This document shows, piece after piece, positions 1-55,483 of a DNA stretch of 55,483 nt; position 1 is the first letter of the stretch; every line of letters starts with the position of its first letter. The translations under genes and the position numbers were made by a program. The stretch is taken from NCBI RefSeq assembly GCF_003697345.1, contig NZ_RFLY01000020.1, positions 1-55,483 of the forward strand, given 5' to 3'. The stretch comes from Solilutibacter pythonis. GTDB lineage: Bacteria > Pseudomonadota > Gammaproteobacteria > Xanthomonadales > Xanthomonadaceae. The notes under the pieces are model-generated. The model was not told the DNA's origin. It ran no database searches and worked only from the letters and a program-made list of their open reading frames with translations.

Positions 1-1915
1 CTTGGGAAACCCACTGACCGGCGGCATCCAGCACTCGGCGCGCCACGGGTACGTTCAGCGTGGCGTGCCAGTCCGTTTGTGTGGTGCGCTTATCGCCGGT
101 AGTGTCGTTCGCCGCTTCGATTTGTTGAGAGAGTTGACCCGATGCGTTATAGGCATAAGTGGTCTGCACACCCCGGCCATCGGTGTGACTCAACTTTCTA
201 CCATGGCTATCATAGGTGCTGGATTCGCTCCTCGCATTGCTTGCGATCGAAAGTGGCCTGCGATATTGATCGCTTGTAAAGGCGTAGGTTTGCAACTCAC
301 CTGTCATCGTCTTGACCACGGTGTGCGTGGCATCTGGAAAGCGAAGATCCGTGCTCTCGGTGGGGCCATTCTCGCCATGTAGCACACTGGAAATCACTCG
401 GCCGTATTCGTCATAACCAAAGGTGCCGTAACGCTTGCCGTCTTCGGAAATGATCCCGGTCAGGAGGCCAGCATCGCCATTAGGTGCCAAGCCAGATTCT
501 CCATACACGTATTGCTTGACTTGACCGTTGCCGTAATCAACGGATGTCAAATTCGCGCGCACGTCATAGCCATAGGTGATTGTTTGACCCGTGGGTAGCA
601 AAATGCTGGACAGCCGGCCGCTCATATAGCTGAGCTGCACCGATCGTCCACTGATATCCGTCATGGCTGTCAATCGCAGGTCCGCCCCCAATCCAGAATA
701 GGTCAGCGTGATATTCCGACGCGGATCCCTGGCGTTCTTGATCGATGTGACATTCCCATAGTCATCGAAGTGATACACATCGCCATTGGGGAAGAACATA
801 TCGCTTTCCCAGTTGTTTTGAAGCAGCGTAGCCCCTGTCCCCGGCACGTAAAGCTGGCCATTGCCGCCATTCAATAAGGGCCAATACCCTCCGTTCTCGT
901 CAATATAGAAGCGGGTACCGCCCAAACTCGTCATGTCACTAAATGAGTGTGTCCAACCCACCCCCAGCGCATCGTCTTTCCGCCATTGCGGTCGAGAATG
1001 ATAGAAGCGACTGAATTGACGGCCAGCGAACTCAAAATCAACTTCTTGACGCGACTTATCCCCAGTTGATGGGCTACACGGGTGCCCGATTTTCAGACAA
1101 CTGGATGGTCGAATCACTGTCCTGATACTATGTGTTTCTCCGGTCGTGCAAAGATTGGGCCAAACGACTCCACCAGATGCGCCATTTGGGTTTTTCCCCG
1201 CAAGATAATCACTGATGGGACGAAATCCTGCCGGACATACGAATTCCGAGAATTTGCTCAAATTGATAACCCGCTGATCTGGTTCAGCCCATCCAGGGCA
1301 CTGAACCATATATGTAAATTTTCGCCTCGGGGAAGAGTTGTAGTGCAACATACGTCCAGCGCTTGCCGTTGTCGCATCGACCATATACATGGGATTGACA
1401 TAACTGCCTGAATATCCAATCTCTGTATGCACACACTCTGGATACGAATATAAAAGCCAGTTATATATGGCATCAACCGCCGACTGCTCTGAGTTACAAT
1501 ACCCCCCCACCGTCGCACCGGTTAGATTTGGAATATCCGACTGTGGGCACACACTTGCATCTGCTTTCCAGCCATTCTGGTAACCCGGTCCGTAGATATG
1601 CTCTGGGGCACGATCATCGGCACCATAGACGATATCCATGACACCACTACTTACAAAGCTTGTAAATTTCTCCCGGAGATACGGACCAATCGTCGTTCCA
1701 GCGCGCATCGCCGTCTCGGCGGCCGCCCTCGAGGTATAGCACTGACCGGTACTGACGACGCAATAATCCGCATCCGGGACAGCGCTATTGGGCAAGTCAT
1801 TCCAGATGGTCGGACCAGTTGATTGGGAGCTGACATCAGTCGAAATACCTATCAATGCCGCAACGCCCGCGAGCTGGCCAAAGCGAACAACACGCCTCAA
1901 AACAGAATTTTGCAT
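1..1915 (-). CDS. Secreted RHS/YD-repeat protein, 3' end outside the window
   Basis: One frame stays open from an ATG at 1915 to the left edge (638 codons), so only the N-terminal part is seen. The start has a good ribosome site (AGGGGAG, about 5 bases upstream). Residues 1-31 look like a signal peptide ending near DVSSQ. Residues about 32-277 are a cysteine-containing region I do not recognise. From about residue 278 the sequence resembles the DUF6531-type segment before RHS repeats (CSPSTGDK, then FSRFYHSRPQW). From about residue 380 there are YD-type repeats such as FDDYGNVTSIKNA, TYDSHGRKLSHTDGRG and TTYAYNASGQL. Family knowledge: RHS proteins form a hollow beta cocoon around a C-terminal toxin or effector, which would lie beyond the edge. 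Base composition is less GC-rich than the adjacent housekeeping genes, suggesting acquisition. The specific effector function cannot be judged here. Confidence 0.88.
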   Translation of the reverse strand, partial: MQNSVLRRVVRFGQLAGVAALIGISTDVSSQSTGPTIWNDLPNSAVPDADYCVVSTGQCYTSRAAAETAMRAGTTIGPYLREKFTSFVSSGVMDIVYGADDRAPEHIYGPGYQNGWKADASVCPQSDIPNLTGATVGGYCNSEQSAVDAIYNWLLYSYPECVHTEIGYSGSYVNPMYMVDATTASAGRMLHYNSSPRRKFTYMVQCPGWAEPDQRVINLSKFSEFVCPAGFRPISDYLAGKNPNGASGGVVWPNLCTTGETHSIRTVIRPSSCLKIGHPCSPSTGDKSRQEVDFEFAGRQFSRFYHSRPQWRKDDALGVGWTHSFSDMTSLGGTRFYIDENGGYWPLLNGGNGQLYVPGTGATLLQNNWESDMFFPNGDVYHFDDYGNVTSIKNARDPRRNITLTYSGLGADLRLTAMTDISGRSVQLSYMSGRLSSILLPTGQTITYGYDVRANLTSVDYGNGQVKQYVYGESGLAPNGDAGLLTGIISEDGKRYGTFGYDEYGRVISSVLHGENGPTESTDLRFPDATHTVVKTMTGELQTYAFTSDQYRRPLSIASNARSESSTYDSHGRKLSHTDGRGVQTTYAYNASGQLSQQIEAANDTTGDKRTTQTDWHATLNVPVARRVLDAAGQWVSQ

Positions 1916-1929
1916 ACCACTCCCCTGGT

Positions 1930-1982
1930 ACGAGAAACGATGCGAACTTGTATCACACCTGATTTGCTACGCACGAGAAACG
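1930..1982. repeat. Paired 10-base direct repeat upstream of the RHS gene
   Basis: ACGAGAAACG occurs at 1930-1939 and again at 1973-1982, 43 bases apart. The second copy lies inside an inverted repeat, GCTACG at 1966-1971 against CGTAGC at 1981-1986. Both lie just upstream of the RHS start codon, so they could be regulator-binding sites, but no regulator is recognisable nearby. Confidence 0.45.
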
Positions 1983-2073
1983 TAGCAAGCCAGCTATCAA
2001 AATCCATTTCCACCTTGTTTGCCCCAGCGAGCCTTGTGAGCTTTGCTGGCAATTTCGTGGCGTTGTACTCTGG

Positions 2074-2211
2074 TTAGTACCTTACCCTAGCCACAACACC
2101 TTCAGCCCCCACTTCGACCGAGCCCTTGGCATCGCCATGGCCAGATGTAGCCATATCGACGATCAGCTTCGCAAGCTGATTAATGTCCTAGGGGCGCTTT
2201 GGCTTGGTCAT
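2074..2211 (-). pseudogene. Small basic protein of KRPRD-NQLAK type, broken by an internal stop
   Basis: Reading from ATG at 2211 gives MTKPKRP, a TAG at 2190-2188, then in the same frame DINQLAKLIVDMATSG and on to VARVRY and a TAA at 2076-2074. I recall small proteins starting (K)KRPRDxNQLAKxIVDxAT in many bacteria, where an arginine sits at the place of this TAG. The reading frame on both sides is continuous, so this looks like a 45-codon gene killed by a stop rather than chance. The hairpin at 2162-2180 (ATCAGCTT/AAGCTGAT) falls inside this coding remnant and has no T tract. Function of the family is unknown to me. The alternative is a real 7-residue peptide, which seems unlikely. Confidence 0.5.
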
Positions 2212-2381
2212 GCGTCGAGTATGCACCTTCACCCCTGACCACTCAAGCATGTCAATATTCAAACTGAGCCCCCAAATCAGGCCCCCTTCGCCAATTGGTG
2301 ACTCTGACTGAACGAGCAAGCAGAATGCGGGGGAAATCGCCCCCTTCGCACAGACCCGGCAATCTGCCGTTTCGATCCGGC

Positions 2382-4520
2382 TCAGGTGCGCGCGGTGATC
2401 CGCCAGGCGCGGTGGATGCGCGGGTTGCGCTCGAAATCCGCCGGGATGGTCGAGGCGCTGATGTCCTCGATCGCGCCGACGTCGGCCAGCGCGTCCTGAT
2501 CGAGCCGAAAACGGCGGAAGTTGTTGGAGAAATACAGCACGCCGCCCGGGGCCAGCCTGGCGATGGCGGCGCGGATCAGCCGCGCGTGGTCGCGCTGGAC
2601 GTCGAAATCCTCGGCGCGCTTGGAGTTGGAGAAGGTCGGCGGGTCGCAGAAGATCACGTCGAAGCGGCCATGCTCGGATGCCAGCCACTCCATCACGTCG
2701 GCCTGGACGATGCGATGGCGCGCCCCGCCCTGGCCGTTCTCGCGCAGGTTGTCGGCGAACCATTGCAGATAAGTGGCGGAAAGATCGACGCTGGTGGTCT
2801 CCGCCGCGCCACCGACCGCCGACCGCACGCTGGCCGCGCCGGTGTAGCAGAACAGGTTGAGGAAGCGCTTGCCTGCCGATTCCCGCGCCAGCCGCGCGCG
2901 CAGCGGACGGTGGTCGAGGAACAGGCCGGTATCGAGGTAATCGAACAGATTGACGCGTAGGCGCGCCGCACCCTCGCGCACCACGATGAACGCCTCGGTG
3001 TCGGCGAAGCGGCCGTATTTGCCGCCGCCCTTGCCGGTGGCCCGGGTCTTGAGCGCGACGCGCGTCTTGGGCACCTCGAAGACATGGCGCACGGCGGCCA
3101 GCAAATCGCCCAGTCGCTTCTTCGCCAGCGCCTCGGGAATCGAGGCCGGCGCGGCGTATTCCTGCGCATGCAGCCAACGCTCGCCAGTGTCGGCATCGGC
3201 ATAGACATCGATGGCGGCGGCGTATTCGGGGATGTCGGCATCGTAGGCGCGGAAGCACTCGATGCCCTCGCGCTTGCGCCAGTTCTTGAGCTTGCGCAGA
3301 TTCTTCTCGATGCGGTTGGCGACCATCCGCGCTTCGTCGGAAAGCGGGCGCGGCGCGGCCTGTTCGCTCCTGGGCGGGGCGATTTCGTCCACCGCGATCA
3401 GCGCGCATTCGATGGGACCGTTGAAGACGCGATAGACCTTGCGCGCGAACAGGCCGGTGGCGCGGGCAAGCTCCGCGTCGCCGCAGAGGAGGCTGGCCGA
3501 CCATGCGGGCGTGGCGCGCCTCAACGCATCGCCAAGCGCGCGGTAGAGTGCGGCATCGGCGGCGAGGCGGGCGTCGTAGGGCGGGTTGCAGACGACCAGC
3601 CCCGGGCCTTCCGCCGCGGGCGCGGTCAGCGCGGCGATGTCGCCTTGTTCGAACCGCAGCGCGTGGGCGACCCCGGCGGCTTCCGCATTGCGGCGCGCGG
3701 CGCGGACCGCGCGCGGGTCGAGGTCGTGGCCGAAGAATGCCGGACGCAAGGCGGCAAGGCCGGCCCTGGCGCGCGCCTCGGCCGCCATCGTCAGCGCATG
3801 CCAGCCCTCGCGGTCGAAGCCCTTCCAGGCGCTGGGCAGGCGCAGGCCGTGGCGTTGCAGACCGGGGGCGACGTCGGCGGCGATCAGCGCGGCCTCGATC
3901 ACCAGCGTGCCGCTGCCGCACATCGGGTCGAGCAAGGCGCCGCCTTCGCGATAGCGGCACGGCCAGCCGCCGCGCGCCAGCACCGCGGCGGCGACGTTCT
4001 CCTTCAGCGGCGCCTCGCCCTGCTCCGCGCGCCAGCCACGCCGGTGCATCGGCCCGCCCGAGAGGTCGACCGAGACGATGGCGCGGCCCTTCTTCACGAC
4101 CAGGTTGAGACGCAGGTCGGGCGATTCGGCATCGACCGAGGGGCGCTGGCCACTGGCCTCGCGCAGGACGTCCACCACCGCATCCTTCAAACGTTGCGCG
4201 GCAAAGCGGGCATGGGTGATGCCATCGCCGGAGACGTGCGCGTCCACCGCCAGGGTCATGTCGGGATCGAGATGCCGGGGCCAGTCGATGGCGCGGGCGC
4301 CGGCATAGAGCGCTGCTTCGTCCGGGCAGTCGAATTCGGCCAGCGGCCACAGCACGCGGCTGGCGAAGCGCGACCACAGCACCGCGCGCAGGGCATCGGG
4401 CAATTCGCCTTCCACGTTCACGCCCGCGTTGGTGGCGGTGGCGCGGGCACAGCCCAGCGCGGCCAACTCGTCGGCCAGCAGGTATTCCAAGCCCTTGCCA
4501 CAGCTGGCGAAGAATTTCAT
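2382..4520 (-). CDS. rlmKL: Bifunctional 23S rRNA methyltransferase RlmK/RlmL
   Basis: This 712-residue fused enzyme methylates two guanines of 23S rRNA (N2 of G2445 and N7 of G2069 in E. coli numbering). The N-terminal half has a THUMP-type region and the RlmL methyltransferase with [15 protein letters not shown] and the catalytic VCNPPY motif. The C-terminal half is the RlmK Rossmann methyltransferase with [12 protein letters not shown] and [11 protein letters not shown]. Length matches the E. coli fusion (about 702). I place the start at ATG 4520 ([15 protein letters not shown]), because the family begins with this FAS..GLE pattern. An upstream TTG at 4541 overlaps the end of the preceding hydrolase gene by four bases and is a possible alternative. 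Confidence 0.95.
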
Positions 4521-4537
4521 CGGCGTCGCATCCGTGT

Positions 4538-5062
4538 TCAAAGCCCGGCCAGCAATGCGGCGAACGCCAGCTTGCCGGATTCGACGTGCTCACTGAGCCG
4601 ATGCGAATCGTCCACCAAGAGCAGCCGGTCGCGACGCGCCTGCGCCCACATCACCACTTCGTCGGCGGGGATCAGTTCGTCGCGCCAACCGTGGACGATC
4701 GAGGTCGGCACCGGCGCGGCATCGAGCGGGTGGGCGCTGCCCATGCGGATCGGCGGGGCCAGCAGGAAAAGGCCGGCCACCGGTACCCGCAACGAGACCA
4801 GGCTCGAGATGTACGCGCCCAGGCTGGAGCCGGCCAGCACCAGCGGGCCACGCCGGGCGGCGTTTTCCGCCAGCGCCAGCAGCCGTTCGATGCGCGCTGG
4901 CACGTTGCCCAGTTGGCTGACTTCGCGCTGGGCGTCGAGATCGGTGTAATCGGGGCGTTCGTGGCTCCAGCCAAGCGCCTCGGCGGCTTCGGCGAGCGCG
5001 GTGACTTTAGTGGCGTCGGGCCCGCTTTCGAAGCCGTGGGAAAGAATGCAGTGACCTGTCAT
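4538..5062 (-). CDS. Small alpha/beta hydrolase (YqiA/YcfP-like esterase)
   Basis: The 174-residue protein is a compact alpha/beta hydrolase without signal peptide. The likely triad is visible: Ser80 in GSSLG (residues 78-82), Asp128 in GWRDELIP and His154 in DDSHRLSEH. The N-terminal [11 protein letters not shown] segment is the usual oxyanion-hole strand of this group. Its substrate cannot be deduced. It sits directly upstream of rlmKL on the same strand with only a short gap to the chosen rlmKL start, so the two are probably cotranscribed, and it is divergent from the amidase gene at 5114. Confidence 0.8.
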
Positions 5063-5113
5063 GCCGACATGTTAACTGCCGCCACCCCAGGAACGGCCTG
5101 CTAGCATCGCGGC

Positions 5114-5707
5114 ATGCGAGAACCGGCCATCGACATCCTCGACCGCCCCCTGCCCTATGCCGGCCATCTCGGCGCGCGCGCGCTTCACGACATCGACCTG
5201 GTGGTCATCCATTGCACCGAGCTGCCCGATCTCGCCACTGCGCGCGAATACGGCGAGCGGGTCCTTTACCCGCATTCGCGCAGCGGCAACAGCGGCCACT
5301 ACTACATCGACCGCGATGGCCGGATCGAGCGCTGGGTGGCGGAAACCCGCATCGCCCACCACGTACGTGGGATGAACGCGCACAGCCTCGGCATCGAACT
5401 GGTGAACCGCGGGCGCTGGCCGGACTGGCTGGATTCACGAAATCAGGCGATGGACGAACCGTATGCTGAAGCGCAGATCGCGGCTCTGATCGCGCTGCTG
5501 CGCGCGCTGCATGCACGCCTGCCCGCGCTCGCGCGCATCGCCGGCCACGACGAACTGGACACCGAAACGGTCGAGGCCAGCGACGATCCCTCGCGGCGGG
5601 TATGCCGCAAGCGCGACCCCGGCCCGCGCTTCCCGTGGGCGCGGGTGCTGGCCGGCAGTCCACTCGTGCGAATCGGCCAAGCCGCGCTCCCGCCCGACGA
5701 ACGGTGA
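5114..5707 (+). CDS. N-acetylmuramoyl-L-alanine amidase (AmpD-like, amidase_2)
   Basis: The 197-residue protein has an amidase_2 fold that cleaves the amide bond between N-acetylmuramic acid and L-alanine in peptidoglycan or anhydro-muropeptides. Zinc-site features are visible: His33 in VVIHCTELPD, the GHYYIDRDG segment, the substrate-loop HSLGIELVNRG, IAGHDELDT, and the terminal DPGPRFPW carrying the third ligand. No signal peptide is seen, which favours a cytoplasmic muropeptide-recycling role like AmpD over a secreted lytic one. It is a single-gene unit between the divergent hydrolase and the next gene, tesB. Confidence 0.85.
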   Translation: MREPAIDILDRPLPYAGHLGARALHDIDLVVIHCTELPDLATAREYGERVLYPHSRSGNSGHYYIDRDGRIERWVAETRIAHHVRGMNAHSLGIELVNRGRWPDWLDSRNQAMDEPYAEAQIAALIALLRALHARLPALARIAGHDELDTETVEASDDPSRRVCRKRDPGPRFPWARVLAGSPLVRIGQAALPPDER

Positions 5708-6061
5708 AGCCCATCCAAGGCGCGCTTCGGGCCGGGCCGGCGCATGACGCTCAAGCGCCGGCCCCCTTCGCCGCGCGACGGACGCGCTATTGCTCGAAGG
5801 CGAACACGCATCCGCCATGGCGATCGGCGCCTGCCGGCGCGCGGCCCGCCACGGCCGGTGGTCGAATACGCCTCGCCCCACGGTGGCCGCGCCGTGTCGT
5901 GCCATCGCCCGGCGGATCAAGGCCGGAAGCCCGGCCTTCGCGGTGGGCGGGCGATTGCCGCCGCCTTCTCCCGCGGCAGCGGGGACGCCACGCGCCAAGC
6001 CGCACGGGCGGCGAAAAACCCGCCGCCGCTATACTGCCGCCCCGCCAGCCCTCGTCCCGCC
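5708..6061. other. Intergenic stretch with no recognisable gene
   Basis: This is a very GC-rich 354-base gap. The tesB frame happens to stay open upstream across much of it, but the translation is arginine- and proline-rich shadow sequence with no domain. A TATACT hexamer at 6030-6035 could be the -10 box of tesB, giving a leader of about 20 bases, although no convincing -35 box is seen. Confidence 0.5.
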
Positions 6062-6934
6062 ATGTCCCCGCCCGTATCCGAACTGCTCGAGCTGCTCACG
6101 CTCGAACGCCTCGAAGACCACCTGTTCCGCGGCCAGAGCCGCGACATCGGCACCAAATACGTATTCGGCGGCCAAGTGCTGGGCCAGGCGCTGTCGGCGG
6201 CGCAGGCGACGATGGAATCCCCGCGCGAGGCGCATTCGCTGCATGCCTATTTCCTGCGCGCCGGCGACATCAACGCGCCGATCGTCTACGAAGTGGACCG
6301 CACCCGCGACGGCGGCAGTTTCTCGGTGCGCCGCGTCACCGCGATCCAACATGGCAAGGCGATCTTCTTCTGCGCGGCCTCCTTCCATATCCACGAAGAA
6401 GGCGCCACGCACCAATTGTCGATGCCCGAAGTGCCGCGCCCCGAGGACGTCGAACCCGATCCGGTGGTGCCGCCATCGATGCTGGAAACACTGCCGATCA
6501 AGATCCAGCGCTGGCTCGACCGCGCCGGCCCGTTCGAGTTCCGCCACGTTTACCCGCGCGACGAACTCAAGCCGCCCAAGCGCCCGCCGTTCCAACAGGT
6601 CTGGTTCCGCCTGGCCGAGAAAGTCGGCGACGCGCCGGCGCTGCATCGCGCCCTGCTCGCCTATGCCAGCGATTTCCACCTGCTTGGCACCGCCAACTTT
6701 CCGCACGGCATCAGCTACTACCACCCGGAAGTGCAGATGGCCTCGCTCGACCACGCGCTGTGGTTCCATCGCCCCTTTCGCGCCGACGAATGGCTGCTGT
6801 ATTCGATCGACAGCCCGAGCGCGCAGAATTCGCTGGGGCTGGCGCGCGGCCAGATCTTCGACACCCAGGGCCGGCTGGTGGCCAGCACCTCGCAGGAAGG
6901 CATGATCCGCGTTCTCGACGGGAAGGACGCCTGA
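6062..6934 (+). CDS. tesB: Acyl-CoA thioesterase II
   Basis: The 290-residue protein is a double-hotdog thioesterase that hydrolyses medium- and long-chain acyl-CoA to free fatty acid and CoA in the cytoplasm. N-terminal hotdog features include FRGQSRDIGTKYVFGGQVLGQAL and the HSLHAYFLRAGD strand. The C-terminal hotdog has YASDFHLLGTAN (candidate catalytic Asp) and LARGQIFDTQGRLVAST (candidate Gln). Length agrees with E. coli TesB (286). Start ATG 6062 is chosen because homology begins with the SELLELLTLERLE helix. The longer frame from 5744 is not plausible. The gene ends directly against the GTG of the next gene. Confidence 0.93.
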   Translation: MSPPVSELLELLTLERLEDHLFRGQSRDIGTKYVFGGQVLGQALSAAQATMESPREAHSLHAYFLRAGDINAPIVYEVDRTRDGGSFSVRRVTAIQHGKAIFFCAASFHIHEEGATHQLSMPEVPRPEDVEPDPVVPPSMLETLPIKIQRWLDRAGPFEFRHVYPRDELKPPKRPPFQQVWFRLAEKVGDAPALHRALLAYASDFHLLGTANFPHGISYYHPEVQMASLDHALWFHRPFRADEWLLYSIDSPSAQNSLGLARGQIFDTQGRLVASTSQEGMIRVLDGKDA

Positions 6935-7726
6935 GTGCGCCAGGTGTTCTCCAGCCCGAGGCTGGAAAACGTCGAAGGCGTGGCGCGCCTGTTGAACGAG
7001 CACGGCATCGCCACCCGCATCCGTAACGGCCGCTCCTACAAGGGCGGCTACCGGCGTGGTTTCAGCTACCGCGCCCCGCCAGCCAGCGCTGAGCAGGCCA
7101 CGGTCTGGGTGATCCGCTCCGATGACCAGCCCAAGGCGCGGCAACTGCTACGCGAGGCCGGCCTGATCGACAGTACGCGGCCGGAAGCGCGCGGCAGCTT
7201 CGCGCCCAGCCAGTATGTCCCCGCCACCGGCCAGCGCGAGGCCGGCCCGCGATTGTTCTCGCCCGGGCGCCTGCGTATCGCCCTCCTGTTCGGGATCGGT
7301 CTGGTGATCGCGATGGGCCTATGGTGGCGCTACCAGGCGCCTCGCCATGACGCACCCGCACCAGCCGCCGCCAATACGCGCCCCGCGCCCCCGGCGATGG
7401 CGGCGGCGCGCGCGCTCGATCAGGTTTATCGGGCCGAAGTGCCGACCGCGCTGGCCGAGCTGATGTTCGCGCGCATTGCCGACAGTGCGGACATCCAACG
7501 CGCCTGCCTGAAGCGCGATGGTCTGGAAGTGAGCGGCATCGCCCACCCCGCGTCCGCCGACTGCGCCAGCGCCGAAGCCCGCATCGAAGTGCGCGATTAC
7601 CGTACCGATGGCTCCGGCTCCGGTACGGTCGAGGTGGAATGGCGCTCGGGCAAGGCCGGCGCGAAGCGCCGCCACGAAGTACGCCGCGAGGGCCGCGCCT
7701 GGGAAGTGCTGCGCGAATTGCCCTAG
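6935..7726 (+). CDS. DUF2007-domain membrane protein ('pathogenicity-like' of Xanthomonas)
   Basis: The 263-residue protein starts with GTG immediately after the tesB stop, so it is translationally coupled to tesB. Residues 1-75 form a DUF2007 (putative signal-transducing) domain with VFSSPRLENVEGVARLLNEHGI. One membrane helix lies at about 113-131. The C-terminal part, 150-263, is a soluble domain I do not recognise, containing two cysteines near residues 190 and 210. Orthologues are labelled pathogenicity-like protein in Xanthomonas without a demonstrated biochemical role. It faces recO in convergent orientation with 16 bases between the stops. Confidence 0.75.
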   Translation: MRQVFSSPRLENVEGVARLLNEHGIATRIRNGRSYKGGYRRGFSYRAPPASAEQATVWVIRSDDQPKARQLLREAGLIDSTRPEARGSFAPSQYVPATGQREAGPRLFSPGRLRIALLFGIGLVIAMGLWWRYQAPRHDAPAPAAANTRPAPPAMAAARALDQVYRAEVPTALAELMFARIADSADIQRACLKRDGLEVSGIAHPASADCASAEARIEVRDYRTDGSGSGTVEVEWRSGKAGAKRRHEVRREGRAWEVLRELP

Positions 7727-7742
7727 GGTTGATCCAGCCGCT

Positions 7743-8492
7743 TTACTCGCGCCCCGCGCCGCCGCCGGCATGCAGCCGCCGCAACTGCGCCGCCATTTCC
7801 CACGATTTCAGTCCGCGCGCGCCGAGATGCCGCGCCAGCAGGGCGCGCATCGGCCGGCGCAGGCTGGCGAGATCGTCGTCGCCGGGACGGTGATCGGCGG
7901 CCAGGGCCAGCAGCGCCGCGCCCGTGGCGGTATCGCGGCGATCCTCGCTGCCGCGATCGCGCAGCAGGCGGCGCGGGCCGTGCTCGGGATCGAGGCGATA
8001 GCGCGCGGCCGGGTCGATCGGCTCGCCATCGCCGTCATGCGCCCAGTCGAAGCCGAAACCGATCGCATCGAGCAGGTCGCGCTCGTAGCGGCGCAGGCTC
8101 CACGGCAGCGAAGCGGCGGCGCCGCCAAGATCGCGGCGGGTGCGTGCGTAAGCGGCGTGCAGCTCCGGCAAGGGGTCGAGGCGCGGCGTCAGCCGCAGGG
8201 TGAGTTCGTTGAGATAGAACGCGGCCAGCGCGGCATCTCCGGATGGCCGGGGCGCGCCGTCGATGGCTTCCGCTACCTGCAAGGTGGCCAGTTCGCCACG
8301 CTGCACGGCCTCCAGCCGCACGCATTGCAACGGTTGCAACGCCGCCCGCAGCGCATGCCGCCTGGGCGTGGATACGCCACGCGCCACCAGGCCGATGCGC
8401 CCATGTTCTGCACATAGCGCCTCGACCAGCAGGCTGGTCTCGCGCCAGGCCCGCGCGTGCAGCACGAAGGCGGCTTGGCTGGAAATGCGCAT
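7743..8492 (-). CDS. recO: DNA repair protein RecO
   Basis: The 249-residue RecO loads RecA onto SSB-coated DNA with RecR in the RecFOR pathway. The N-terminal OB fold is recognisable: [32 protein letters not shown]. It is followed by the helical RecO domain with [23 protein letters not shown]. Family length is about 240. It is the last gene of the minus-strand run lepA-lepB-DUF4845-rnc-era-recO, 24 bases after era, a conserved arrangement in Xanthomonadales. The C terminus ends in a loose Gly/Ala/Arg tail. Confidence 0.93.
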
Positions 8493-8516
8493 TGCGCCGC
8501 CGCCCGCCCCGCCCGT

Positions 8517-9413
8517 CTATTCGCCGTAGCCGAGCACGCGCAGGGCGGCCTCGTCGTTGGACCAGCCCTGGCGCACGCGCACCCAGGTTTCCAGAAACAC
8601 CTTGCGCCCGAAGAGCTTTTCCATCTGTTCTCGCGCTTTGGTGCCGATGCCGCGCAGGCGGGCGCCACCCTTGCCGATGACGATGGCCTTCTGGCTCTCG
8701 CGCTCGACCCAGATCACCGCGCCGATGCGGAACAACGCCCCATCCTCCTCGAAGCGCTCGATTTCCACCGCCGCCGCGTAAGGCAATTCGGCGCCGAGCT
8801 GGCGCATCAACTGCTCGCGCACGAACTCGGCGGCGAGGAATCGCATGCTGCGGTCGGTGACGTCGTCCTCGTCGTACAGCGCGGCTTGCGCGGGTAGCAG
8901 CGGCAAGAGCGTTCGCACCAGGTCTTCCAGCCCCTTGCGCTTGAGCGCGGAAAGCGGATGCACGGCGACGAAATCGCGGCCAGCGCCCACTTCGGCCAGG
9001 AACGGCAGCAACTCGGCCTTGTCGCGCAAGCGGTCGGTCTTGTTGATTACCAATACCACCGGCACTTTCGCCTGCGCGAGCGCATCCAGCGCCATCTGAT
9101 CCTCAGCATCCCAGCGCCCCGCCTCGACCACCAGCAAGGCGGCATCCACACCTTCCAGCGCCCCGCGCGCGGCGCGATTGAGTACCCGGCTCATCGCCTT
9201 GTTCTGCGCGCCGTGGATGCCGGGCGTGTCCACCAGCGCGATCTGGCCGCCATCGAAGCTGGCGATGCCGAGCATGCGGTGACGGGTGGTCTGCGGGCGG
9301 TCGGAGGTGATGCTGACCTTGGTGCCGACCAGGCCGTTGATCAGGGTGGATTTGCCGACATTGGGCCGGCCGATGACGGCAACGTGGCCGGCGCGGTAGG
9401 GTTGTTCGCTCAT
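8517..9413 (-). CDS. era: GTPase Era
   Basis: The 298-residue GTPase binds 16S rRNA and assists maturation of the 30S subunit. Motifs are complete: G1 GRPNVGKS at residues 15-22, the [14 protein letters not shown] switch, DTPGIHG (G3), NKTD (G4), and a C-terminal KH domain with [21 protein letters not shown]. The start at ATG 9413 ([18 protein letters not shown]) fits the family length of about 300. The frame stays open upstream but lacks homology. It lies between rnc and recO, as usual for the rnc-era pair. Confidence 0.96.
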
Positions 9414-9448
9414 GCGGGAATTGTAGGCCGGTTGCGGGCGCCAGCCGT

Positions 9449-10111
9449 TCAGTCGTTTTCCAGCCGCGCCAGCATGCTCGCGGCGGCGGCCTGCTCGGCG
9501 GCGCGGCGCGAACCGCCCTCGCCGGGGGTTTCCAACGCCGGATCGGACAGCCGGCAGGCCACCAGGAAGTGCCGCGCATGCTCCTCGCCGCGCTCTTCGA
9601 GCAAGGCATACATCGGCAGTTGCTTGGCGCGCGCCTGCAACCATTCCTGCAAGCGCGTCTTGGCGTCCTTGCCGACCTTATTGGGCGACGGCAGCGCGTC
9701 GATCAATGGCTGGAACCAGGGCATGGCGACGCGGCGGGCCGCCTCCAGCCCGGCGTCGAGATAAACCGCGCCAACGATGGCCTCGACCGCATCGGCCAGG
9801 ATCGAATCGCGGCGGTGGCCACCGGACTTCATCTCGCCGGGCCCCAGGCTGAGATGCGCGCCAAGATCGAGCCTGCGGGCGATCCCGGCCAGCGCCGATT
9901 CGCGCACCAGTTCGGCGCGCGCGCGGGTCAGCGCGCCTTCGTCGGCTTTCGGCCAAGCCGCGTACAGCGCCTCGGCGGCGAGCAGGTTGACGATGGCATC
10001 GCCAAGGAATTCCAGCCGTTCGTTGTGCGGCTGGCCGGCGCTGCGGTGGCGCAACGCCTGCGCCAGCAGCGCGGGGTGGGCGAAGCCGTGGCCGATGCGC
10101 TTATTCGGCAC
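9449..10111 (-). CDS. rnc: Ribonuclease III
   Basis: RNase III cuts double-stranded RNA in rRNA precursors and many mRNAs. The catalytic signature [16 protein letters not shown] is present, followed by the second acidic cluster [20 protein letters not shown] and a C-terminal dsRNA-binding domain beginning near [14 protein letters not shown] start it at GTG 10111 ([20 protein letters not shown]), which gives 220 residues and aligns with the E. coli N terminus. AGGA lies about 11 bases upstream. A TTG at 10147 would add 12 residues of low-complexity sequence. Either start overlaps the end of the DUF4845 gene, which suggests translational coupling. Confidence 0.93.
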
Positions 10112-10475
10112 CGGCGCGCTTTTCCTCGCTGGCGCTGAACTTGCCAACGATATCCAGGTTGTAGAAGAGCGGCTTGCGCACCTCGTAATCGATGCTGATC
10201 TGCGCGCCGCCGCTGCGCGAACGCTCGACCTTGATGTCCCTCGGCTTCACGTCTTCCACGTAGCCCACATCGAAATGCCGGCCCAGCGAGTTGCGGATGC
10301 TGGCCGGATCGGTGGACACGCTGCCATCCTCGGCGACGCTCTTCAGCGCTTTCTTGACGCTCCAGAACTCCTGGTACATCGGGAACAACTTCATGCCGAT
10401 GAACAGGAAGAACCCGGCGACCGCCAGCGCCATCAGAAAGCCGGTCAGCGTGATTCCACGTTCGCGCTTGTTCAT
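10101..10475 (-). CDS. DUF4845 pilin-like single-pass membrane protein
   Basis: The 124-residue protein begins [23 protein letters not shown], which resembles a type IV prepilin leader (Gly followed by an ITLxGF helix) but has Gly where pilins carry the conserved Glu5. The rest is a small soluble domain with mixed charge. DUF4845 proteins are always found beside lepB and rnc in this order, but no function is established. It overlaps the rnc start by 11 bases and follows lepB after 79 bases, so it belongs to the lepA-recO operon. Confidence 0.85.
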
Positions 10476-10554
10476 TACCCCATCCCCTCGCGATTGAATT
10501 CGGCGAAGCTTAGAGCCTCGGGCGCGGTTTGACGAGACTGATTACCCATCGAGC

Positions 10555-11361
10555 TCACGGAATACGCTCGCCGATACGGGAGAAGTCCACGCCTTTGTTC
10601 CAGTTCATCCAGACCAGGAATGCCTTGCCACGCAGGTTTTTTTCCGGAAGCATGCCCCAGAAGCGACCATCCAGGCTGTTGTCGCGATTGTCGCCCATCA
10701 CCAGGTAATGGCCGGGCGGTACCTGGAACTCGCCATCGCCCATGCCGCCCTGCTCCAGGCTCTGGAGGTAGTTCTGCACTAGGTGGGGGCGCTTGCCCAC
10801 GGTTTCCTCGATCAACATGCCCGGCAGCGCGATGCCGTCATCGCCGCTGCGGATCTCCACCGGCCCGCGCGCCTTGTAGGCCAGCGGCTTGCCGTTGATG
10901 GTGAGCACGCCGCGCTGGTAGACGACATGGTCGCCCGGCATACCGATCACCCGCTTGACGAAATCGATACCCGCATCCGGGTCGTCCTTACCCATGCCGG
11001 GATAGCGGAACACCGCCACGTCGCCGCGCTCGGGCTCGCCGATCGATACGATCTTGCTGTTGGTCACCGGCAGGCGCAGGCCATAGGCGAACTTGTTGAC
11101 CAGGATGAAATCGCCGATCTTGAGCGTCGGGATCATCGAGCCGGTGGGGATGCGGAACGGCTCGGCGATGAAGCTGCGCAGGATCAGGATCGCCAGCAGT
11201 ACCGGGAAGAACGCATTGGAATAGTCGATGTACCAGGGGACATGCTCCTCGGCCAGCAGACCGGCCTCGGCGCGACGCTTCCTGAGCACAAACTTGTCCA
11301 GCGCCCAGAACACGGCCGTGACCAGGGTGAACGTGACCAGAGTGATTTCGAACCAGCGCAT
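10555..11361 (-). CDS. lepB: Signal peptidase I
   Basis: The 268-residue inner-membrane protease removes signal peptides from secreted preproteins on the periplasmic side. It has two N-terminal membrane helices (about 5-25 and 50-65). The Ser/Lys dyad is visible as Ser75 in IPTGSMIPTL and Lys136 in DFVKRVIGMPGD. The box E signature GDNRDNSLDGRFWG is complete. It lies 135 bases downstream of lepA, the conserved lepA-lepB pairing. Confidence 0.96.
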   Translation of the reverse strand: MRWFEITLVTFTLVTAVFWALDKFVLRKRRAEAGLLAEEHVPWYIDYSNAFFPVLLAILILRSFIAEPFRIPTGSMIPTLKIGDFILVNKFAYGLRLPVTNSKIVSIGEPERGDVAVFRYPGMGKDDPDAGIDFVKRVIGMPGDHVVYQRGVLTINGKPLAYKARGPVEIRSGDDGIALPGMLIEETVGKRPHLVQNYLQSLEQGGMGDGEFQVPPGHYLVMGDNRDNSLDGRFWGMLPEKNLRGKAFLVWMNWNKGVDFSRIGERIP

Positions 11362-11496
11362 GTCAGGATCCAGGGGTCAGAGGCCAGAGGCCGGGAAAGA
11401 ACGGAAACGTTTGTATCGAGCACCGGGACAGCCCGCAAAAAAACGGGAACGGAACAGCGGCAAGATGCGCCTCTTCCCACCGCCCGGCCCTTGGCC

Positions 11497-13311
11497 TCAT
11501 TTATCCACCTGCAAGACGGCGAGGAAGGCTTCCTGCGGAATCTCGACGCGGCCAACCTGCTTCATCCGCTTCTTGCCTTCCTTCTGTTTCTCCAAGAGTT
11601 TCTTCTTGCGGGTGGCGTCGCCGCCGTAACACTTCGCCAGCACGTTCTTGCGCAGCGCCTTGACGGTGGTGCGGGCGATGATCTGGCTGCCGATGGCGGC
11701 TTGAATGGCGACGTCGAACATCTGACGCGGAATCAATTCCTTCATCTTCTCGGTCAGCTCGCGGCCACGACGGTCGGCATGCTGGCGGTGGCAGATGATC
11801 GACAGCGCGTCCACTTTGTCGCCGTTGATCAGCGTATCCACGCGCACGAAGGGGCCGGCGTCGAAACGCAGGAAATGGTAATCGAGCGAGGCATAACCGC
11901 GGCTCACCGATTTCAGCCTGTCGAAGAAGTCCAGCACCACTTCGGCCATTGGCAGCTCATAGCTGATCTGCACCTGGCTGCCCATGTAGGTCATGCCGAT
12001 CTGGGTGCCGCGCTTCTCCTCGCACAGCTTGATGACGTTGCCGACGTAATCCGGCGGGGTGAGGATGTTGGCGCGAATGATCGGCTCGCGGATTTCCTCC
12101 ACCATGTTCACCGGCGGCAGCTTGGCCGGGTTGTCCAGCGGCATCACCTCGCCGTCGGTCTTCAGCACTTCGTAGACCACGGTCGGCGCGGTGGTGATGA
12201 GGTTGAGGTCGTATTCGCGCTCCAGCCGCTCCTGCACGATTTCCATGTGCAGCATGCCGAGGAAGCCGCAGCGAAAACCAAAGCCCATCGCCTCCGAGCT
12301 TTCCGGCTCGAACCTGAGCGCGGCATCGTTCAGGCGCAGCTTGTCCAGCGCCTCACGCAGGTCGGGATAGTCCTCCGCATCGACCGGGAACAGCCCGGCG
12401 AACACGCGCGGCTGCATTTCCTGGAAGCCGGGCAGCGGCGCCGGCGCCGGATGGCCGGCATGAGTCAGGGTGTCGCCCACCGGGGCGCCGTGCACATCCT
12501 TGATCGAGGCGGTGATCCAGCCCACCTCACCGGCCCTGAGCCGCTTCAGCACCTTGCGCTTGGGGGTGAACACGCCCACGTTGTCGACCTGGTGGGTACG
12601 GCCGGTGGACATCACCAGCATCTTGTCGCCGGGCTTCAGTTCGCCCTGCATGATGCGCACCAGCGAGACCACGCCCAGGTAATTGTCGAACCAGGAGTCG
12701 ATGATCAACGCCTGCAAGCGGTCGGTATCGCGCGGGCGCGGCGGCGGGATGCGGTTGACGATCGCCTCCAGCACGTCCGACACGTTGAGGCCGGTCTTGG
12801 CGCTGACCGGCACCGCGTCGTCGGCATCGATACCGATGACCGCCTCGATCTCGTCCTTGGCGCGTTGAATGTCGGCGGTCGGTAGATCGATCTTGTTGAT
12901 GACCGGGATCACTTCCAGCCCCTGCTCCACCGCCGTGTAGCAGTTGGCGACCGATTGCGCCTCGACGCCCTGCGCCGCGTCCACCACCAGCAATGCACCC
13001 TCGCAGGCGGCCAGCGAGCGGCTGACTTCGTAACTGAAATCGACATGGCCGGGGGTATCGATGAAGTTGAGCTGGTAGACCTGCCCGTCCCTGGCCTTGT
13101 ACGGCAGCGAGACCGACTGCGCCTTGATGGTGATGCCGCGCTCACGCTCGATCGGGTTGGAATCGAGCACCTGCGCTTCCATCTCGCGGTCCTGGAGGCC
13201 GCCGCAGAGCTGGATGATGCGGTCGGCCAGCGTCGACTTGCCGTGGTCGACGTGGGCGATGATGGAGAAGTTGCGGATCAACCGCATGGATTCTGGGATT
13301 TCGGACGACAT
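11497..13311 (-). CDS. lepA: Elongation factor 4 (LepA)
   Basis: The 604-residue translational GTPase acts on stalled or misplaced ribosomes and in 30S biogenesis. G-domain motifs are AHVDHGKST at residues 19-27, [10 protein letters not shown] (switch I), DTPGHVDF and NKIDLP. The C-terminal LepA-specific domain ends [12 protein letters not shown]. Length equals the family norm of about 600. ATG 13311 is used. An internal ATG at 13287 ([12 protein letters not shown]) is a second candidate, and no strong ribosome site separates them. It is first gene of the run to recO. Confidence 0.97.
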
Positions 13312-13415
13312 CGTGGCGATTCAGCCGCCAACGCGGCCCTTCGAAAATCAAGCGGAGGATTATCGCACGGCGCCGGCCGCGCCCGGAGGCCGCCGGCGCC
13401 GGAACCGCCGCCGGC

Positions 13416-14288
13416 TCAACGGTCGCTGCGCAGGTATTGCAGGAAGGGATCGTTGCGTTCCAGCACGATCACCGCCTTGCCGTCCTTGAACGAAGCGCGG
13501 TAGGCATCCAGGCTGCGCTGGAAGGCGTAGAAGCCGGGATCCTTGTTGGCCGCCTGCGCGTACAGGCGGGCGGCTTCGGCGTCGCCCTCGCCTCTCAGCT
13601 TCTGGGCGTCGCGCTCGGCCTCGGACAGGATCACCGTCTGGTCGCGGTCGGCCCGGGCGCGGATCTCCCGGGCCTGCTCTTCGCCCTCGGCGCGCAACTT
13701 GCTGGCGACTTGCTGGCGCTGGGCGCGCATGCGGTTGTAGACATCGCCAATCACGTCGCTATCGGTCGGCAGCTCGATCTGCTTCAGGCGCAGGTCGATG
13801 ATGCGCACGCCGATGTTCTTCGCGCCCTCGTTGATGGTGTCGAGCTGCTGCTTGACCACCTCGGCGCGATTGCCGGAGACCACCTGCTGCAAGGTGCGCG
13901 AGTTGATTTCGTTGCGCAGGGCATCCTTGATGATCGGCGCCAGACGCTGCGCGGCCACTGCCTCGTCGCCGCCATCGGTGGCGCGATAGAAGGCGCTGGC
14001 GTTCTCGATCATGCCGAGCGCGAAGAAATCGACGCTCAGGTCCTTGCGCTCGGAATCGAGATAACGCTCGGAATCGGCATCGAGCACCTGCAAGCGACGG
14101 TCGAAGATGCTCGCGGACTCGATCAGCGGCACCTTGAAGTGCAGCCCCGGCCCGATATCGGCGCGAACGACCCGGCCGAGGTTGAGCACGATGGCGGTCT
14201 GGCCCTCGCGCACGACGTAGAACGAGCCCATCGCCAACAGCAGGGCGACGACGACCAGCGGCAGGACACGAGAGACGAAAGTATTCAT
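13416..14288 (-). CDS. hflC: HflC, subunit of the FtsH-modulating HflKC complex
   Basis: The 290-residue protein has an N-terminal membrane helix (about 7-25), an SPFH/band 7 domain starting at FYVVREGQTAIVLNLGRVV, and a long charged coiled segment (QQVASKLRAEGEEQAREIRA). HflC and HflK form a large periplasm-facing cage around FtsH and restrain its proteolysis of membrane proteins. FtsH itself is encoded in this window at 20840. It starts 12 bases after hflK with a strong GGAGG ribosome site. It is the last gene of the hfq-hflX-hflK-hflC run. Confidence 0.96.
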   Translation of the reverse strand: MNTFVSRVLPLVVVALLLAMGSFYVVREGQTAIVLNLGRVVRADIGPGLHFKVPLIESASIFDRRLQVLDADSERYLDSERKDLSVDFFALGMIENASAFYRATDGGDEAVAAQRLAPIIKDALRNEINSRTLQQVVSGNRAEVVKQQLDTINEGAKNIGVRIIDLRLKQIELPTDSDVIGDVYNRMRAQRQQVASKLRAEGEEQAREIRARADRDQTVILSEAERDAQKLRGEGDAEAARLYAQAANKDPGFYAFQRSLDAYRASFKDGKAVIVLERNDPFLQYLRSDR

Positions 14289-14300
14289 ACCTGGGCCTCC

Positions 14301-15386
14301 TCAGTTGCCGCGCGGGGTGCGCTCGGGGCGCGGAGAATGGGCGGATGCGGCGGGCACGGCGGGTTCGGCCGGCACCACCACCGGCGCCGATGCCGGCGCG
14401 GCAGCGGCGCTGGCATCGCCCTGCCCGGGCATCGGCACGTAGATCAACTGGCGGCCGTCGCCGCCGACCACCTTGCGGTTCTCGGCCAGCACTTCCTGCA
14501 CGGTTTCCAACCACAGACGCTTGCGGGTGACTTCCGGCGCCGATTTGTATTCGTTCACCAGCAGGCTGAAGCGGGCTGCGTCACCCGTGGCGCGGGCGAC
14601 CTTCGCGGCTTTGTAGCCCTCGCCCGCGGTACGGATGCTGGCGGCCTGGCCGCGCGCTTCCGGCACCACCTGGGCGGCGTAGGAGCGCGCGATGCTAATC
14701 ACGCGGTCCTTGTCCTGCTGGGCGCTGTTGACATCATCGAAAGCCGGCTTGACCTCGTCCGGCGGGCGGGCGTTCTGCAAGTTCAGCTCGGTGACGGTCA
14801 GCCCGGTGCGATAGGCGTTGAGCGACTTCTGCAACTGCTCCCGGGCCGCCACGCCAAGCGCGGCGCGCGCGCCCAGCACGGTGTCCAGCGGGGCGCGCCC
14901 GACCTGCTCGCGCACGGTGCTGAGCGCGGCCTGCTTCAGCACATCGTCGGCGTTGCGGGTGCCGAACAGGTACTGGCGCGGATCACCAACCCGGTATTGC
15001 ACGTTGATCTGCACGTTGACGATGTTCTCGTCGCTGGTGAGCACCGGCACCGTGACGTCGAAAGTCTGGATCTTGGTGGCGTTGACCTTGGTGACTTGCT
15101 CGAACGGCCACGGCAGTTTGAAGTTGGGCCCCGGCTGCATGAGGCGGTTGAACTGGCCGAAACGCAGCACCACGCCGCGCTGCTGCTCGGCCACCAGCAC
15201 GAAGCTGGAAAAGACCAGCCACAGCGCCAGCGCCACCAGCGCCCAACGCAGCGGATTGCCGCCATCGAACAGCCCGCGCAATTGCTGAAGCAGCCCATCG
15301 AGCGGATTGCGGCCACCGCCGCCGGACGAACGTGGTGGGGGGGTCGGGTTGTCGGAATTGCCGTTGCCGGGCTTGTTCCAGGCCAT
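14301..15386 (-). CDS. hflK: HflK, partner of HflC
   Basis: The 361-residue protein has a glycine/proline-rich cytosolic N terminus (residues 1-35), one membrane helix at about 48-65, an SPFH domain opening VAEQQRGVVLRFGQFNRLMQPG, and a coiled region ending before QVVPEARGQAASIRTAGEGYKA. The C-terminal tail after about residue 320 is alanine/proline-rich, as is common. It forms the HflKC cage with HflC. It follows hflX after about 100 bases. Confidence 0.95.
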   Translation of the reverse strand: MAWNKPGNGNSDNPTPPPRSSGGGGRNPLDGLLQQLRGLFDGGNPLRWALVALALWLVFSSFVLVAEQQRGVVLRFGQFNRLMQPGPNFKLPWPFEQVTKVNATKIQTFDVTVPVLTSDENIVNVQINVQYRVGDPRQYLFGTRNADDVLKQAALSTVREQVGRAPLDTVLGARAALGVAAREQLQKSLNAYRTGLTVTELNLQNARPPDEVKPAFDDVNSAQQDKDRVISIARSYAAQVVPEARGQAASIRTAGEGYKAAKVARATGDAARFSLLVNEYKSAPEVTRKRLWLETVQEVLAENRKVVGGDGRQLIYVPMPGQGDASAAAAPASAPVVVPAEPAVPAASAHSPRPERTPRGN

Positions 15387-15484
15387 GCCTGCTCCATGGG
15401 TATCGCGTCGGGCGCGACGCGGGTGGATCGGGGATTCTAGCGGGCATCGCCCGGACGTGCCGGCATCGATGCGGCGCGCTTGGT

Positions 15485-16792
15485 CTAGGTGGGGTCGCTC
15501 TCGTCCGCAGGCAAGAGCGCGCGCAGGGGGGCGGCTTGCGGCTCGGCCAACAGACGCCGGGCATCGCTCTCCGGCAAGTCGATGTCGAGCGCCCAGCCAG
15601 CCTCGTCATGCGACTCGGCGCGGATCGCCCCCAGCGCGTGCAACTGCGACCGCAAGCGCGCGGCATCGCTGGGCAGATGCAGACGGGCGACGACCCGACG
15701 CATGCCGAACAATTGCGCCAAGCCTTCGCGCAGTTCGTCCAGCCCCGACGCGTCACGGGCGGACAACCAGGCGCGCGGGCGGGTGTCCTGCCCTCGCTCG
15801 AAACGCGGCGCCGCCCCTTCCAGGCGATCGATCTTGTTGTAGACCAGCACCTGCGGCAGATCGCCGGCGCCGATTTCCTCCAGCACCGTATCGACTTGTC
15901 GGATGCGCTCCTCTCGAAGCGGGTCGGCGGCATCGATCACGTGCAGCAGCAGATCGGCCTCGCGCGCCTCGGACAATGTGGAGCGGAAGGCCGCGACCAG
16001 TTCGTGCGGGAGATCGCGCACGAAGCCGACGGTATCGGCCAGGAGCGCGTGGCCGCCCGGCAGGTCGATCCGGCGCACGGTCGGGTCGAGGGTGGCGAAC
16101 AACTGGTCGGCGGCATAGGCCCCGGCACCGGTCAGGGCATTGAACAAGGTGGACTTGCCGGCATTGGTGTAACCGACCAGGGCCACGCGCGGCAACGCGC
16201 TGCGCACCCGGGCGCGGCGCATCTGCCCGCGCTGCACCTCGACCTTCTCCAGCCGCTTCTGCAACTGCTCGACGCGCTTTTGCAGCAATCGGCGGTCCGT
16301 TTCCAACTGGGTCTCGCCGGGGCCGCGCAAGCCGATGGCGCCGCCGCGCTGGCGTTCGAGATGGGTCCAGCCACGCACCAGACGGGTGGCGAGGTGCTTG
16401 AGCTGCGCCAGTTCCACCTGCAATTTGCCGTCATGCGACTGCGCGCGCTGGGCGAAGATGTCGAGGATCAACCCCGTGCGATCCACCACCCGCCGCTCCA
16501 GCGCCTTTTCCAGATTGCGCTCCTGCCCCGGGCTCAACTGGTGATTGACCAGGATCAGATCGGCGCCCAGCGCATCGGCAAGCGCCTTCACTTCCTCCAG
16601 CTTGCCGCTGCCGATCAGGGTGGCGGGGTTCGGGCGATCGATGCGCGCTATCGCCACATGCAGCACGCGCGCGCCGGCCGAGCGCGCCAGTTCGGCAAAC
16701 TCCTCCGTCACCTCGGCTTCCGGCGCGCTGCCTCGATGCGGCTGGATCAGCAACGCGTTTTCGCCCTTCTTCGAGCGGTCGAACAATTCCAC
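15485..16792 (-). CDS. hflX: Ribosome-splitting GTPase HflX
   Basis: The 435-residue GTPase dissociates stalled 70S ribosomes. The N-terminal HflX domain has NPATLIGSGKLEEVKALA and the nucleotide-binding LSPGQERNLE. A glycine-rich linker, GAIGLRGPGETQLETDRR, is diagnostic. The G domain has GYTNAGKST at 207-215, DTVGFVRDLPHELVAAF and NKID. Length matches E. coli HflX (426). It begins 38 bases after hfq, the conserved order. Confidence 0.96.
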   Translation of the reverse strand: MELFDRSKKGENALLIQPHRGSAPEAEVTEEFAELARSAGARVLHVAIARIDRPNPATLIGSGKLEEVKALADALGADLILVNHQLSPGQERNLEKALERRVVDRTGLILDIFAQRAQSHDGKLQVELAQLKHLATRLVRGWTHLERQRGGAIGLRGPGETQLETDRRLLQKRVEQLQKRLEKVEVQRGQMRRARVRSALPRVALVGYTNAGKSTLFNALTGAGAYAADQLFATLDPTVRRIDLPGGHALLADTVGFVRDLPHELVAAFRSTLSEAREADLLLHVIDAADPLREERIRQVDTVLEEIGAGDLPQVLVYNKIDRLEGAAPRFERGQDTRPRAWLSARDASGLDELREGLAQLFGMRRVVARLHLPSDAARLRSQLHALGAIRAESHDEAGWALDIDLPESDARRLLAEPQAAPLRALLPADESDPT

Positions 16793-16830
16793 CGCTCAGG
16801 CGCCCGCGCGAACGACAAGGCGTCGCGACA

Positions 16831-17100
16831 TCAATCCTCGCCCGCGTGATCGTCGGCCAGCGCCGACTGTACGTGACCACCGCCCGGTCCCACCCGCACG
16901 TTACGCGCCGGCACCACGGTGGAAATAGCGTGCTTGTAGACCATCTGGCTCACGGTATTGCGCAGCAGCACCACGAACTGGTCGAAAGACTCGATGGTGC
17001 CCTGCAACTTGATGCCGTTGACCAGATAGACCGAGACCGGCACGCGCTCGCGGCGCAGAGCGTTGAGAAAGGGATCCTGCAAGGATTGGGCTTTGGACAC
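16831..17100 (-). CDS. hfq: RNA chaperone Hfq
   Basis: The 89-residue Sm-like protein pairs small RNAs with mRNAs. Sm1 residues are seen in [27 protein letters not shown] and the Sm2 signature [10 protein letters not shown] is intact. The C-terminal tail is short (about 20 residues, acidic end DDHAGED). The start is GTG at 17100, with GGGGAA just upstream. Its leader carries an AAC-triplet run described separately. miaA lies upstream and hflX downstream on the same strand. Confidence 0.97.
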
Positions 17101-17122
17101 TTCATTCCCCGTATTGCGTTTG

Positions 17123-17134
17123 TTTGTTGTTGTT
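17123..17134 (-). promoter_or_regulatory. A-rich (ARN)4 run in the hfq leader
   Basis: Read on the minus strand, the hfq leader contains AAC AAC AAC AAA, four consecutive A-R-N triplets, about 23 bases before the GTG start. Hfq's distal face is known to bind ARN repeats, and E. coli Hfq represses its own mRNA through the leader, so autoregulation is a reasonable inference. The run is short and may be incidental. Confidence 0.4.
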
Positions 17135-17230
17135 CTGGTGATGCGGACTGCGCCAGCACCCCGATTGAACGCACGAGTTTAGCGTCATGACGCTGTTCCT
17201 GCTCGGCATCGGCGGGCGTGGAGGAAATTT

Positions 17231-18181
17231 TCAGACGAACCGCGCCACGGCCTCGCGCAGCCGTCGGGCATCGCGTTCCGGGTCGAACCAGCGCGCGTCG
17301 TGGCGGGCGCGCAGCCAGGTGAGCTGGCGCTTCGCCAGCTGACGGGTGGCGAAGATCGCGCGGTCGCGAAAATCTTTCACGTCGTAGCGACCATCGAGAT
17401 GCTCCCAGGCTTGGCGATAACCGACCGCGCGGATCGCCGGCAGGTCGAGCGGCGACGGATGTCCCCCCAGCGCCGGCAAAGCGCGCAGGCTGCGCACTTC
17501 ATCGAGGAAACCGGCTTCGAGCATGGTGTCGAAACGGTGTTCGATGCGCCGATGCAGCACCTCGCGCCCGGCCGGCGCGAGCGCCAGCTTCAACACTTTC
17601 ACCGGCGGCCGAGCCGTATCGGCGCCTTCGCGTTGCCATTGCGAGATCGGCTTGCCGCTCAGGCGCCAGACTTCCAGCGCACGCTGGATGCGCTGCGGAT
17701 CGGTGGGATGGATACGCGTGGCGGCCTCGGCATCCACCCGGGACAGTTCGGCGTGCAGCGCCGGCCACCCCTCGCGCCCGGCGCGCGCGGCCAGCTCGGC
17801 GCGGATGGCCGGATCGGCCTCCGGCATCGGCGCCAGTCCCTGCAACAGGGCGTGGAAATACAGGCCCGTGCCGCCAGCGAGGATCGGCAGTTTTCCGCGC
17901 GCGACGATGCCATCGAGCGCCAAACGGGCGTCGGCGGCGAATTCGGCGGCGGAATACGGTTGCCACGGCTCGCGCAGATCGATCAGATGATGTCGCGCGC
18001 GCGCTTGTTCGGCGGCGTTGGGCTTGGCCGCGCCAATGTCGAGACGGCGATAGACCAGCGCCGAATCGACGCTGACGATCTCGCCATCGAAGGCTTCCGC
18101 CAGCGCCAATGCGAACGCGGTCTTACCCGACGCCGTCGGCCCCATCACCGCGACCGCGGGCGGGCGGCGATCCGCCGGCAT
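17231..18181 (-). CDS. miaA: tRNA dimethylallyltransferase MiaA
   Basis: The 316-residue enzyme adds a dimethylallyl group to N6 of A37 in tRNAs reading UNN codons. The P-loop GPTASGKT is at residues 14-21. [18 protein letters not shown] (DSxQxY-like element with substrate aspartate), [13 protein letters not shown] and the RHDARWFD C-terminal element follow. Start ATG 18181 overlaps the stop of the symporter gene by one base (TGATG), so translation is probably coupled. Length agrees with E. coli (316). Confidence 0.95.
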
Positions 18182-19671
18182 CAGTACCCCGTGCGCGCCA
18201 ATTCGGCCCGCACTTCGTCGTGGGCGGCCTCCACCTCGCGCGACGGCGGCGGCGTCAGCAAGCTGACCACGATCACCGACAGCGCCCCGGCGGCGAAGCC
18301 CGGCAGTATTTCGTACAGCGCACTGCCGGCGTACTGTTTCCACAGGATCACCGTGGCCGCACCGGCCACGATTCCGGCCAGCGCCCCCCAGCCGTTCATC
18401 CGCCGCCAGAACAGCGACAACAGCACCACCGGCCCGAATGCCGCGCCGAATCCGGCCCAGGCGTAACTCACCAGCCCAAGCACACGGCTATCCGGGTCGC
18501 GGGCGATGAAGATGGCGATCAGCGCCACCAGCGCCACCATCGCGCGGCCGAACCAGACCAGCTCCCGTTGCCCCGCGCCGGGCCGCACGAAGCCATGATA
18601 GAAATCCTCGGTCAAGGCGCTGGCGCAGACCAGCAACTGCGCCGAAAGCGTGCTCATCACCGCCGCCAGGATCGCCGACAACAGCACGCCGGCGACCCAT
18701 GGATTGAACAGCAATTCCGCCAATGCGATGAATACCCGCTCCGGGTTGGCGTTGACCCCCGCCGCGCGCTCCGGGTGCGCCTCGAACCAACTGATGCCGA
18801 AAAACCCCACCAGAACCGCTCCGGCCAGACACAGAACCATCCAGGTCATGCCGATGCGGCGCGCCTGGGGAATGGTCTTCAGGCTCTCCGCCGCCATGAA
18901 GCGGGCCAGGATGTGCGGTTGACCGAAATATCCCAGCCCCCAGGCCAGCGCCGAGACCACCGCGACCAGCCCGCCCGCCCCCATCCACGACAGCTTGCGC
19001 GGATCGTTTTGCCCGACCAGGGCGATGCTGGCCTCCGGCCCGCCGACGGCGACCATCACGATCACCGGCGTCAGGATCAGGGCGAAAATCATCAAGGTCG
19101 CCTGCACGGTGTCAGTCCAACTCACCGCCAGAAAACCGCCGACCAGCGTATAGGCAATGGTGGCCGCAGCCCCCAGCCACAACGCCTGCGCATAGGGAAT
19201 GCCGAACACGCTTTCGAACAACCGCGCGCCCGCCACGATGCCACTGGCGGCGTATAGCGCGAAGAACACCAGGATCACCAGCGCCGAGACCACCCGCAGC
19301 AACTTCCCGCCCCCATCGAAGCGGGTGGTGAAGTAATCGGGCAAGGTCAGCGCGTCATTGCTCTTTTCGGTATAGACCCGCAACGGGCCCGCGACGAAGC
19401 GCCAGTTGAGCCACGCGCCGATCACCAGCCCGACCGCGATCCATGCCTCCGACAGGCCGGTGAGGAAGATCGCGCCGGGCAGGCCCATCAGCAACCAGCC
19501 GCTCATGTCGGAAGCGCCCGCCGCCATCGCCGTGACATAGCCGCCGAGCGAACGACCGCCAAGAATGTAGTCGTCGAAATTGCGCGTGCGCCACCAGGCG
19601 ATGAAGCCGATGACGACCATCGCCACGAGATAAAGACCGAAGGTGATGAGCAATTGCGGGCTGGCGGTCAT
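18181..19671 (-). CDS. putP: Sodium/proline symporter (SSS family, PutP-like)
   Basis: The 496-residue inner-membrane protein has about 13 hydrophobic helices and the SSS signature around [22 protein letters not shown] and the [12 protein letters not shown] segment. E. coli PutP has 502 residues with the same layout. The probable role is Na+-driven proline uptake. No putA is in the window. It is joined to miaA by a one-base stop/start overlap, an unusual partner, since mutL commonly precedes miaA in gammaproteobacteria. Confidence 0.9.
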
Positions 19672-19782
19672 GCGGCGTTCCCTGTGTGAATCGACGGAGT
19701 GTAACGACCCTCGGGCCGGGCGCGATATCCCCCCTCCCGGCCGGCAACACGAAGTCCCGGCGATGGCTGACGGAAACGGGCG

Positions 19783-20682
19783 CTACGGATCATCCGGCCA
19801 TGCGATGGCCGGCGATGGTTTCTCCACGCGCGGCAGCGGCACCGCGGCAACGGCATCCCACACTTTCAACGCATCGACGGTGGCGGCAACATCGTGGACG
19901 CGCACGATGTTCGCCCCGCGCTGGACGGCGACGAGATGCGCCGCCACCGAACCGTGCAGGCGCTCGGCCGGGACATCGCGGCCGGTCAGCTCGCCAATGG
20001 TCCGCTTGCGCGAAAGACCGGCCAACAACGGCACGCCCAACTCGGCGAAGCGGTCGAGCCGCGCGAGCAACTGCAAGTTGTGCGCCGAGGTCTTGCCGAA
20101 GCCGAAGCCGGGATCGACAACCACCCGCCCCCGATCGATGCCGGCCATCTCGCAGGCGAAAACGCGTTCGGCGAGGAAACGGTGCACCTCGGCCACCACA
20201 TCGTCGTAATGCGGATCGACCTGCATGCCGCGCGGCTCGCCCGACATGTGCATCAACACCACCGGCACGCCGAGTTCGGCCACCGCCGCCAACGCGCCCT
20301 CGCGACGCAGGGCGTACACGTCGTTGATCATGCCCGCGCCCGCCAGCACCGCCGCCCTCATCACTTCCGGCTTGGAAGTATCGATGCTGATTGGCACGTC
20401 CGTCCGCCCCGCCAGCGTCTCGATTACCGGAATCACCCGACGCAACTCCACTTCGACGCCGACCTCTTCCGCACCGGGCCGGGTCGATTCGCCACCGATA
20501 TCGAGAACGTCCGCGCCCGCCTCCACCAGCTCCAGCGCATGGGCGATGGCGGCATCGGTGGAATCGTACGCGCCGCCATCGGAAAACGAATCCGGCGTGA
20601 CGTTGACGATGCCCATGACGCGCGGGCGATCGAACTTGAGGGCGCGGCCGGCGCAATCGAGCTGCGGCGTAATGTCGAACAT
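19783..20682 (-). CDS. folP: Dihydropteroate synthase
   Basis: The 299-residue TIM-barrel enzyme condenses para-aminobenzoate with hydroxymethyl-dihydropterin diphosphate in folate synthesis and is the sulfonamide target. Signature 1 GIVNVTPDSFSDGG lies near residues 24-37, followed by GADVLDIGGESTRPGA and DPGFGFGKTSAHNL. Start ATG 20682 (MFDITPQLDC) is chosen because upstream frame extension lacks homology. It lies downstream of ftsH on the same strand, but a strong terminator separates them. Confidence 0.95.
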   Translation of the reverse strand: MFDITPQLDCAGRALKFDRPRVMGIVNVTPDSFSDGGAYDSTDAAIAHALELVEAGADVLDIGGESTRPGAEEVGVEVELRRVIPVIETLAGRTDVPISIDTSKPEVMRAAVLAGAGMINDVYALRREGALAAVAELGVPVVLMHMSGEPRGMQVDPHYDDVVAEVHRFLAERVFACEMAGIDRGRVVVDPGFGFGKTSAHNLQLLARLDRFAELGVPLLAGLSRKRTIGELTGRDVPAERLHGSVAAHLVAVQRGANIVRVHDVAATVDALKVWDAVAAVPLPRVEKPSPAIAWPDDP

Positions 20683-20801
20683 GGCGATCCAGTGCTTCGG
20701 CGTGAACGCAATGTAACCGATATGACCAATGGCGGAATCAGCGAAATACCCACGCCGAAAGCGGACGCATCGGCAATTCCGTCTCCACCGCACGGAGCCA
20801 C

Positions 20802-20833
20802 ACACAAGAAAAGAGCCGGGCATGCCCGGCTCT
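20802..20833 (-). terminator. Intrinsic terminator after ftsH
   Basis: On the minus strand a perfect 22-base palindrome (AGAGCCGGGC, AT centre extended, GCCCGGCTCT; 20812-20833) is followed by TTTTCTTG. It starts seven bases past the ftsH stop and lies upstream of folP, so folP likely needs its own promoter or read-through. Confidence 0.85.
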
Positions 20834-20839
20834 GTCGTT

Positions 20840-22747
<1,908 letters not shown>

Positions 22748-22762
22748 GGAATCTCCGGGCGT

Positions 22763-23392
22763 CTATTTCATCTCGGCCAGCTTGCCCTGGGCCAGCGCGT
22801 AAACCTCGTTGGAACGGCGGCGCGAAGCCGCGGGCTTGCGGATCGCCACTTTGGCATAACGGCGGCGCAAGTCGCGTACGTAATCGTCGAAACCCACACC
22901 CTGGAACAATTTGATGAGGAAGGTGCCGCCGGTACGCAAATGGCCGTCGGCAAAGGCCATCGCCAATTCCGACAGGTGCATCGCGCGCGCCTGGTCGACC
23001 GCATCCACCCCAGTCATATTGGGGGCCATGTCCGACAACACAAGATCGACTTCATCTCCACCCAGCATGGCCTGCAACCGGGATAAGACCGTATCCTCCC
23101 TGAAATCGCCATGAAGGAACTCGACGCCCGCCAGCGAAGGCATGTCGAGAATGTCCGATGCGATGACCCGTCCACCGCCGCCCAACTGCTGCCGCACCCA
23201 TTGCGACCAGCCGCCCGGCGCGGCGCCGAGATCGACCACCACCATGCCGGGCTTGAGCAGGCGGTCGCGCTCGACCAGTTCCTCCAGCTTGAACGCCGCC
23301 CGCGAACGCAACCCGGCCGCCTGCGCCTTCTTGACGTAGGGGTCGGAGAAATGCTCCTTGAGCCAGCGCTGGCTGGATTTGCTGCGTGCCAT
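22763..23392 (-). CDS. rlmE: 23S rRNA 2'-O-ribose methyltransferase RlmE (FtsJ)
   Basis: The 209-residue enzyme methylates the 2'-hydroxyl of U2552 in the 50S A loop. Visible motifs: SAM site [25 protein letters not shown], and [10 protein letters not shown] carrying catalytic Lys. The N-terminal [11 protein letters not shown] segment is typical. Start ATG 23392 ([15 protein letters not shown]) matches the family. The rlmE-ftsH pair is conserved. It is divergent from the yhbY-like gene at 23463. Confidence 0.96.
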
Positions 23393-23462
23393 GGAACGAG
23401 CCGGTATGAATGGCCCGCATGATACCCTGCCTCTCCGCATCACCCATCCGCCCGCGTATCAC

Positions 23463-23768
23463 ATGAGCATCGAACTCACCCCATCCCAGACCCGTTATCT
23501 GCGCGGCGAAGCGCACGGCCTCAAGCCGCTGTTGCAAGTGGGCGGCAAGGGGCTCGGCGAAGGGCTGGTGGCCGAATTGGCGCAACTGCTGGAAGACCAC
23601 GAGCTGGTCAAGGTGAAGGTCGGCGCGGAAGACCGCGAGGCGCGCGACGGCATGATCGCCAAACTGGCGAGCAAGGTCGGGGCGGCCCTGGTACAGCGGA
23701 TCGGCCATACGGCGGTGCTGTACCGCCCTTCGAAGGACAAACGCCGGATCGTGCTGCCGCGCGCCTGA
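23463..23768 (+). CDS. yhbY: YhbY-family CRM-domain RNA-binding protein
   Basis: The 101-residue single CRM-domain protein has LTPSQTRYLRGEAHGLKPLLQVGGKG and a GxxG-type loop. YhbY associates with pre-50S particles in E. coli. Start ATG 23463 (MSIELTPSQ) gives the family's usual length of about 97. The gene pair yhbY/rlmE in divergent orientation beside ftsH is conserved across gammaproteobacteria. It is followed after 22 bases by the next plus-strand gene. Confidence 0.92.
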   Translation: MSIELTPSQTRYLRGEAHGLKPLLQVGGKGLGEGLVAELAQLLEDHELVKVKVGAEDREARDGMIAKLASKVGAALVQRIGHTAVLYRPSKDKRRIVLPRA

Positions 23769-23790
23769 GCGAACCGAACCGGGTATCGCC

Positions 23791-24165
23791 GTGCATCTGG
23801 TCGAGGAAAAACCGGATTTCGAATATTTCCTGCGCGGCGCCGATGGCCGTTCGGCGCTGGTGAACGAGCGCCGGCTGGAAGCCAGCTTCATCGTTGCGCC
23901 CAACCACTTGGTCGAAAACTGGCCGCCGCGCCGGCTGGCCGATCTCGATGCCGCGGCGATCAACGACCTGCTCGCACTGGCCCCGGAAGTGGTGATCCTC
24001 GGCACCGGCGAGCGTCAGGACTTCCCGCCGGCGGAGGTGATGGCCGCCTGCCTGCAACGGGGCGTCGGCATCGAATCCATGTCGAATGCCGCCGCCGCGC
24101 GCACCTTCAACGTGCTGGCCGGCGAAGGGCGGCGGGTCGTGGCGGGTTTCCTGCTCGCGCCCTGA
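23791..24165 (+). CDS. Mth938/DUF498-domain protein
   Basis: The 124-residue protein begins with GTG and belongs to the Mth938-like (DUF498/DUF598) fold: SFIVAPNHLVENWPP, APEVVILGTGERQDFP, and GIESMSNAAAARTFNVLAGEGRRVVAGFLL. Human NDUFAF3, a complex I assembly factor, shares this fold, but bacterial roles are unclear. It is probably cotranscribed with yhbY and meets the nlpD-like gene tail to tail. Confidence 0.85.
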   Translation: MHLVEEKPDFEYFLRGADGRSALVNERRLEASFIVAPNHLVENWPPRRLADLDAAAINDLLALAPEVVILGTGERQDFPPAEVMAACLQRGVGIESMSNAAAARTFNVLAGEGRRVVAGFLLAP

Positions 24166-24196
24166 AGCACGTCACACCGGACACTCCGCCCAGGCA

Positions 24197-24976
24197 TCAG
24201 CGCTTCGGCAGGTACGCCTGCGGGTCCACCGGCTTGCCGTTCAGGCGGATCTCGAAATGCAGCATGTTGCGCGGCGCGCCGGTACCGCCGAGTTCGCCGA
24301 TCTGCTGGCCGGCCTTGACCACCGCCCCTTCGCTGACCAGACGCTTACGGTTATGGCCGTAGGCCGAAAGCCACTGGTCGTTGTGCTTGACGATGATGAG
24401 TTCGCCATAGCCCACCAGACCAGAGCCGGAATACACCACCACGCCGGCATTGGCCGCGCGCACCGCTTCGCCGCCATTGCCGGCGATGTCGATGCCCTGG
24501 CGAGTCGGATCGTTGGCCAGATAAGTGGAAACGATCTGCCCCCCCGACACCGGCCATTGCCAGCTCAACTGGCTGGCGGGCGGCACTGGCGTCACCGGGC
24601 GCGGCGGCGGCGTGCCCGGCCGGGCCGCCACCGGGGACCGGGAGCCGGCGGCCGGGGCCAGGCCACCGGGATACAGGCGCAGGCGCTGACCGGGATAAAT
24701 GGTGTACGGCGGCGGAATGTTGTTCCACAGCGCCAGATCCAGCGGCGTGATGCCATTGCCGGTGGCGATGCGATAAACGGTATCGCCGCGCTGCACCACG
24801 TAGCTCGCCCCGTATTTCGGCTGCGATATCCGTGGTTGCGGCTTGACGGCCGGGCGCGACGCGGCCCCCTCGGTGCGCACCACGGAACTGCTGCAAGCCG
24901 ACAGGCCCAGCAAGACCACCGACAACCCGAACACCTCCAGACGAGGAGCGGAAACAAGGGACGGGAAAAGCTTCAT
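24197..24976 (-). CDS. nlpD: NlpD-like LysM/M23 lipoprotein, catalytically degenerate
   Basis: The 259-residue lipoprotein has a lipobox LSAC with Cys28, a LysM domain (YVVQRGDTVYRIATGNGITPLDLALWN) and a C-terminal M23/LytM domain. In that domain the usual metal-binding HxGxD is QGIDI and the HxH element is MLHFE, so key zinc ligands are missing. E. coli NlpD is likewise degenerate and activates amidase AmiC at the septum, which suggests the same role. ATG 24976 is used. A TTG six bases upstream is better spaced from AAGGAG and could be the true start. It follows the ExoD-like gene in the surE-pcm run. rpoS, often next, is absent from the window. Confidence 0.88.
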   Translation of the reverse strand: MKLFPSLVSAPRLEVFGLSVVLLGLSACSSSVVRTEGAASRPAVKPQPRISQPKYGASYVVQRGDTVYRIATGNGITPLDLALWNNIPPPYTIYPGQRLRLYPGGLAPAAGSRSPVAARPGTPPPRPVTPVPPASQLSWQWPVSGGQIVSTYLANDPTRQGIDIAGNGGEAVRAANAGVVVYSGSGLVGYGELIIVKHNDQWLSAYGHNRKRLVSEGAVVKAGQQIGELGGTGAPRNMLHFEIRLNGKPVDPQAYLPKR

Positions 24977-25019
24977 GGGCAATTCGTGCTCCTTTTCATA
25001 TTGCTCGAACGGTAGTGCC

Positions 25020-25685
25020 TCATCCGGCAAGGTGCTGCCAGAGTTGGTGGAGCGCGGCGGTGCCGCCGCCGATCAGGATAGCGAAGTAGATCACCGTGCC
25101 AAGGTTGGCCAGGTGCCCAAGCAGTACGGAACCGCCATCGCGCTGGATGAAGCCCACCGCGAGCAGCAGCAACGCCACGGCCGGCAGCGTGTTGCTGAAA
25201 GGAACGAACCCGAATGGCGCCATCAACAGCAAGGCGCCCAGGATAAAAGCGAGATTGTTGATGAACGCCATGCCGCGGCCATTGACCAAGCGGGGGAGAC
25301 GATGCGGCTTGCTGATGCGCTCCATGCGCTGCACCCAGCGCAAGCCGGCGCGCAACCCGGGGCGGAGTTTCTCCGCGGGCAGCGCCCGCGTCTTGAGCGA
25401 AGCGGGCAACCAGAGCGGCCTGCCAATCAACCGGCTCACGCCGATCATCAGTATCCCCGCGCCGAATACCGTGCTCACGCCGGGAATCGATACCGGAATC
25501 AGGAATACCAACGTCAGCAGGATCGTCAGGATCAGCAGACCTTCGTCCCCGAATATCTCAAGCAGCTTGCCCAGGCTGAGATGGTCTTCGGGCAACTGCT
25601 CGATCACCCGCTCGATCTGTTCGCCGAGCGAGGCCGATTGGCAATCGGTCGCGGACAGGGAAATATCGTCTTCGTTCATGTTCAT
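25020..25685 (-). CDS. ExoD-family inner-membrane protein
   Basis: The 221-residue protein shows the ExoD pattern: [34 protein letters not shown] near residues 35-70, a central GRPLWLP loop, then hydrophobic helices to the C terminus. ExoD was named from an exopolysaccharide mutant of Rhizobium, with no established biochemistry. Its ATG at 25685 overlaps the pcm stop in an ATGA motif, so it is translationally coupled to pcm. A second ATG at 25679 is possible. Confidence 0.85.
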
Positions 25686-26347
25686 TCGATGATGCCCGCG
25701 AGCAACGGCACGAAACTCACCGGCGCCAGGTTCAGTTGCTCGATTTCGCCCGCCGCCGACTTGCGCAGGCGCAGCAGTTGACCGTTGACCGGCGCCACCA
25801 GAGTGCCGCCCGGCGCGAGTTGTTCGAGCAGCGCGGGTTCCAGCGCCGCCGCGCCGGCGGTGACTACGATGGCGTCGAAGGGCGCATGCTCGGCCCAGCC
25901 GATGCGGCCATCGTCGTGACGGCTGCGCACCTCGATGCCTAGCTTGCGAAACCGCTTGCGCGCGGTGCGCAGCAGGTCGCCGATACGCTCCACGGTGAAT
26001 ACCTGGAGCCCGAGCACGGCCAGCATCGCCGCTTGATAACCGGAGCCGGTGCCGATTTCCAGCACGGTCTTCGGTTGCGTTTCCAGCACCGCCTCGGTCA
26101 TCTTCGCCACCACCCACGGCTGCGAGATGGTCTGGCCGTGGCCGATCGGCAAGGCCGTATCCTCGTAGGCGCGGGCGGCCAAGGCTTCATCGACGAACAG
26201 ATGGCGCGGCAGTGTGCGCACCGCCGCCAGCACCCGCTCGTTGGCCACGCCCTGCTCGCGCAGGCGCTCGATCAGCCGGTCGCGCACGCGCTGGCCGGTC
26301 ATGCCGACGCCCAGCGCATCCCCATGCAGGCGCATCCGCGAAATCAT
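25682..26347 (-). CDS. pcm: Protein-L-isoaspartate O-methyltransferase
   Basis: The 221-residue enzyme methylates isoaspartyl residues in aged proteins to start their repair. Motifs: [27 protein letters not shown], the SAM loop [13 protein letters not shown], and the [19 protein letters not shown] segment. The start ATG 26347 overlaps the surE stop (ATGA), and its own stop overlaps the ExoD-like start. surE-pcm is a conserved stationary-phase pair. Confidence 0.96.
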
Positions 26348-27114
26348 GTCAGGCCGAAACCCTGCACCCAGCTGGCCACTTGCTCCAGCGCCTGGTAACG
26401 GGTGAGATCGACCTTGATCGGCGTGACCGAGATCGCGCCACGACGGATGGCGTCGAAATCGGTGCCGGGGCCGGCGTCCTGCTCGGGACCGGCCGGGCCG
26501 ATCCAGTAGAACGAGCGCCCACGCGGGTCCGGCGCGACGATGCAGCTTTCGGCACGGTGGCGGTTTCCCAACCGCGTCGCCTCGAAGCCGCTGACCGCTT
26601 CCCATGCGATATCCGGCACATTGACGTTGAGAATGGTGTCCGCCGGCAGCGGATCGCTGGCAAGACGGCCGACGATCCGCACCGCCGCGCAGGCGGCGGT
26701 CTCGAAATGCTTCGGGTCGTGATCGCGGCTGACCAGGGAGACCGCCACCGCCGGCAGGCCGAGGAAGCGCCCTTCCATCGCCGCCGAAACGGTACCGGAA
26801 TAGATCACGTCATCACCCAGATTGGCCGCATTGTTGATGCCGGAAACCACCATGTCCGGCTCGGCGCGGCCACTGAAGATGCCGGTCAAGGCCAAATGCA
26901 CGCAATCGGTGGGCGTGCCGTGCACGCGCCAGGTGTCTTCGTCCAGCCGCACGACGCGGATCGGTAGGTCGAGCGTGAGCGAATTGCTGGCGCCGCTGCG
27001 GTCGCGGTCGGGGGCGACCACCGTGACCTCGTGCCCGGCCGCGCGCAGTTCTGCGGCCAGAATGCGGATGCCCGGCGCATCCACGCCGTCGTCGTTGCTC
27101 ACCAGAATGCGCAT
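26344..27114 (-). CDS. surE: 5'/3'-nucleotidase SurE
   Basis: The 256-residue phosphatase hydrolyses nucleoside monophosphates. Metal ligands Asp8 and Asp9 lie in [10 protein letters not shown], with the conserved [10 protein letters not shown] serine loop and [27 protein letters not shown]. Start ATG 27114 begins the family-typical [10 protein letters not shown], although the frame extends further upstream. It is divergent from the Smr-domain gene and heads the surE-pcm-ExoD-nlpD operon. Confidence 0.96.
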
Positions 27115-27174
27115 GCGGTTCCTCGTTGCGGAGCGGTCATGATACCGGAGCCATCCTGCGGCTAAAGTGTCACG

Positions 27175-27729
27175 ATGCGCCGCATGCCGGAAAATCCCCC
27201 GCCCGAAGACGAAGACGACGCCGCGCTGTTCCGCGCCGCCATCGGCCCGGTGCGCGAATTGGGAGGCCATCACGCCCCGCCACCGAGACCGCGCCCGACG
27301 CCGCGCGCGGCGATGGCCGAGCGTGACGAGCGCGAAGCCCGCAGCGAATTCCGCCTCGCACTCGACGAGCAATTGCTGGGCGCCGGCGACAGCCTGTCCT
27401 ATCGCCGCGACGAAGTGCCGTCACGTACGTTGAAGCGGCTGGCGCGCGGCGAATTCTCGGCCGGCGACGAACTCGACCTGCACGGCCTCGACGCCAGGAC
27501 CGCGGAAAACTGGCTGCGCGAATTCCTGCGCCACGCCCGGGTGGAACGTATCGGCTGCGTGCGGATCATCCACGGCAAGGGCCGCTACTCCGCCGAAGGC
27601 ATACCTGTGCTGAAGAATCTGGTCGACCGCCTGTTGCGCCAACGCGCCGACGTGCTCGCCTTTCATTCCGCCCCACTCGCGCAGGGCGGTACGGGGGCGG
27701 TGGTGGTATTGCTGAAACACAAGCCTTGA
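27175..27729 (+). CDS. Smr-domain endonuclease-like protein
   Basis: The 184-residue protein has a variable charged N terminus and a C-terminal Smr domain (about residues 95-180) with [20 protein letters not shown] and IIHGKGRYS. The DLHGL and HGKG motifs are diagnostic. E. coli SmrB with this domain cleaves mRNA at collided ribosomes, a plausible role here. ATG 27175 and ATG 27184 (MPENPP) are both possible. It is isolated between divergent surE and convergent truD. Confidence 0.88.
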
Positions 27730-27760
27730 GCCAGGGGACAGCCGGCAACGGCCACGCCGA

Positions 27761-28789
27761 TCATCCGCCGCCGATTTCGCCCAGCTCGCGCAGCACCACC
27801 GTGGCATACGCGCCCGGCGGCAAGGTGAAGGAAAGCTCCAGCGTATCCCCCGCCCGCCAGCGCCAACTCAACCCTCGCACCGGCAGGCGCAGGCTGCGGC
27901 GTTCCTGTTTCAACCCAGCGGCCTCCAACCCTTCGCAGAGCTCGCGCAGGGACTCGGCGATGTTCGATTCGAGCGCCGCCGCCGCGCCTGTCACGCGCGT
28001 CGCGCCACGGCCCCACATCGCACCGGTGGGATGGATGTCGAAACGGGCCAGCCGCGATTCGATCTCTTCATCGAGCGGCAATGGGCCAAACACGCTATGG
28101 CTGCCATCGAGCATGAACACGTCACCGTCGATGCCACGATCCCAATCGCCGCGCCCGACCCGCTCGGCCAGCACGGCATTGAAGATTTCCGAACGCGCCG
28201 CCGAAAGCAGGATCGAACGCTGCTCACGCTTCATCCGGCGTCCGGCGAACATCGCCCGCGCCTGGGCGATGTTGCCGCCATCGCGGCCAAAACGCTGTTC
28301 GCCGAAATAGTTGGGCACGCCGCGTTGGCCGATGACGCCGAGCCGCGCCTCGATCGCCGCGTGCTCGCCCCGGACATCGCGCAGCGTCAGCACGAACCGG
28401 TTGCCGGCCAACGCACCGCGCGGCAGTTTGCGGGCATGCCAATGGGCGGACAACATCTTGAAGTCGTCGCCATCGAGCGCGGCGGTGTCGGGCGCGACCT
28501 TCTTCGGCAGCCAGACCGAGAAGCGCTGCCGCGTCACGGCATGGCGGTCCTTCAAGCCGGCATATCCGATGGCGGAATCGGCCACGCCGGCCCAGCGCGC
28601 GATGCGCTGCGCGGCGAACGCGGTGTTCATCCCGCGCTTCTCGACCGTCAGCAGCAAGTGCTCGCCGCTACCGCTGGGCTCGAAGGCATCGAGTTCCTCG
28701 ACGAAGAAATCCTCCGGCGCGGCGCGCATCCGTGCCCGTAACGATGGCTCGCCATGGGCGCGCGCGAGGCCGGACGCCGCGTCGCTCAT
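27761..28789 (-). CDS. truD: tRNA pseudouridine(13) synthase TruD
   Basis: The 342-residue enzyme makes pseudouridine 13 in tRNA-Glu. Catalytic Asp81 is in the TruD signature [37 protein letters not shown] follows, then the insertion domain with [14 protein letters not shown]. The start ATG 28789 overlaps the ispF stop (ATGA). It ends the run pyrG-kdsA-eno-ftsB-ispD-ispF-truD. Confidence 0.96.
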
Positions 28790-29286
28790 GCCCTCACCAG
28801 CAGGCAGACCGCCTGCGCGGCGATACCCTCGCCACGGCCGGTGAAGCCGAGCTTTTCGCTGGTGGTGGCCTTGACGCTGACCGCCTCCACGCCGATGCCG
28901 AGTCCGGCGGCCAGGCATTCGCGCATCGCCCCGGCATGCGGGCCGACCTTGGGCCGCTCGCAGATCACGGTGAGATCGCAGTTGCCGACGCGCCAGCCGC
29001 GCTCGCGCAGCAGCGTAGCGCAATGACGCAGAAAATCGAGGCTGGCCGCCCCCTTCCAGCGCATGTCGGTGGGCGGGAAGTGCTGCCCGATGTCGCCCAG
29101 CGCCAATGCGCCGAGCATGGCGTCGCAGAGGGCGTGGATGACCACATCGCCATCGCTGTGGGCCTCGACCCCCTGGCTGTGCGGTACACGGACGCCCCCC
29201 AGCATGACGTGGTCGCCGGGGCCGAAGGCATGGACATCGAAGCCCTGGCCGATGCGGAAGGGCACGGGTGCGGCGGAATCTGTCAT
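28786..29286 (-). CDS. ispF: 2-C-methyl-D-erythritol 2,4-cyclodiphosphate synthase
   Basis: The 166-residue enzyme forms the cyclic diphosphate of the MEP isoprenoid pathway. Zinc ligands Asp17 and His19 lie in [11 protein letters not shown], followed by [21 protein letters not shown] and the [17 protein letters not shown] loop. The ATG overlaps the ispD stop by four bases and its stop overlaps truD likewise, so the three are coupled. Confidence 0.97.
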
Positions 29287-29975
29287 CGCTGCGATACCAG
29301 GTAGGCGAAGTGCGCCAGATCGGCGGGGGTGGTGATCTTGAAGTTGTCCTCGCGGCCTTCCACCAAGCGCACGCGGACGCCGGCCCGGGTCATCGCCATC
29401 GACTCGTCGGTGGCCTCGATGCCCGCGGCGGCGGCGGCGGCCAACGCTCGCGAAAGTTCCGCACGCGGGAACGCCTGGGGCGTGAAGGCGCGCCACAGCG
29501 ATTCGCGCGGCTCGGTCGAGAGGATGTCGCCAGCGGCATCGGCACGCTTCAGGGTATCGCGCACCGGCGCGGCGAGGATGGCGCCGGCCGGGTGCGCATC
29601 GAGCGCGGCGAACAGCGCATCGAGATCGCTGAAGGCCAGATTCGGCCGGGCGGCGTCGTGCACCAGCACGGGGGCGTCGGCTACCACCTCGGCGGGCAGC
29701 GCCGCCAACGCATTGGCCACCGAAGCCGCGCGACTGACGCCTCCGGCGCAGACCCGCACCGGCTTACCGTGCATGGAATCGAAACCGGGCGGCCAACGGG
29801 TATCGCCCGGCGCCAGCGCGATCATCGCGCCGGTGATGCGCGGGTGCGAAAGCAGCGCATCCAGCGTGTGCGCCAGCACCGATTTGCCGGCCACTTCCAG
29901 ATGCTGCTTCGGCAGTTCGCCGCCAAAGCGCAGGCCACGCCCGGCGGCGGGAATCACGCACCAGGCGGCACTCAT
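29283..29975 (-). CDS. ispD: 2-C-methyl-D-erythritol 4-phosphate cytidylyltransferase
   Basis: The 230-residue nucleotidyltransferase couples CTP to MEP in isoprenoid synthesis. The N-terminal [19 protein letters not shown] is the CTP-binding signature. [10 protein letters not shown] and the [12 protein letters not shown]-terminal motif are intact. Its start overlaps the ftsB stop (ATGA) and its stop overlaps ispF. Confidence 0.96.
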
Positions 29976-30313
29976 TCTCCCTCTGGCTCCGGCAGCGGCC
30001 GTGGGACCGGGAGCGGCGCGTCATCGACCACCCGGTAGAAGGTCTCGCCGGGCTTGATCAGGCCGAATTCGTCGCGCGCGCGCTCCTCGGTGGCGGCGCC
30101 GCCCGAAGATGGATCCTTGAGATCCCGCACCTCGGCGGCCAGGGCGTCGTTGCGCTGTTTCAGCTCGATGTTTCTGGCTTTCTGCGCCGCCACCTGGGCA
30201 GCCAAGGCATCGACCTGGCCCTCGCCACCGGCGCCGAACCACAGGCGGTACTGCAACCAGGCCAGCAGGCCCAGCAGCAGCACGACCGCCAATGCGTACC
30301 AACGCCGTGACAT
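29972..30313 (-). CDS. ftsB: Cell division protein FtsB
   Basis: The 113-residue bitopic protein has one membrane helix at about 5-23 followed by a coiled coil (QVAAQKARNIELKQRNDALAAEVRDLKD) in the periplasm and the ERARDEFGLIKPGETFYRVV motif. FtsB forms FtsQLB, which licenses septal peptidoglycan synthesis. The C-terminal tail is proline-rich. It lies nine bases after eno and is coupled to ispD, the classic gammaproteobacterial arrangement. Confidence 0.94.
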   Translation of the reverse strand: MSRRWYALAVVLLLGLLAWLQYRLWFGAGGEGQVDALAAQVAAQKARNIELKQRNDALAAEVRDLKDPSSGGAATEERARDEFGLIKPGETFYRVVDDAPLPVPRPLPEPEGE

Positions 30314-30322
30314 GGGCGCGGC

Positions 30323-34179
<3,857 letters not shown>

Positions 34180-34401
34180 CTACCGGATACGGAACCGCCG
34201 ACGGAACGCCGCGCGAGAGCGGACAGCCGCTCCGGGCAGCTCAAAGCCGTGCGAATCGCCCTGGGAAACCAGGCGGCGTTCGAGGCAACCCGCCCCGCCA
34301 GGGCCAGCTCCGGCATCGCGCCGGACGCGGCCTTTTCAACTCGAGCACGATGCGTTCGTGGCCGTAACTCAGCGAGTGTAGTGAGTGCGGCGGCGAGGCG
34401 C

Positions 34402-34650
34402 TCAGTTGAGCGGCTCGTCCTCTTCCTTCTCGCGTTCGTCACCGGTGCGGGCGGCACGCCGCTCGGCGCGGCGCTGCTTGGCCGCCTCGGCCTCGGCGCG
34501 TTTCTTTTCCTCCGCCTTCTGGTCAGCCGGGGGCTGCTCGCTGCCCTGCTTCGGCTCGTCGCCCTGCTTCTGCTGCGCCAAGGCATTGCCCGCGAACAGG
34601 GCGAATGCGCCAGCGGCGGCCAGCCACAACACGGTATTGCGAATCCTCAT
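34402..34650 (-). CDS. Small secreted, highly charged protein of unknown function
   Basis: The 82-residue protein has a clear signal peptide (MRIRNTVLWLAAAGAFALFA with cleavage likely after NALA). The mature part is about 57 residues of Gln, Glu, Lys, Arg and Ala (EEKKRAEAEAAKQRRAERRA), predicted helical or coiled coil, ending EDEPLN. ATG 34650 has GAGGAG about 10 bases upstream. An upstream GTG at 34653 is also in frame. I do not recognise a family. It lies 252 bases upstream of pyrG on the same strand and divergent from parE. Confidence 0.65.
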   Translation of the reverse strand: MRIRNTVLWLAAAGAFALFAGNALAQQKQGDEPKQGSEQPPADQKAEEKKRAEAEAAKQRRAERRAARTGDEREKEEDEPLN

Positions 34651-34786
34651 CACACAATCTCCTCGCGGATCAACGCGCGGAGCCTAACGCGCGCCGGCTG
34701 AATCCGCCACGAAGCGCGCAACCGGACTGTCCGCCCGCCCCTCGCATCGCCTATCCTTGCCGCCTTCACGCGCCGCCCGGTCACGA

Positions 34787-36676
34787 ATGAACACCCGCTA
34801 CAACGCCGCCGACATCGAAGTCCTTTCCGGCCTGGACCCGGTCAAACGCCGCCCGGGCATGTACACCGACACCAGCCGCCCGAACCACCTGGCGCAGGAA
34901 GTCGTCGACAACGCGGTGGACGAAGCGCTGGCCGGCCACGCCCGGCGCATCGAAGTCACCCTGCGCGCCGACGGCGGTTGCGAGGTCTCCGACGACGGGC
35001 GCGGCATGCCAGTGGACATCCACCCCGAGGAAGGCATCCCAGGCGTCGAGCTGATCCTCACCCGGCTGCATGCCGGCGGCAAATTCAGCAATCGCAACTA
35101 CACCTTTTCCGGCGGCCTGCACGGCGTGGGCGTTAGCGTGGTCAACGCGCTGTCGCAGCGGGTCGATGTGTGGATCAAGCGCGAGGGCAGCGAGTACCAC
35201 ATGGCGTTCGCCGACGGCGAGCGCGCCTCGGCACTGGAGATCGTCGGCGCGGTCGGCAAAAAGAACACCGGCACGCGCGTGCGCTTCCTGCCCGACGCCA
35301 AATACTTCGACACGCCGAAATTCAACCTGCGCGCCCTGAAACACCTGCTGCGCGCCAAGGCCGTGCTCTGTCCCGGCCTGGCCGTAAACCTGTTCGACGA
35401 GGCCAGCGGCGAGCGCTGCGAGTGGCTGTACGAGGACGGCCTGCGCGATTACCTGAAGGGCGAACTGGCCCAGACCGAGGCGCTGCCGCCGGAGCTGTTC
35501 GTCGGCCAGATGAAGAAGGACACCGAGATGGTGGACTGGGCGGCCGCCTGGATCGCCGAGGGCGAGCTGGTGCAGGAAAGCTACGTCAACCTGATCCCGA
35601 CCGCGCAGCACGGCACCCATGTCAACGGCCTGCGCTCCGGCCTGACCGCGGCGCTGCGCGAGTTCTGCGAGTTCCGCAACCTGCTGCCGCGAGGCGTCAA
35701 GCTGGCGCCGGAGGATGTCTGGGACCGGGTCGCCTTCGTCCTCAGCCTGAAGATGCAGGAGCCGCAGTTCTCAGGCCAGACCAAGGAGCGGCTGTCCTCT
35801 CGGCAGGCGGCGGGCTTCATCGAGAACGCCTCGCACGATGCTTTCTCGCTATGGCTCAACACCCATACCGAACTGGGCGAGAAAATCGCCGCACTCGCCA
35901 TCGAGCGTGCCTCGGCCCGGCTCAAGACCGAAAAACAGGTGGTGCGGAAGAAGGTCACGCAAGGCCCCGCCCTGCCCGGCAAGCTGGCCGACTGCATCAG
36001 CCAGGACCTCTCACGCACCGAGTTGTTCCTGGTCGAGGGCGATTCCGCCGGCGGCAGCGCCAAGCAGGCGCGCGACAAGGATTTCCAGGCGATCCTGCCG
36101 CTGCGCGGCAAGATTCTCAACACCTGGGAGGTCGGTAGCGGCCAGGTACTGGCCTCCAACGAAGTGCACGATCTCGCCGTCGCCATCGGCTGCGATCCCG
36201 GCAAGGAGGACATCGGCGGCCTACGCTACGGCAAGATCGTGGTCCTGGCCGATGCCGATTCCGACGGCCTGCACATCGCCACCCTGCTCTCGGCGCTGTT
36301 CCTGCGCCACTTCCCGGCACTGGTCGAGGCCGGTCATGTGTTCGTGGCGATGCCGCCCTTGTTCCGCGTGGACGTGGGCAAGCAGGTGTTCTACGCGCTG
36401 GACGAGGAAGAAAAGCGCCTGCTGCTGGAGCGCATCGAACGCGAGAAGATGAAGGGCGCGGTTTCGATCACCCGCTTCAAGGGCCTGGGCGAGATGAACC
36501 CGCAGCAGTTGCGCGAATCCACCATCCATCCCGATACCCGTCGTCTGGTGCAACTGACCAACGACGACGAGGCGCTCACCCGCGGCCTGATGGACATGCT
36601 GCTGGCGAAGAAACGCGCCAGCGACCGCAAGAACTGGCTGGAGCAAAAGGGCGACCTGGCGACGCTGGAAGTCTGA
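34787..36676 (+). CDS. parE: DNA topoisomerase IV subunit B
   Basis: The 629-residue GHKL ATPase subunit of topoisomerase IV separates daughter chromosomes. ATP-site motifs: HLAQEVVDNAVDEALAG, DDGRGMPVDIHPE, GGLHGVGVSVVNALS. The TOPRIM part has LVEGDSAGGSAKQARD and LADADSDGLHIATLL. Start ATG 34787 (MNTRYNAADIEVLSGLDPVKRRPGMY) matches the family. ParE rather than GyrB is indicated by length near 630 without the GyrB insertion. parC is not in the window. Confidence 0.95.
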   Translation: MNTRYNAADIEVLSGLDPVKRRPGMYTDTSRPNHLAQEVVDNAVDEALAGHARRIEVTLRADGGCEVSDDGRGMPVDIHPEEGIPGVELILTRLHAGGKFSNRNYTFSGGLHGVGVSVVNALSQRVDVWIKREGSEYHMAFADGERASALEIVGAVGKKNTGTRVRFLPDAKYFDTPKFNLRALKHLLRAKAVLCPGLAVNLFDEASGERCEWLYEDGLRDYLKGELAQTEALPPELFVGQMKKDTEMVDWAAAWIAEGELVQESYVNLIPTAQHGTHVNGLRSGLTAALREFCEFRNLLPRGVKLAPEDVWDRVAFVLSLKMQEPQFSGQTKERLSSRQAAGFIENASHDAFSLWLNTHTELGEKIAALAIERASARLKTEKQVVRKKVTQGPALPGKLADCISQDLSRTELFLVEGDSAGGSAKQARDKDFQAILPLRGKILNTWEVGSGQVLASNEVHDLAVAIGCDPGKEDIGGLRYGKIVVLADADSDGLHIATLLSALFLRHFPALVEAGHVFVAMPPLFRVDVGKQVFYALDEEEKRLLLERIEREKMKGAVSITRFKGLGEMNPQQLRESTIHPDTRRLVQLTNDDEALTRGLMDMLLAKKRASDRKNWLEQKGDLATLEV

Positions 36677-36790
36677 GCGCCCGCCGCCGCGCGAGGGCAA
36701 GCCCCGAGCGCCGGCGCCGCTACCCGGCCCCGCCCGGCGAACAACCAGCCACGGGGCAGGATCGAATCGCCGCTACCGGCAGTGCGGCTC

Positions 36791-36831
36791 GTCATCCGGC
36801 ACATGCCGTCATCCGTCTGGCCGGTCATCCG
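36791..36831. repeat. Three spaced GTCATCCG repeats
   Basis: GTCATCCG starts at 36791, 36808 and 36824, giving units of 17 and 16 bases. The rest of each unit is only loosely similar. It is a small degenerate tandem repeat of unknown meaning between parE and the polysaccharide cassette. Confidence 0.4.
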
Positions 36832-36960
36832 GTGCACACCGAAGCGGGCGAATCCACCTTCAATCCGACATGCCCGCCAGGCGCCCTAGCCCGGCACTCG
36901 GCCGTACCCATCGATGACTGCCGCATCCGGCATTCACACCGCATTGAGATCGCTTGAATT

Positions 36961-36977
36961 CCTGGTGTATCACCAGG
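36961..36977. promoter_or_regulatory. Perfect palindrome, possible operator upstream of the cassette
   Basis: CCTGGTG TAT CACCAGG is a perfect 7-base inverted repeat around a 3-base centre, in the AT-richer leader about 210-220 bases upstream of the deacetylase start. It lacks a T tract, so it is not an intrinsic terminator. Its symmetry suits a dimeric repressor or activator site. The bound regulator is unknown. Confidence 0.45.
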
Positions 36978-36997
36978 CCGCCCAATTCTTAGTCCAC

Positions 36998-37048
36998 ATG
37001 AAAAATGGATTCACCCTTGCGGAATTACTGCGAATATACGCACCGTAG
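36998..37048 (+). pseudogene. Truncated type IV prepilin N terminus
   Basis: ATG at 36998 begins MKNGFTLAELLRIYAP and stops at TAG 37046. The first 11 residues are a textbook class III prepilin leader: short basic n-region, Gly, then FTLxELL with Glu5. The hydrophobic helix that should follow is missing. It may be the remnant of a pilin gene, or chance. It overlaps nothing else that is coding. Confidence 0.35.
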
Positions 37049-37184
37049 CTATGTGCGCCCTTCCACAGATCGAAACACTCCAGCGCTTCGAGGCTCGATA
37101 TGTGAACTGGTTCCTATGGCCTGTACTGGTTATGAACTACCTTTCCCCAAAATTTCAAGCATGCGCCACGCATGGCTCCCCACG

Positions 37185-37814
37185 ATGACACGCAAAATCC
37201 AGAAAGCCTTGTTCATCGGCGCGCATCCCGATGATATAGAACTCGGCTGTGGCGGCACCATCGCGAAATTCATCGAGCGCGACATCGAGCCTTATTGCCT
37301 CGTCGCGACTCGCGGTGGCACGGCCGCCTTCGGCCACGACCGCGTGCAAGAAACCGCCACGGCTCTCAATACGTTGGGTGTGCCGATGGAAAATATCGTT
37401 CAGCACGATTTTCCCGATGCGCGGCTGGACAGCGTTCCGCTGTTCGAACTCATACGCTGCATCGAAAACACGGTCGCCTCCATCAAGCCCGATCGCGTCT
37501 ATACGATGTTCCGCGAAGACCGGCACCAGGATCACCGCGCCGTTTTCCACGCCTCCGACGTGGCCTGCCGCAAGGTGCCCCAGATCCTCGTTTACGAAAC
37601 GCCATCGGCCTATCCCAATTTCGTGCCGACCTTCTTCGAGGCGCTCAGCCCCGCGCAGATACAGCTCAAAAAAACCGCTCTGGCCGCACACGTCAGCCAG
37701 GGTGAACGCATCTACATGGATCACGAAGCCATCACGGCCGCATGCAAGTTCCGCGCGACGCAGGTCGGCCTGAATCAATGCGAGGGCTTCATCGCACACA
37801 AATTCATTTTCTAA
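37185..37814 (+). CDS. PIG-L family sugar de-N-acetylase (YaiS-like)
   Basis: The 209-residue cytoplasmic protein has the PIG-L/LmbE zinc site: AHPDD at residues 13-17 (His14, Asp17) and His117 in HQDHRAVFHA. Members deacetylate N-acetylglucosamine-containing lipids or sugars. I start at ATG 37185 (MTRKIQKALFIGAHPDD); in-frame ATGs at 37161 and 37116 are possible and no good ribosome site decides. It is followed after 22 bases by a processive GT2, then a hexapeptide protein and a YaiO-like barrel, which parallels E. coli yaiS-yaiP-yaiX-yaiO. The inferred role is trimming acetyl groups from the sugar or intermediate handled by that glycosyltransferase. Confidence 0.85.
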   Translation: MTRKIQKALFIGAHPDDIELGCGGTIAKFIERDIEPYCLVATRGGTAAFGHDRVQETATALNTLGVPMENIVQHDFPDARLDSVPLFELIRCIENTVASIKPDRVYTMFREDRHQDHRAVFHASDVACRKVPQILVYETPSAYPNFVPTFFEALSPAQIQLKKTALAAHVSQGERIYMDHEAITAACKFRATQVGLNQCEGFIAHKFIF

Positions 37815-37836
37815 AACGGCAACACCGCCCATACAC

Positions 37837-38979
37837 ATGAAAACAATCGCTTTCTTCATGATGGCCGCCATCGCCCTGGGCTATCTGCTGCTGGTCACGC
37901 TGCGGCGCAAGGCATCGGCCAACTTCCGCTCGGTGGACGCCATCATCCCGTGTTTCAACGAGGAGGCATGCATCGCCGATTCGCTGACCTACCTCATGCG
38001 CAACCCGTACTTCAACCGGGTGATCTGCGTGAACGACGGTTCCACCGACGGCACGGCCGCCGAGCTCGCCCGTCTCCAGCAGGAATACGGCGAGCGCCTG
38101 GTCGTTGTCAGCCAAACCAATACCGGCAAGGGCGGGGCGCTGATGAAAGGTCTCCAATACGTCACGACCGACCAGGTCTTCCTGACCGACGCCGACACCT
38201 ATGTGCCACCGGACAAATCCATCGGCTTCCTGCTGGCCGAGATCGAGGCGGGCGCGGACGCGGCCGGCGGAATTCCATCTTCCAACCTGAGAAACGGCGC
38301 CGGCCTGTTGCCGCATATCCGCGCGTCGGTCAAGCTGCCGATGATCATCATCAAGCGCACCTTCCAACAGATGCTGGGCGGCGCGCCGTTCATCATCAGC
38401 GGCGCCTGCGGGATGTTCAAGACCGAAGTCCTCCGCAAATATCCGTTCTCCGACCGCACCAAGGTCGAAGACCTCGATCTGACCTGGCAACTGGTCGCGG
38501 CCGGCCACAAGGTCCGGCAAGCCAACCGCTGCATCGTTTACCCGCAGGAGTGCAATACCGTTACCGAAGAGTGGAAGCGCTGGCGCCGCTGGATCGTCGG
38601 TTATGCCGTCTGCATGCGCCTGTATCCGCGCCTGCTCATCACCCGATTCGGCCTGTTTTCCATCCTGCCCATGCTCGGCCTCGTCATGCTGGGCGTCGCC
38701 GTCTACGCCATCAACTGGGCCGACTCATTCTCGAACGAAGGCCCCATCGGGATTTTCCATTCGCTATTTCCACTCACCTGGGTTCTCGTCGTGATGGCCA
38801 TCGGGATGTTTTGTGCCGTATTCCATCAACGGAAACGGCTGGTGTTCCTCGCACCGCTGGCTATCTGTTACGTGCTACTGGCGTACGCGATCTGGATCAG
38901 CCACGGCATCAAGGGCCTTTTCACGGGACGCGAGCCCGCCCGCGACAAACCGACGAGGTATCCCCATGTGGAGCGTTGA
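37837..38979 (+). CDS. Processive family 2 glycosyltransferase (YaiP-like)
   Basis: The 380-residue membrane protein has an N-terminal helix (2-20), a GT-A catalytic domain and three C-terminal helices (about 275-293, 310-330, 335-355). Processive GT2 motifs are complete: NDGSTDG 66-72, TDAD 117-120, VEDLD around 210-214, and RWRRW at 248-252. This layout is that of PgaC, hyaluronan and cellulose synthases, so it probably polymerises and extrudes a beta-linked polysaccharide. The donor sugar is unknown; an N-acetylhexosamine would fit the adjacent deacetylase. The stop overlaps the next gene by 14 bases. E. coli YaiP is the closest described relative by context. Confidence 0.88.
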   Translation: MKTIAFFMMAAIALGYLLLVTLRRKASANFRSVDAIIPCFNEEACIADSLTYLMRNPYFNRVICVNDGSTDGTAAELARLQQEYGERLVVVSQTNTGKGGALMKGLQYVTTDQVFLTDADTYVPPDKSIGFLLAEIEAGADAAGGIPSSNLRNGAGLLPHIRASVKLPMIIIKRTFQQMLGGAPFIISGACGMFKTEVLRKYPFSDRTKVEDLDLTWQLVAAGHKVRQANRCIVYPQECNTVTEEWKRWRRWIVGYAVCMRLYPRLLITRFGLFSILPMLGLVMLGVAVYAINWADSFSNEGPIGIFHSLFPLTWVLVVMAIGMFCAVFHQRKRLVFLAPLAICYVLLAYAIWISHGIKGLFTGREPARDKPTRYPHVER

Positions 38980-39586
38980 ATTAAAAACGCGCACCGGCGA
39001 AGTTTCCACGCACCTGGGAGATGGCCCGAACCGGATCCACGCAGAGGTACATCCAACCGCCACCCTGGACGCGAGCCAGGGGCCGATCGCCATCGGACAT
39101 GGAACGAAAGTCTGCGAAAACGCCGTCATCCGCGGCCCGGTGATCATCGGTGAGGGCTGCATCATCGGCACCAATACGGTCATCCGTGGCGCGACCTTCA
39201 TCGGTGACAAGGTACTCATCGGTAATGGCGCGGAAGTCAAGAACGCCATCATCGAGGACGAGGCGAGCCTCGGCCCCTATTCCTACGTCGCCGATTCCAT
39301 CATCAGGGAAGCCGTCTTTCTCGGCGCCCTGGTCCGCACCTCCAACTACCGACTCGACGACCGGAACATCGAAGTGATGAATGCCCTGGGCGAACGCGTC
39401 GATTCCGGGACCATGAAGCTTGGCGCTTGCATCGGCAAGCGCGCGAAGCTCGGTGTCGGCTGCATCGTCTTTCCCGGGCGGACGATCGCTGCCGATTCGC
39501 AGTTCGGGCCGGGAATCAACATCACCAAAAACCTGCCAACGGCGCGCTACAGCCTGCGGCAGGAACTCTCCACCTCCAACCTGTAG
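38966..39586 (+). CDS. Left-handed beta-helix (hexapeptide) protein, YaiX-like
   Basis: The 206-residue protein is built of hexapeptide repeats: VCENAVIRGPVIIGEGCIIG, TNTVIRGATFIGDKVLIGNG and further turns to residue 180, resembling the C-terminal part of GlmU-type nucleotidyltransferases. Family members are acyltransferases or sugar-nucleotide enzymes. No N-terminal nucleotidyltransferase domain is present, so an O- or N-acyltransferase or a scaffold is more likely. The start ATG 38966 is preceded by GAGG and lies inside the end of the GT2 gene, indicating coupling. In E. coli K-12 the corresponding yaiX is a pseudogene. Confidence 0.78.
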   Translation: MWSVELKTRTGEVSTHLGDGPNRIHAEVHPTATLDASQGPIAIGHGTKVCENAVIRGPVIIGEGCIIGTNTVIRGATFIGDKVLIGNGAEVKNAIIEDEASLGPYSYVADSIIREAVFLGALVRTSNYRLDDRNIEVMNALGERVDSGTMKLGACIGKRAKLGVGCIVFPGRTIAADSQFGPGINITKNLPTARYSLRQELSTSNL

Positions 39587-39617
39587 CCCCATCAATAGAC
39601 TGAACGAAGGAAGCACG

Positions 39618-40409
39618 ATGACCAAACGAACTCCCGCCCTGGCGCTTTCCGCTACGATTCTGGCGCTCGCGACCACCCACAGCATCGCTGCGGAACAGAC
39701 TTTCTCCCTCAATGTCGAATACACCGACCTAGAGGCGCTGGGCGAACGTTCCGTCCTGTCCGCCGACTATGTCCTGAAGAAGGAAAAGAACACCTTCGTT
39801 TTCAACATTGCCGGGGGGGATCGCAGTTTCCCGCAAGGCACCGACGCCAAGGCCAGCAAGGCCGGCATCACGGTCTACACCAAGTGGAATGACGTCGTCA
39901 CGACCCGCTTCGGCGGCTCCGTCGCCTCGGACAAGCCGGTGTTCGCCAAGCGCGACCTGTACGGCAACGTCGATCTCAACTTCATCCCGAACACTTCGCT
40001 CAGCTTCGGCGCCCGCGATACCCGATACTTCGGCAATGTCGGCGTGACCTCGTGGAATGCCGGCGCCACCTACTACTTCCCTCGCGGCTCGCTGATGTAT
40101 CGCTTCACCCGTTACAAGACGGACATCACCGGCTCCAAGAACGGGCACACCGCCCGCCTGACCATCAAGGATGGGGCTTCCAGCAAGGGCAGGACCGAGT
40201 TGTGGCTGGGCAAGGGCAATCGCGCGTTCGCGTACGACTGGGCAACGGAATTCCTGGCCGGGTCGACGAAATCGGCCACCTTGCGCCGCGTGCAACCGGT
40301 CAGCGAGAACTTGGCGCTGAACGCGACGCTTGGCCGCACCTGGTACAAGATGCCGTTCACCCAATACACCGGAACCACGCTGGGTCTCGGCATCGAATAC
40401 AACTGGTGA
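39618..40409 (+). CDS. YaiO-family outer-membrane beta-barrel protein
   Basis: The 263-residue protein has a signal peptide (cleavage near SIAA-EQ) and then alternating amphipathic strands rich in aromatic residues, ending with LGLGIEYNW, a terminal aromatic typical of outer-membrane barrels. E. coli YaiO is a 257-residue outer-membrane protein of the same kind. ATG 39618 has AAGGAAG upstream. As last gene of the cassette it probably exports, anchors or senses the product made by the GT2 enzyme. It is shorter than PgaA and has no TPR domain. Confidence 0.8.
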   Translation: MTKRTPALALSATILALATTHSIAAEQTFSLNVEYTDLEALGERSVLSADYVLKKEKNTFVFNIAGGDRSFPQGTDAKASKAGITVYTKWNDVVTTRFGGSVASDKPVFAKRDLYGNVDLNFIPNTSLSFGARDTRYFGNVGVTSWNAGATYYFPRGSLMYRFTRYKTDITGSKNGHTARLTIKDGASSKGRTELWLGKGNRAFAYDWATEFLAGSTKSATLRRVQPVSENLALNATLGRTWYKMPFTQYTGTTLGLGIEYNW

Positions 40410-40428
40410 ACCCCACCGGGAAATCGCA

Positions 40429-40460
40429 CGGGAGGCTGATCGAAGCCTCCCGTCTTTTTA
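40429..40460 (+). terminator. Intrinsic terminator of the yai-like cassette
   Basis: A 9-base stem CGGGAGGCT / AGCCTCCCG with loop GATCGA (40438-40443) is followed by TCTTTTTA. It lies 20 bases after the stop of the YaiO-like gene, so the four-gene cassette has a defined 3' end and eptA is a separate transcription unit. Confidence 0.9.
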
Positions 40461-40823
40461 CCACCCGTGTCGGCTTGAATGCCAATATTTCCGTGGGCGA
40501 TCCGCCCGCCACCGCCGCGATGCCGCAGGCATGCCGCATCCGCTTCCTGCGTAGCCTTCTTATGCGGCGGCGCTGACCGCTGGCGGCTGAGCAATCGCGC
40601 GCGCTCGACACCGGTATCCGATCGACCTCCATGAGGGGGAAATGCGATCAACCCGGCCTCGCGCGAGCGGATGCCCGACATCCAGGCGAGCGCCTCCAAC
40701 GGACCCGGTTCCCAATACGGTTCACGATCGGCCCGGCCATCCGGCGATCTTCGCCATGCTGCCGTGCAACAATAACGCCCCGCTCGTGGTCGCACCCGGC
40801 GCCCTTACCGACTCCCTCAAGGC
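40461..40823. other. Intergenic stretch before eptA
   Basis: These 363 bases hold no recognisable gene. The plus-strand frames that cross it are extensions into the eptA region in other frames. It presumably contains the eptA promoter and 5' leader, but I see no clear -35/-10 pair. Confidence 0.5.
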
Positions 40824-42431
40824 ATGCGCCGAACCCTATCCACCGTTTTCCGCAAGTTCGACCTGAACCTTGGTTATGCGGCCTTTCTCGCCGCATTCAC
40901 ATTGTTCAACCTGCTGGTCTTCCAGTGGCCGCTGTACCGCTACGCCATCGCCAACAGCGAGCCCGGATCGCTTCCCGGCCTTCTGAACCTGCTGACGCTG
41001 AGCGGCCTCCAGGTCGCGCTGATGGCGGTCTTCCTGACCCTGCTCTCCCTGCTTTCGATCCGGCTCACCAAGACCGCCTGCATCCTGATCCTGCTTGGAA
41101 ACGCTCTCGCGCTGTATTTCATGACCACCTACGGCGTGCTCATCGACAAGGCGATGATGGGCAACGTGTTCAACACCGACCGCCGCGAGGCCGGGGAGCT
41201 TTTCAGCCCCGGGATCATCGGTTATCTGCTGGCGCTGGGCGTATTGCCCGCGCTCGTGGTGGCCAAGGCCGCCATCCGCGGCTCCACCCGCCTCAAACGG
41301 TTGGGGCTGCTGCTTGCGAGCGCGGTACTCGGTTGCGCGATGATCTATGCCAGCTCGTCCACCTGGCTGTGGTTCGACAAGCACGCCAAGCACCTCGGCG
41401 GGTTGATGCTGCCCTGGTCCTACATCGCCAATACGATCCGCCATTTCCAGGATTCGGCCTCCGCCAACCGGCCCCAGGCGCCATTGCCGCCCCTGCATTT
41501 CGAAGAAGCGCCACAGCCCGGGCGCAAGACCATCGTCGTGCTGGTGATCGGCGAATCCGCACGCGCGAAAAACTTCTCGCTTTACGGCTATGCCAAAGAC
41601 ACCAACCCGCAGTTGGCCAAGGCCGGCGTCGTGGCGCTCGGCAATACGGTTTCATGCAGCACCTACACCACCGCATCGCTGCGCTGCATGCTGTCGCATC
41701 TCGGCAGCAAGGCGCCGGCGCGCGTCACCCAGGAAATCCTGCCCAACTACCTGCAACGCCACGGCGTGGAGGTGATCTGGCGCAGCAACAACTGGGGCGA
41801 GCCGCCACTCAAGGTCGGTCTCTATCAACGCGCCGAGGACATACGCAAGACCTGCACCGGCACCGACTGCGCACGCCTGCGCTACGACGAAGCGCTGCTG
41901 TATGGGCTGAAGGAAAAACTCCAGGCATCGGACGCCTCGCGCATCTTCGTGGTATTGCACCAGGCCGGCAGCCATGGCCCGCAATATGCCGGGAAGTACC
42001 CGCGGGAATTCGAGCGTTTCACACCCGTATGCCGTTCGGTAAACGTAAGCAAGTGCCCGCCGGACACGCTCGTCAATGCCTACGACAACACCATCCTCTA
42101 CACCGACCATTTCCTGGCCGAGACGATCCAACTGCTGCGAGCGGTCCCCGATAGCGTTTCGACCATGATCTACATGTCCGATCACGGCGAATCCCTGGGG
42201 GAGCGCGGCTTCTACCTGCACGGAACACCGAACACGCTAGCCCCCGATGAGCAACGCGCGATCCCCTTCCTGGTCTGGACATCTCCGGGCTTCAGCAAGA
42301 CCCAAGCCTCGGCTGTCACAAAAGCGAAAAACTCTGGCCGTACTCAGGACGATATCTTTCACAGCGTGCTCGGCGCCTTCGATGCCCGCAGCGACATCTA
42401 CAACCCCACATTCGACATATTCGCCCCCTGA
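40824..42431 (+). CDS. eptA: Phosphoethanolamine-lipid A transferase (EptA type)
   Basis: The 535-residue inner-membrane enzyme moves phosphoethanolamine from phosphatidylethanolamine to lipid A phosphates on the periplasmic side. Five membrane helices (about 18-36, 58-78, 84-106, 128-150, 158-178) precede a sulfatase-fold domain. Visible catalytic residues: Glu244 in IGESARAKNFSLYGY, nucleophile Thr282 (four residues after Cys278 in SCSTYTTASLRC), and the metal site YMSDHGESLGE. The three cysteine pairs of the family are recognisable (278/288, the CTGTDC pair and CRSVNVSKC). Such enzymes give cationic-peptide tolerance. AAGG lies next to the ATG. It is followed by the PAP2 gene after 12 bases. 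Confidence 0.94.
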   Translation: MRRTLSTVFRKFDLNLGYAAFLAAFTLFNLLVFQWPLYRYAIANSEPGSLPGLLNLLTLSGLQVALMAVFLTLLSLLSIRLTKTACILILLGNALALYFMTTYGVLIDKAMMGNVFNTDRREAGELFSPGIIGYLLALGVLPALVVAKAAIRGSTRLKRLGLLLASAVLGCAMIYASSSTWLWFDKHAKHLGGLMLPWSYIANTIRHFQDSASANRPQAPLPPLHFEEAPQPGRKTIVVLVIGESARAKNFSLYGYAKDTNPQLAKAGVVALGNTVSCSTYTTASLRCMLSHLGSKAPARVTQEILPNYLQRHGVEVIWRSNNWGEPPLKVGLYQRAEDIRKTCTGTDCARLRYDEALLYGLKEKLQASDASRIFVVLHQAGSHGPQYAGKYPREFERFTPVCRSVNVSKCPPDTLVNAYDNTILYTDHFLAETIQLLRAVPDSVSTMIYMSDHGESLGERGFYLHGTPNTLAPDEQRAIPFLVWTSPGFSKTQASAVTKAKNSGRTQDDIFHSVLGAFDARSDIYNPTFDIFAP

Positions 42432-42443
42432 CCCCGCCCCCAC

Positions 42444-43076
42444 ATGACCCCCGCCTCCGACAAAAACCTCCCGCCAAACGACGACTTCCTGCCCACGAAA
42501 CGTTCATCCAGCATACGGATGCTATGGCTGCTCAGCATCCTTGCACTCCTGACAAGCACGCTATATCCCAGCGACCTGGCCTGTTACGAGCTTCAAAAGG
42601 GCAGCTCCATCGCCCCCCAGGCCGCTTACGTCACCGAAAACTACGGGCGCTTCATCAACACCGCGTTGCAAATCGGCCTGCCCCTGGCCTATCGCGATGT
42701 GGCAGGCATCGTCCAACTCGCCAAGGTGGCCATCGCCACCACGCTCGCCACCCACGGCGCCAAGCGCCTTTTGAACGGCCTGACGATCCGCGACACCCGG
42801 CTGGGCCAGCGACCCAGCTCCCCCAACAGCCGGCACAACATGCCCTCGGGCCATTCGTCGATGGCCTCCAGCGGCTTCTACTTCGTCTGCCGCCGCTATG
42901 GCTGGATGCTGGCGATACTGACGCTCCCCATCATGCTGCTCACCATGCACGCGCGGGTGGCATTGGACATGCACACCATTTCCGCGGTGATTTCCGGCGC
43001 CCTGCTCGGCATCATGGTCACTGCGATCTTCACCACCAAGCGCGAAACCGACACCAAGAACGACGCGGCGGTATGA
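42444..43076 (+). CDS. PAP2 lipid phosphatase, probably a lipid A phosphatase
   Basis: The 210-residue membrane protein has the PAP2 motifs KRLLNGLTIRDTRLGQRP (KxnRP, ending at residue 124), PSGH (134-137) and RVALDMH (Arg171, His177). The Asp usually four residues after that His is not seen (Ala181), as in some lipid-modifying members. Its position 12 bases after eptA suggests it acts on the same substrate, removing a phosphate (LpxE-like) or transferring one (LpxT-like). LpxE followed by EptA is a known sequential pathway in Helicobacter. The exact position on lipid A cannot be told. Confidence 0.8.
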   Translation: MTPASDKNLPPNDDFLPTKRSSSIRMLWLLSILALLTSTLYPSDLACYELQKGSSIAPQAAYVTENYGRFINTALQIGLPLAYRDVAGIVQLAKVAIATTLATHGAKRLLNGLTIRDTRLGQRPSSPNSRHNMPSGHSSMASSGFYFVCRRYGWMLAILTLPIMLLTMHARVALDMHTISAVISGALLGIMVTAIFTTKRETDTKNDAAV

Positions 43077-43091
43077 ACCCTACCCTTGCCG

Positions 43092-43874
43092 CTAGGCCAA
43101 CGCCGCCTGGATCAGCCGCTTCAACAACGGCCGCAGGCACTCGGCTTTTGCCTCGTTCCACTCGAAGCTGTCCTCGTCCATATAGCAGCGCTGGCTGATT
43201 TCCAGTTGCACGGCTTCGATGCCGCCATCCGGGCGGCCATAATGGCGGGTGATGTGGCCGCCCTTGAAACGGCCATTGGAAATGAAGCCGTAATCGCCCT
43301 GCCCGGCTAGCACGGTTTCGATCCGTGCCTGCGTTTCGGGCAGGCAACTGTTGCCCGAGGCGGTACCGAGGTTGAGGTCGGGCAACCGGCCCTCGAACAG
43401 AAATGGCAATTCGCCCCTGATCGAATGCGCCTCCCACAGCAATACCCGGCCATGCTCGGCATGCAGGCGTTCCAGCTCCCCGCGCAGGGCGTGGTGATAG
43501 GGCCGCCAGAAAGTTTCGACACGCGCCCGCACCTCATCCTCGTCAGGCTCGCGGCCAGGCAGATAGACCGGCTCGCCGGAAAAGCGCAGCAATGGGCAAA
43601 GGCCGGTGGTGTTCTGGCCGGGATAGAGCGAAACGTCGTCCTCGCCACGGTTCAGATCGATGACGTAACGCGAATGCTTCGGCACGATTATCGACGCACC
43701 CATTTCGCGGGCGAAGCGGTAAAGCCGTGCGATATGCCAATCGGTATCCGGCACGCGCCGCGCCGCGGGCGTGAGCCGCGCGGCGATCCCGGCGGGGACG
43801 CGGCTGCCATCGTGCGGCGCGCTGATAAGAAGCGGCAACGTGCCGCGATGCAGAGTGTGGGTCGGCGTGTCCAT
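43092..43874 (-). CDS. N-formylglutamate amidohydrolase-like protein
   Basis: The 260-residue protein matches the N-formylglutamate deformylase (HutG-type) family: LLISAPHDGSRVPAGIAARL, VPDTDWHIARLYRFA, DLNRGEDD, and HSIRGELPFLFEGRLPDLNLGT. This type hydrolyses N-formylglutamate at the end of one histidine-degradation route. No other hut genes are nearby, so its real substrate could differ. ATG 43874 (MDTPTHTLHRG) is used; in-frame ATGs at 43883 and 43901 are possible. It is convergent with the PAP2 gene and divergent from lemA. Confidence 0.82.
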   Translation of the reverse strand: MDTPTHTLHRGTLPLLISAPHDGSRVPAGIAARLTPAARRVPDTDWHIARLYRFAREMGASIIVPKHSRYVIDLNRGEDDVSLYPGQNTTGLCPLLRFSGEPVYLPGREPDEDEVRARVETFWRPYHHALRGELERLHAEHGRVLLWEAHSIRGELPFLFEGRLPDLNLGTASGNSCLPETQARIETVLAGQGDYGFISNGRFKGGHITRHYGRPDGGIEAVQLEISQRCYMDEDSFEWNEAKAECLRPLLKRLIQAALA

Positions 43875-43969
43875 ACGGGCCATTCTAGTGTGCGGCTTCA
43901 TCTCGCCGCCGCCCGCATTCGCTATGCTTCGCGCACTGGACGCGCATTCCGCGCGTGGGGAGATTCCGC

Positions 43970-44569
43970 ATGATCGTGTTCGCCATCGTGCTGCTGATAT
44001 TGATCGTCGGCGGCTTTCTGTGGGCGATGGGCGTCTATAACGGCCTCGTCGCCGCCCGCAATGCTTTCCGCAACGCCTTCGCTCAGATCGACGTGCAATT
44101 GCAGCGCCGCTTCGACCTGATCCCCAACCTGGTGGAAACCGCCAAAGCCTACATGGGCCACGAACGCGAGACGCTGGAGGCCGTGGTGGCCGCGCGCGCC
44201 GCCGCGCAATCGGGGCTGGCCGCGGCCAAGGCCAATCCGGGCGACCCGCAGGCCATGGCGCAACTGGCCGCCGCGCAGAACCAGTTGAACACCGGCCTGG
44301 GCCGTCTGCTGGCGGTGGCCGAGGCCTACCCCGACCTCAAAGCCAACCAGAACATGATGCAGCTCACCGAGGAGCTGACCAGCACCGAGAACAAGATCGC
44401 GTTCGCCCGGCAGGCGTACAACGACGCGGTGATGGCCTACAACAACCGCCGCGAGATGTTTCCGGCCGGCCTGATCGCCGGCAGCCTCGGCTTCACCCCG
44501 GCAACGCTGCTGGAAATCGCCGAGGAAAAACGCGAGCAGGTGCGCGAAGCGCCGAAGGTGCAATTCTGA
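43970..44569 (+). CDS. lemA: LemA family protein
   Basis: The 199-residue protein has an N-terminal membrane helix (residues 2-20) and the helical LemA domain: YNGLVAARNAFRNAFAQIDVQLQRRFDLIPNLV, the family signature. ATG 43970 has GGGGAG eight bases upstream and replaces an earlier in-frame codon at 43955. LemA genes usually stand beside an M48 protease, as here (28-base gap), but the biochemical role is unknown. A TATGCT at 43923-43928 is a possible -10 box. Confidence 0.93.
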   Translation: MIVFAIVLLILIVGGFLWAMGVYNGLVAARNAFRNAFAQIDVQLQRRFDLIPNLVETAKAYMGHERETLEAVVAARAAAQSGLAAAKANPGDPQAMAQLAAAQNQLNTGLGRLLAVAEAYPDLKANQNMMQLTEELTSTENKIAFARQAYNDAVMAYNNRREMFPAGLIAGSLGFTPATLLEIAEEKREQVREAPKVQF

Positions 44570-44597
44570 GGCGGTCGTCCGGCGGCGGTTCGCAACG

Positions 44598-46478
44598 ATG
44601 AACTTTTTCGAGCGTCAGGCCGAGGCGAAGCGTCGCTCCACGCGTCTGCTGGCGCTGTTCGCGCTGGCGGTGATCTGCATCGTGGCGGCGGTGGATGTCG
44701 CCATCGCCATCGCCTTCAGTTCCGATCCGGCGTTGATCGCCGCCGCCAGCCTCGTCACGTTGACGGTGATCGCCGCCGGTTCGATGTTCCGCATCGCCTC
44801 GCTGTCCGATGGCGGCGAAGCCATCGCCCGGCAGTTGGGCGGCGTGGAAGTGCCCGCCAACACCACCGATTTCCACCTACGCCGCTTGCGCAACGTGGTG
44901 GAGGAAATCGCGATTGCCTCCGGAGTGCCGGTGCCCCGGCTGTTCGTACTGGAGCAGGAGGACGCAATCAACGCCTTCGCCGCCGGCTATTCGCCCAGCG
45001 ACGCCGCCGTGGCCGTCACCCGCGGCGCGCTCGCCCGGCTGAGCCGCGACGAATTGCAGGGGGTGATCGCGCATGAGTTCAGCCACATCCTCAACGGCGA
45101 CATGCGGCTCAACATCCGTCTGATCGGCGTGCTGTTCGGCATCCTGATGATCGGCCTGGCCGGCCGCAAGATCCTGGAGGGTGGCCGCGTGCGCGGCAAG
45201 GGTGCGGGCGCGGTACTGGTCGCCGCGCTTGGGCTGATGCTGATCGGCTACGCCGGGCTGTTCTTCGGGCGGATGATCAAGGCCGGGGTGAGCCGTTCGC
45301 GCGAGATGCTGGCCGATGCCTCGGCGGTGCAATTCACCCGCCAGTCTTCGGGCCTGGCCGGGGCGCTGAAGAAAATCGCCGGCGTCGGCGAAGGCGCCCG
45401 GCTCAGCCACCGCGACGACGCCGAGGAGGTCAGCCACATGCTGTTTGGCGATGGCGTCGGCTTCAGCGGCCTGTTCGCCACCCATCCGCCGCTCCTGGAA
45501 CGCATCCGCGCGTTGGAACCCGGTTTCGATGCGCGCCAACTGGACGAGCTGCGCGCGAAATGGCTGTCCGCGCCACCGGATGGCCTGGCCGAGGATCGCC
45601 TGCTCGGTCTGGCCGGTGACGGCCCACCACCACTGCCCTCGCCGGCGCGCGAGCTCGCCGTCGATCCGACACAGGTGGTGGAGCAAGTCGCGCAACCAGC
45701 CAGCGACGACTATCTCGCCGCCGAACGCATCGCCACCACGTTGCCCGACGCACTACGACAACTGGCCGGCGAACAGGCGGGCGCGATGCCCTTGCTGCTC
45801 GGCCTACTGCTTTCGGACGATGCCGGCATCGCCGAGGCGCAACGCCGGGAGATCGCCGCCCGCCTTGACGATGCCGTGGCCGAATCCGCCACTGCGCTCG
45901 CGCGTGGCCGACTGGCAACGCTACACCCGATGCTGCGCCTGCCGCTGGCGGCCCTGGCCTTCCCCGCCCTGCGTCGACGGCCGCGGCCGGCGCTCGATGC
46001 CTTCATCGAAACCTGCCAGGCGGTCTCGCACGTCGATGGCCAAGTGTCCCTGTTCGAATACTGCCTGGCGCGGATGCTGCAAGTGCAAGTGGGTGATGCC
46101 CTGTCACCGGCGCGACACGCAGGCTTCGGTCTGCGTAAGCTGTCCACGGTCAAGACCGAGGCGTCCACCCTGCTTACCGTGCTGGCCCAGCTCGGCCACG
46201 GCGATGCCGAGCACGCACGCCGCGCCTACAACGCCGGCATCGCCCTGCTGTACCCCCATCAGGCGCTGCCGTGGCAAGCGCGACGCGGAGGCGTGCAGGC
46301 ACTCGATATGGTGTGGACGCCGCTCGACAGCCTGGACCCGCTGGCCAAGCAAGCCTTGCTGGAGGCGATCACCGCCACCATCAGCCACGACGGCCGGGTG
46401 ACGGTGGCCGAGTCGGAACTGCTGCGCACGGTCTGCGCGATCCTGCACTGCCCGCTACCGCCGATCCTGCACGCCTGA
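44598..46478 (+). CDS. Membrane M48 (HtpX-type) metallopeptidase with long C-terminal extension
   Basis: The 626-residue protein has two N-terminal membrane helices (about 17-40 and 45-62), an M48 domain with HEFSH at 159-163 and Glu236 in SREMLADASAVQF as third zinc ligand, and two further helices between (about 173-190 and 205-227). E. coli HtpX ends near 290; here about 270 extra residues follow. The last part (about 460-620) is helical with ETCQAVSHVDGQVSLFEYCLARML and HDGRVTVAESELLRTVC, resembling TerB-like domains. It probably degrades membrane proteins under stress, working with LemA just upstream. Confidence 0.88.
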   Translation: MNFFERQAEAKRRSTRLLALFALAVICIVAAVDVAIAIAFSSDPALIAAASLVTLTVIAAGSMFRIASLSDGGEAIARQLGGVEVPANTTDFHLRRLRNVVEEIAIASGVPVPRLFVLEQEDAINAFAAGYSPSDAAVAVTRGALARLSRDELQGVIAHEFSHILNGDMRLNIRLIGVLFGILMIGLAGRKILEGGRVRGKGAGAVLVAALGLMLIGYAGLFFGRMIKAGVSRSREMLADASAVQFTRQSSGLAGALKKIAGVGEGARLSHRDDAEEVSHMLFGDGVGFSGLFATHPPLLERIRALEPGFDARQLDELRAKWLSAPPDGLAEDRLLGLAGDGPPPLPSPARELAVDPTQVVEQVAQPASDDYLAAERIATTLPDALRQLAGEQAGAMPLLLGLLLSDDAGIAEAQRREIAARLDDAVAESATALARGRLATLHPMLRLPLAALAFPALRRRPRPALDAFIETCQAVSHVDGQVSLFEYCLARMLQVQVGDALSPARHAGFGLRKLSTVKTEASTLLTVLAQLGHGDAEHARRAYNAGIALLYPHQALPWQARRGGVQALDMVWTPLDSLDPLAKQALLEAITATISHDGRVTVAESELLRTVCAILHCPLPPILHA

Positions 46479-46483
46479 GCCGG

Positions 46484-46678
46484 CTAGCGCGCCTTGCAGG
46501 TATCGATGCCGAACAAGTGATAGAGCGGGCAGAAATGGATGATCGCGGTGAGTATCGGTACGATCCCGATCAGTCCGAAATACTTCTGCGGCGCTGGCAG
46601 GACAAACAACAGGCTCAACACCACCAGACCGATAACGATGCGGATGATGCGATCGACGGAACCGACGTTGGCTTGCAT
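46484..46678 (-). CDS. DUF2892 small membrane protein
   Basis: The 64-residue protein reads MQANVGSVDRIIRIVIGLVV then LPAPQKYFGLIGIVPILTAI and CPLYHLFGIDTC. Two membrane helices and the N-terminal NVGxxDRxxR motif are the DUF2892 pattern, often fused to rhodanese (YgaP) or standing alone. Two cysteines lie near the C terminus. The function is unknown. It is convergent with the M48 gene. Confidence 0.85.
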   Translation of the reverse strand: MQANVGSVDRIIRIVIGLVVLSLLFVLPAPQKYFGLIGIVPILTAIIHFCPLYHLFGIDTCKAR

Positions 46679-46791
46679 GGCGGGAATTCCATTGGAAGAC
46701 ACCGCAAGTATCGCGCACCACGCCCCCTTCACCCAGTGGGGACGCGCGCGACCACGTCGCCGGGTCGCCGCCGCGCGGTCTTTTTCGGCAA

Positions 46792-48150
46792 TCAGATCAA
46801 CACCACTTCCTCGGCGCTGGTCGGGTGGATCGCCAGCGTATCGCGCAAGTCGGACAGCTTCATGCCCATCCGCATCGCCACCGCGAAGCCTTGCAGGATT
46901 TCGTCGCAACCTTCGCCGATCAGGTGCAAGCCGACCACCCTGTCCTCCGGCCCGGCGCAAATCAGCTTGAACAGGCTCTGCGTCGGGCAGTCGGCCAGTG
47001 CGCTGAGCATCGGGCGGAAATCGGCGCGCAGGATACGCAGGTCTCCGCCATGGCGTTCGCGCGCTTCGGCCTCGCTCAGGCCAAGCTTGGCGATTGGCGG
47101 GTGCGAGAACACCACCGTCGGCACTTCGTCGAAACATGCGCGCGCCTCCGGCTGGCTGCCGAACAGGCGATCCATCAGCCGGCGCGAGGCGGCGATGGCG
47201 TAGGGCGTCAGCGCCGGCTGCGCAGTGACGTCGCCGGTCGCGTAGACACCGGGAACGCAGGTGTTCTGGAAGGCGTCGATTTCGATCTGACCACGCGCGT
47301 TGCAGCGCACGCTCGCCGCCTCCAGGCCGATGCCACGGCTGTTCGGCCCGCGCCCGGTGGCAAACAGCACCCGATCGAAGCCGCCGTGCGCGCCCTCGCC
47401 GACCACCAGCGCGGTGCGGCCATCCGCCTCGCGCCGCAACGCCGATACCTCGGTATCGAAGTGCCAGCGCACGCCCGCCTGGGCCATGTCCTCGGCCAGC
47501 CGCGCGGCCACCTCGGCATCGAAACTGGTCAACAAGGACGATTGCCGCACGAACACCTCGACCTGGCTGCCCAGCGCCTGCAACACGCCCGCCAGTTCCA
47601 CCGCGATGTAACCACCGCCGATCAGCGCCACCCGCGCGGGCGCCTCGGTCAGGGCGAAGAAATCATCGGAGACGCCGCCCAGCTCGGCCCCGGGAATCTC
47701 CGGCTTCAACGGATGCCCGCCGGTGGCGACCAACAGATGACGGGCGCGCCAGCGCAGGTCGCCGCAGCGCACCTCGCCAGGCATACCGGTCAGTTCGCCC
47801 CGATACGGCAGAAGCGCCACGCCCTCCCGCGCCAACCGGGCACGGTAGGCGGCATGGATGTTCTCGATGTAGCGAGCGCGATGCAGGATCAATTCGCGCC
47901 AATCCAGCGGCGCGGAGGCCGGCAGATCGAAGCCGAGCTGCCGCGCCTGCCCGATCTTGTGGGCGACGTCCGCCGCCAACCACATCGCTTTCTTCGGCAC
48001 GCACCCCAGATTGACGCAGGTGCCTCCCAGCGGGCCCGGCTCCAGCAAGGCCACCCTGGCCCCGTGCCCGGCGGCGCGAAAGGCACCGGCCAGCCCCCCG
48101 CTGCCACCGCCGATCACGATGAGATCGAACTCGTTTCCAACATCACTCAT
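46792..48150 (-). CDS. gor: Glutathione-disulfide reductase
   Basis: The 452-residue FAD enzyme reduces glutathione disulfide with NADPH. FAD site VIGGGSGGLAGAFRAA, redox pair Cys45/Cys50 in GGTCVNLGCVPKK, NADPH site IGGGYIAVELAGVLQALG, and the C-terminal HPTSAEE (His442, Glu447) are all present. Length equals E. coli Gor (450). Its ATG overlaps the stop of the upstream oxidoreductase gene (ATGA), so the two are coupled. Confidence 0.94.
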   Translation of the reverse strand: MSDVGNEFDLIVIGGGSGGLAGAFRAAGHGARVALLEPGPLGGTCVNLGCVPKKAMWLAADVAHKIGQARQLGFDLPASAPLDWRELILHRARYIENIHAAYRARLAREGVALLPYRGELTGMPGEVRCGDLRWRARHLLVATGGHPLKPEIPGAELGGVSDDFFALTEAPARVALIGGGYIAVELAGVLQALGSQVEVFVRQSSLLTSFDAEVAARLAEDMAQAGVRWHFDTEVSALRREADGRTALVVGEGAHGGFDRVLFATGRGPNSRGIGLEAASVRCNARGQIEIDAFQNTCVPGVYATGDVTAQPALTPYAIAASRRLMDRLFGSQPEARACFDEVPTVVFSHPPIAKLGLSEAEARERHGGDLRILRADFRPMLSALADCPTQSLFKLICAGPEDRVVGLHLIGEGCDEILQGFAVAMRMGMKLSDLRDTLAIHPTSAEEVVLI

Positions 48151-49403
48151 ACGAAGCGCTCCGGTGAAAAAGGGGTGGGATCGATGGCCGGCTCGGCGCC
48201 CGTCAACAGGTCGGCCAGCAACTGGCCGCTGCCGGCGCTCATGCCCATGCCCATCATGCCGTGGCCGGTCACCAGCCAACTGGAACGGCGGCCGGGGATG
48301 CGACCGATCAATGGCACATCGTCCAGCGACATCGGCCGCCAGCCGAACCAGCGCTCGCGCGCCACCGGGCCGAGCGGTTGCCGCAAGTATTCGGCGGCGC
48401 CACGTTCCAGCGCGGCGAGGCGGCGCGGATTGAGGCTGTCGTCGTAGCCGGAGAACTCCATCGTGCTGCCCAGCCGGTAGCCACTGCCCCAGGCGGTGAC
48501 GCAAACCAGACGTTCGCGCAGCACCAGCGGCCGCTTCGGCGCCAGCGCCGGCGCATCGTAAGTGATCGAGTAACCCTTCCCGGGCTGGATGATCCCACGC
48601 AGCCAGCGCGCACCGACGATACCGGCCAGCAGCGGCGACCATGCGCCGGCCGCGAGGACGAGCTGGCCCGCCCGGCGCTCACCCCGCGAGGTCGCCAGCA
48701 CCACGCCGGCCTGCTCCTCGCGCATGGCTTGCAAGGCGCAATGCTCGATGATGTCGACACCGCAACCACGCGCGGCGCGCGCCAGCTCTCGCACATACGC
48801 ATCGGGGCGGAACATGGCATCGCCGGCGAAACGGATCGCCCCGGCCACGCCCGGCTTCATCGCCGGCTCCTCGCGCTCGTAGGCCGCGCCATCGATGAGT
48901 TGCACCTCGACGCCCAGCTCGCGCAGCAACTGAAATTCACGCTCTTCGTGACGCAACGCGCGCTCATCGCGGAACACGTAATCCTCGCCGCTTTCGACGA
49001 ATTCGCAAGCCAGTCCGTGCGCCTCGATCCACGTCTGGACGCGATGGCGGGAATCGACCAGCAACGCGTGCTTCGCGCGCGCGCTGCGACGCCAATCGAC
49101 TTCGTTGCAACGCAGGGAAAAACGCAGCAGCCAGCGCCAGAGGTGCGCGTCGAACCGCGGATGCACGTACAACGGCGCGTCCGGGGTCAGCATCCAGCCC
49201 AGCGCCCTCATCACCGTGCCCGGCGCGGCCAGCGGCGGCGCGTGGCTGGGTGTCAGCGTCCCGCAGTTGCCGTGCGAAGCCCCGCCCCCGACGCGCCCGG
49301 CATCGATCACCGTCACACTGCGCCCGGCCCTGGCCAGGGCCAACGCCGAAGAGAGGCCGATGGCCCCGGCACCGACGACGACGACATCCGTTTGCTCACT
49401 CAT
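48147..49403 (-). CDS. FAD-dependent D-amino acid dehydrogenase-like oxidoreductase
   Basis: The 418-residue protein is a DAO-fold flavoenzyme: VVVVGAGAIGLSSALALARAG with the GxGxxG at 11-16, DAGRVGGGASHGNCGTL, and the C-terminal FAD closure LVTGHGMMGMGMSAGSG. This is the DadA type (D-amino acid to 2-oxo acid), but glycine or other amine oxidases share the layout, so the substrate is uncertain. It begins at ATG 49403 and is followed by gor with a four-base overlap. Confidence 0.85.
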   Translation of the reverse strand: MSEQTDVVVVGAGAIGLSSALALARAGRSVTVIDAGRVGGGASHGNCGTLTPSHAPPLAAPGTVMRALGWMLTPDAPLYVHPRFDAHLWRWLLRFSLRCNEVDWRRSARAKHALLVDSRHRVQTWIEAHGLACEFVESGEDYVFRDERALRHEEREFQLLRELGVEVQLIDGAAYEREEPAMKPGVAGAIRFAGDAMFRPDAYVRELARAARGCGVDIIEHCALQAMREEQAGVVLATSRGERRAGQLVLAAGAWSPLLAGIVGARWLRGIIQPGKGYSITYDAPALAPKRPLVLRERLVCVTAWGSGYRLGSTMEFSGYDDSLNPRRLAALERGAAEYLRQPLGPVARERWFGWRPMSLDDVPLIGRIPGRRSSWLVTGHGMMGMGMSAGSGQLLADLLTGAEPAIDPTPFSPERFV

Positions 49404-49609
49404 GGCGACAGTTTAGAACCTGCGCCCAGGACGGCAACGACCAAGGCAACGCATGGGCCGCCCCTTCGCCCCGGAACGGCGTGCCGCGCATCCAATGCGG
49501 CCCCCGACCCCACGTCCGGCAATATTGGCTACGGCAAAATCAACAAACGACGCAAACCACGCCCCCCGACGGTACGCGCGCACCGCCAAGGGGTTTGGCT
49601 CAGGCCAAT

Positions 49610-50131
49610 TTAGAACTGGTAATCCACGCTCACGCCATAGGTCCGTGGCGCGCCTGGCGTATTGAAGCCATCCACACCGCCGTGAGCGGATGCGTAATAA
49701 CGCTTGTCGAACAGGTTTTCAACGCGGAAGCGTACCTTCCACGGGCCGTTGGCGTAGCGCACGTGCGCATCGAAGCGGGTGTAGGCCGGCAATACCGATG
49801 CGTTGGTCGGAGCGGCATATCGCAGGCCGACGTGCTGAGCCAGACCGCCCACGCGCCAACCACCACCGAGATCGTACTCGGCGAACAAGGACGCACTGTC
49901 GCGCGGCGTCAGTGCCGGCACCTTGCCCTGCAACGGGATGCGCTGGCTACCGTACGCCACCACGTTGTTCGAACGGGTAATTTCCGCATTCAAATATGCG
50001 TAGCCCGCATACGGATCAAGCCGCCGCTCCAGCAACGAGGCCGCCAATCCCAGTTCGACACCGCGCGTGCGCTGCGTGCCGACGTTGATCTGCCGGCGCG
50101 GATCGGTGGGGTCGGTGGTCCTTCCCTCATG
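49610..50131 (-). pseudogene. 5'-truncated TonB-dependent receptor (barrel C-terminal fragment)
   Basis: The open frame ends properly with a barrel terminus (VRFRVENLFDKRYYAS, then GVSVDYQF with terminal Phe). Going upstream it contains DPRRQINVGTQRTRGVELGL and AYLNAEITRSNN, standard strands of siderophore-type TonB receptors. It meets an in-frame TAA just upstream of about 50131 with no start codon or plug domain. About 170 codons of a 700-residue family remain, so this is a remnant. The likely break lies at 50120-50220, next to the M28 peptidase gene. Confidence 0.85.
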
Positions 50132-50221
50132 GCTTTAGCAAGTGACAACCATTCGTACTTGAGGGTCAGGCTCGACCGGTACCTTTTGCCGAGCGGCATC
50201 GGAATCCTGGGAAGCGTCGGA

Positions 50222-52480
50222 CTAGTGCCAGAGATCGCTCGTTGCGATGGAATTTCCGTTCAGCATGAAGGGTTTTGGGATCAGGTCTTCCGGGCGAGCG
50301 GGAGCTGAAGCGGGCAACGCGTAGGAGACATCCGACAGGCGCAGGCGCACGGGCTTGGTGCCTTCTATCTCCAGAGTGACGGACAAGCCGTCCTCGCGGG
50401 TGGCATAGGCATCCAGCGTCCAATCGTCCTTGCGCGAGTCGGTAAGGGGGTAGCCTCCGAGCGACGAGCTCAGCACCGCGGCACCTTCGACGGCGAGCAT
50501 CAGTCGCGGAGCTCGTCGACGCGACGCGATCCGCAATTGGATCGATCGACGGTTGGCAGCCAACCGCTCGTTGATGACCTTGATGGTGGGAGGCGGCAAT
50601 TGCGCGGGGGCTGAAGCCGTCCAGAACATTGCGGAATCGGGTCCGAAAATTTCCGGCACGGCGCGCCACTGGCGCTGGATACCCATGAACTGGCGTGTCC
50701 AGTGGTCAAGTTCGGGGTCCATGGAGAGCCAGTAAGCTTTATCGCGATATTGGCCGTAGATAAGGCTGTTCTGGATCGGATTCGAGGGGCTGTGGGTGGA
50801 ACTCAGCGAACCACCCGTCAACGAGAGGATGATCAATACGACGGTAGTCCGGTGCCCTACCTTGCGCGCCGCGATGGTCGGTACCAGTGGGGTAAGCAGG
50901 CCCAGGAGCAGCACGAAGGAAACCACCGCCGAGAATGACCGCGCAGGCGTCAGAGCCACGAAGAGCAACCACGTCAGCGGTATCCACAATACGACGCCTG
51001 GAATCGCGGCCAAGGCCATCGACAGGTGTGTATCCAACTCGCCACCGCGCGTCATTCTCAGCAGCAATACGAGCAGCATCGAGACGAGCGGCCACACCAG
51101 CGTATAGCTGGCGCCCGGTAGCCATATCGCACTCGCGACCATCAGGACTACCCAGACCGCCAGTACGCCGAACAGAAACTCCAAGCGGGTTATCCAGCGC
51201 GAGAGCGACTGCACGGCACCCACGAGGACAGCCGTGGCAATGATCAGGAAAGTCAGCAGATACCAATGGCTATTGTAGGTGTCGCCTTGCAGCAGCGTCG
51301 CATGTCCAGGATGAAGTTGCAGTACGCTCCACCATCCGAGTTGCGCCATAGCAGCGCCTGCGACCAGTACACCCACGAAGGCCAACGCAGCCCATGTAGC
51401 TCTGGAAATACGCACGGCACCCCGCCGAACCACGAGGACAAAGACCACAACGAACAGAAGCGCGGTCAACGCGCACAGTACCGGGTTCCAAGATAAGGCG
51501 TACGACACCATGCCGATTACCGGGACATCGAAGAAGGTTCGATCGTCTCCCTGTAGACCATCGAGATCGGCGTTGCCGAAGTGCTGTGTCAACCCAAGCA
51601 TGGTCTCGCCCAGGTGTTGCAGACTGTTCTCGTCCAGCAGGTCGAAGCGGTCCAAGGTTGTGTGATAACTCGTGTGCCCCTCAGCCACAGCGATATTCAG
51701 CCCCGGTACCCCTGCCTGCTTGAAGAGAGTGAAGTCGGTGTCGTTCGGCATGAGCCGATAGAGCTCATATAGCAACGAACTGCCTTTCGGATCGGGTACG
51801 GCGGTGGCGTAAGCACTGACGACGCGATCATTGCCATCCCCCGTCTCGAACAGCATGGCGGGCCCACGATTGCCGCGAAACTCGAAGTTCAGGGCCACGC
51901 CAACTTCGCGTGCCCAGGCGTGTTTGGCCACGAAAGCGTACGCCCCCAGCAAACCCACTTCCTCGCCATCGGTCAGCACCACGACAATATCGTTCTTCAA
52001 TGTGCTGTGGCCCTTGATGATCCGCAACACTTCCAGCACGGCGGCAACCGAGGCGCCATTGTCTGCGGCGCCGGGACCTGTAGTCACCGAGTCGTAATGC
52101 GCCATGAGCAGCACGGCCTTGCCAGGAACCCGGCCCGGCAAACGCACGACTACGTTATGCACGATGCCTGCCGTGGCCCCCCAGGGATCGGGTCGGACGA
52201 CGAACTCGCTCTGCACATGCGGTTGTAGCCCCAGCGTCCGAAGCATCTCCACGAGATAACCACGCACGCGCGCGTTCTCGACACTGCCGATGGGATGTGG
52301 CGCTCGTGCAATCTCTGGCAAATACGTTTTGGCCCGCACTGCCGAGAACGTACTTGGGCCATCATCGCGTGGCGCGGGTGGGCGCAGGCTCGCCAGTGAC
52401 GCGATGGCGCTCAGCACGACCAGAAGGAAGGCGAGAACACGCGGCAGAAAAGGCTTCGCTGCGGACAAAGCAATGGACAA
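50222..52480 (-). CDS. Membrane-anchored M28 family aminopeptidase
   Basis: The 752-residue protein has an N-terminal helix (about 12-31), an M28 zinc peptidase domain and about eight membrane helices between residues 330 and 560, then a soluble C-terminal domain. Zinc ligands: His128 and Asp130 in LLMAHYDSV, bridging Asp140 in GAADNGAS, Glu173/Glu174 in LTDGEEVGLLGA, later NDTDFTLF and HTTLDRFDLLDE. It starts nine bases after the ABC exporter in the NRPS operon. Inferred roles are processing of an exported peptide precursor or self-protection by cleavage; simple nutritional peptidolysis cannot be excluded. Confidence 0.88.
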   Translation of the reverse strand: MSIALSAAKPFLPRVLAFLLVVLSAIASLASLRPPAPRDDGPSTFSAVRAKTYLPEIARAPHPIGSVENARVRGYLVEMLRTLGLQPHVQSEFVVRPDPWGATAGIVHNVVVRLPGRVPGKAVLLMAHYDSVTTGPGAADNGASVAAVLEVLRIIKGHSTLKNDIVVVLTDGEEVGLLGAYAFVAKHAWAREVGVALNFEFRGNRGPAMLFETGDGNDRVVSAYATAVPDPKGSSLLYELYRLMPNDTDFTLFKQAGVPGLNIAVAEGHTSYHTTLDRFDLLDENSLQHLGETMLGLTQHFGNADLDGLQGDDRTFFDVPVIGMVSYALSWNPVLCALTALLFVVVFVLVVRRGAVRISRATWAALAFVGVLVAGAAMAQLGWWSVLQLHPGHATLLQGDTYNSHWYLLTFLIIATAVLVGAVQSLSRWITRLEFLFGVLAVWVVLMVASAIWLPGASYTLVWPLVSMLLVLLLRMTRGGELDTHLSMALAAIPGVVLWIPLTWLLFVALTPARSFSAVVSFVLLLGLLTPLVPTIAARKVGHRTTVVLIILSLTGGSLSSTHSPSNPIQNSLIYGQYRDKAYWLSMDPELDHWTRQFMGIQRQWRAVPEIFGPDSAMFWTASAPAQLPPPTIKVINERLAANRRSIQLRIASRRRAPRLMLAVEGAAVLSSSLGGYPLTDSRKDDWTLDAYATREDGLSVTLEIEGTKPVRLRLSDVSYALPASAPARPEDLIPKPFMLNGNSIATSDLWH

Positions 52481-52489
52481 GGCGGGAAC

Positions 52490-54154
52490 TCAGGCCGTGA
52501 GTTCTTGCGGAAGCGTGGCGGGAAGTTGCACTCCCGGTTCCCGCCAATCGACCAAGCGCCCGCTGTCGAGCTTCAACACGCGGTCGGCGAGATGGAAATA
52601 ACGATCGTCGTGGCTTACCGCGACGATGGTCTTGCCGCTGCTACGCAGTTCGGGAAGCAGGTGGTGGTAGAAGAAGTCGCGGAAAGCGGGATCCTGATCG
52701 GCAGCCCACTCGTCGAGCAGCAGGATTGGCCGCTGCTCGGCCCATGCCAACAGAAGCGCCAGACGCTTGCGCTGTCCCTGTGAAAGCCGGACGTCCGACA
52801 GCTTGCCTCGATCGATCGATACCTTGTGCTCCAGTTGCAAGGTCGTCAGCAACGTATCACCCAGCTCTTCGTCCGCATGTTTTCCATCGTGTCCAAGCAC
52901 GCTGCGAAACAGGTAAAAGTCGGAAAAAACACTGGCGAACATGGTGCGCAAAGCTGGCCGCCGCGTGTCATCGATCTCGATCTCGTCGATGCACACCCGC
53001 CCCTGTTGCGGTCGATACAGTCCCGACAACAAGCGCATCAAGGTCGTCTTGCCACTGCCATTGCCACCCACGACGAACAACAGCTCGCCACGGCGCACTT
53101 GCAAATCGATCGGCCCGACGGCAAAGCCCGGCTCGTCGGCAGAGGCCCCGCGATAGCGATATTCGACGCCCTCCAGGCGCAGTTGCGTCCACTGCCGCGG
53201 CAGCAATTCGGGCAACCGATCGAAATCTTCGTGGTATTCGGCCAGTTGCAGACTTTCGACCTTGGCCAGCGCCACGCTGCCGGAAATCAGGCTCGGGATG
53301 GCGCCAACGAGCCCAGTCAACGGCGCTCGCAGGAACATCAGGGTGAATGCGAACGTGGAAACGATGCCAGCGGACGCCCAGTTCAAGTAATCCGCCAGGA
53401 ACAGGGCGACGCCGATCGTCGTCAGCAGCATCGTGTTTACCCAGTTCTGGTTGAGGCCGTTGAACACGTCCGTGAGGATTTCACGGTCACGGCTGCGGCG
53501 CGCATCGATTTCAAACTCCTGCTCGTACACGTGTCGGGCACGGTCGCGATTGAGAGCCAGCTCTTTACGGCCTTCGACGACGGCCTGATAGTGGCGGTAC
53601 AGCTCATCCTCCAATTCGCGCGCCAGTTCCGCTTCGCGCCGGGTCCGTGCCATTAACAGACCGCCGCCCGCGACCGCGAGCATCAGCAACGCCGCCGTGG
53701 CGACGAACAGACGCGGCGACAACCAGGCCAGGTAGCCGAAACCGCCTAGCGTCAACGTCAGGCCATAAACCACCGAGGGCAGGCTGGCGAATGCCAGGGT
53801 GATCTTGTTGATGTCACCGCTGAGCGTGGCCAGGATGCGCGGAAGTCCGAGGTCTTCCAGCCGCTCGATACCGGTGTCCAGCACACGCTTGACCATGGTC
53901 TGGCGCAGCCGGTAGACCACCTTGTGGCCCAGCGTGGACATTACGATCTGTGCCAGGCTTCCCACCACGAACGTCGCCAGCAACAAACCGCCAAAGCGGC
54001 CCAGATCCGCCAGATCGAGTGCCGGCGCCGCCAATAGACGTTCGTTGATCATGGCCATGACGGCGATGCCGAGCGCCGCGCTGGCAATGCTCAACAACAT
54101 TGCAGTGGCGATAAAGAAGCGGTGCCTTGCGTACAACAGGCGGATCAGCGACAT
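52490..54154 (-). CDS. Cyclic-peptide/siderophore ABC exporter (SyrD/PvdE type)
   Basis: The 554-residue fused transporter has six membrane helices (residues 1-300) and an ATPase domain with GGNGSGKT at 363-370, signature LSQGQRKRLALLLAW, Walker B PILLLDEWAAD and the H-loop VAVSHDD. Length and the LSGDINKITLAF segment place it in the cyclic peptide exporter group (SyrD, PvdE, YojI). ATG 54154 overlaps the end of the NRPS gene by 10 bases, which strongly suggests it exports that product. Confidence 0.92.
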   Translation of the reverse strand: MSLIRLLYARHRFFIATAMLLSIASAALGIAVMAMINERLLAAPALDLADLGRFGGLLLATFVVGSLAQIVMSTLGHKVVYRLRQTMVKRVLDTGIERLEDLGLPRILATLSGDINKITLAFASLPSVVYGLTLTLGGFGYLAWLSPRLFVATAALLMLAVAGGGLLMARTRREAELARELEDELYRHYQAVVEGRKELALNRDRARHVYEQEFEIDARRSRDREILTDVFNGLNQNWVNTMLLTTIGVALFLADYLNWASAGIVSTFAFTLMFLRAPLTGLVGAIPSLISGSVALAKVESLQLAEYHEDFDRLPELLPRQWTQLRLEGVEYRYRGASADEPGFAVGPIDLQVRRGELLFVVGGNGSGKTTLMRLLSGLYRPQQGRVCIDEIEIDDTRRPALRTMFASVFSDFYLFRSVLGHDGKHADEELGDTLLTTLQLEHKVSIDRGKLSDVRLSQGQRKRLALLLAWAEQRPILLLDEWAADQDPAFRDFFYHHLLPELRSSGKTIVAVSHDDRYFHLADRVLKLDSGRLVDWREPGVQLPATLPQELTA

Positions 54155-55483
54155 GCGGTGCTCCCCAAGGGTAGAGCCTGCGCGATGGCGGATGCGACGC
54201 CCTCGGCGAGCGCGGGCGATTGCATGATCGAATAGTGATCGCCCGACACCGGGTAGCGCGTGACCGTGGCATGCGCCTCCCAGGCGTCCTGGGTGCCGCC
54301 AAACAGCGCGATGGTGTCGGTGGCTTGCCAATGCACCACCGGAGCGGTCAGTGTGCGTGGCTGGTAGCCCGTCATCACCTCATCCCAAGCGCGGAACAGC
54401 CGCAGTTGCAGCAGATGCCGTTCTGCATCCACAGCCGCCTCACCCGCCAGTGCAACGTAATGTGCGGCGAGCACGGCCTGCCGCGTGGCTTCATCGCCTG
54501 CCTGCACCAACTCGGCATCGAGCACGGCGAGCCGTTCGGGCTGGGCGTATAGGTCTTCGCGTTGCGGCGGTTCGAGATAGGCGAAGTATTCGGGCAACCA
54601 GACGAGTCCATGCAGCGCCGGATGCTCGACACGTTCCTTCTCACGCCAGCCGAAGCAATCGATCAACCCGAGCAGCGCGACGCGTTCGCCGGCTTGCTCC
54701 AGCCGCTCGGCCAGTGCGTAGGCCAAGGTGCCGCCCAGCGACCAGCCCAGCAACAGATACGGTCCGTTTGGTTGTTCGGCACGGATCAGGGCGAGGTAGT
54801 CGTCGAGCAGTGCCTCGCGGGATTCCGGGCGCCAGTCGTTGTCGATCAGCATGCGCGAGTTCACGCCCAACGCGCCGATATTGAGGCGTTCCAGCGCTGG
54901 GCCATAGGCCTGCGTGTGCCCACCGCCGGGATGCAGACAGAACAGGGAGACTGGCCCGATGCCCATGCGCAGACGCACCAGCGTATTGGCCGAACCCGCG
55001 CGATGGCGTAGGAACTCGCTCATGCGCGCGATCGTGGAATGCTGGAACAGCATGGCGAGTGGCAAGTCTTGCCCTTGCAAGCGACGCAGCCGACTCAGCA
55101 GCGAAGTCGCGAGCAGCGAGTGGCCGCCCAACTCGAAGAAGTCGTCGTCGATACCGAAGTCGCTTCTGCCCAGCACCTGCCGCCAGGCATCCATCAGTTG
55201 CCATTCCAGCGCGCACCGCGGCTTACGGCCTGCGTCGGTGTGCTGTTCGGGCTTCGGCAGCGCCTTTCGATCGAGCTTGCCGTTGACCGTGAGCGGCAAC
55301 GCCGCCAGCAACACGATCTGCCGCGGCAGCATGTAGTCGGGCAGTTGGGTGCGCAGTTGCTCACGCAGTTGCTCGGCATCCAGCGCAACACCGGCCTCCG
55401 CCACCGCATACCCCAACAAACACGCGCCCTCGCCCCGACCCTCCAACACCACCGCCGCATCCGCGACGCCCGCCAACGCGGCC
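54145..55483 (-). CDS. Nonribosomal peptide synthetase, C-terminal part (A-PCP-TE), 5' end outside the window
   Basis: The frame is open to the right edge, giving the last 445 residues. It begins inside an adenylation domain (VADAAVVLEG, PDYMLPRQIVLLAALP, A10 motif NGKLDRKALP), then a peptidyl carrier domain with DDFFELGGHSLLATSLL, whose Ser carries phosphopantetheine. A thioesterase domain with GWSLGGTLAYALAE and C-terminal His in VSGDHYSIM follows. A terminal thioesterase means this is the last module and releases or cyclises the product. The substrate-specifying A-domain residues are outside the window. Exporter and M28 peptidase genes follow immediately. Confidence 0.95.
   Translation of the reverse strand, partial: AALAGVADAAVVLEGRGEGACLLGYAVAEAGVALDAEQLREQLRTQLPDYMLPRQIVLLAALPLTVNGKLDRKALPKPEQHTDAGRKPRCALEWQLMDAWRQVLGRSDFGIDDDFFELGGHSLLATSLLSRLRRLQGQDLPLAMLFQHSTIARMSEFLRHRAGSANTLVRLRMGIGPVSLFCLHPGGGHTQAYGPALERLNIGALGVNSRMLIDNDWRPESREALLDDYLALIRAEQPNGPYLLLGWSLGGTLAYALAERLEQAGERVALLGLIDCFGWREKERVEHPALHGLVWLPEYFAYLEPPQREDLYAQPERLAVLDAELVQAGDEATRQAVLAAHYVALAGEAAVDAERHLLQLRLFRAWDEVMTGYQPRTLTAPVVHWQATDTIALFGGTQDAWEAHATVTRYPVSGDHYSIMQSPALAEGVASAIAQALPLGSTACR

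What the first reader, a model, noticed from the sequence alone, without database searches (positions are those of the whole stretch)
37185..40460. Complete four-gene yaiS-yaiP-yaiX-yaiO-like polysaccharide cassette
PIG-L deacetylase, processive GT2, hexapeptide protein and YaiO-like outer-membrane barrel are packed in order and closed by a strong terminator. E. coli K-12 has the same four functions as yaiO-yaiX-yaiP-yaiS, of unknown role and with yaiX disrupted. Functionally it parallels pgaABCD, but with a cytoplasmic PIG-L enzyme in place of periplasmic PgaB and a small barrel in place of PgaA. This may be a minimal, undescribed exopolysaccharide or glycolipid system with all parts intact.
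Basis: partly seen in the sequence, partly recalled or inferred. Interest (0 to 1): 0.85.

Follow-up and report, generated by a model that had tools for sequence, protein, structure and literature searches.

The report
Horizontally acquired yaiSPXO-type surface-glycan cassette
Four adjacent genes form a rare, mobile and still uncharacterised gene set, also found in E. coli, that most likely makes an amino-sugar chain and passes it out through its own pore in the outer membrane.

Summary
PIG-L deacetylase (37185-37814), GT2 (37837-38979), hexapeptide protein (38966-39586) and YaiO barrel (39618-40409) lie in order before a hairpin terminator, each above its Pfam cut-off, in the gene order of K-12 yaiS-yaiP-yaiX-yaiO (GT2 66% identical).

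Completeness is not special: 4,780 of 5,426 E. coli genomes have a place covering at least 80% of the cassette, interrupted copies included, and 45 plasmid records carry the GT2. Elsewhere it is rare: 1 of 17 genomes of the window's genus, in a 6.4-kb insert with eptA and lpxE.

New here: two Clostridia carry the three enzymes with no YaiO beside them; in one, the next gene is a CE4 polysaccharide deacetylase. YaiO-domain genes lie within 2 kb of a PgaC-like GT2 in 21 of 23 genomes (about 0.06 expected). YaiO is predicted as a 14-stranded OmpG-like pore.

Best reading: a synthase-dependent amino-sugar glycan system, separate from the pga genes this host also has. Substrate, product and the roles of PIG-L and the hexapeptide protein are inferred.

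The parts
37185..37814 (+). PIG-L (LmbE-like, CE14-type) deacetylase, YaiS-like, 209 aa, no signal peptide seen; alternative start 37161
   Evidence: PF02585 85.5 bits; metal ligands H14, D17, H117 and base D16 conserved in 8 of 8 aligned homologues, two Clostridia included; nearest solved structures are archaeal diacetylchitobiose deacetylases over nearly the whole length
37837..38979 (+). membrane GT2 glycosyltransferase, YaiP-like, 380 aa; PgaC-related
   Evidence: PF00535/PF13641/PF13632; PgaC_IcaA 108 bits, below cut-off; D67, D118xD120, E211-D212 and R248xxR251-W252 conserved in 9 of 9; low-to-medium confidence model, mean pLDDT 69.7, resembles Chlorella virus hyaluronan synthase, TM 0.66 by query length
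38966..39586 (+). left-handed beta-helix (hexapeptide) protein, YaiX-like, 206 aa; 14-nt overlap with the GT2
   Evidence: PF00132; Arch_glmU 138.5 bits, below cut-off; best solved relatives 5z09/2ggo, acetyltransferase end of an archaeal GlmU-like enzyme; the position of its catalytic His is Pro104 in 8 of 8
39618..40409 (+). YaiO-family outer-membrane beta-barrel, 263 aa with N-terminal hydrophobic helix
   Evidence: PF19413 and TIGR04390 above cut-off; AlphaFold2 model mean pLDDT 83, 14 strands
40428..40453 (+). intrinsic-terminator-like hairpin followed by CTTTTT
40824..42431 (+). phosphoethanolamine-lipid A transferase (EptA), neighbour in the same insert, not part of the cassette
   Evidence: NF007160 614 bits over cut-off 561
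42444..43076 (+). lipid A 1-phosphatase (LpxE), neighbour in the same insert, not part of the cassette
   Evidence: NF007159 191 bits over cut-off 177
36677..43091 (.). 6.4-kb species-specific insert between parE and an N-formylglutamate amidohydrolase gene (yaiSPXO-eptA-lpxE)
   Evidence: the interval was read in 13 of 16 congeners; none has the cassette, eptA or lpxE there; 52 bp in G938

Best explanation
The cassette encodes a small synthase-dependent system for an amino-sugar glycan at the cell surface. SHOWN: one conserved set of four genes, horizontally mobile, in which a PgaC-related membrane GT2 is the most conserved part (64-66% between the window and enterics, against 39-44% for PIG-L and hexapeptide protein and 31-33% for YaiO). 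INFERRED: the GT2 uses UDP-GlcNAc or a similar UDP-amino sugar and extends a chain through the inner membrane. PIG-L removes an N-acetyl group from a sugar still reachable in the cytoplasm: a lipid-linked or nascent GlcNAc end, since its nearest characterised relatives act on the non-reducing GlcNAc of chitobiose. The hexapeptide protein, made in step with the GT2 through overlapping genes, then binds or acylates that amine, or holds the enzymes together. YaiO, a 14-stranded unplugged barrel, lets the product through or holds it at the outer membrane. In Clostridia, where the core has no YaiO beside it, an extracytoplasmic CE4 deacetylase follows it in one of two cases, which fits an exported GlcNAc-type chain. 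In this host the cassette arrived with eptA and lpxE as a surface-remodelling insert, beside its own pga genes.
Against: No substrate or product is shown by any search. The GT2 fails the PgaC/IcaA cut-off by a wide margin and the cassette has no PgaD-like ORF. The GT2 model has low confidence in its membrane part; by E-value its best match is a lipid-type mannosyltransferase (6yv7), and GtrB and ArnC also score. The hexapeptide protein lacks the catalytic histidine of its closest solved relatives and has no invariant histidine at all, so an acyl transfer is unproven. The host has its own PgaA-, PgaB- and PgaC-like genes, so a second PNAG-type polymer would look redundant. The first Clostridium (L035) has no CE4 gene next to the trio, and its record is titled UNVERIFIED_CONTAM. 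Most family YaiO genes sit beside GT2s of another type, with no close relative of the window's GT2, PIG-L or hexapeptide protein within about 1.5 kb, so the linkage supports YaiO with GT2, not the whole cassette.
Confidence: 0.55

Rival explanations
1. Glycolipid or lipid A / O-chain decoration: the GT2 is a polyprenyl-phosphate or lipid glycosyltransferase (GtrB/ArnC/PcManGT type), PIG-L deacetylates the lipid-linked GlcNAc as in GPI-anchor synthesis, the hexapeptide protein acylates it, and YaiO binds or presents the lipid.
For: The GT2 model's best Foldseek hit by E-value is PcManGT 6yv7, and GtrB and ArnC are in the list. PIG-L enzymes classically act on GlcNAc-lipids and small conjugates (PMC4101496, passages). 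The co-acquired neighbours eptA and lpxE act on lipid A. FadL-type lipid channels are among YaiO's structural matches.
Against: TM-score by query length is higher for hyaluronan synthases (0.61-0.66 in the better rows) than for PcManGT (0.51) or GtrB/ArnC (0.33-0.41). The best sequence model is PgaC_IcaA in the window and in the three other yai GT2s tested. The CE4 gene in a Clostridium points to an extracellular polymer. The model is weak, so this rival stays alive.
Confidence: 0.25
2. An accessory PNAG module: the cassette makes or modifies ordinary poly-GlcNAc alongside the host's pga system, with YaiO as an extra or bypass export pore.
For: The GT2 is closest to PgaC. In G096 a YaiO-domain gene follows PgaA, PgaB and PgaC matches. 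The window's host and the E. coli control genome both have PgaC over the cut-off.
Against: PgaC cut-off far from met; catalytic (Q/R)xxRW has Arg, not Gln, in 9 of 9. The PIG-L and hexapeptide proteins have no counterpart in pgaABCD (from established knowledge). In G096 and G122 another GT2 lies on the other side of YaiO, so its partner there is uncertain.
Confidence: 0.15
3. Degenerate or selfish cargo: a mobile relic carried on plasmids and genomic inserts with little current function.
For: K-12 carries an IS2-broken yaiX and a yaiS that stops early; several plasmid copies are partial (GT2 covering 53% or 79% of the query, or lacking PIG-L).
Against: All tested catalytic columns of GT2 and PIG-L are conserved from Gammaproteobacteria to Clostridia; the gene order is kept; in the window no frame is broken.
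Confidence: 0.05

Closest known systems
Escherichia coli yaiS-yaiP-yaiX-yaiO (b0364, b0363, b4579, b0358)
   Same: Same four families, order and strand; GT2 66% identical over 376 aa.
   Different: K-12 yaiX is split by IS2A and its annotated YaiS is shorter (185 aa); here all four frames are open. PIG-L, hexapeptide and YaiO proteins are only 31-48% identical.
pgaABCD / icaADBC poly-beta-1,6-GlcNAc systems
   Same: PgaC-related membrane GT2; a deacetylase; an outer-membrane barrel.
   Different: Deacetylase is a cytoplasmic-type PIG-L instead of a CE4 enzyme; a hexapeptide protein is added; no PgaD; barrel without TPR domain, predicted with 14 strands. GT2 108 bits vs PgaC cut-off 422.
Nod-factor core NodC-NodB-NodA/NodL
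   Same: Logic of a GT2 chitooligosaccharide synthase, a deacetylase for the non-reducing end and an acyltransferase (NodL is of hexapeptide type; recalled).
   Different: GT2 scores 32.8 bits against a NodC cut-off of 550; deacetylase is from another fold family; no NodA; function untested.
HEAT-repeat / YaiO / GT2 loci with kinase and response regulator (e.g. G083, locus L066) and GT2 / TPR-YaiO loci (e.g. G029, L061)
   Same: YaiO-domain barrel coded next to a PgaC-like GT2.
   Different: No PIG-L or hexapeptide gene seen there; other partner genes; barrel not detectably similar to the window's YaiO by tblastn.
Archaeal GlmU-type sugar-1-phosphate acetyltransferase (PDB 5z09, 2ggo)
   Same: Hexapeptide protein aligns over 158 profile positions of its acetyltransferase end.
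   Different: No nucleotidyltransferase domain; catalytic His (His308 of ST0452, recalled) is Pro in 8 of 8.

Membership tests
yaiSPXO cassette | PIG-L, GT2, hexapeptide and YaiO genes in this order on one strand | tested here: met
yaiSPXO cassette | GT2 belongs to the YaiP group, set apart from other GT2s | tested here: met
   66% to YaiP; in plasmids the number of records is 45 at E 1e-60 and still 45 at 1e-25, all 60-80% identical
PgaC/IcaA PNAG synthase (TIGR03937) | curated score cut-off 422.3 bits | tested here: not met
   108 bits for the window; 100-111 bits for three relatives
PgaC/IcaA PNAG synthase (TIGR03937) | processive-GT2 residues D, DxD, ED, QxxRW | tested here: inconclusive
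   all present except Gln of QxxRW, which is Arg248 in 9 of 9
pgaABCD operon | CE4 deacetylase PgaB, TPR-barrel PgaA and PgaD in the same operon | tested here: not met
   ORFs of the cassette: none fits; separate PgaA- (353.8 bits, just under the 366.65 cut-off), CE4- and PgaC-like matches lie on another contig, C4
LmbE-like / PIG-L deacetylases (PF02585) | profile cut-off and His-Asp-His metal site with Asp base | tested here: met
   85.5 bits vs 28.2; H14, D16, D17, H117 conserved in 8 of 8; motif from PMC4101496 Table 1
YaiO family (PF19413, TIGR04390) | profile cut-offs | tested here: met
   79.0 vs 23.9 and 76.8 vs 32 bits
YaiO family (PF19413, TIGR04390) | location in the outer membrane | not testable with these tools
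   barrel prediction only; E. coli YaiO is said to be in the outer membrane in PMC4453288 (passage)
GlmU-type amino-sugar acetyltransferase | left-handed beta-helix fold of that branch | tested here: met
   E 1.7e-33 to 5z09
GlmU-type amino-sugar acetyltransferase | catalytic histidine | tested here: not met
   Pro104 in 8 of 8 at that column; which residue is catalytic is recalled
Nod-factor synthesis (NodC) | NodC cut-off 550 bits | tested here: not met
   32.8 bits
Nod-factor synthesis (NodC) | deacetylation then acylation of the non-reducing end | not testable with these tools
   needs enzyme assays

The most novel reading that the evidence does not exclude
The cassette is a distinct class of synthase-dependent glycan secretion in which the growing, non-reducing end is edited in the cytoplasm: the GT2 makes a GlcNAc-type chain, PIG-L exposes one terminal amine (as diacetylchitobiose deacetylase and NodB do), the hexapeptide protein caps or captures it, and the product leaves by a YaiO pore in diderms or goes to a CE4 enzyme in monoderms. 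It would be a Nod-factor-like end-editing logic hidden in most E. coli strains and spread by conjugative plasmids.
Probability: 0.2. Interest if true: 0.85.

Novelty: new variant of a known kind. Interest (0 to 1): 0.57.

Why it matters
YaiO, YaiP, YaiS and YaiX are among the uncharacterised genes of the best-studied bacterium, and yaiO is used as an 'orphan' PCR marker for E. coli (PMC4453288, passages). The lab reference strain K-12 has a broken locus, which may be why no role was found. The window shows that yaiO is no orphan, gives a distant intact relative for residue-level comparison, and the Clostridial trio separates an enzyme core from an outer-membrane part. That turns 'unknown genes' into a testable glycan pathway that is on the chromosome of most E. 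coli and on plasmids. The reference survey of synthase-dependent exopolysaccharide operons (PMC7112194) holds neither the word YaiO nor PIG-L (search listing only).

Tried and rejected
Phage or prophage origin: no GT2 match in 50,697 phage records at E 1e-30 nor among 14 candidate stretches of viral contigs; the hexapeptide search there gave only two distant (28%) loci. tRNA, Rfam RNA or flanking-repeat signs of integration: none; the direct repeats found are weak pairs. Direct descent within the lineage: rejected, GT2 in 1 of 17 congeners, 1 of 369 in the class sample (E 1e-60) and 1 of 398 in the phylum sample (E 1e-50), the one being the window's own genome each time; the samples overlap. 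Recent gift from E. coli: not supported, the window's GT2 is about equally far (63-66%) from all enteric and Ignatzschineria copies tested. YaiO against the PDB by sequence: nothing meaningful. First attempt to place YaiO in the family by tblastn gave no partner within about 1.5 kb except in the own locus and one weak hit; profile searches changed that. In one search four of ten family proteins (L004, L008, L022, L025) were translated on the wrong strand and gave no family; they are left out of the fusion count. No paper on the function of the whole cassette was found in the ten paper searches (those that name yai genes); the library is open-access only. One 2026 paper reports that overproducing YaiX changes drug tolerance and virulence of E. 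coli in silkworms (PMC13058169; abstract and outline, section 3.5 and passages seen); it gives no enzymatic role in what I saw, and the word yaiP does not occur in it.
Full report
OBSERVATION. Each passes the gathering score of its Pfam family. The GT2 and the hexapeptide gene overlap by 14 nt; in the enteric copies the hexapeptide frame can start far inside the GT2 gene, and in the Acetivibrio locus it starts at the last base of the GT2's stop codon, so coupling of these two genes is a recurrent feature. A hairpin with a T run follows yaiO (-26.4 kcal/mol, z -3.95).

RELATION TO E. COLI. K-12 has the same order yaiS-yaiP-yaiX-yaiO, with IS2A inside yaiX. blastp gives 66% for the GT2, 42% for PIG-L, 48% for the hexapeptide protein against one yaiX fragment and 33% for YaiO. 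K-12's annotated YaiS (185 aa) is also short: the match to the window's PIG-L goes on in the same frame beyond its annotated stop. Intact-length copies exist in other strains, for example E69 (L032). Among 5,426 complete E. coli genomes 4,900 have a match to the E69 cassette and 4,780 a place covering at least 80% of it. That figure includes IS-interrupted copies; of 40 records listed at even steps down the ranking, 34 hold 97% or more in one piece. One aligned piece does not exclude small frame breaks.

MOBILITY. The GT2 occurs in 45 of 72,556 plasmid records (42 Escherichia, 2 Salmonella, 1 Enterobacter; 33 predicted conjugative; five of the records are longer than 1 Mb and may be chromosomes). 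All 45 also hold the hexapeptide and YaiO genes and 41 also PIG-L; of 52 records with a YaiO match, 45 have the GT2, five more the hexapeptide gene, and two only part of YaiO (the hexapeptide list printed 60 of 85 records). These records are not independent: many are near-identical. Three plasmid regions read in full show the same order. No phage record has the GT2.

DISTRIBUTION. A scan of 84,980 species genomes with two short peptide patterns returned nine loci: five with all four genes in order (Ignatzschineria, Citrobacter braakii, E. coli E69, E. whittamii, Superficieibacter), one with the three enzymes only (Acetivibrio alkalicellulosi, titled UNVERIFIED_CONTAM), and three weak GT2 hits without the other genes. 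The scan reaches only genomes that keep those peptides. In whole-genome samples the GT2 was found only in the window's own genome: 1 of 17 in the genus, 1 of 369 in the class, 1 of 398 in the phylum.

THE INSERT. In the congeners parE and an N-formylglutamate amidohydrolase gene (PF05013) flank the same place. I fetched this interval from 13 of 16 congeners, those with both genes on one contig; none holds the cassette, eptA or lpxE (tblastn, E 1e-3), several hold other genes, and in G938 the two flanking genes are 52 bp apart. In the window the interval is 6.4 kb and carries yaiSPXO, eptA and lpxE. G+C is 60.7% for the cassette, 61.9% and 62.2% for eptA and lpxE, 65.5% for the window. The insert is therefore a species-specific gain at a variable site. 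Its GT2 is about equally far from all enteric and Ignatzschineria copies tested (63-66%), so it is not a recent E. coli copy.

AN ENZYME CORE WITHOUT YAIO. A sample of 291 genomes from the class of the Acetivibrio genome gave one further genome with the GT2 (G1196), which lowers the worry about contamination. There PIG-L, GT2 and hexapeptide genes follow each other, 59-69% identical to those of Acetivibrio. The next gene, 20 nt on, codes for a PF01522 (CE4) polysaccharide deacetylase with an N-terminal hydrophobic stretch, and a GH16 gene stands upstream in the opposite direction. No YaiO match exists in the Acetivibrio genome nor in the 13-kb stretch of G1196; the rest of G1196 was not searched. 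The Acetivibrio trio has no CE4 neighbour in the stretch read. I read this as a three-enzyme core to which diderms add an outer-membrane barrel.

YAIO AND GT2. In the window's family 23 of 198 genomes have a YaiO-domain match. A search of these 23 genomes with the PgaC_IcaA model (E 1e-20) puts a match within 2 kb of YaiO in 21; 0.06 would be expected by random placement. In the two others, G143 and G151, no match lies on the YaiO contig. Most of these partners are weak PgaC relatives (77-127 bits; cut-off 422). Some YaiO genes are TPR-YaiO fusions (4 of the 6 read correctly); one locus reads kinase, response regulator, YaiO, HEAT protein, GT2 and another GT2, TPR-YaiO, sulfatase-type protein. 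In G096 YaiO follows PgaA-, CE4- and PgaC-like matches, with a second GT2 beyond it. The genomes are related, so the 21 are not independent events. The linkage supports YaiO as the outer-membrane partner of membrane GT2 synthases; it does not by itself support the four-gene cassette, since no close relative of the window's PIG-L or hexapeptide protein was seen beside the other YaiO genes (about 1.5 kb each side).

ACTIVE SITES. GT2: D67, D118xD120, E211-D212 and RxxRW are kept in 9 of 9 sequences. PIG-L: H14, D16, D17, H114, H117 and H169 in 8 of 8, matching the LmbE metal-site pattern (PMC4101496, passages). Its nearest solved relatives are archaeal diacetylchitobiose deacetylases, which act only on the non-reducing end (PMC9779004, abstract and passages). 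Hexapeptide: best solved relatives are 5z09 and 2ggo. I recall this enzyme as ST0452, with His308 catalytic and Asn331 important; in the printed alignment His308 falls on Pro104 (8 of 8) and Asn331 on Asn127 (8 of 8), and there is no invariant histidine. Its chemistry is open.

MECHANISM. Shown: a conserved, mobile set with a PgaC-related synthase, a plausibly active PIG-L enzyme and a pore-like barrel. Inferred: GlcNAc-type chain, cytoplasmic deacetylation near the non-reducing end, capture or acylation by the hexapeptide protein, exit by YaiO. The host's own PgaA-, PgaB- and PgaC-like genes on another contig argue that the product is not simply PNAG. Confidence in a synthase-dependent amino-sugar glycan is 0.55; in Nod-like end editing 0.2.

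LITERATURE. YaiO is known as an E. coli 'orphan' outer-membrane protein and PCR marker (PMC4453288, passages). YaiS appears in a list of thermotolerance genes (PMC5828445, passages), and yaiP in lists of a silver screen (PMC6071238, passages) and as the place of an antisense RNA (PMC4666370, passages). YaiX overproduction phenotypes were published in 2026 (PMC13058169). No paper describing the four genes as a pathway was found; the library is open-access only.

VERDICT. A real, complete, laterally acquired member of an uncharacterised E. coli gene set. Ordinary as to completeness; of interest for the rare host, the Clostridial core, the YaiO-GT2 linkage and the testable mechanism.

Noticed in passing
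L002 8060-8617 (K-12 yaiS): Besides yaiX, K-12 yaiS looks shortened: its annotated frame ends at 185 aa although the match to homologues goes on in the same frame. Longer copies exist in other strains.
   Followed up: partly
window 40824-43076: eptA and lpxE side by side, both over their NCBIfam cut-offs, best matches PRK09598 and PRK09597, in the same insert and absent from this site in 13 congeners: a lipid A 1-position remodelling pair (function from established knowledge).
   Followed up: partly
L063-L066 (G130, G174, G194, G083) and other family loci: A recurrent locus type near YaiO: kinase, response regulator, YaiO, HEAT-repeat protein and GT2 (L066; G130 similar by eye), apparently another undescribed YaiO-GT2 system.
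   Followed up: partly
L027 and L028 (E. coli plasmids): The plasmid cassette lies near colicin B and M genes, and L028 carries a partial second GT2 of the same kind about 4 kb upstream.
   Followed up: no
L057 7721-8644: A GH16 glycosidase gene (PF00722) stands divergent to the Clostridial PIG-L-GT2-hexapeptide-CE4 set.
   Followed up: no
window 36677-43091: The interval between parE and the amidohydrolase gene is a variable site in the genus: 52 bp in G938, other genes in the other fetched congeners.
   Followed up: yes
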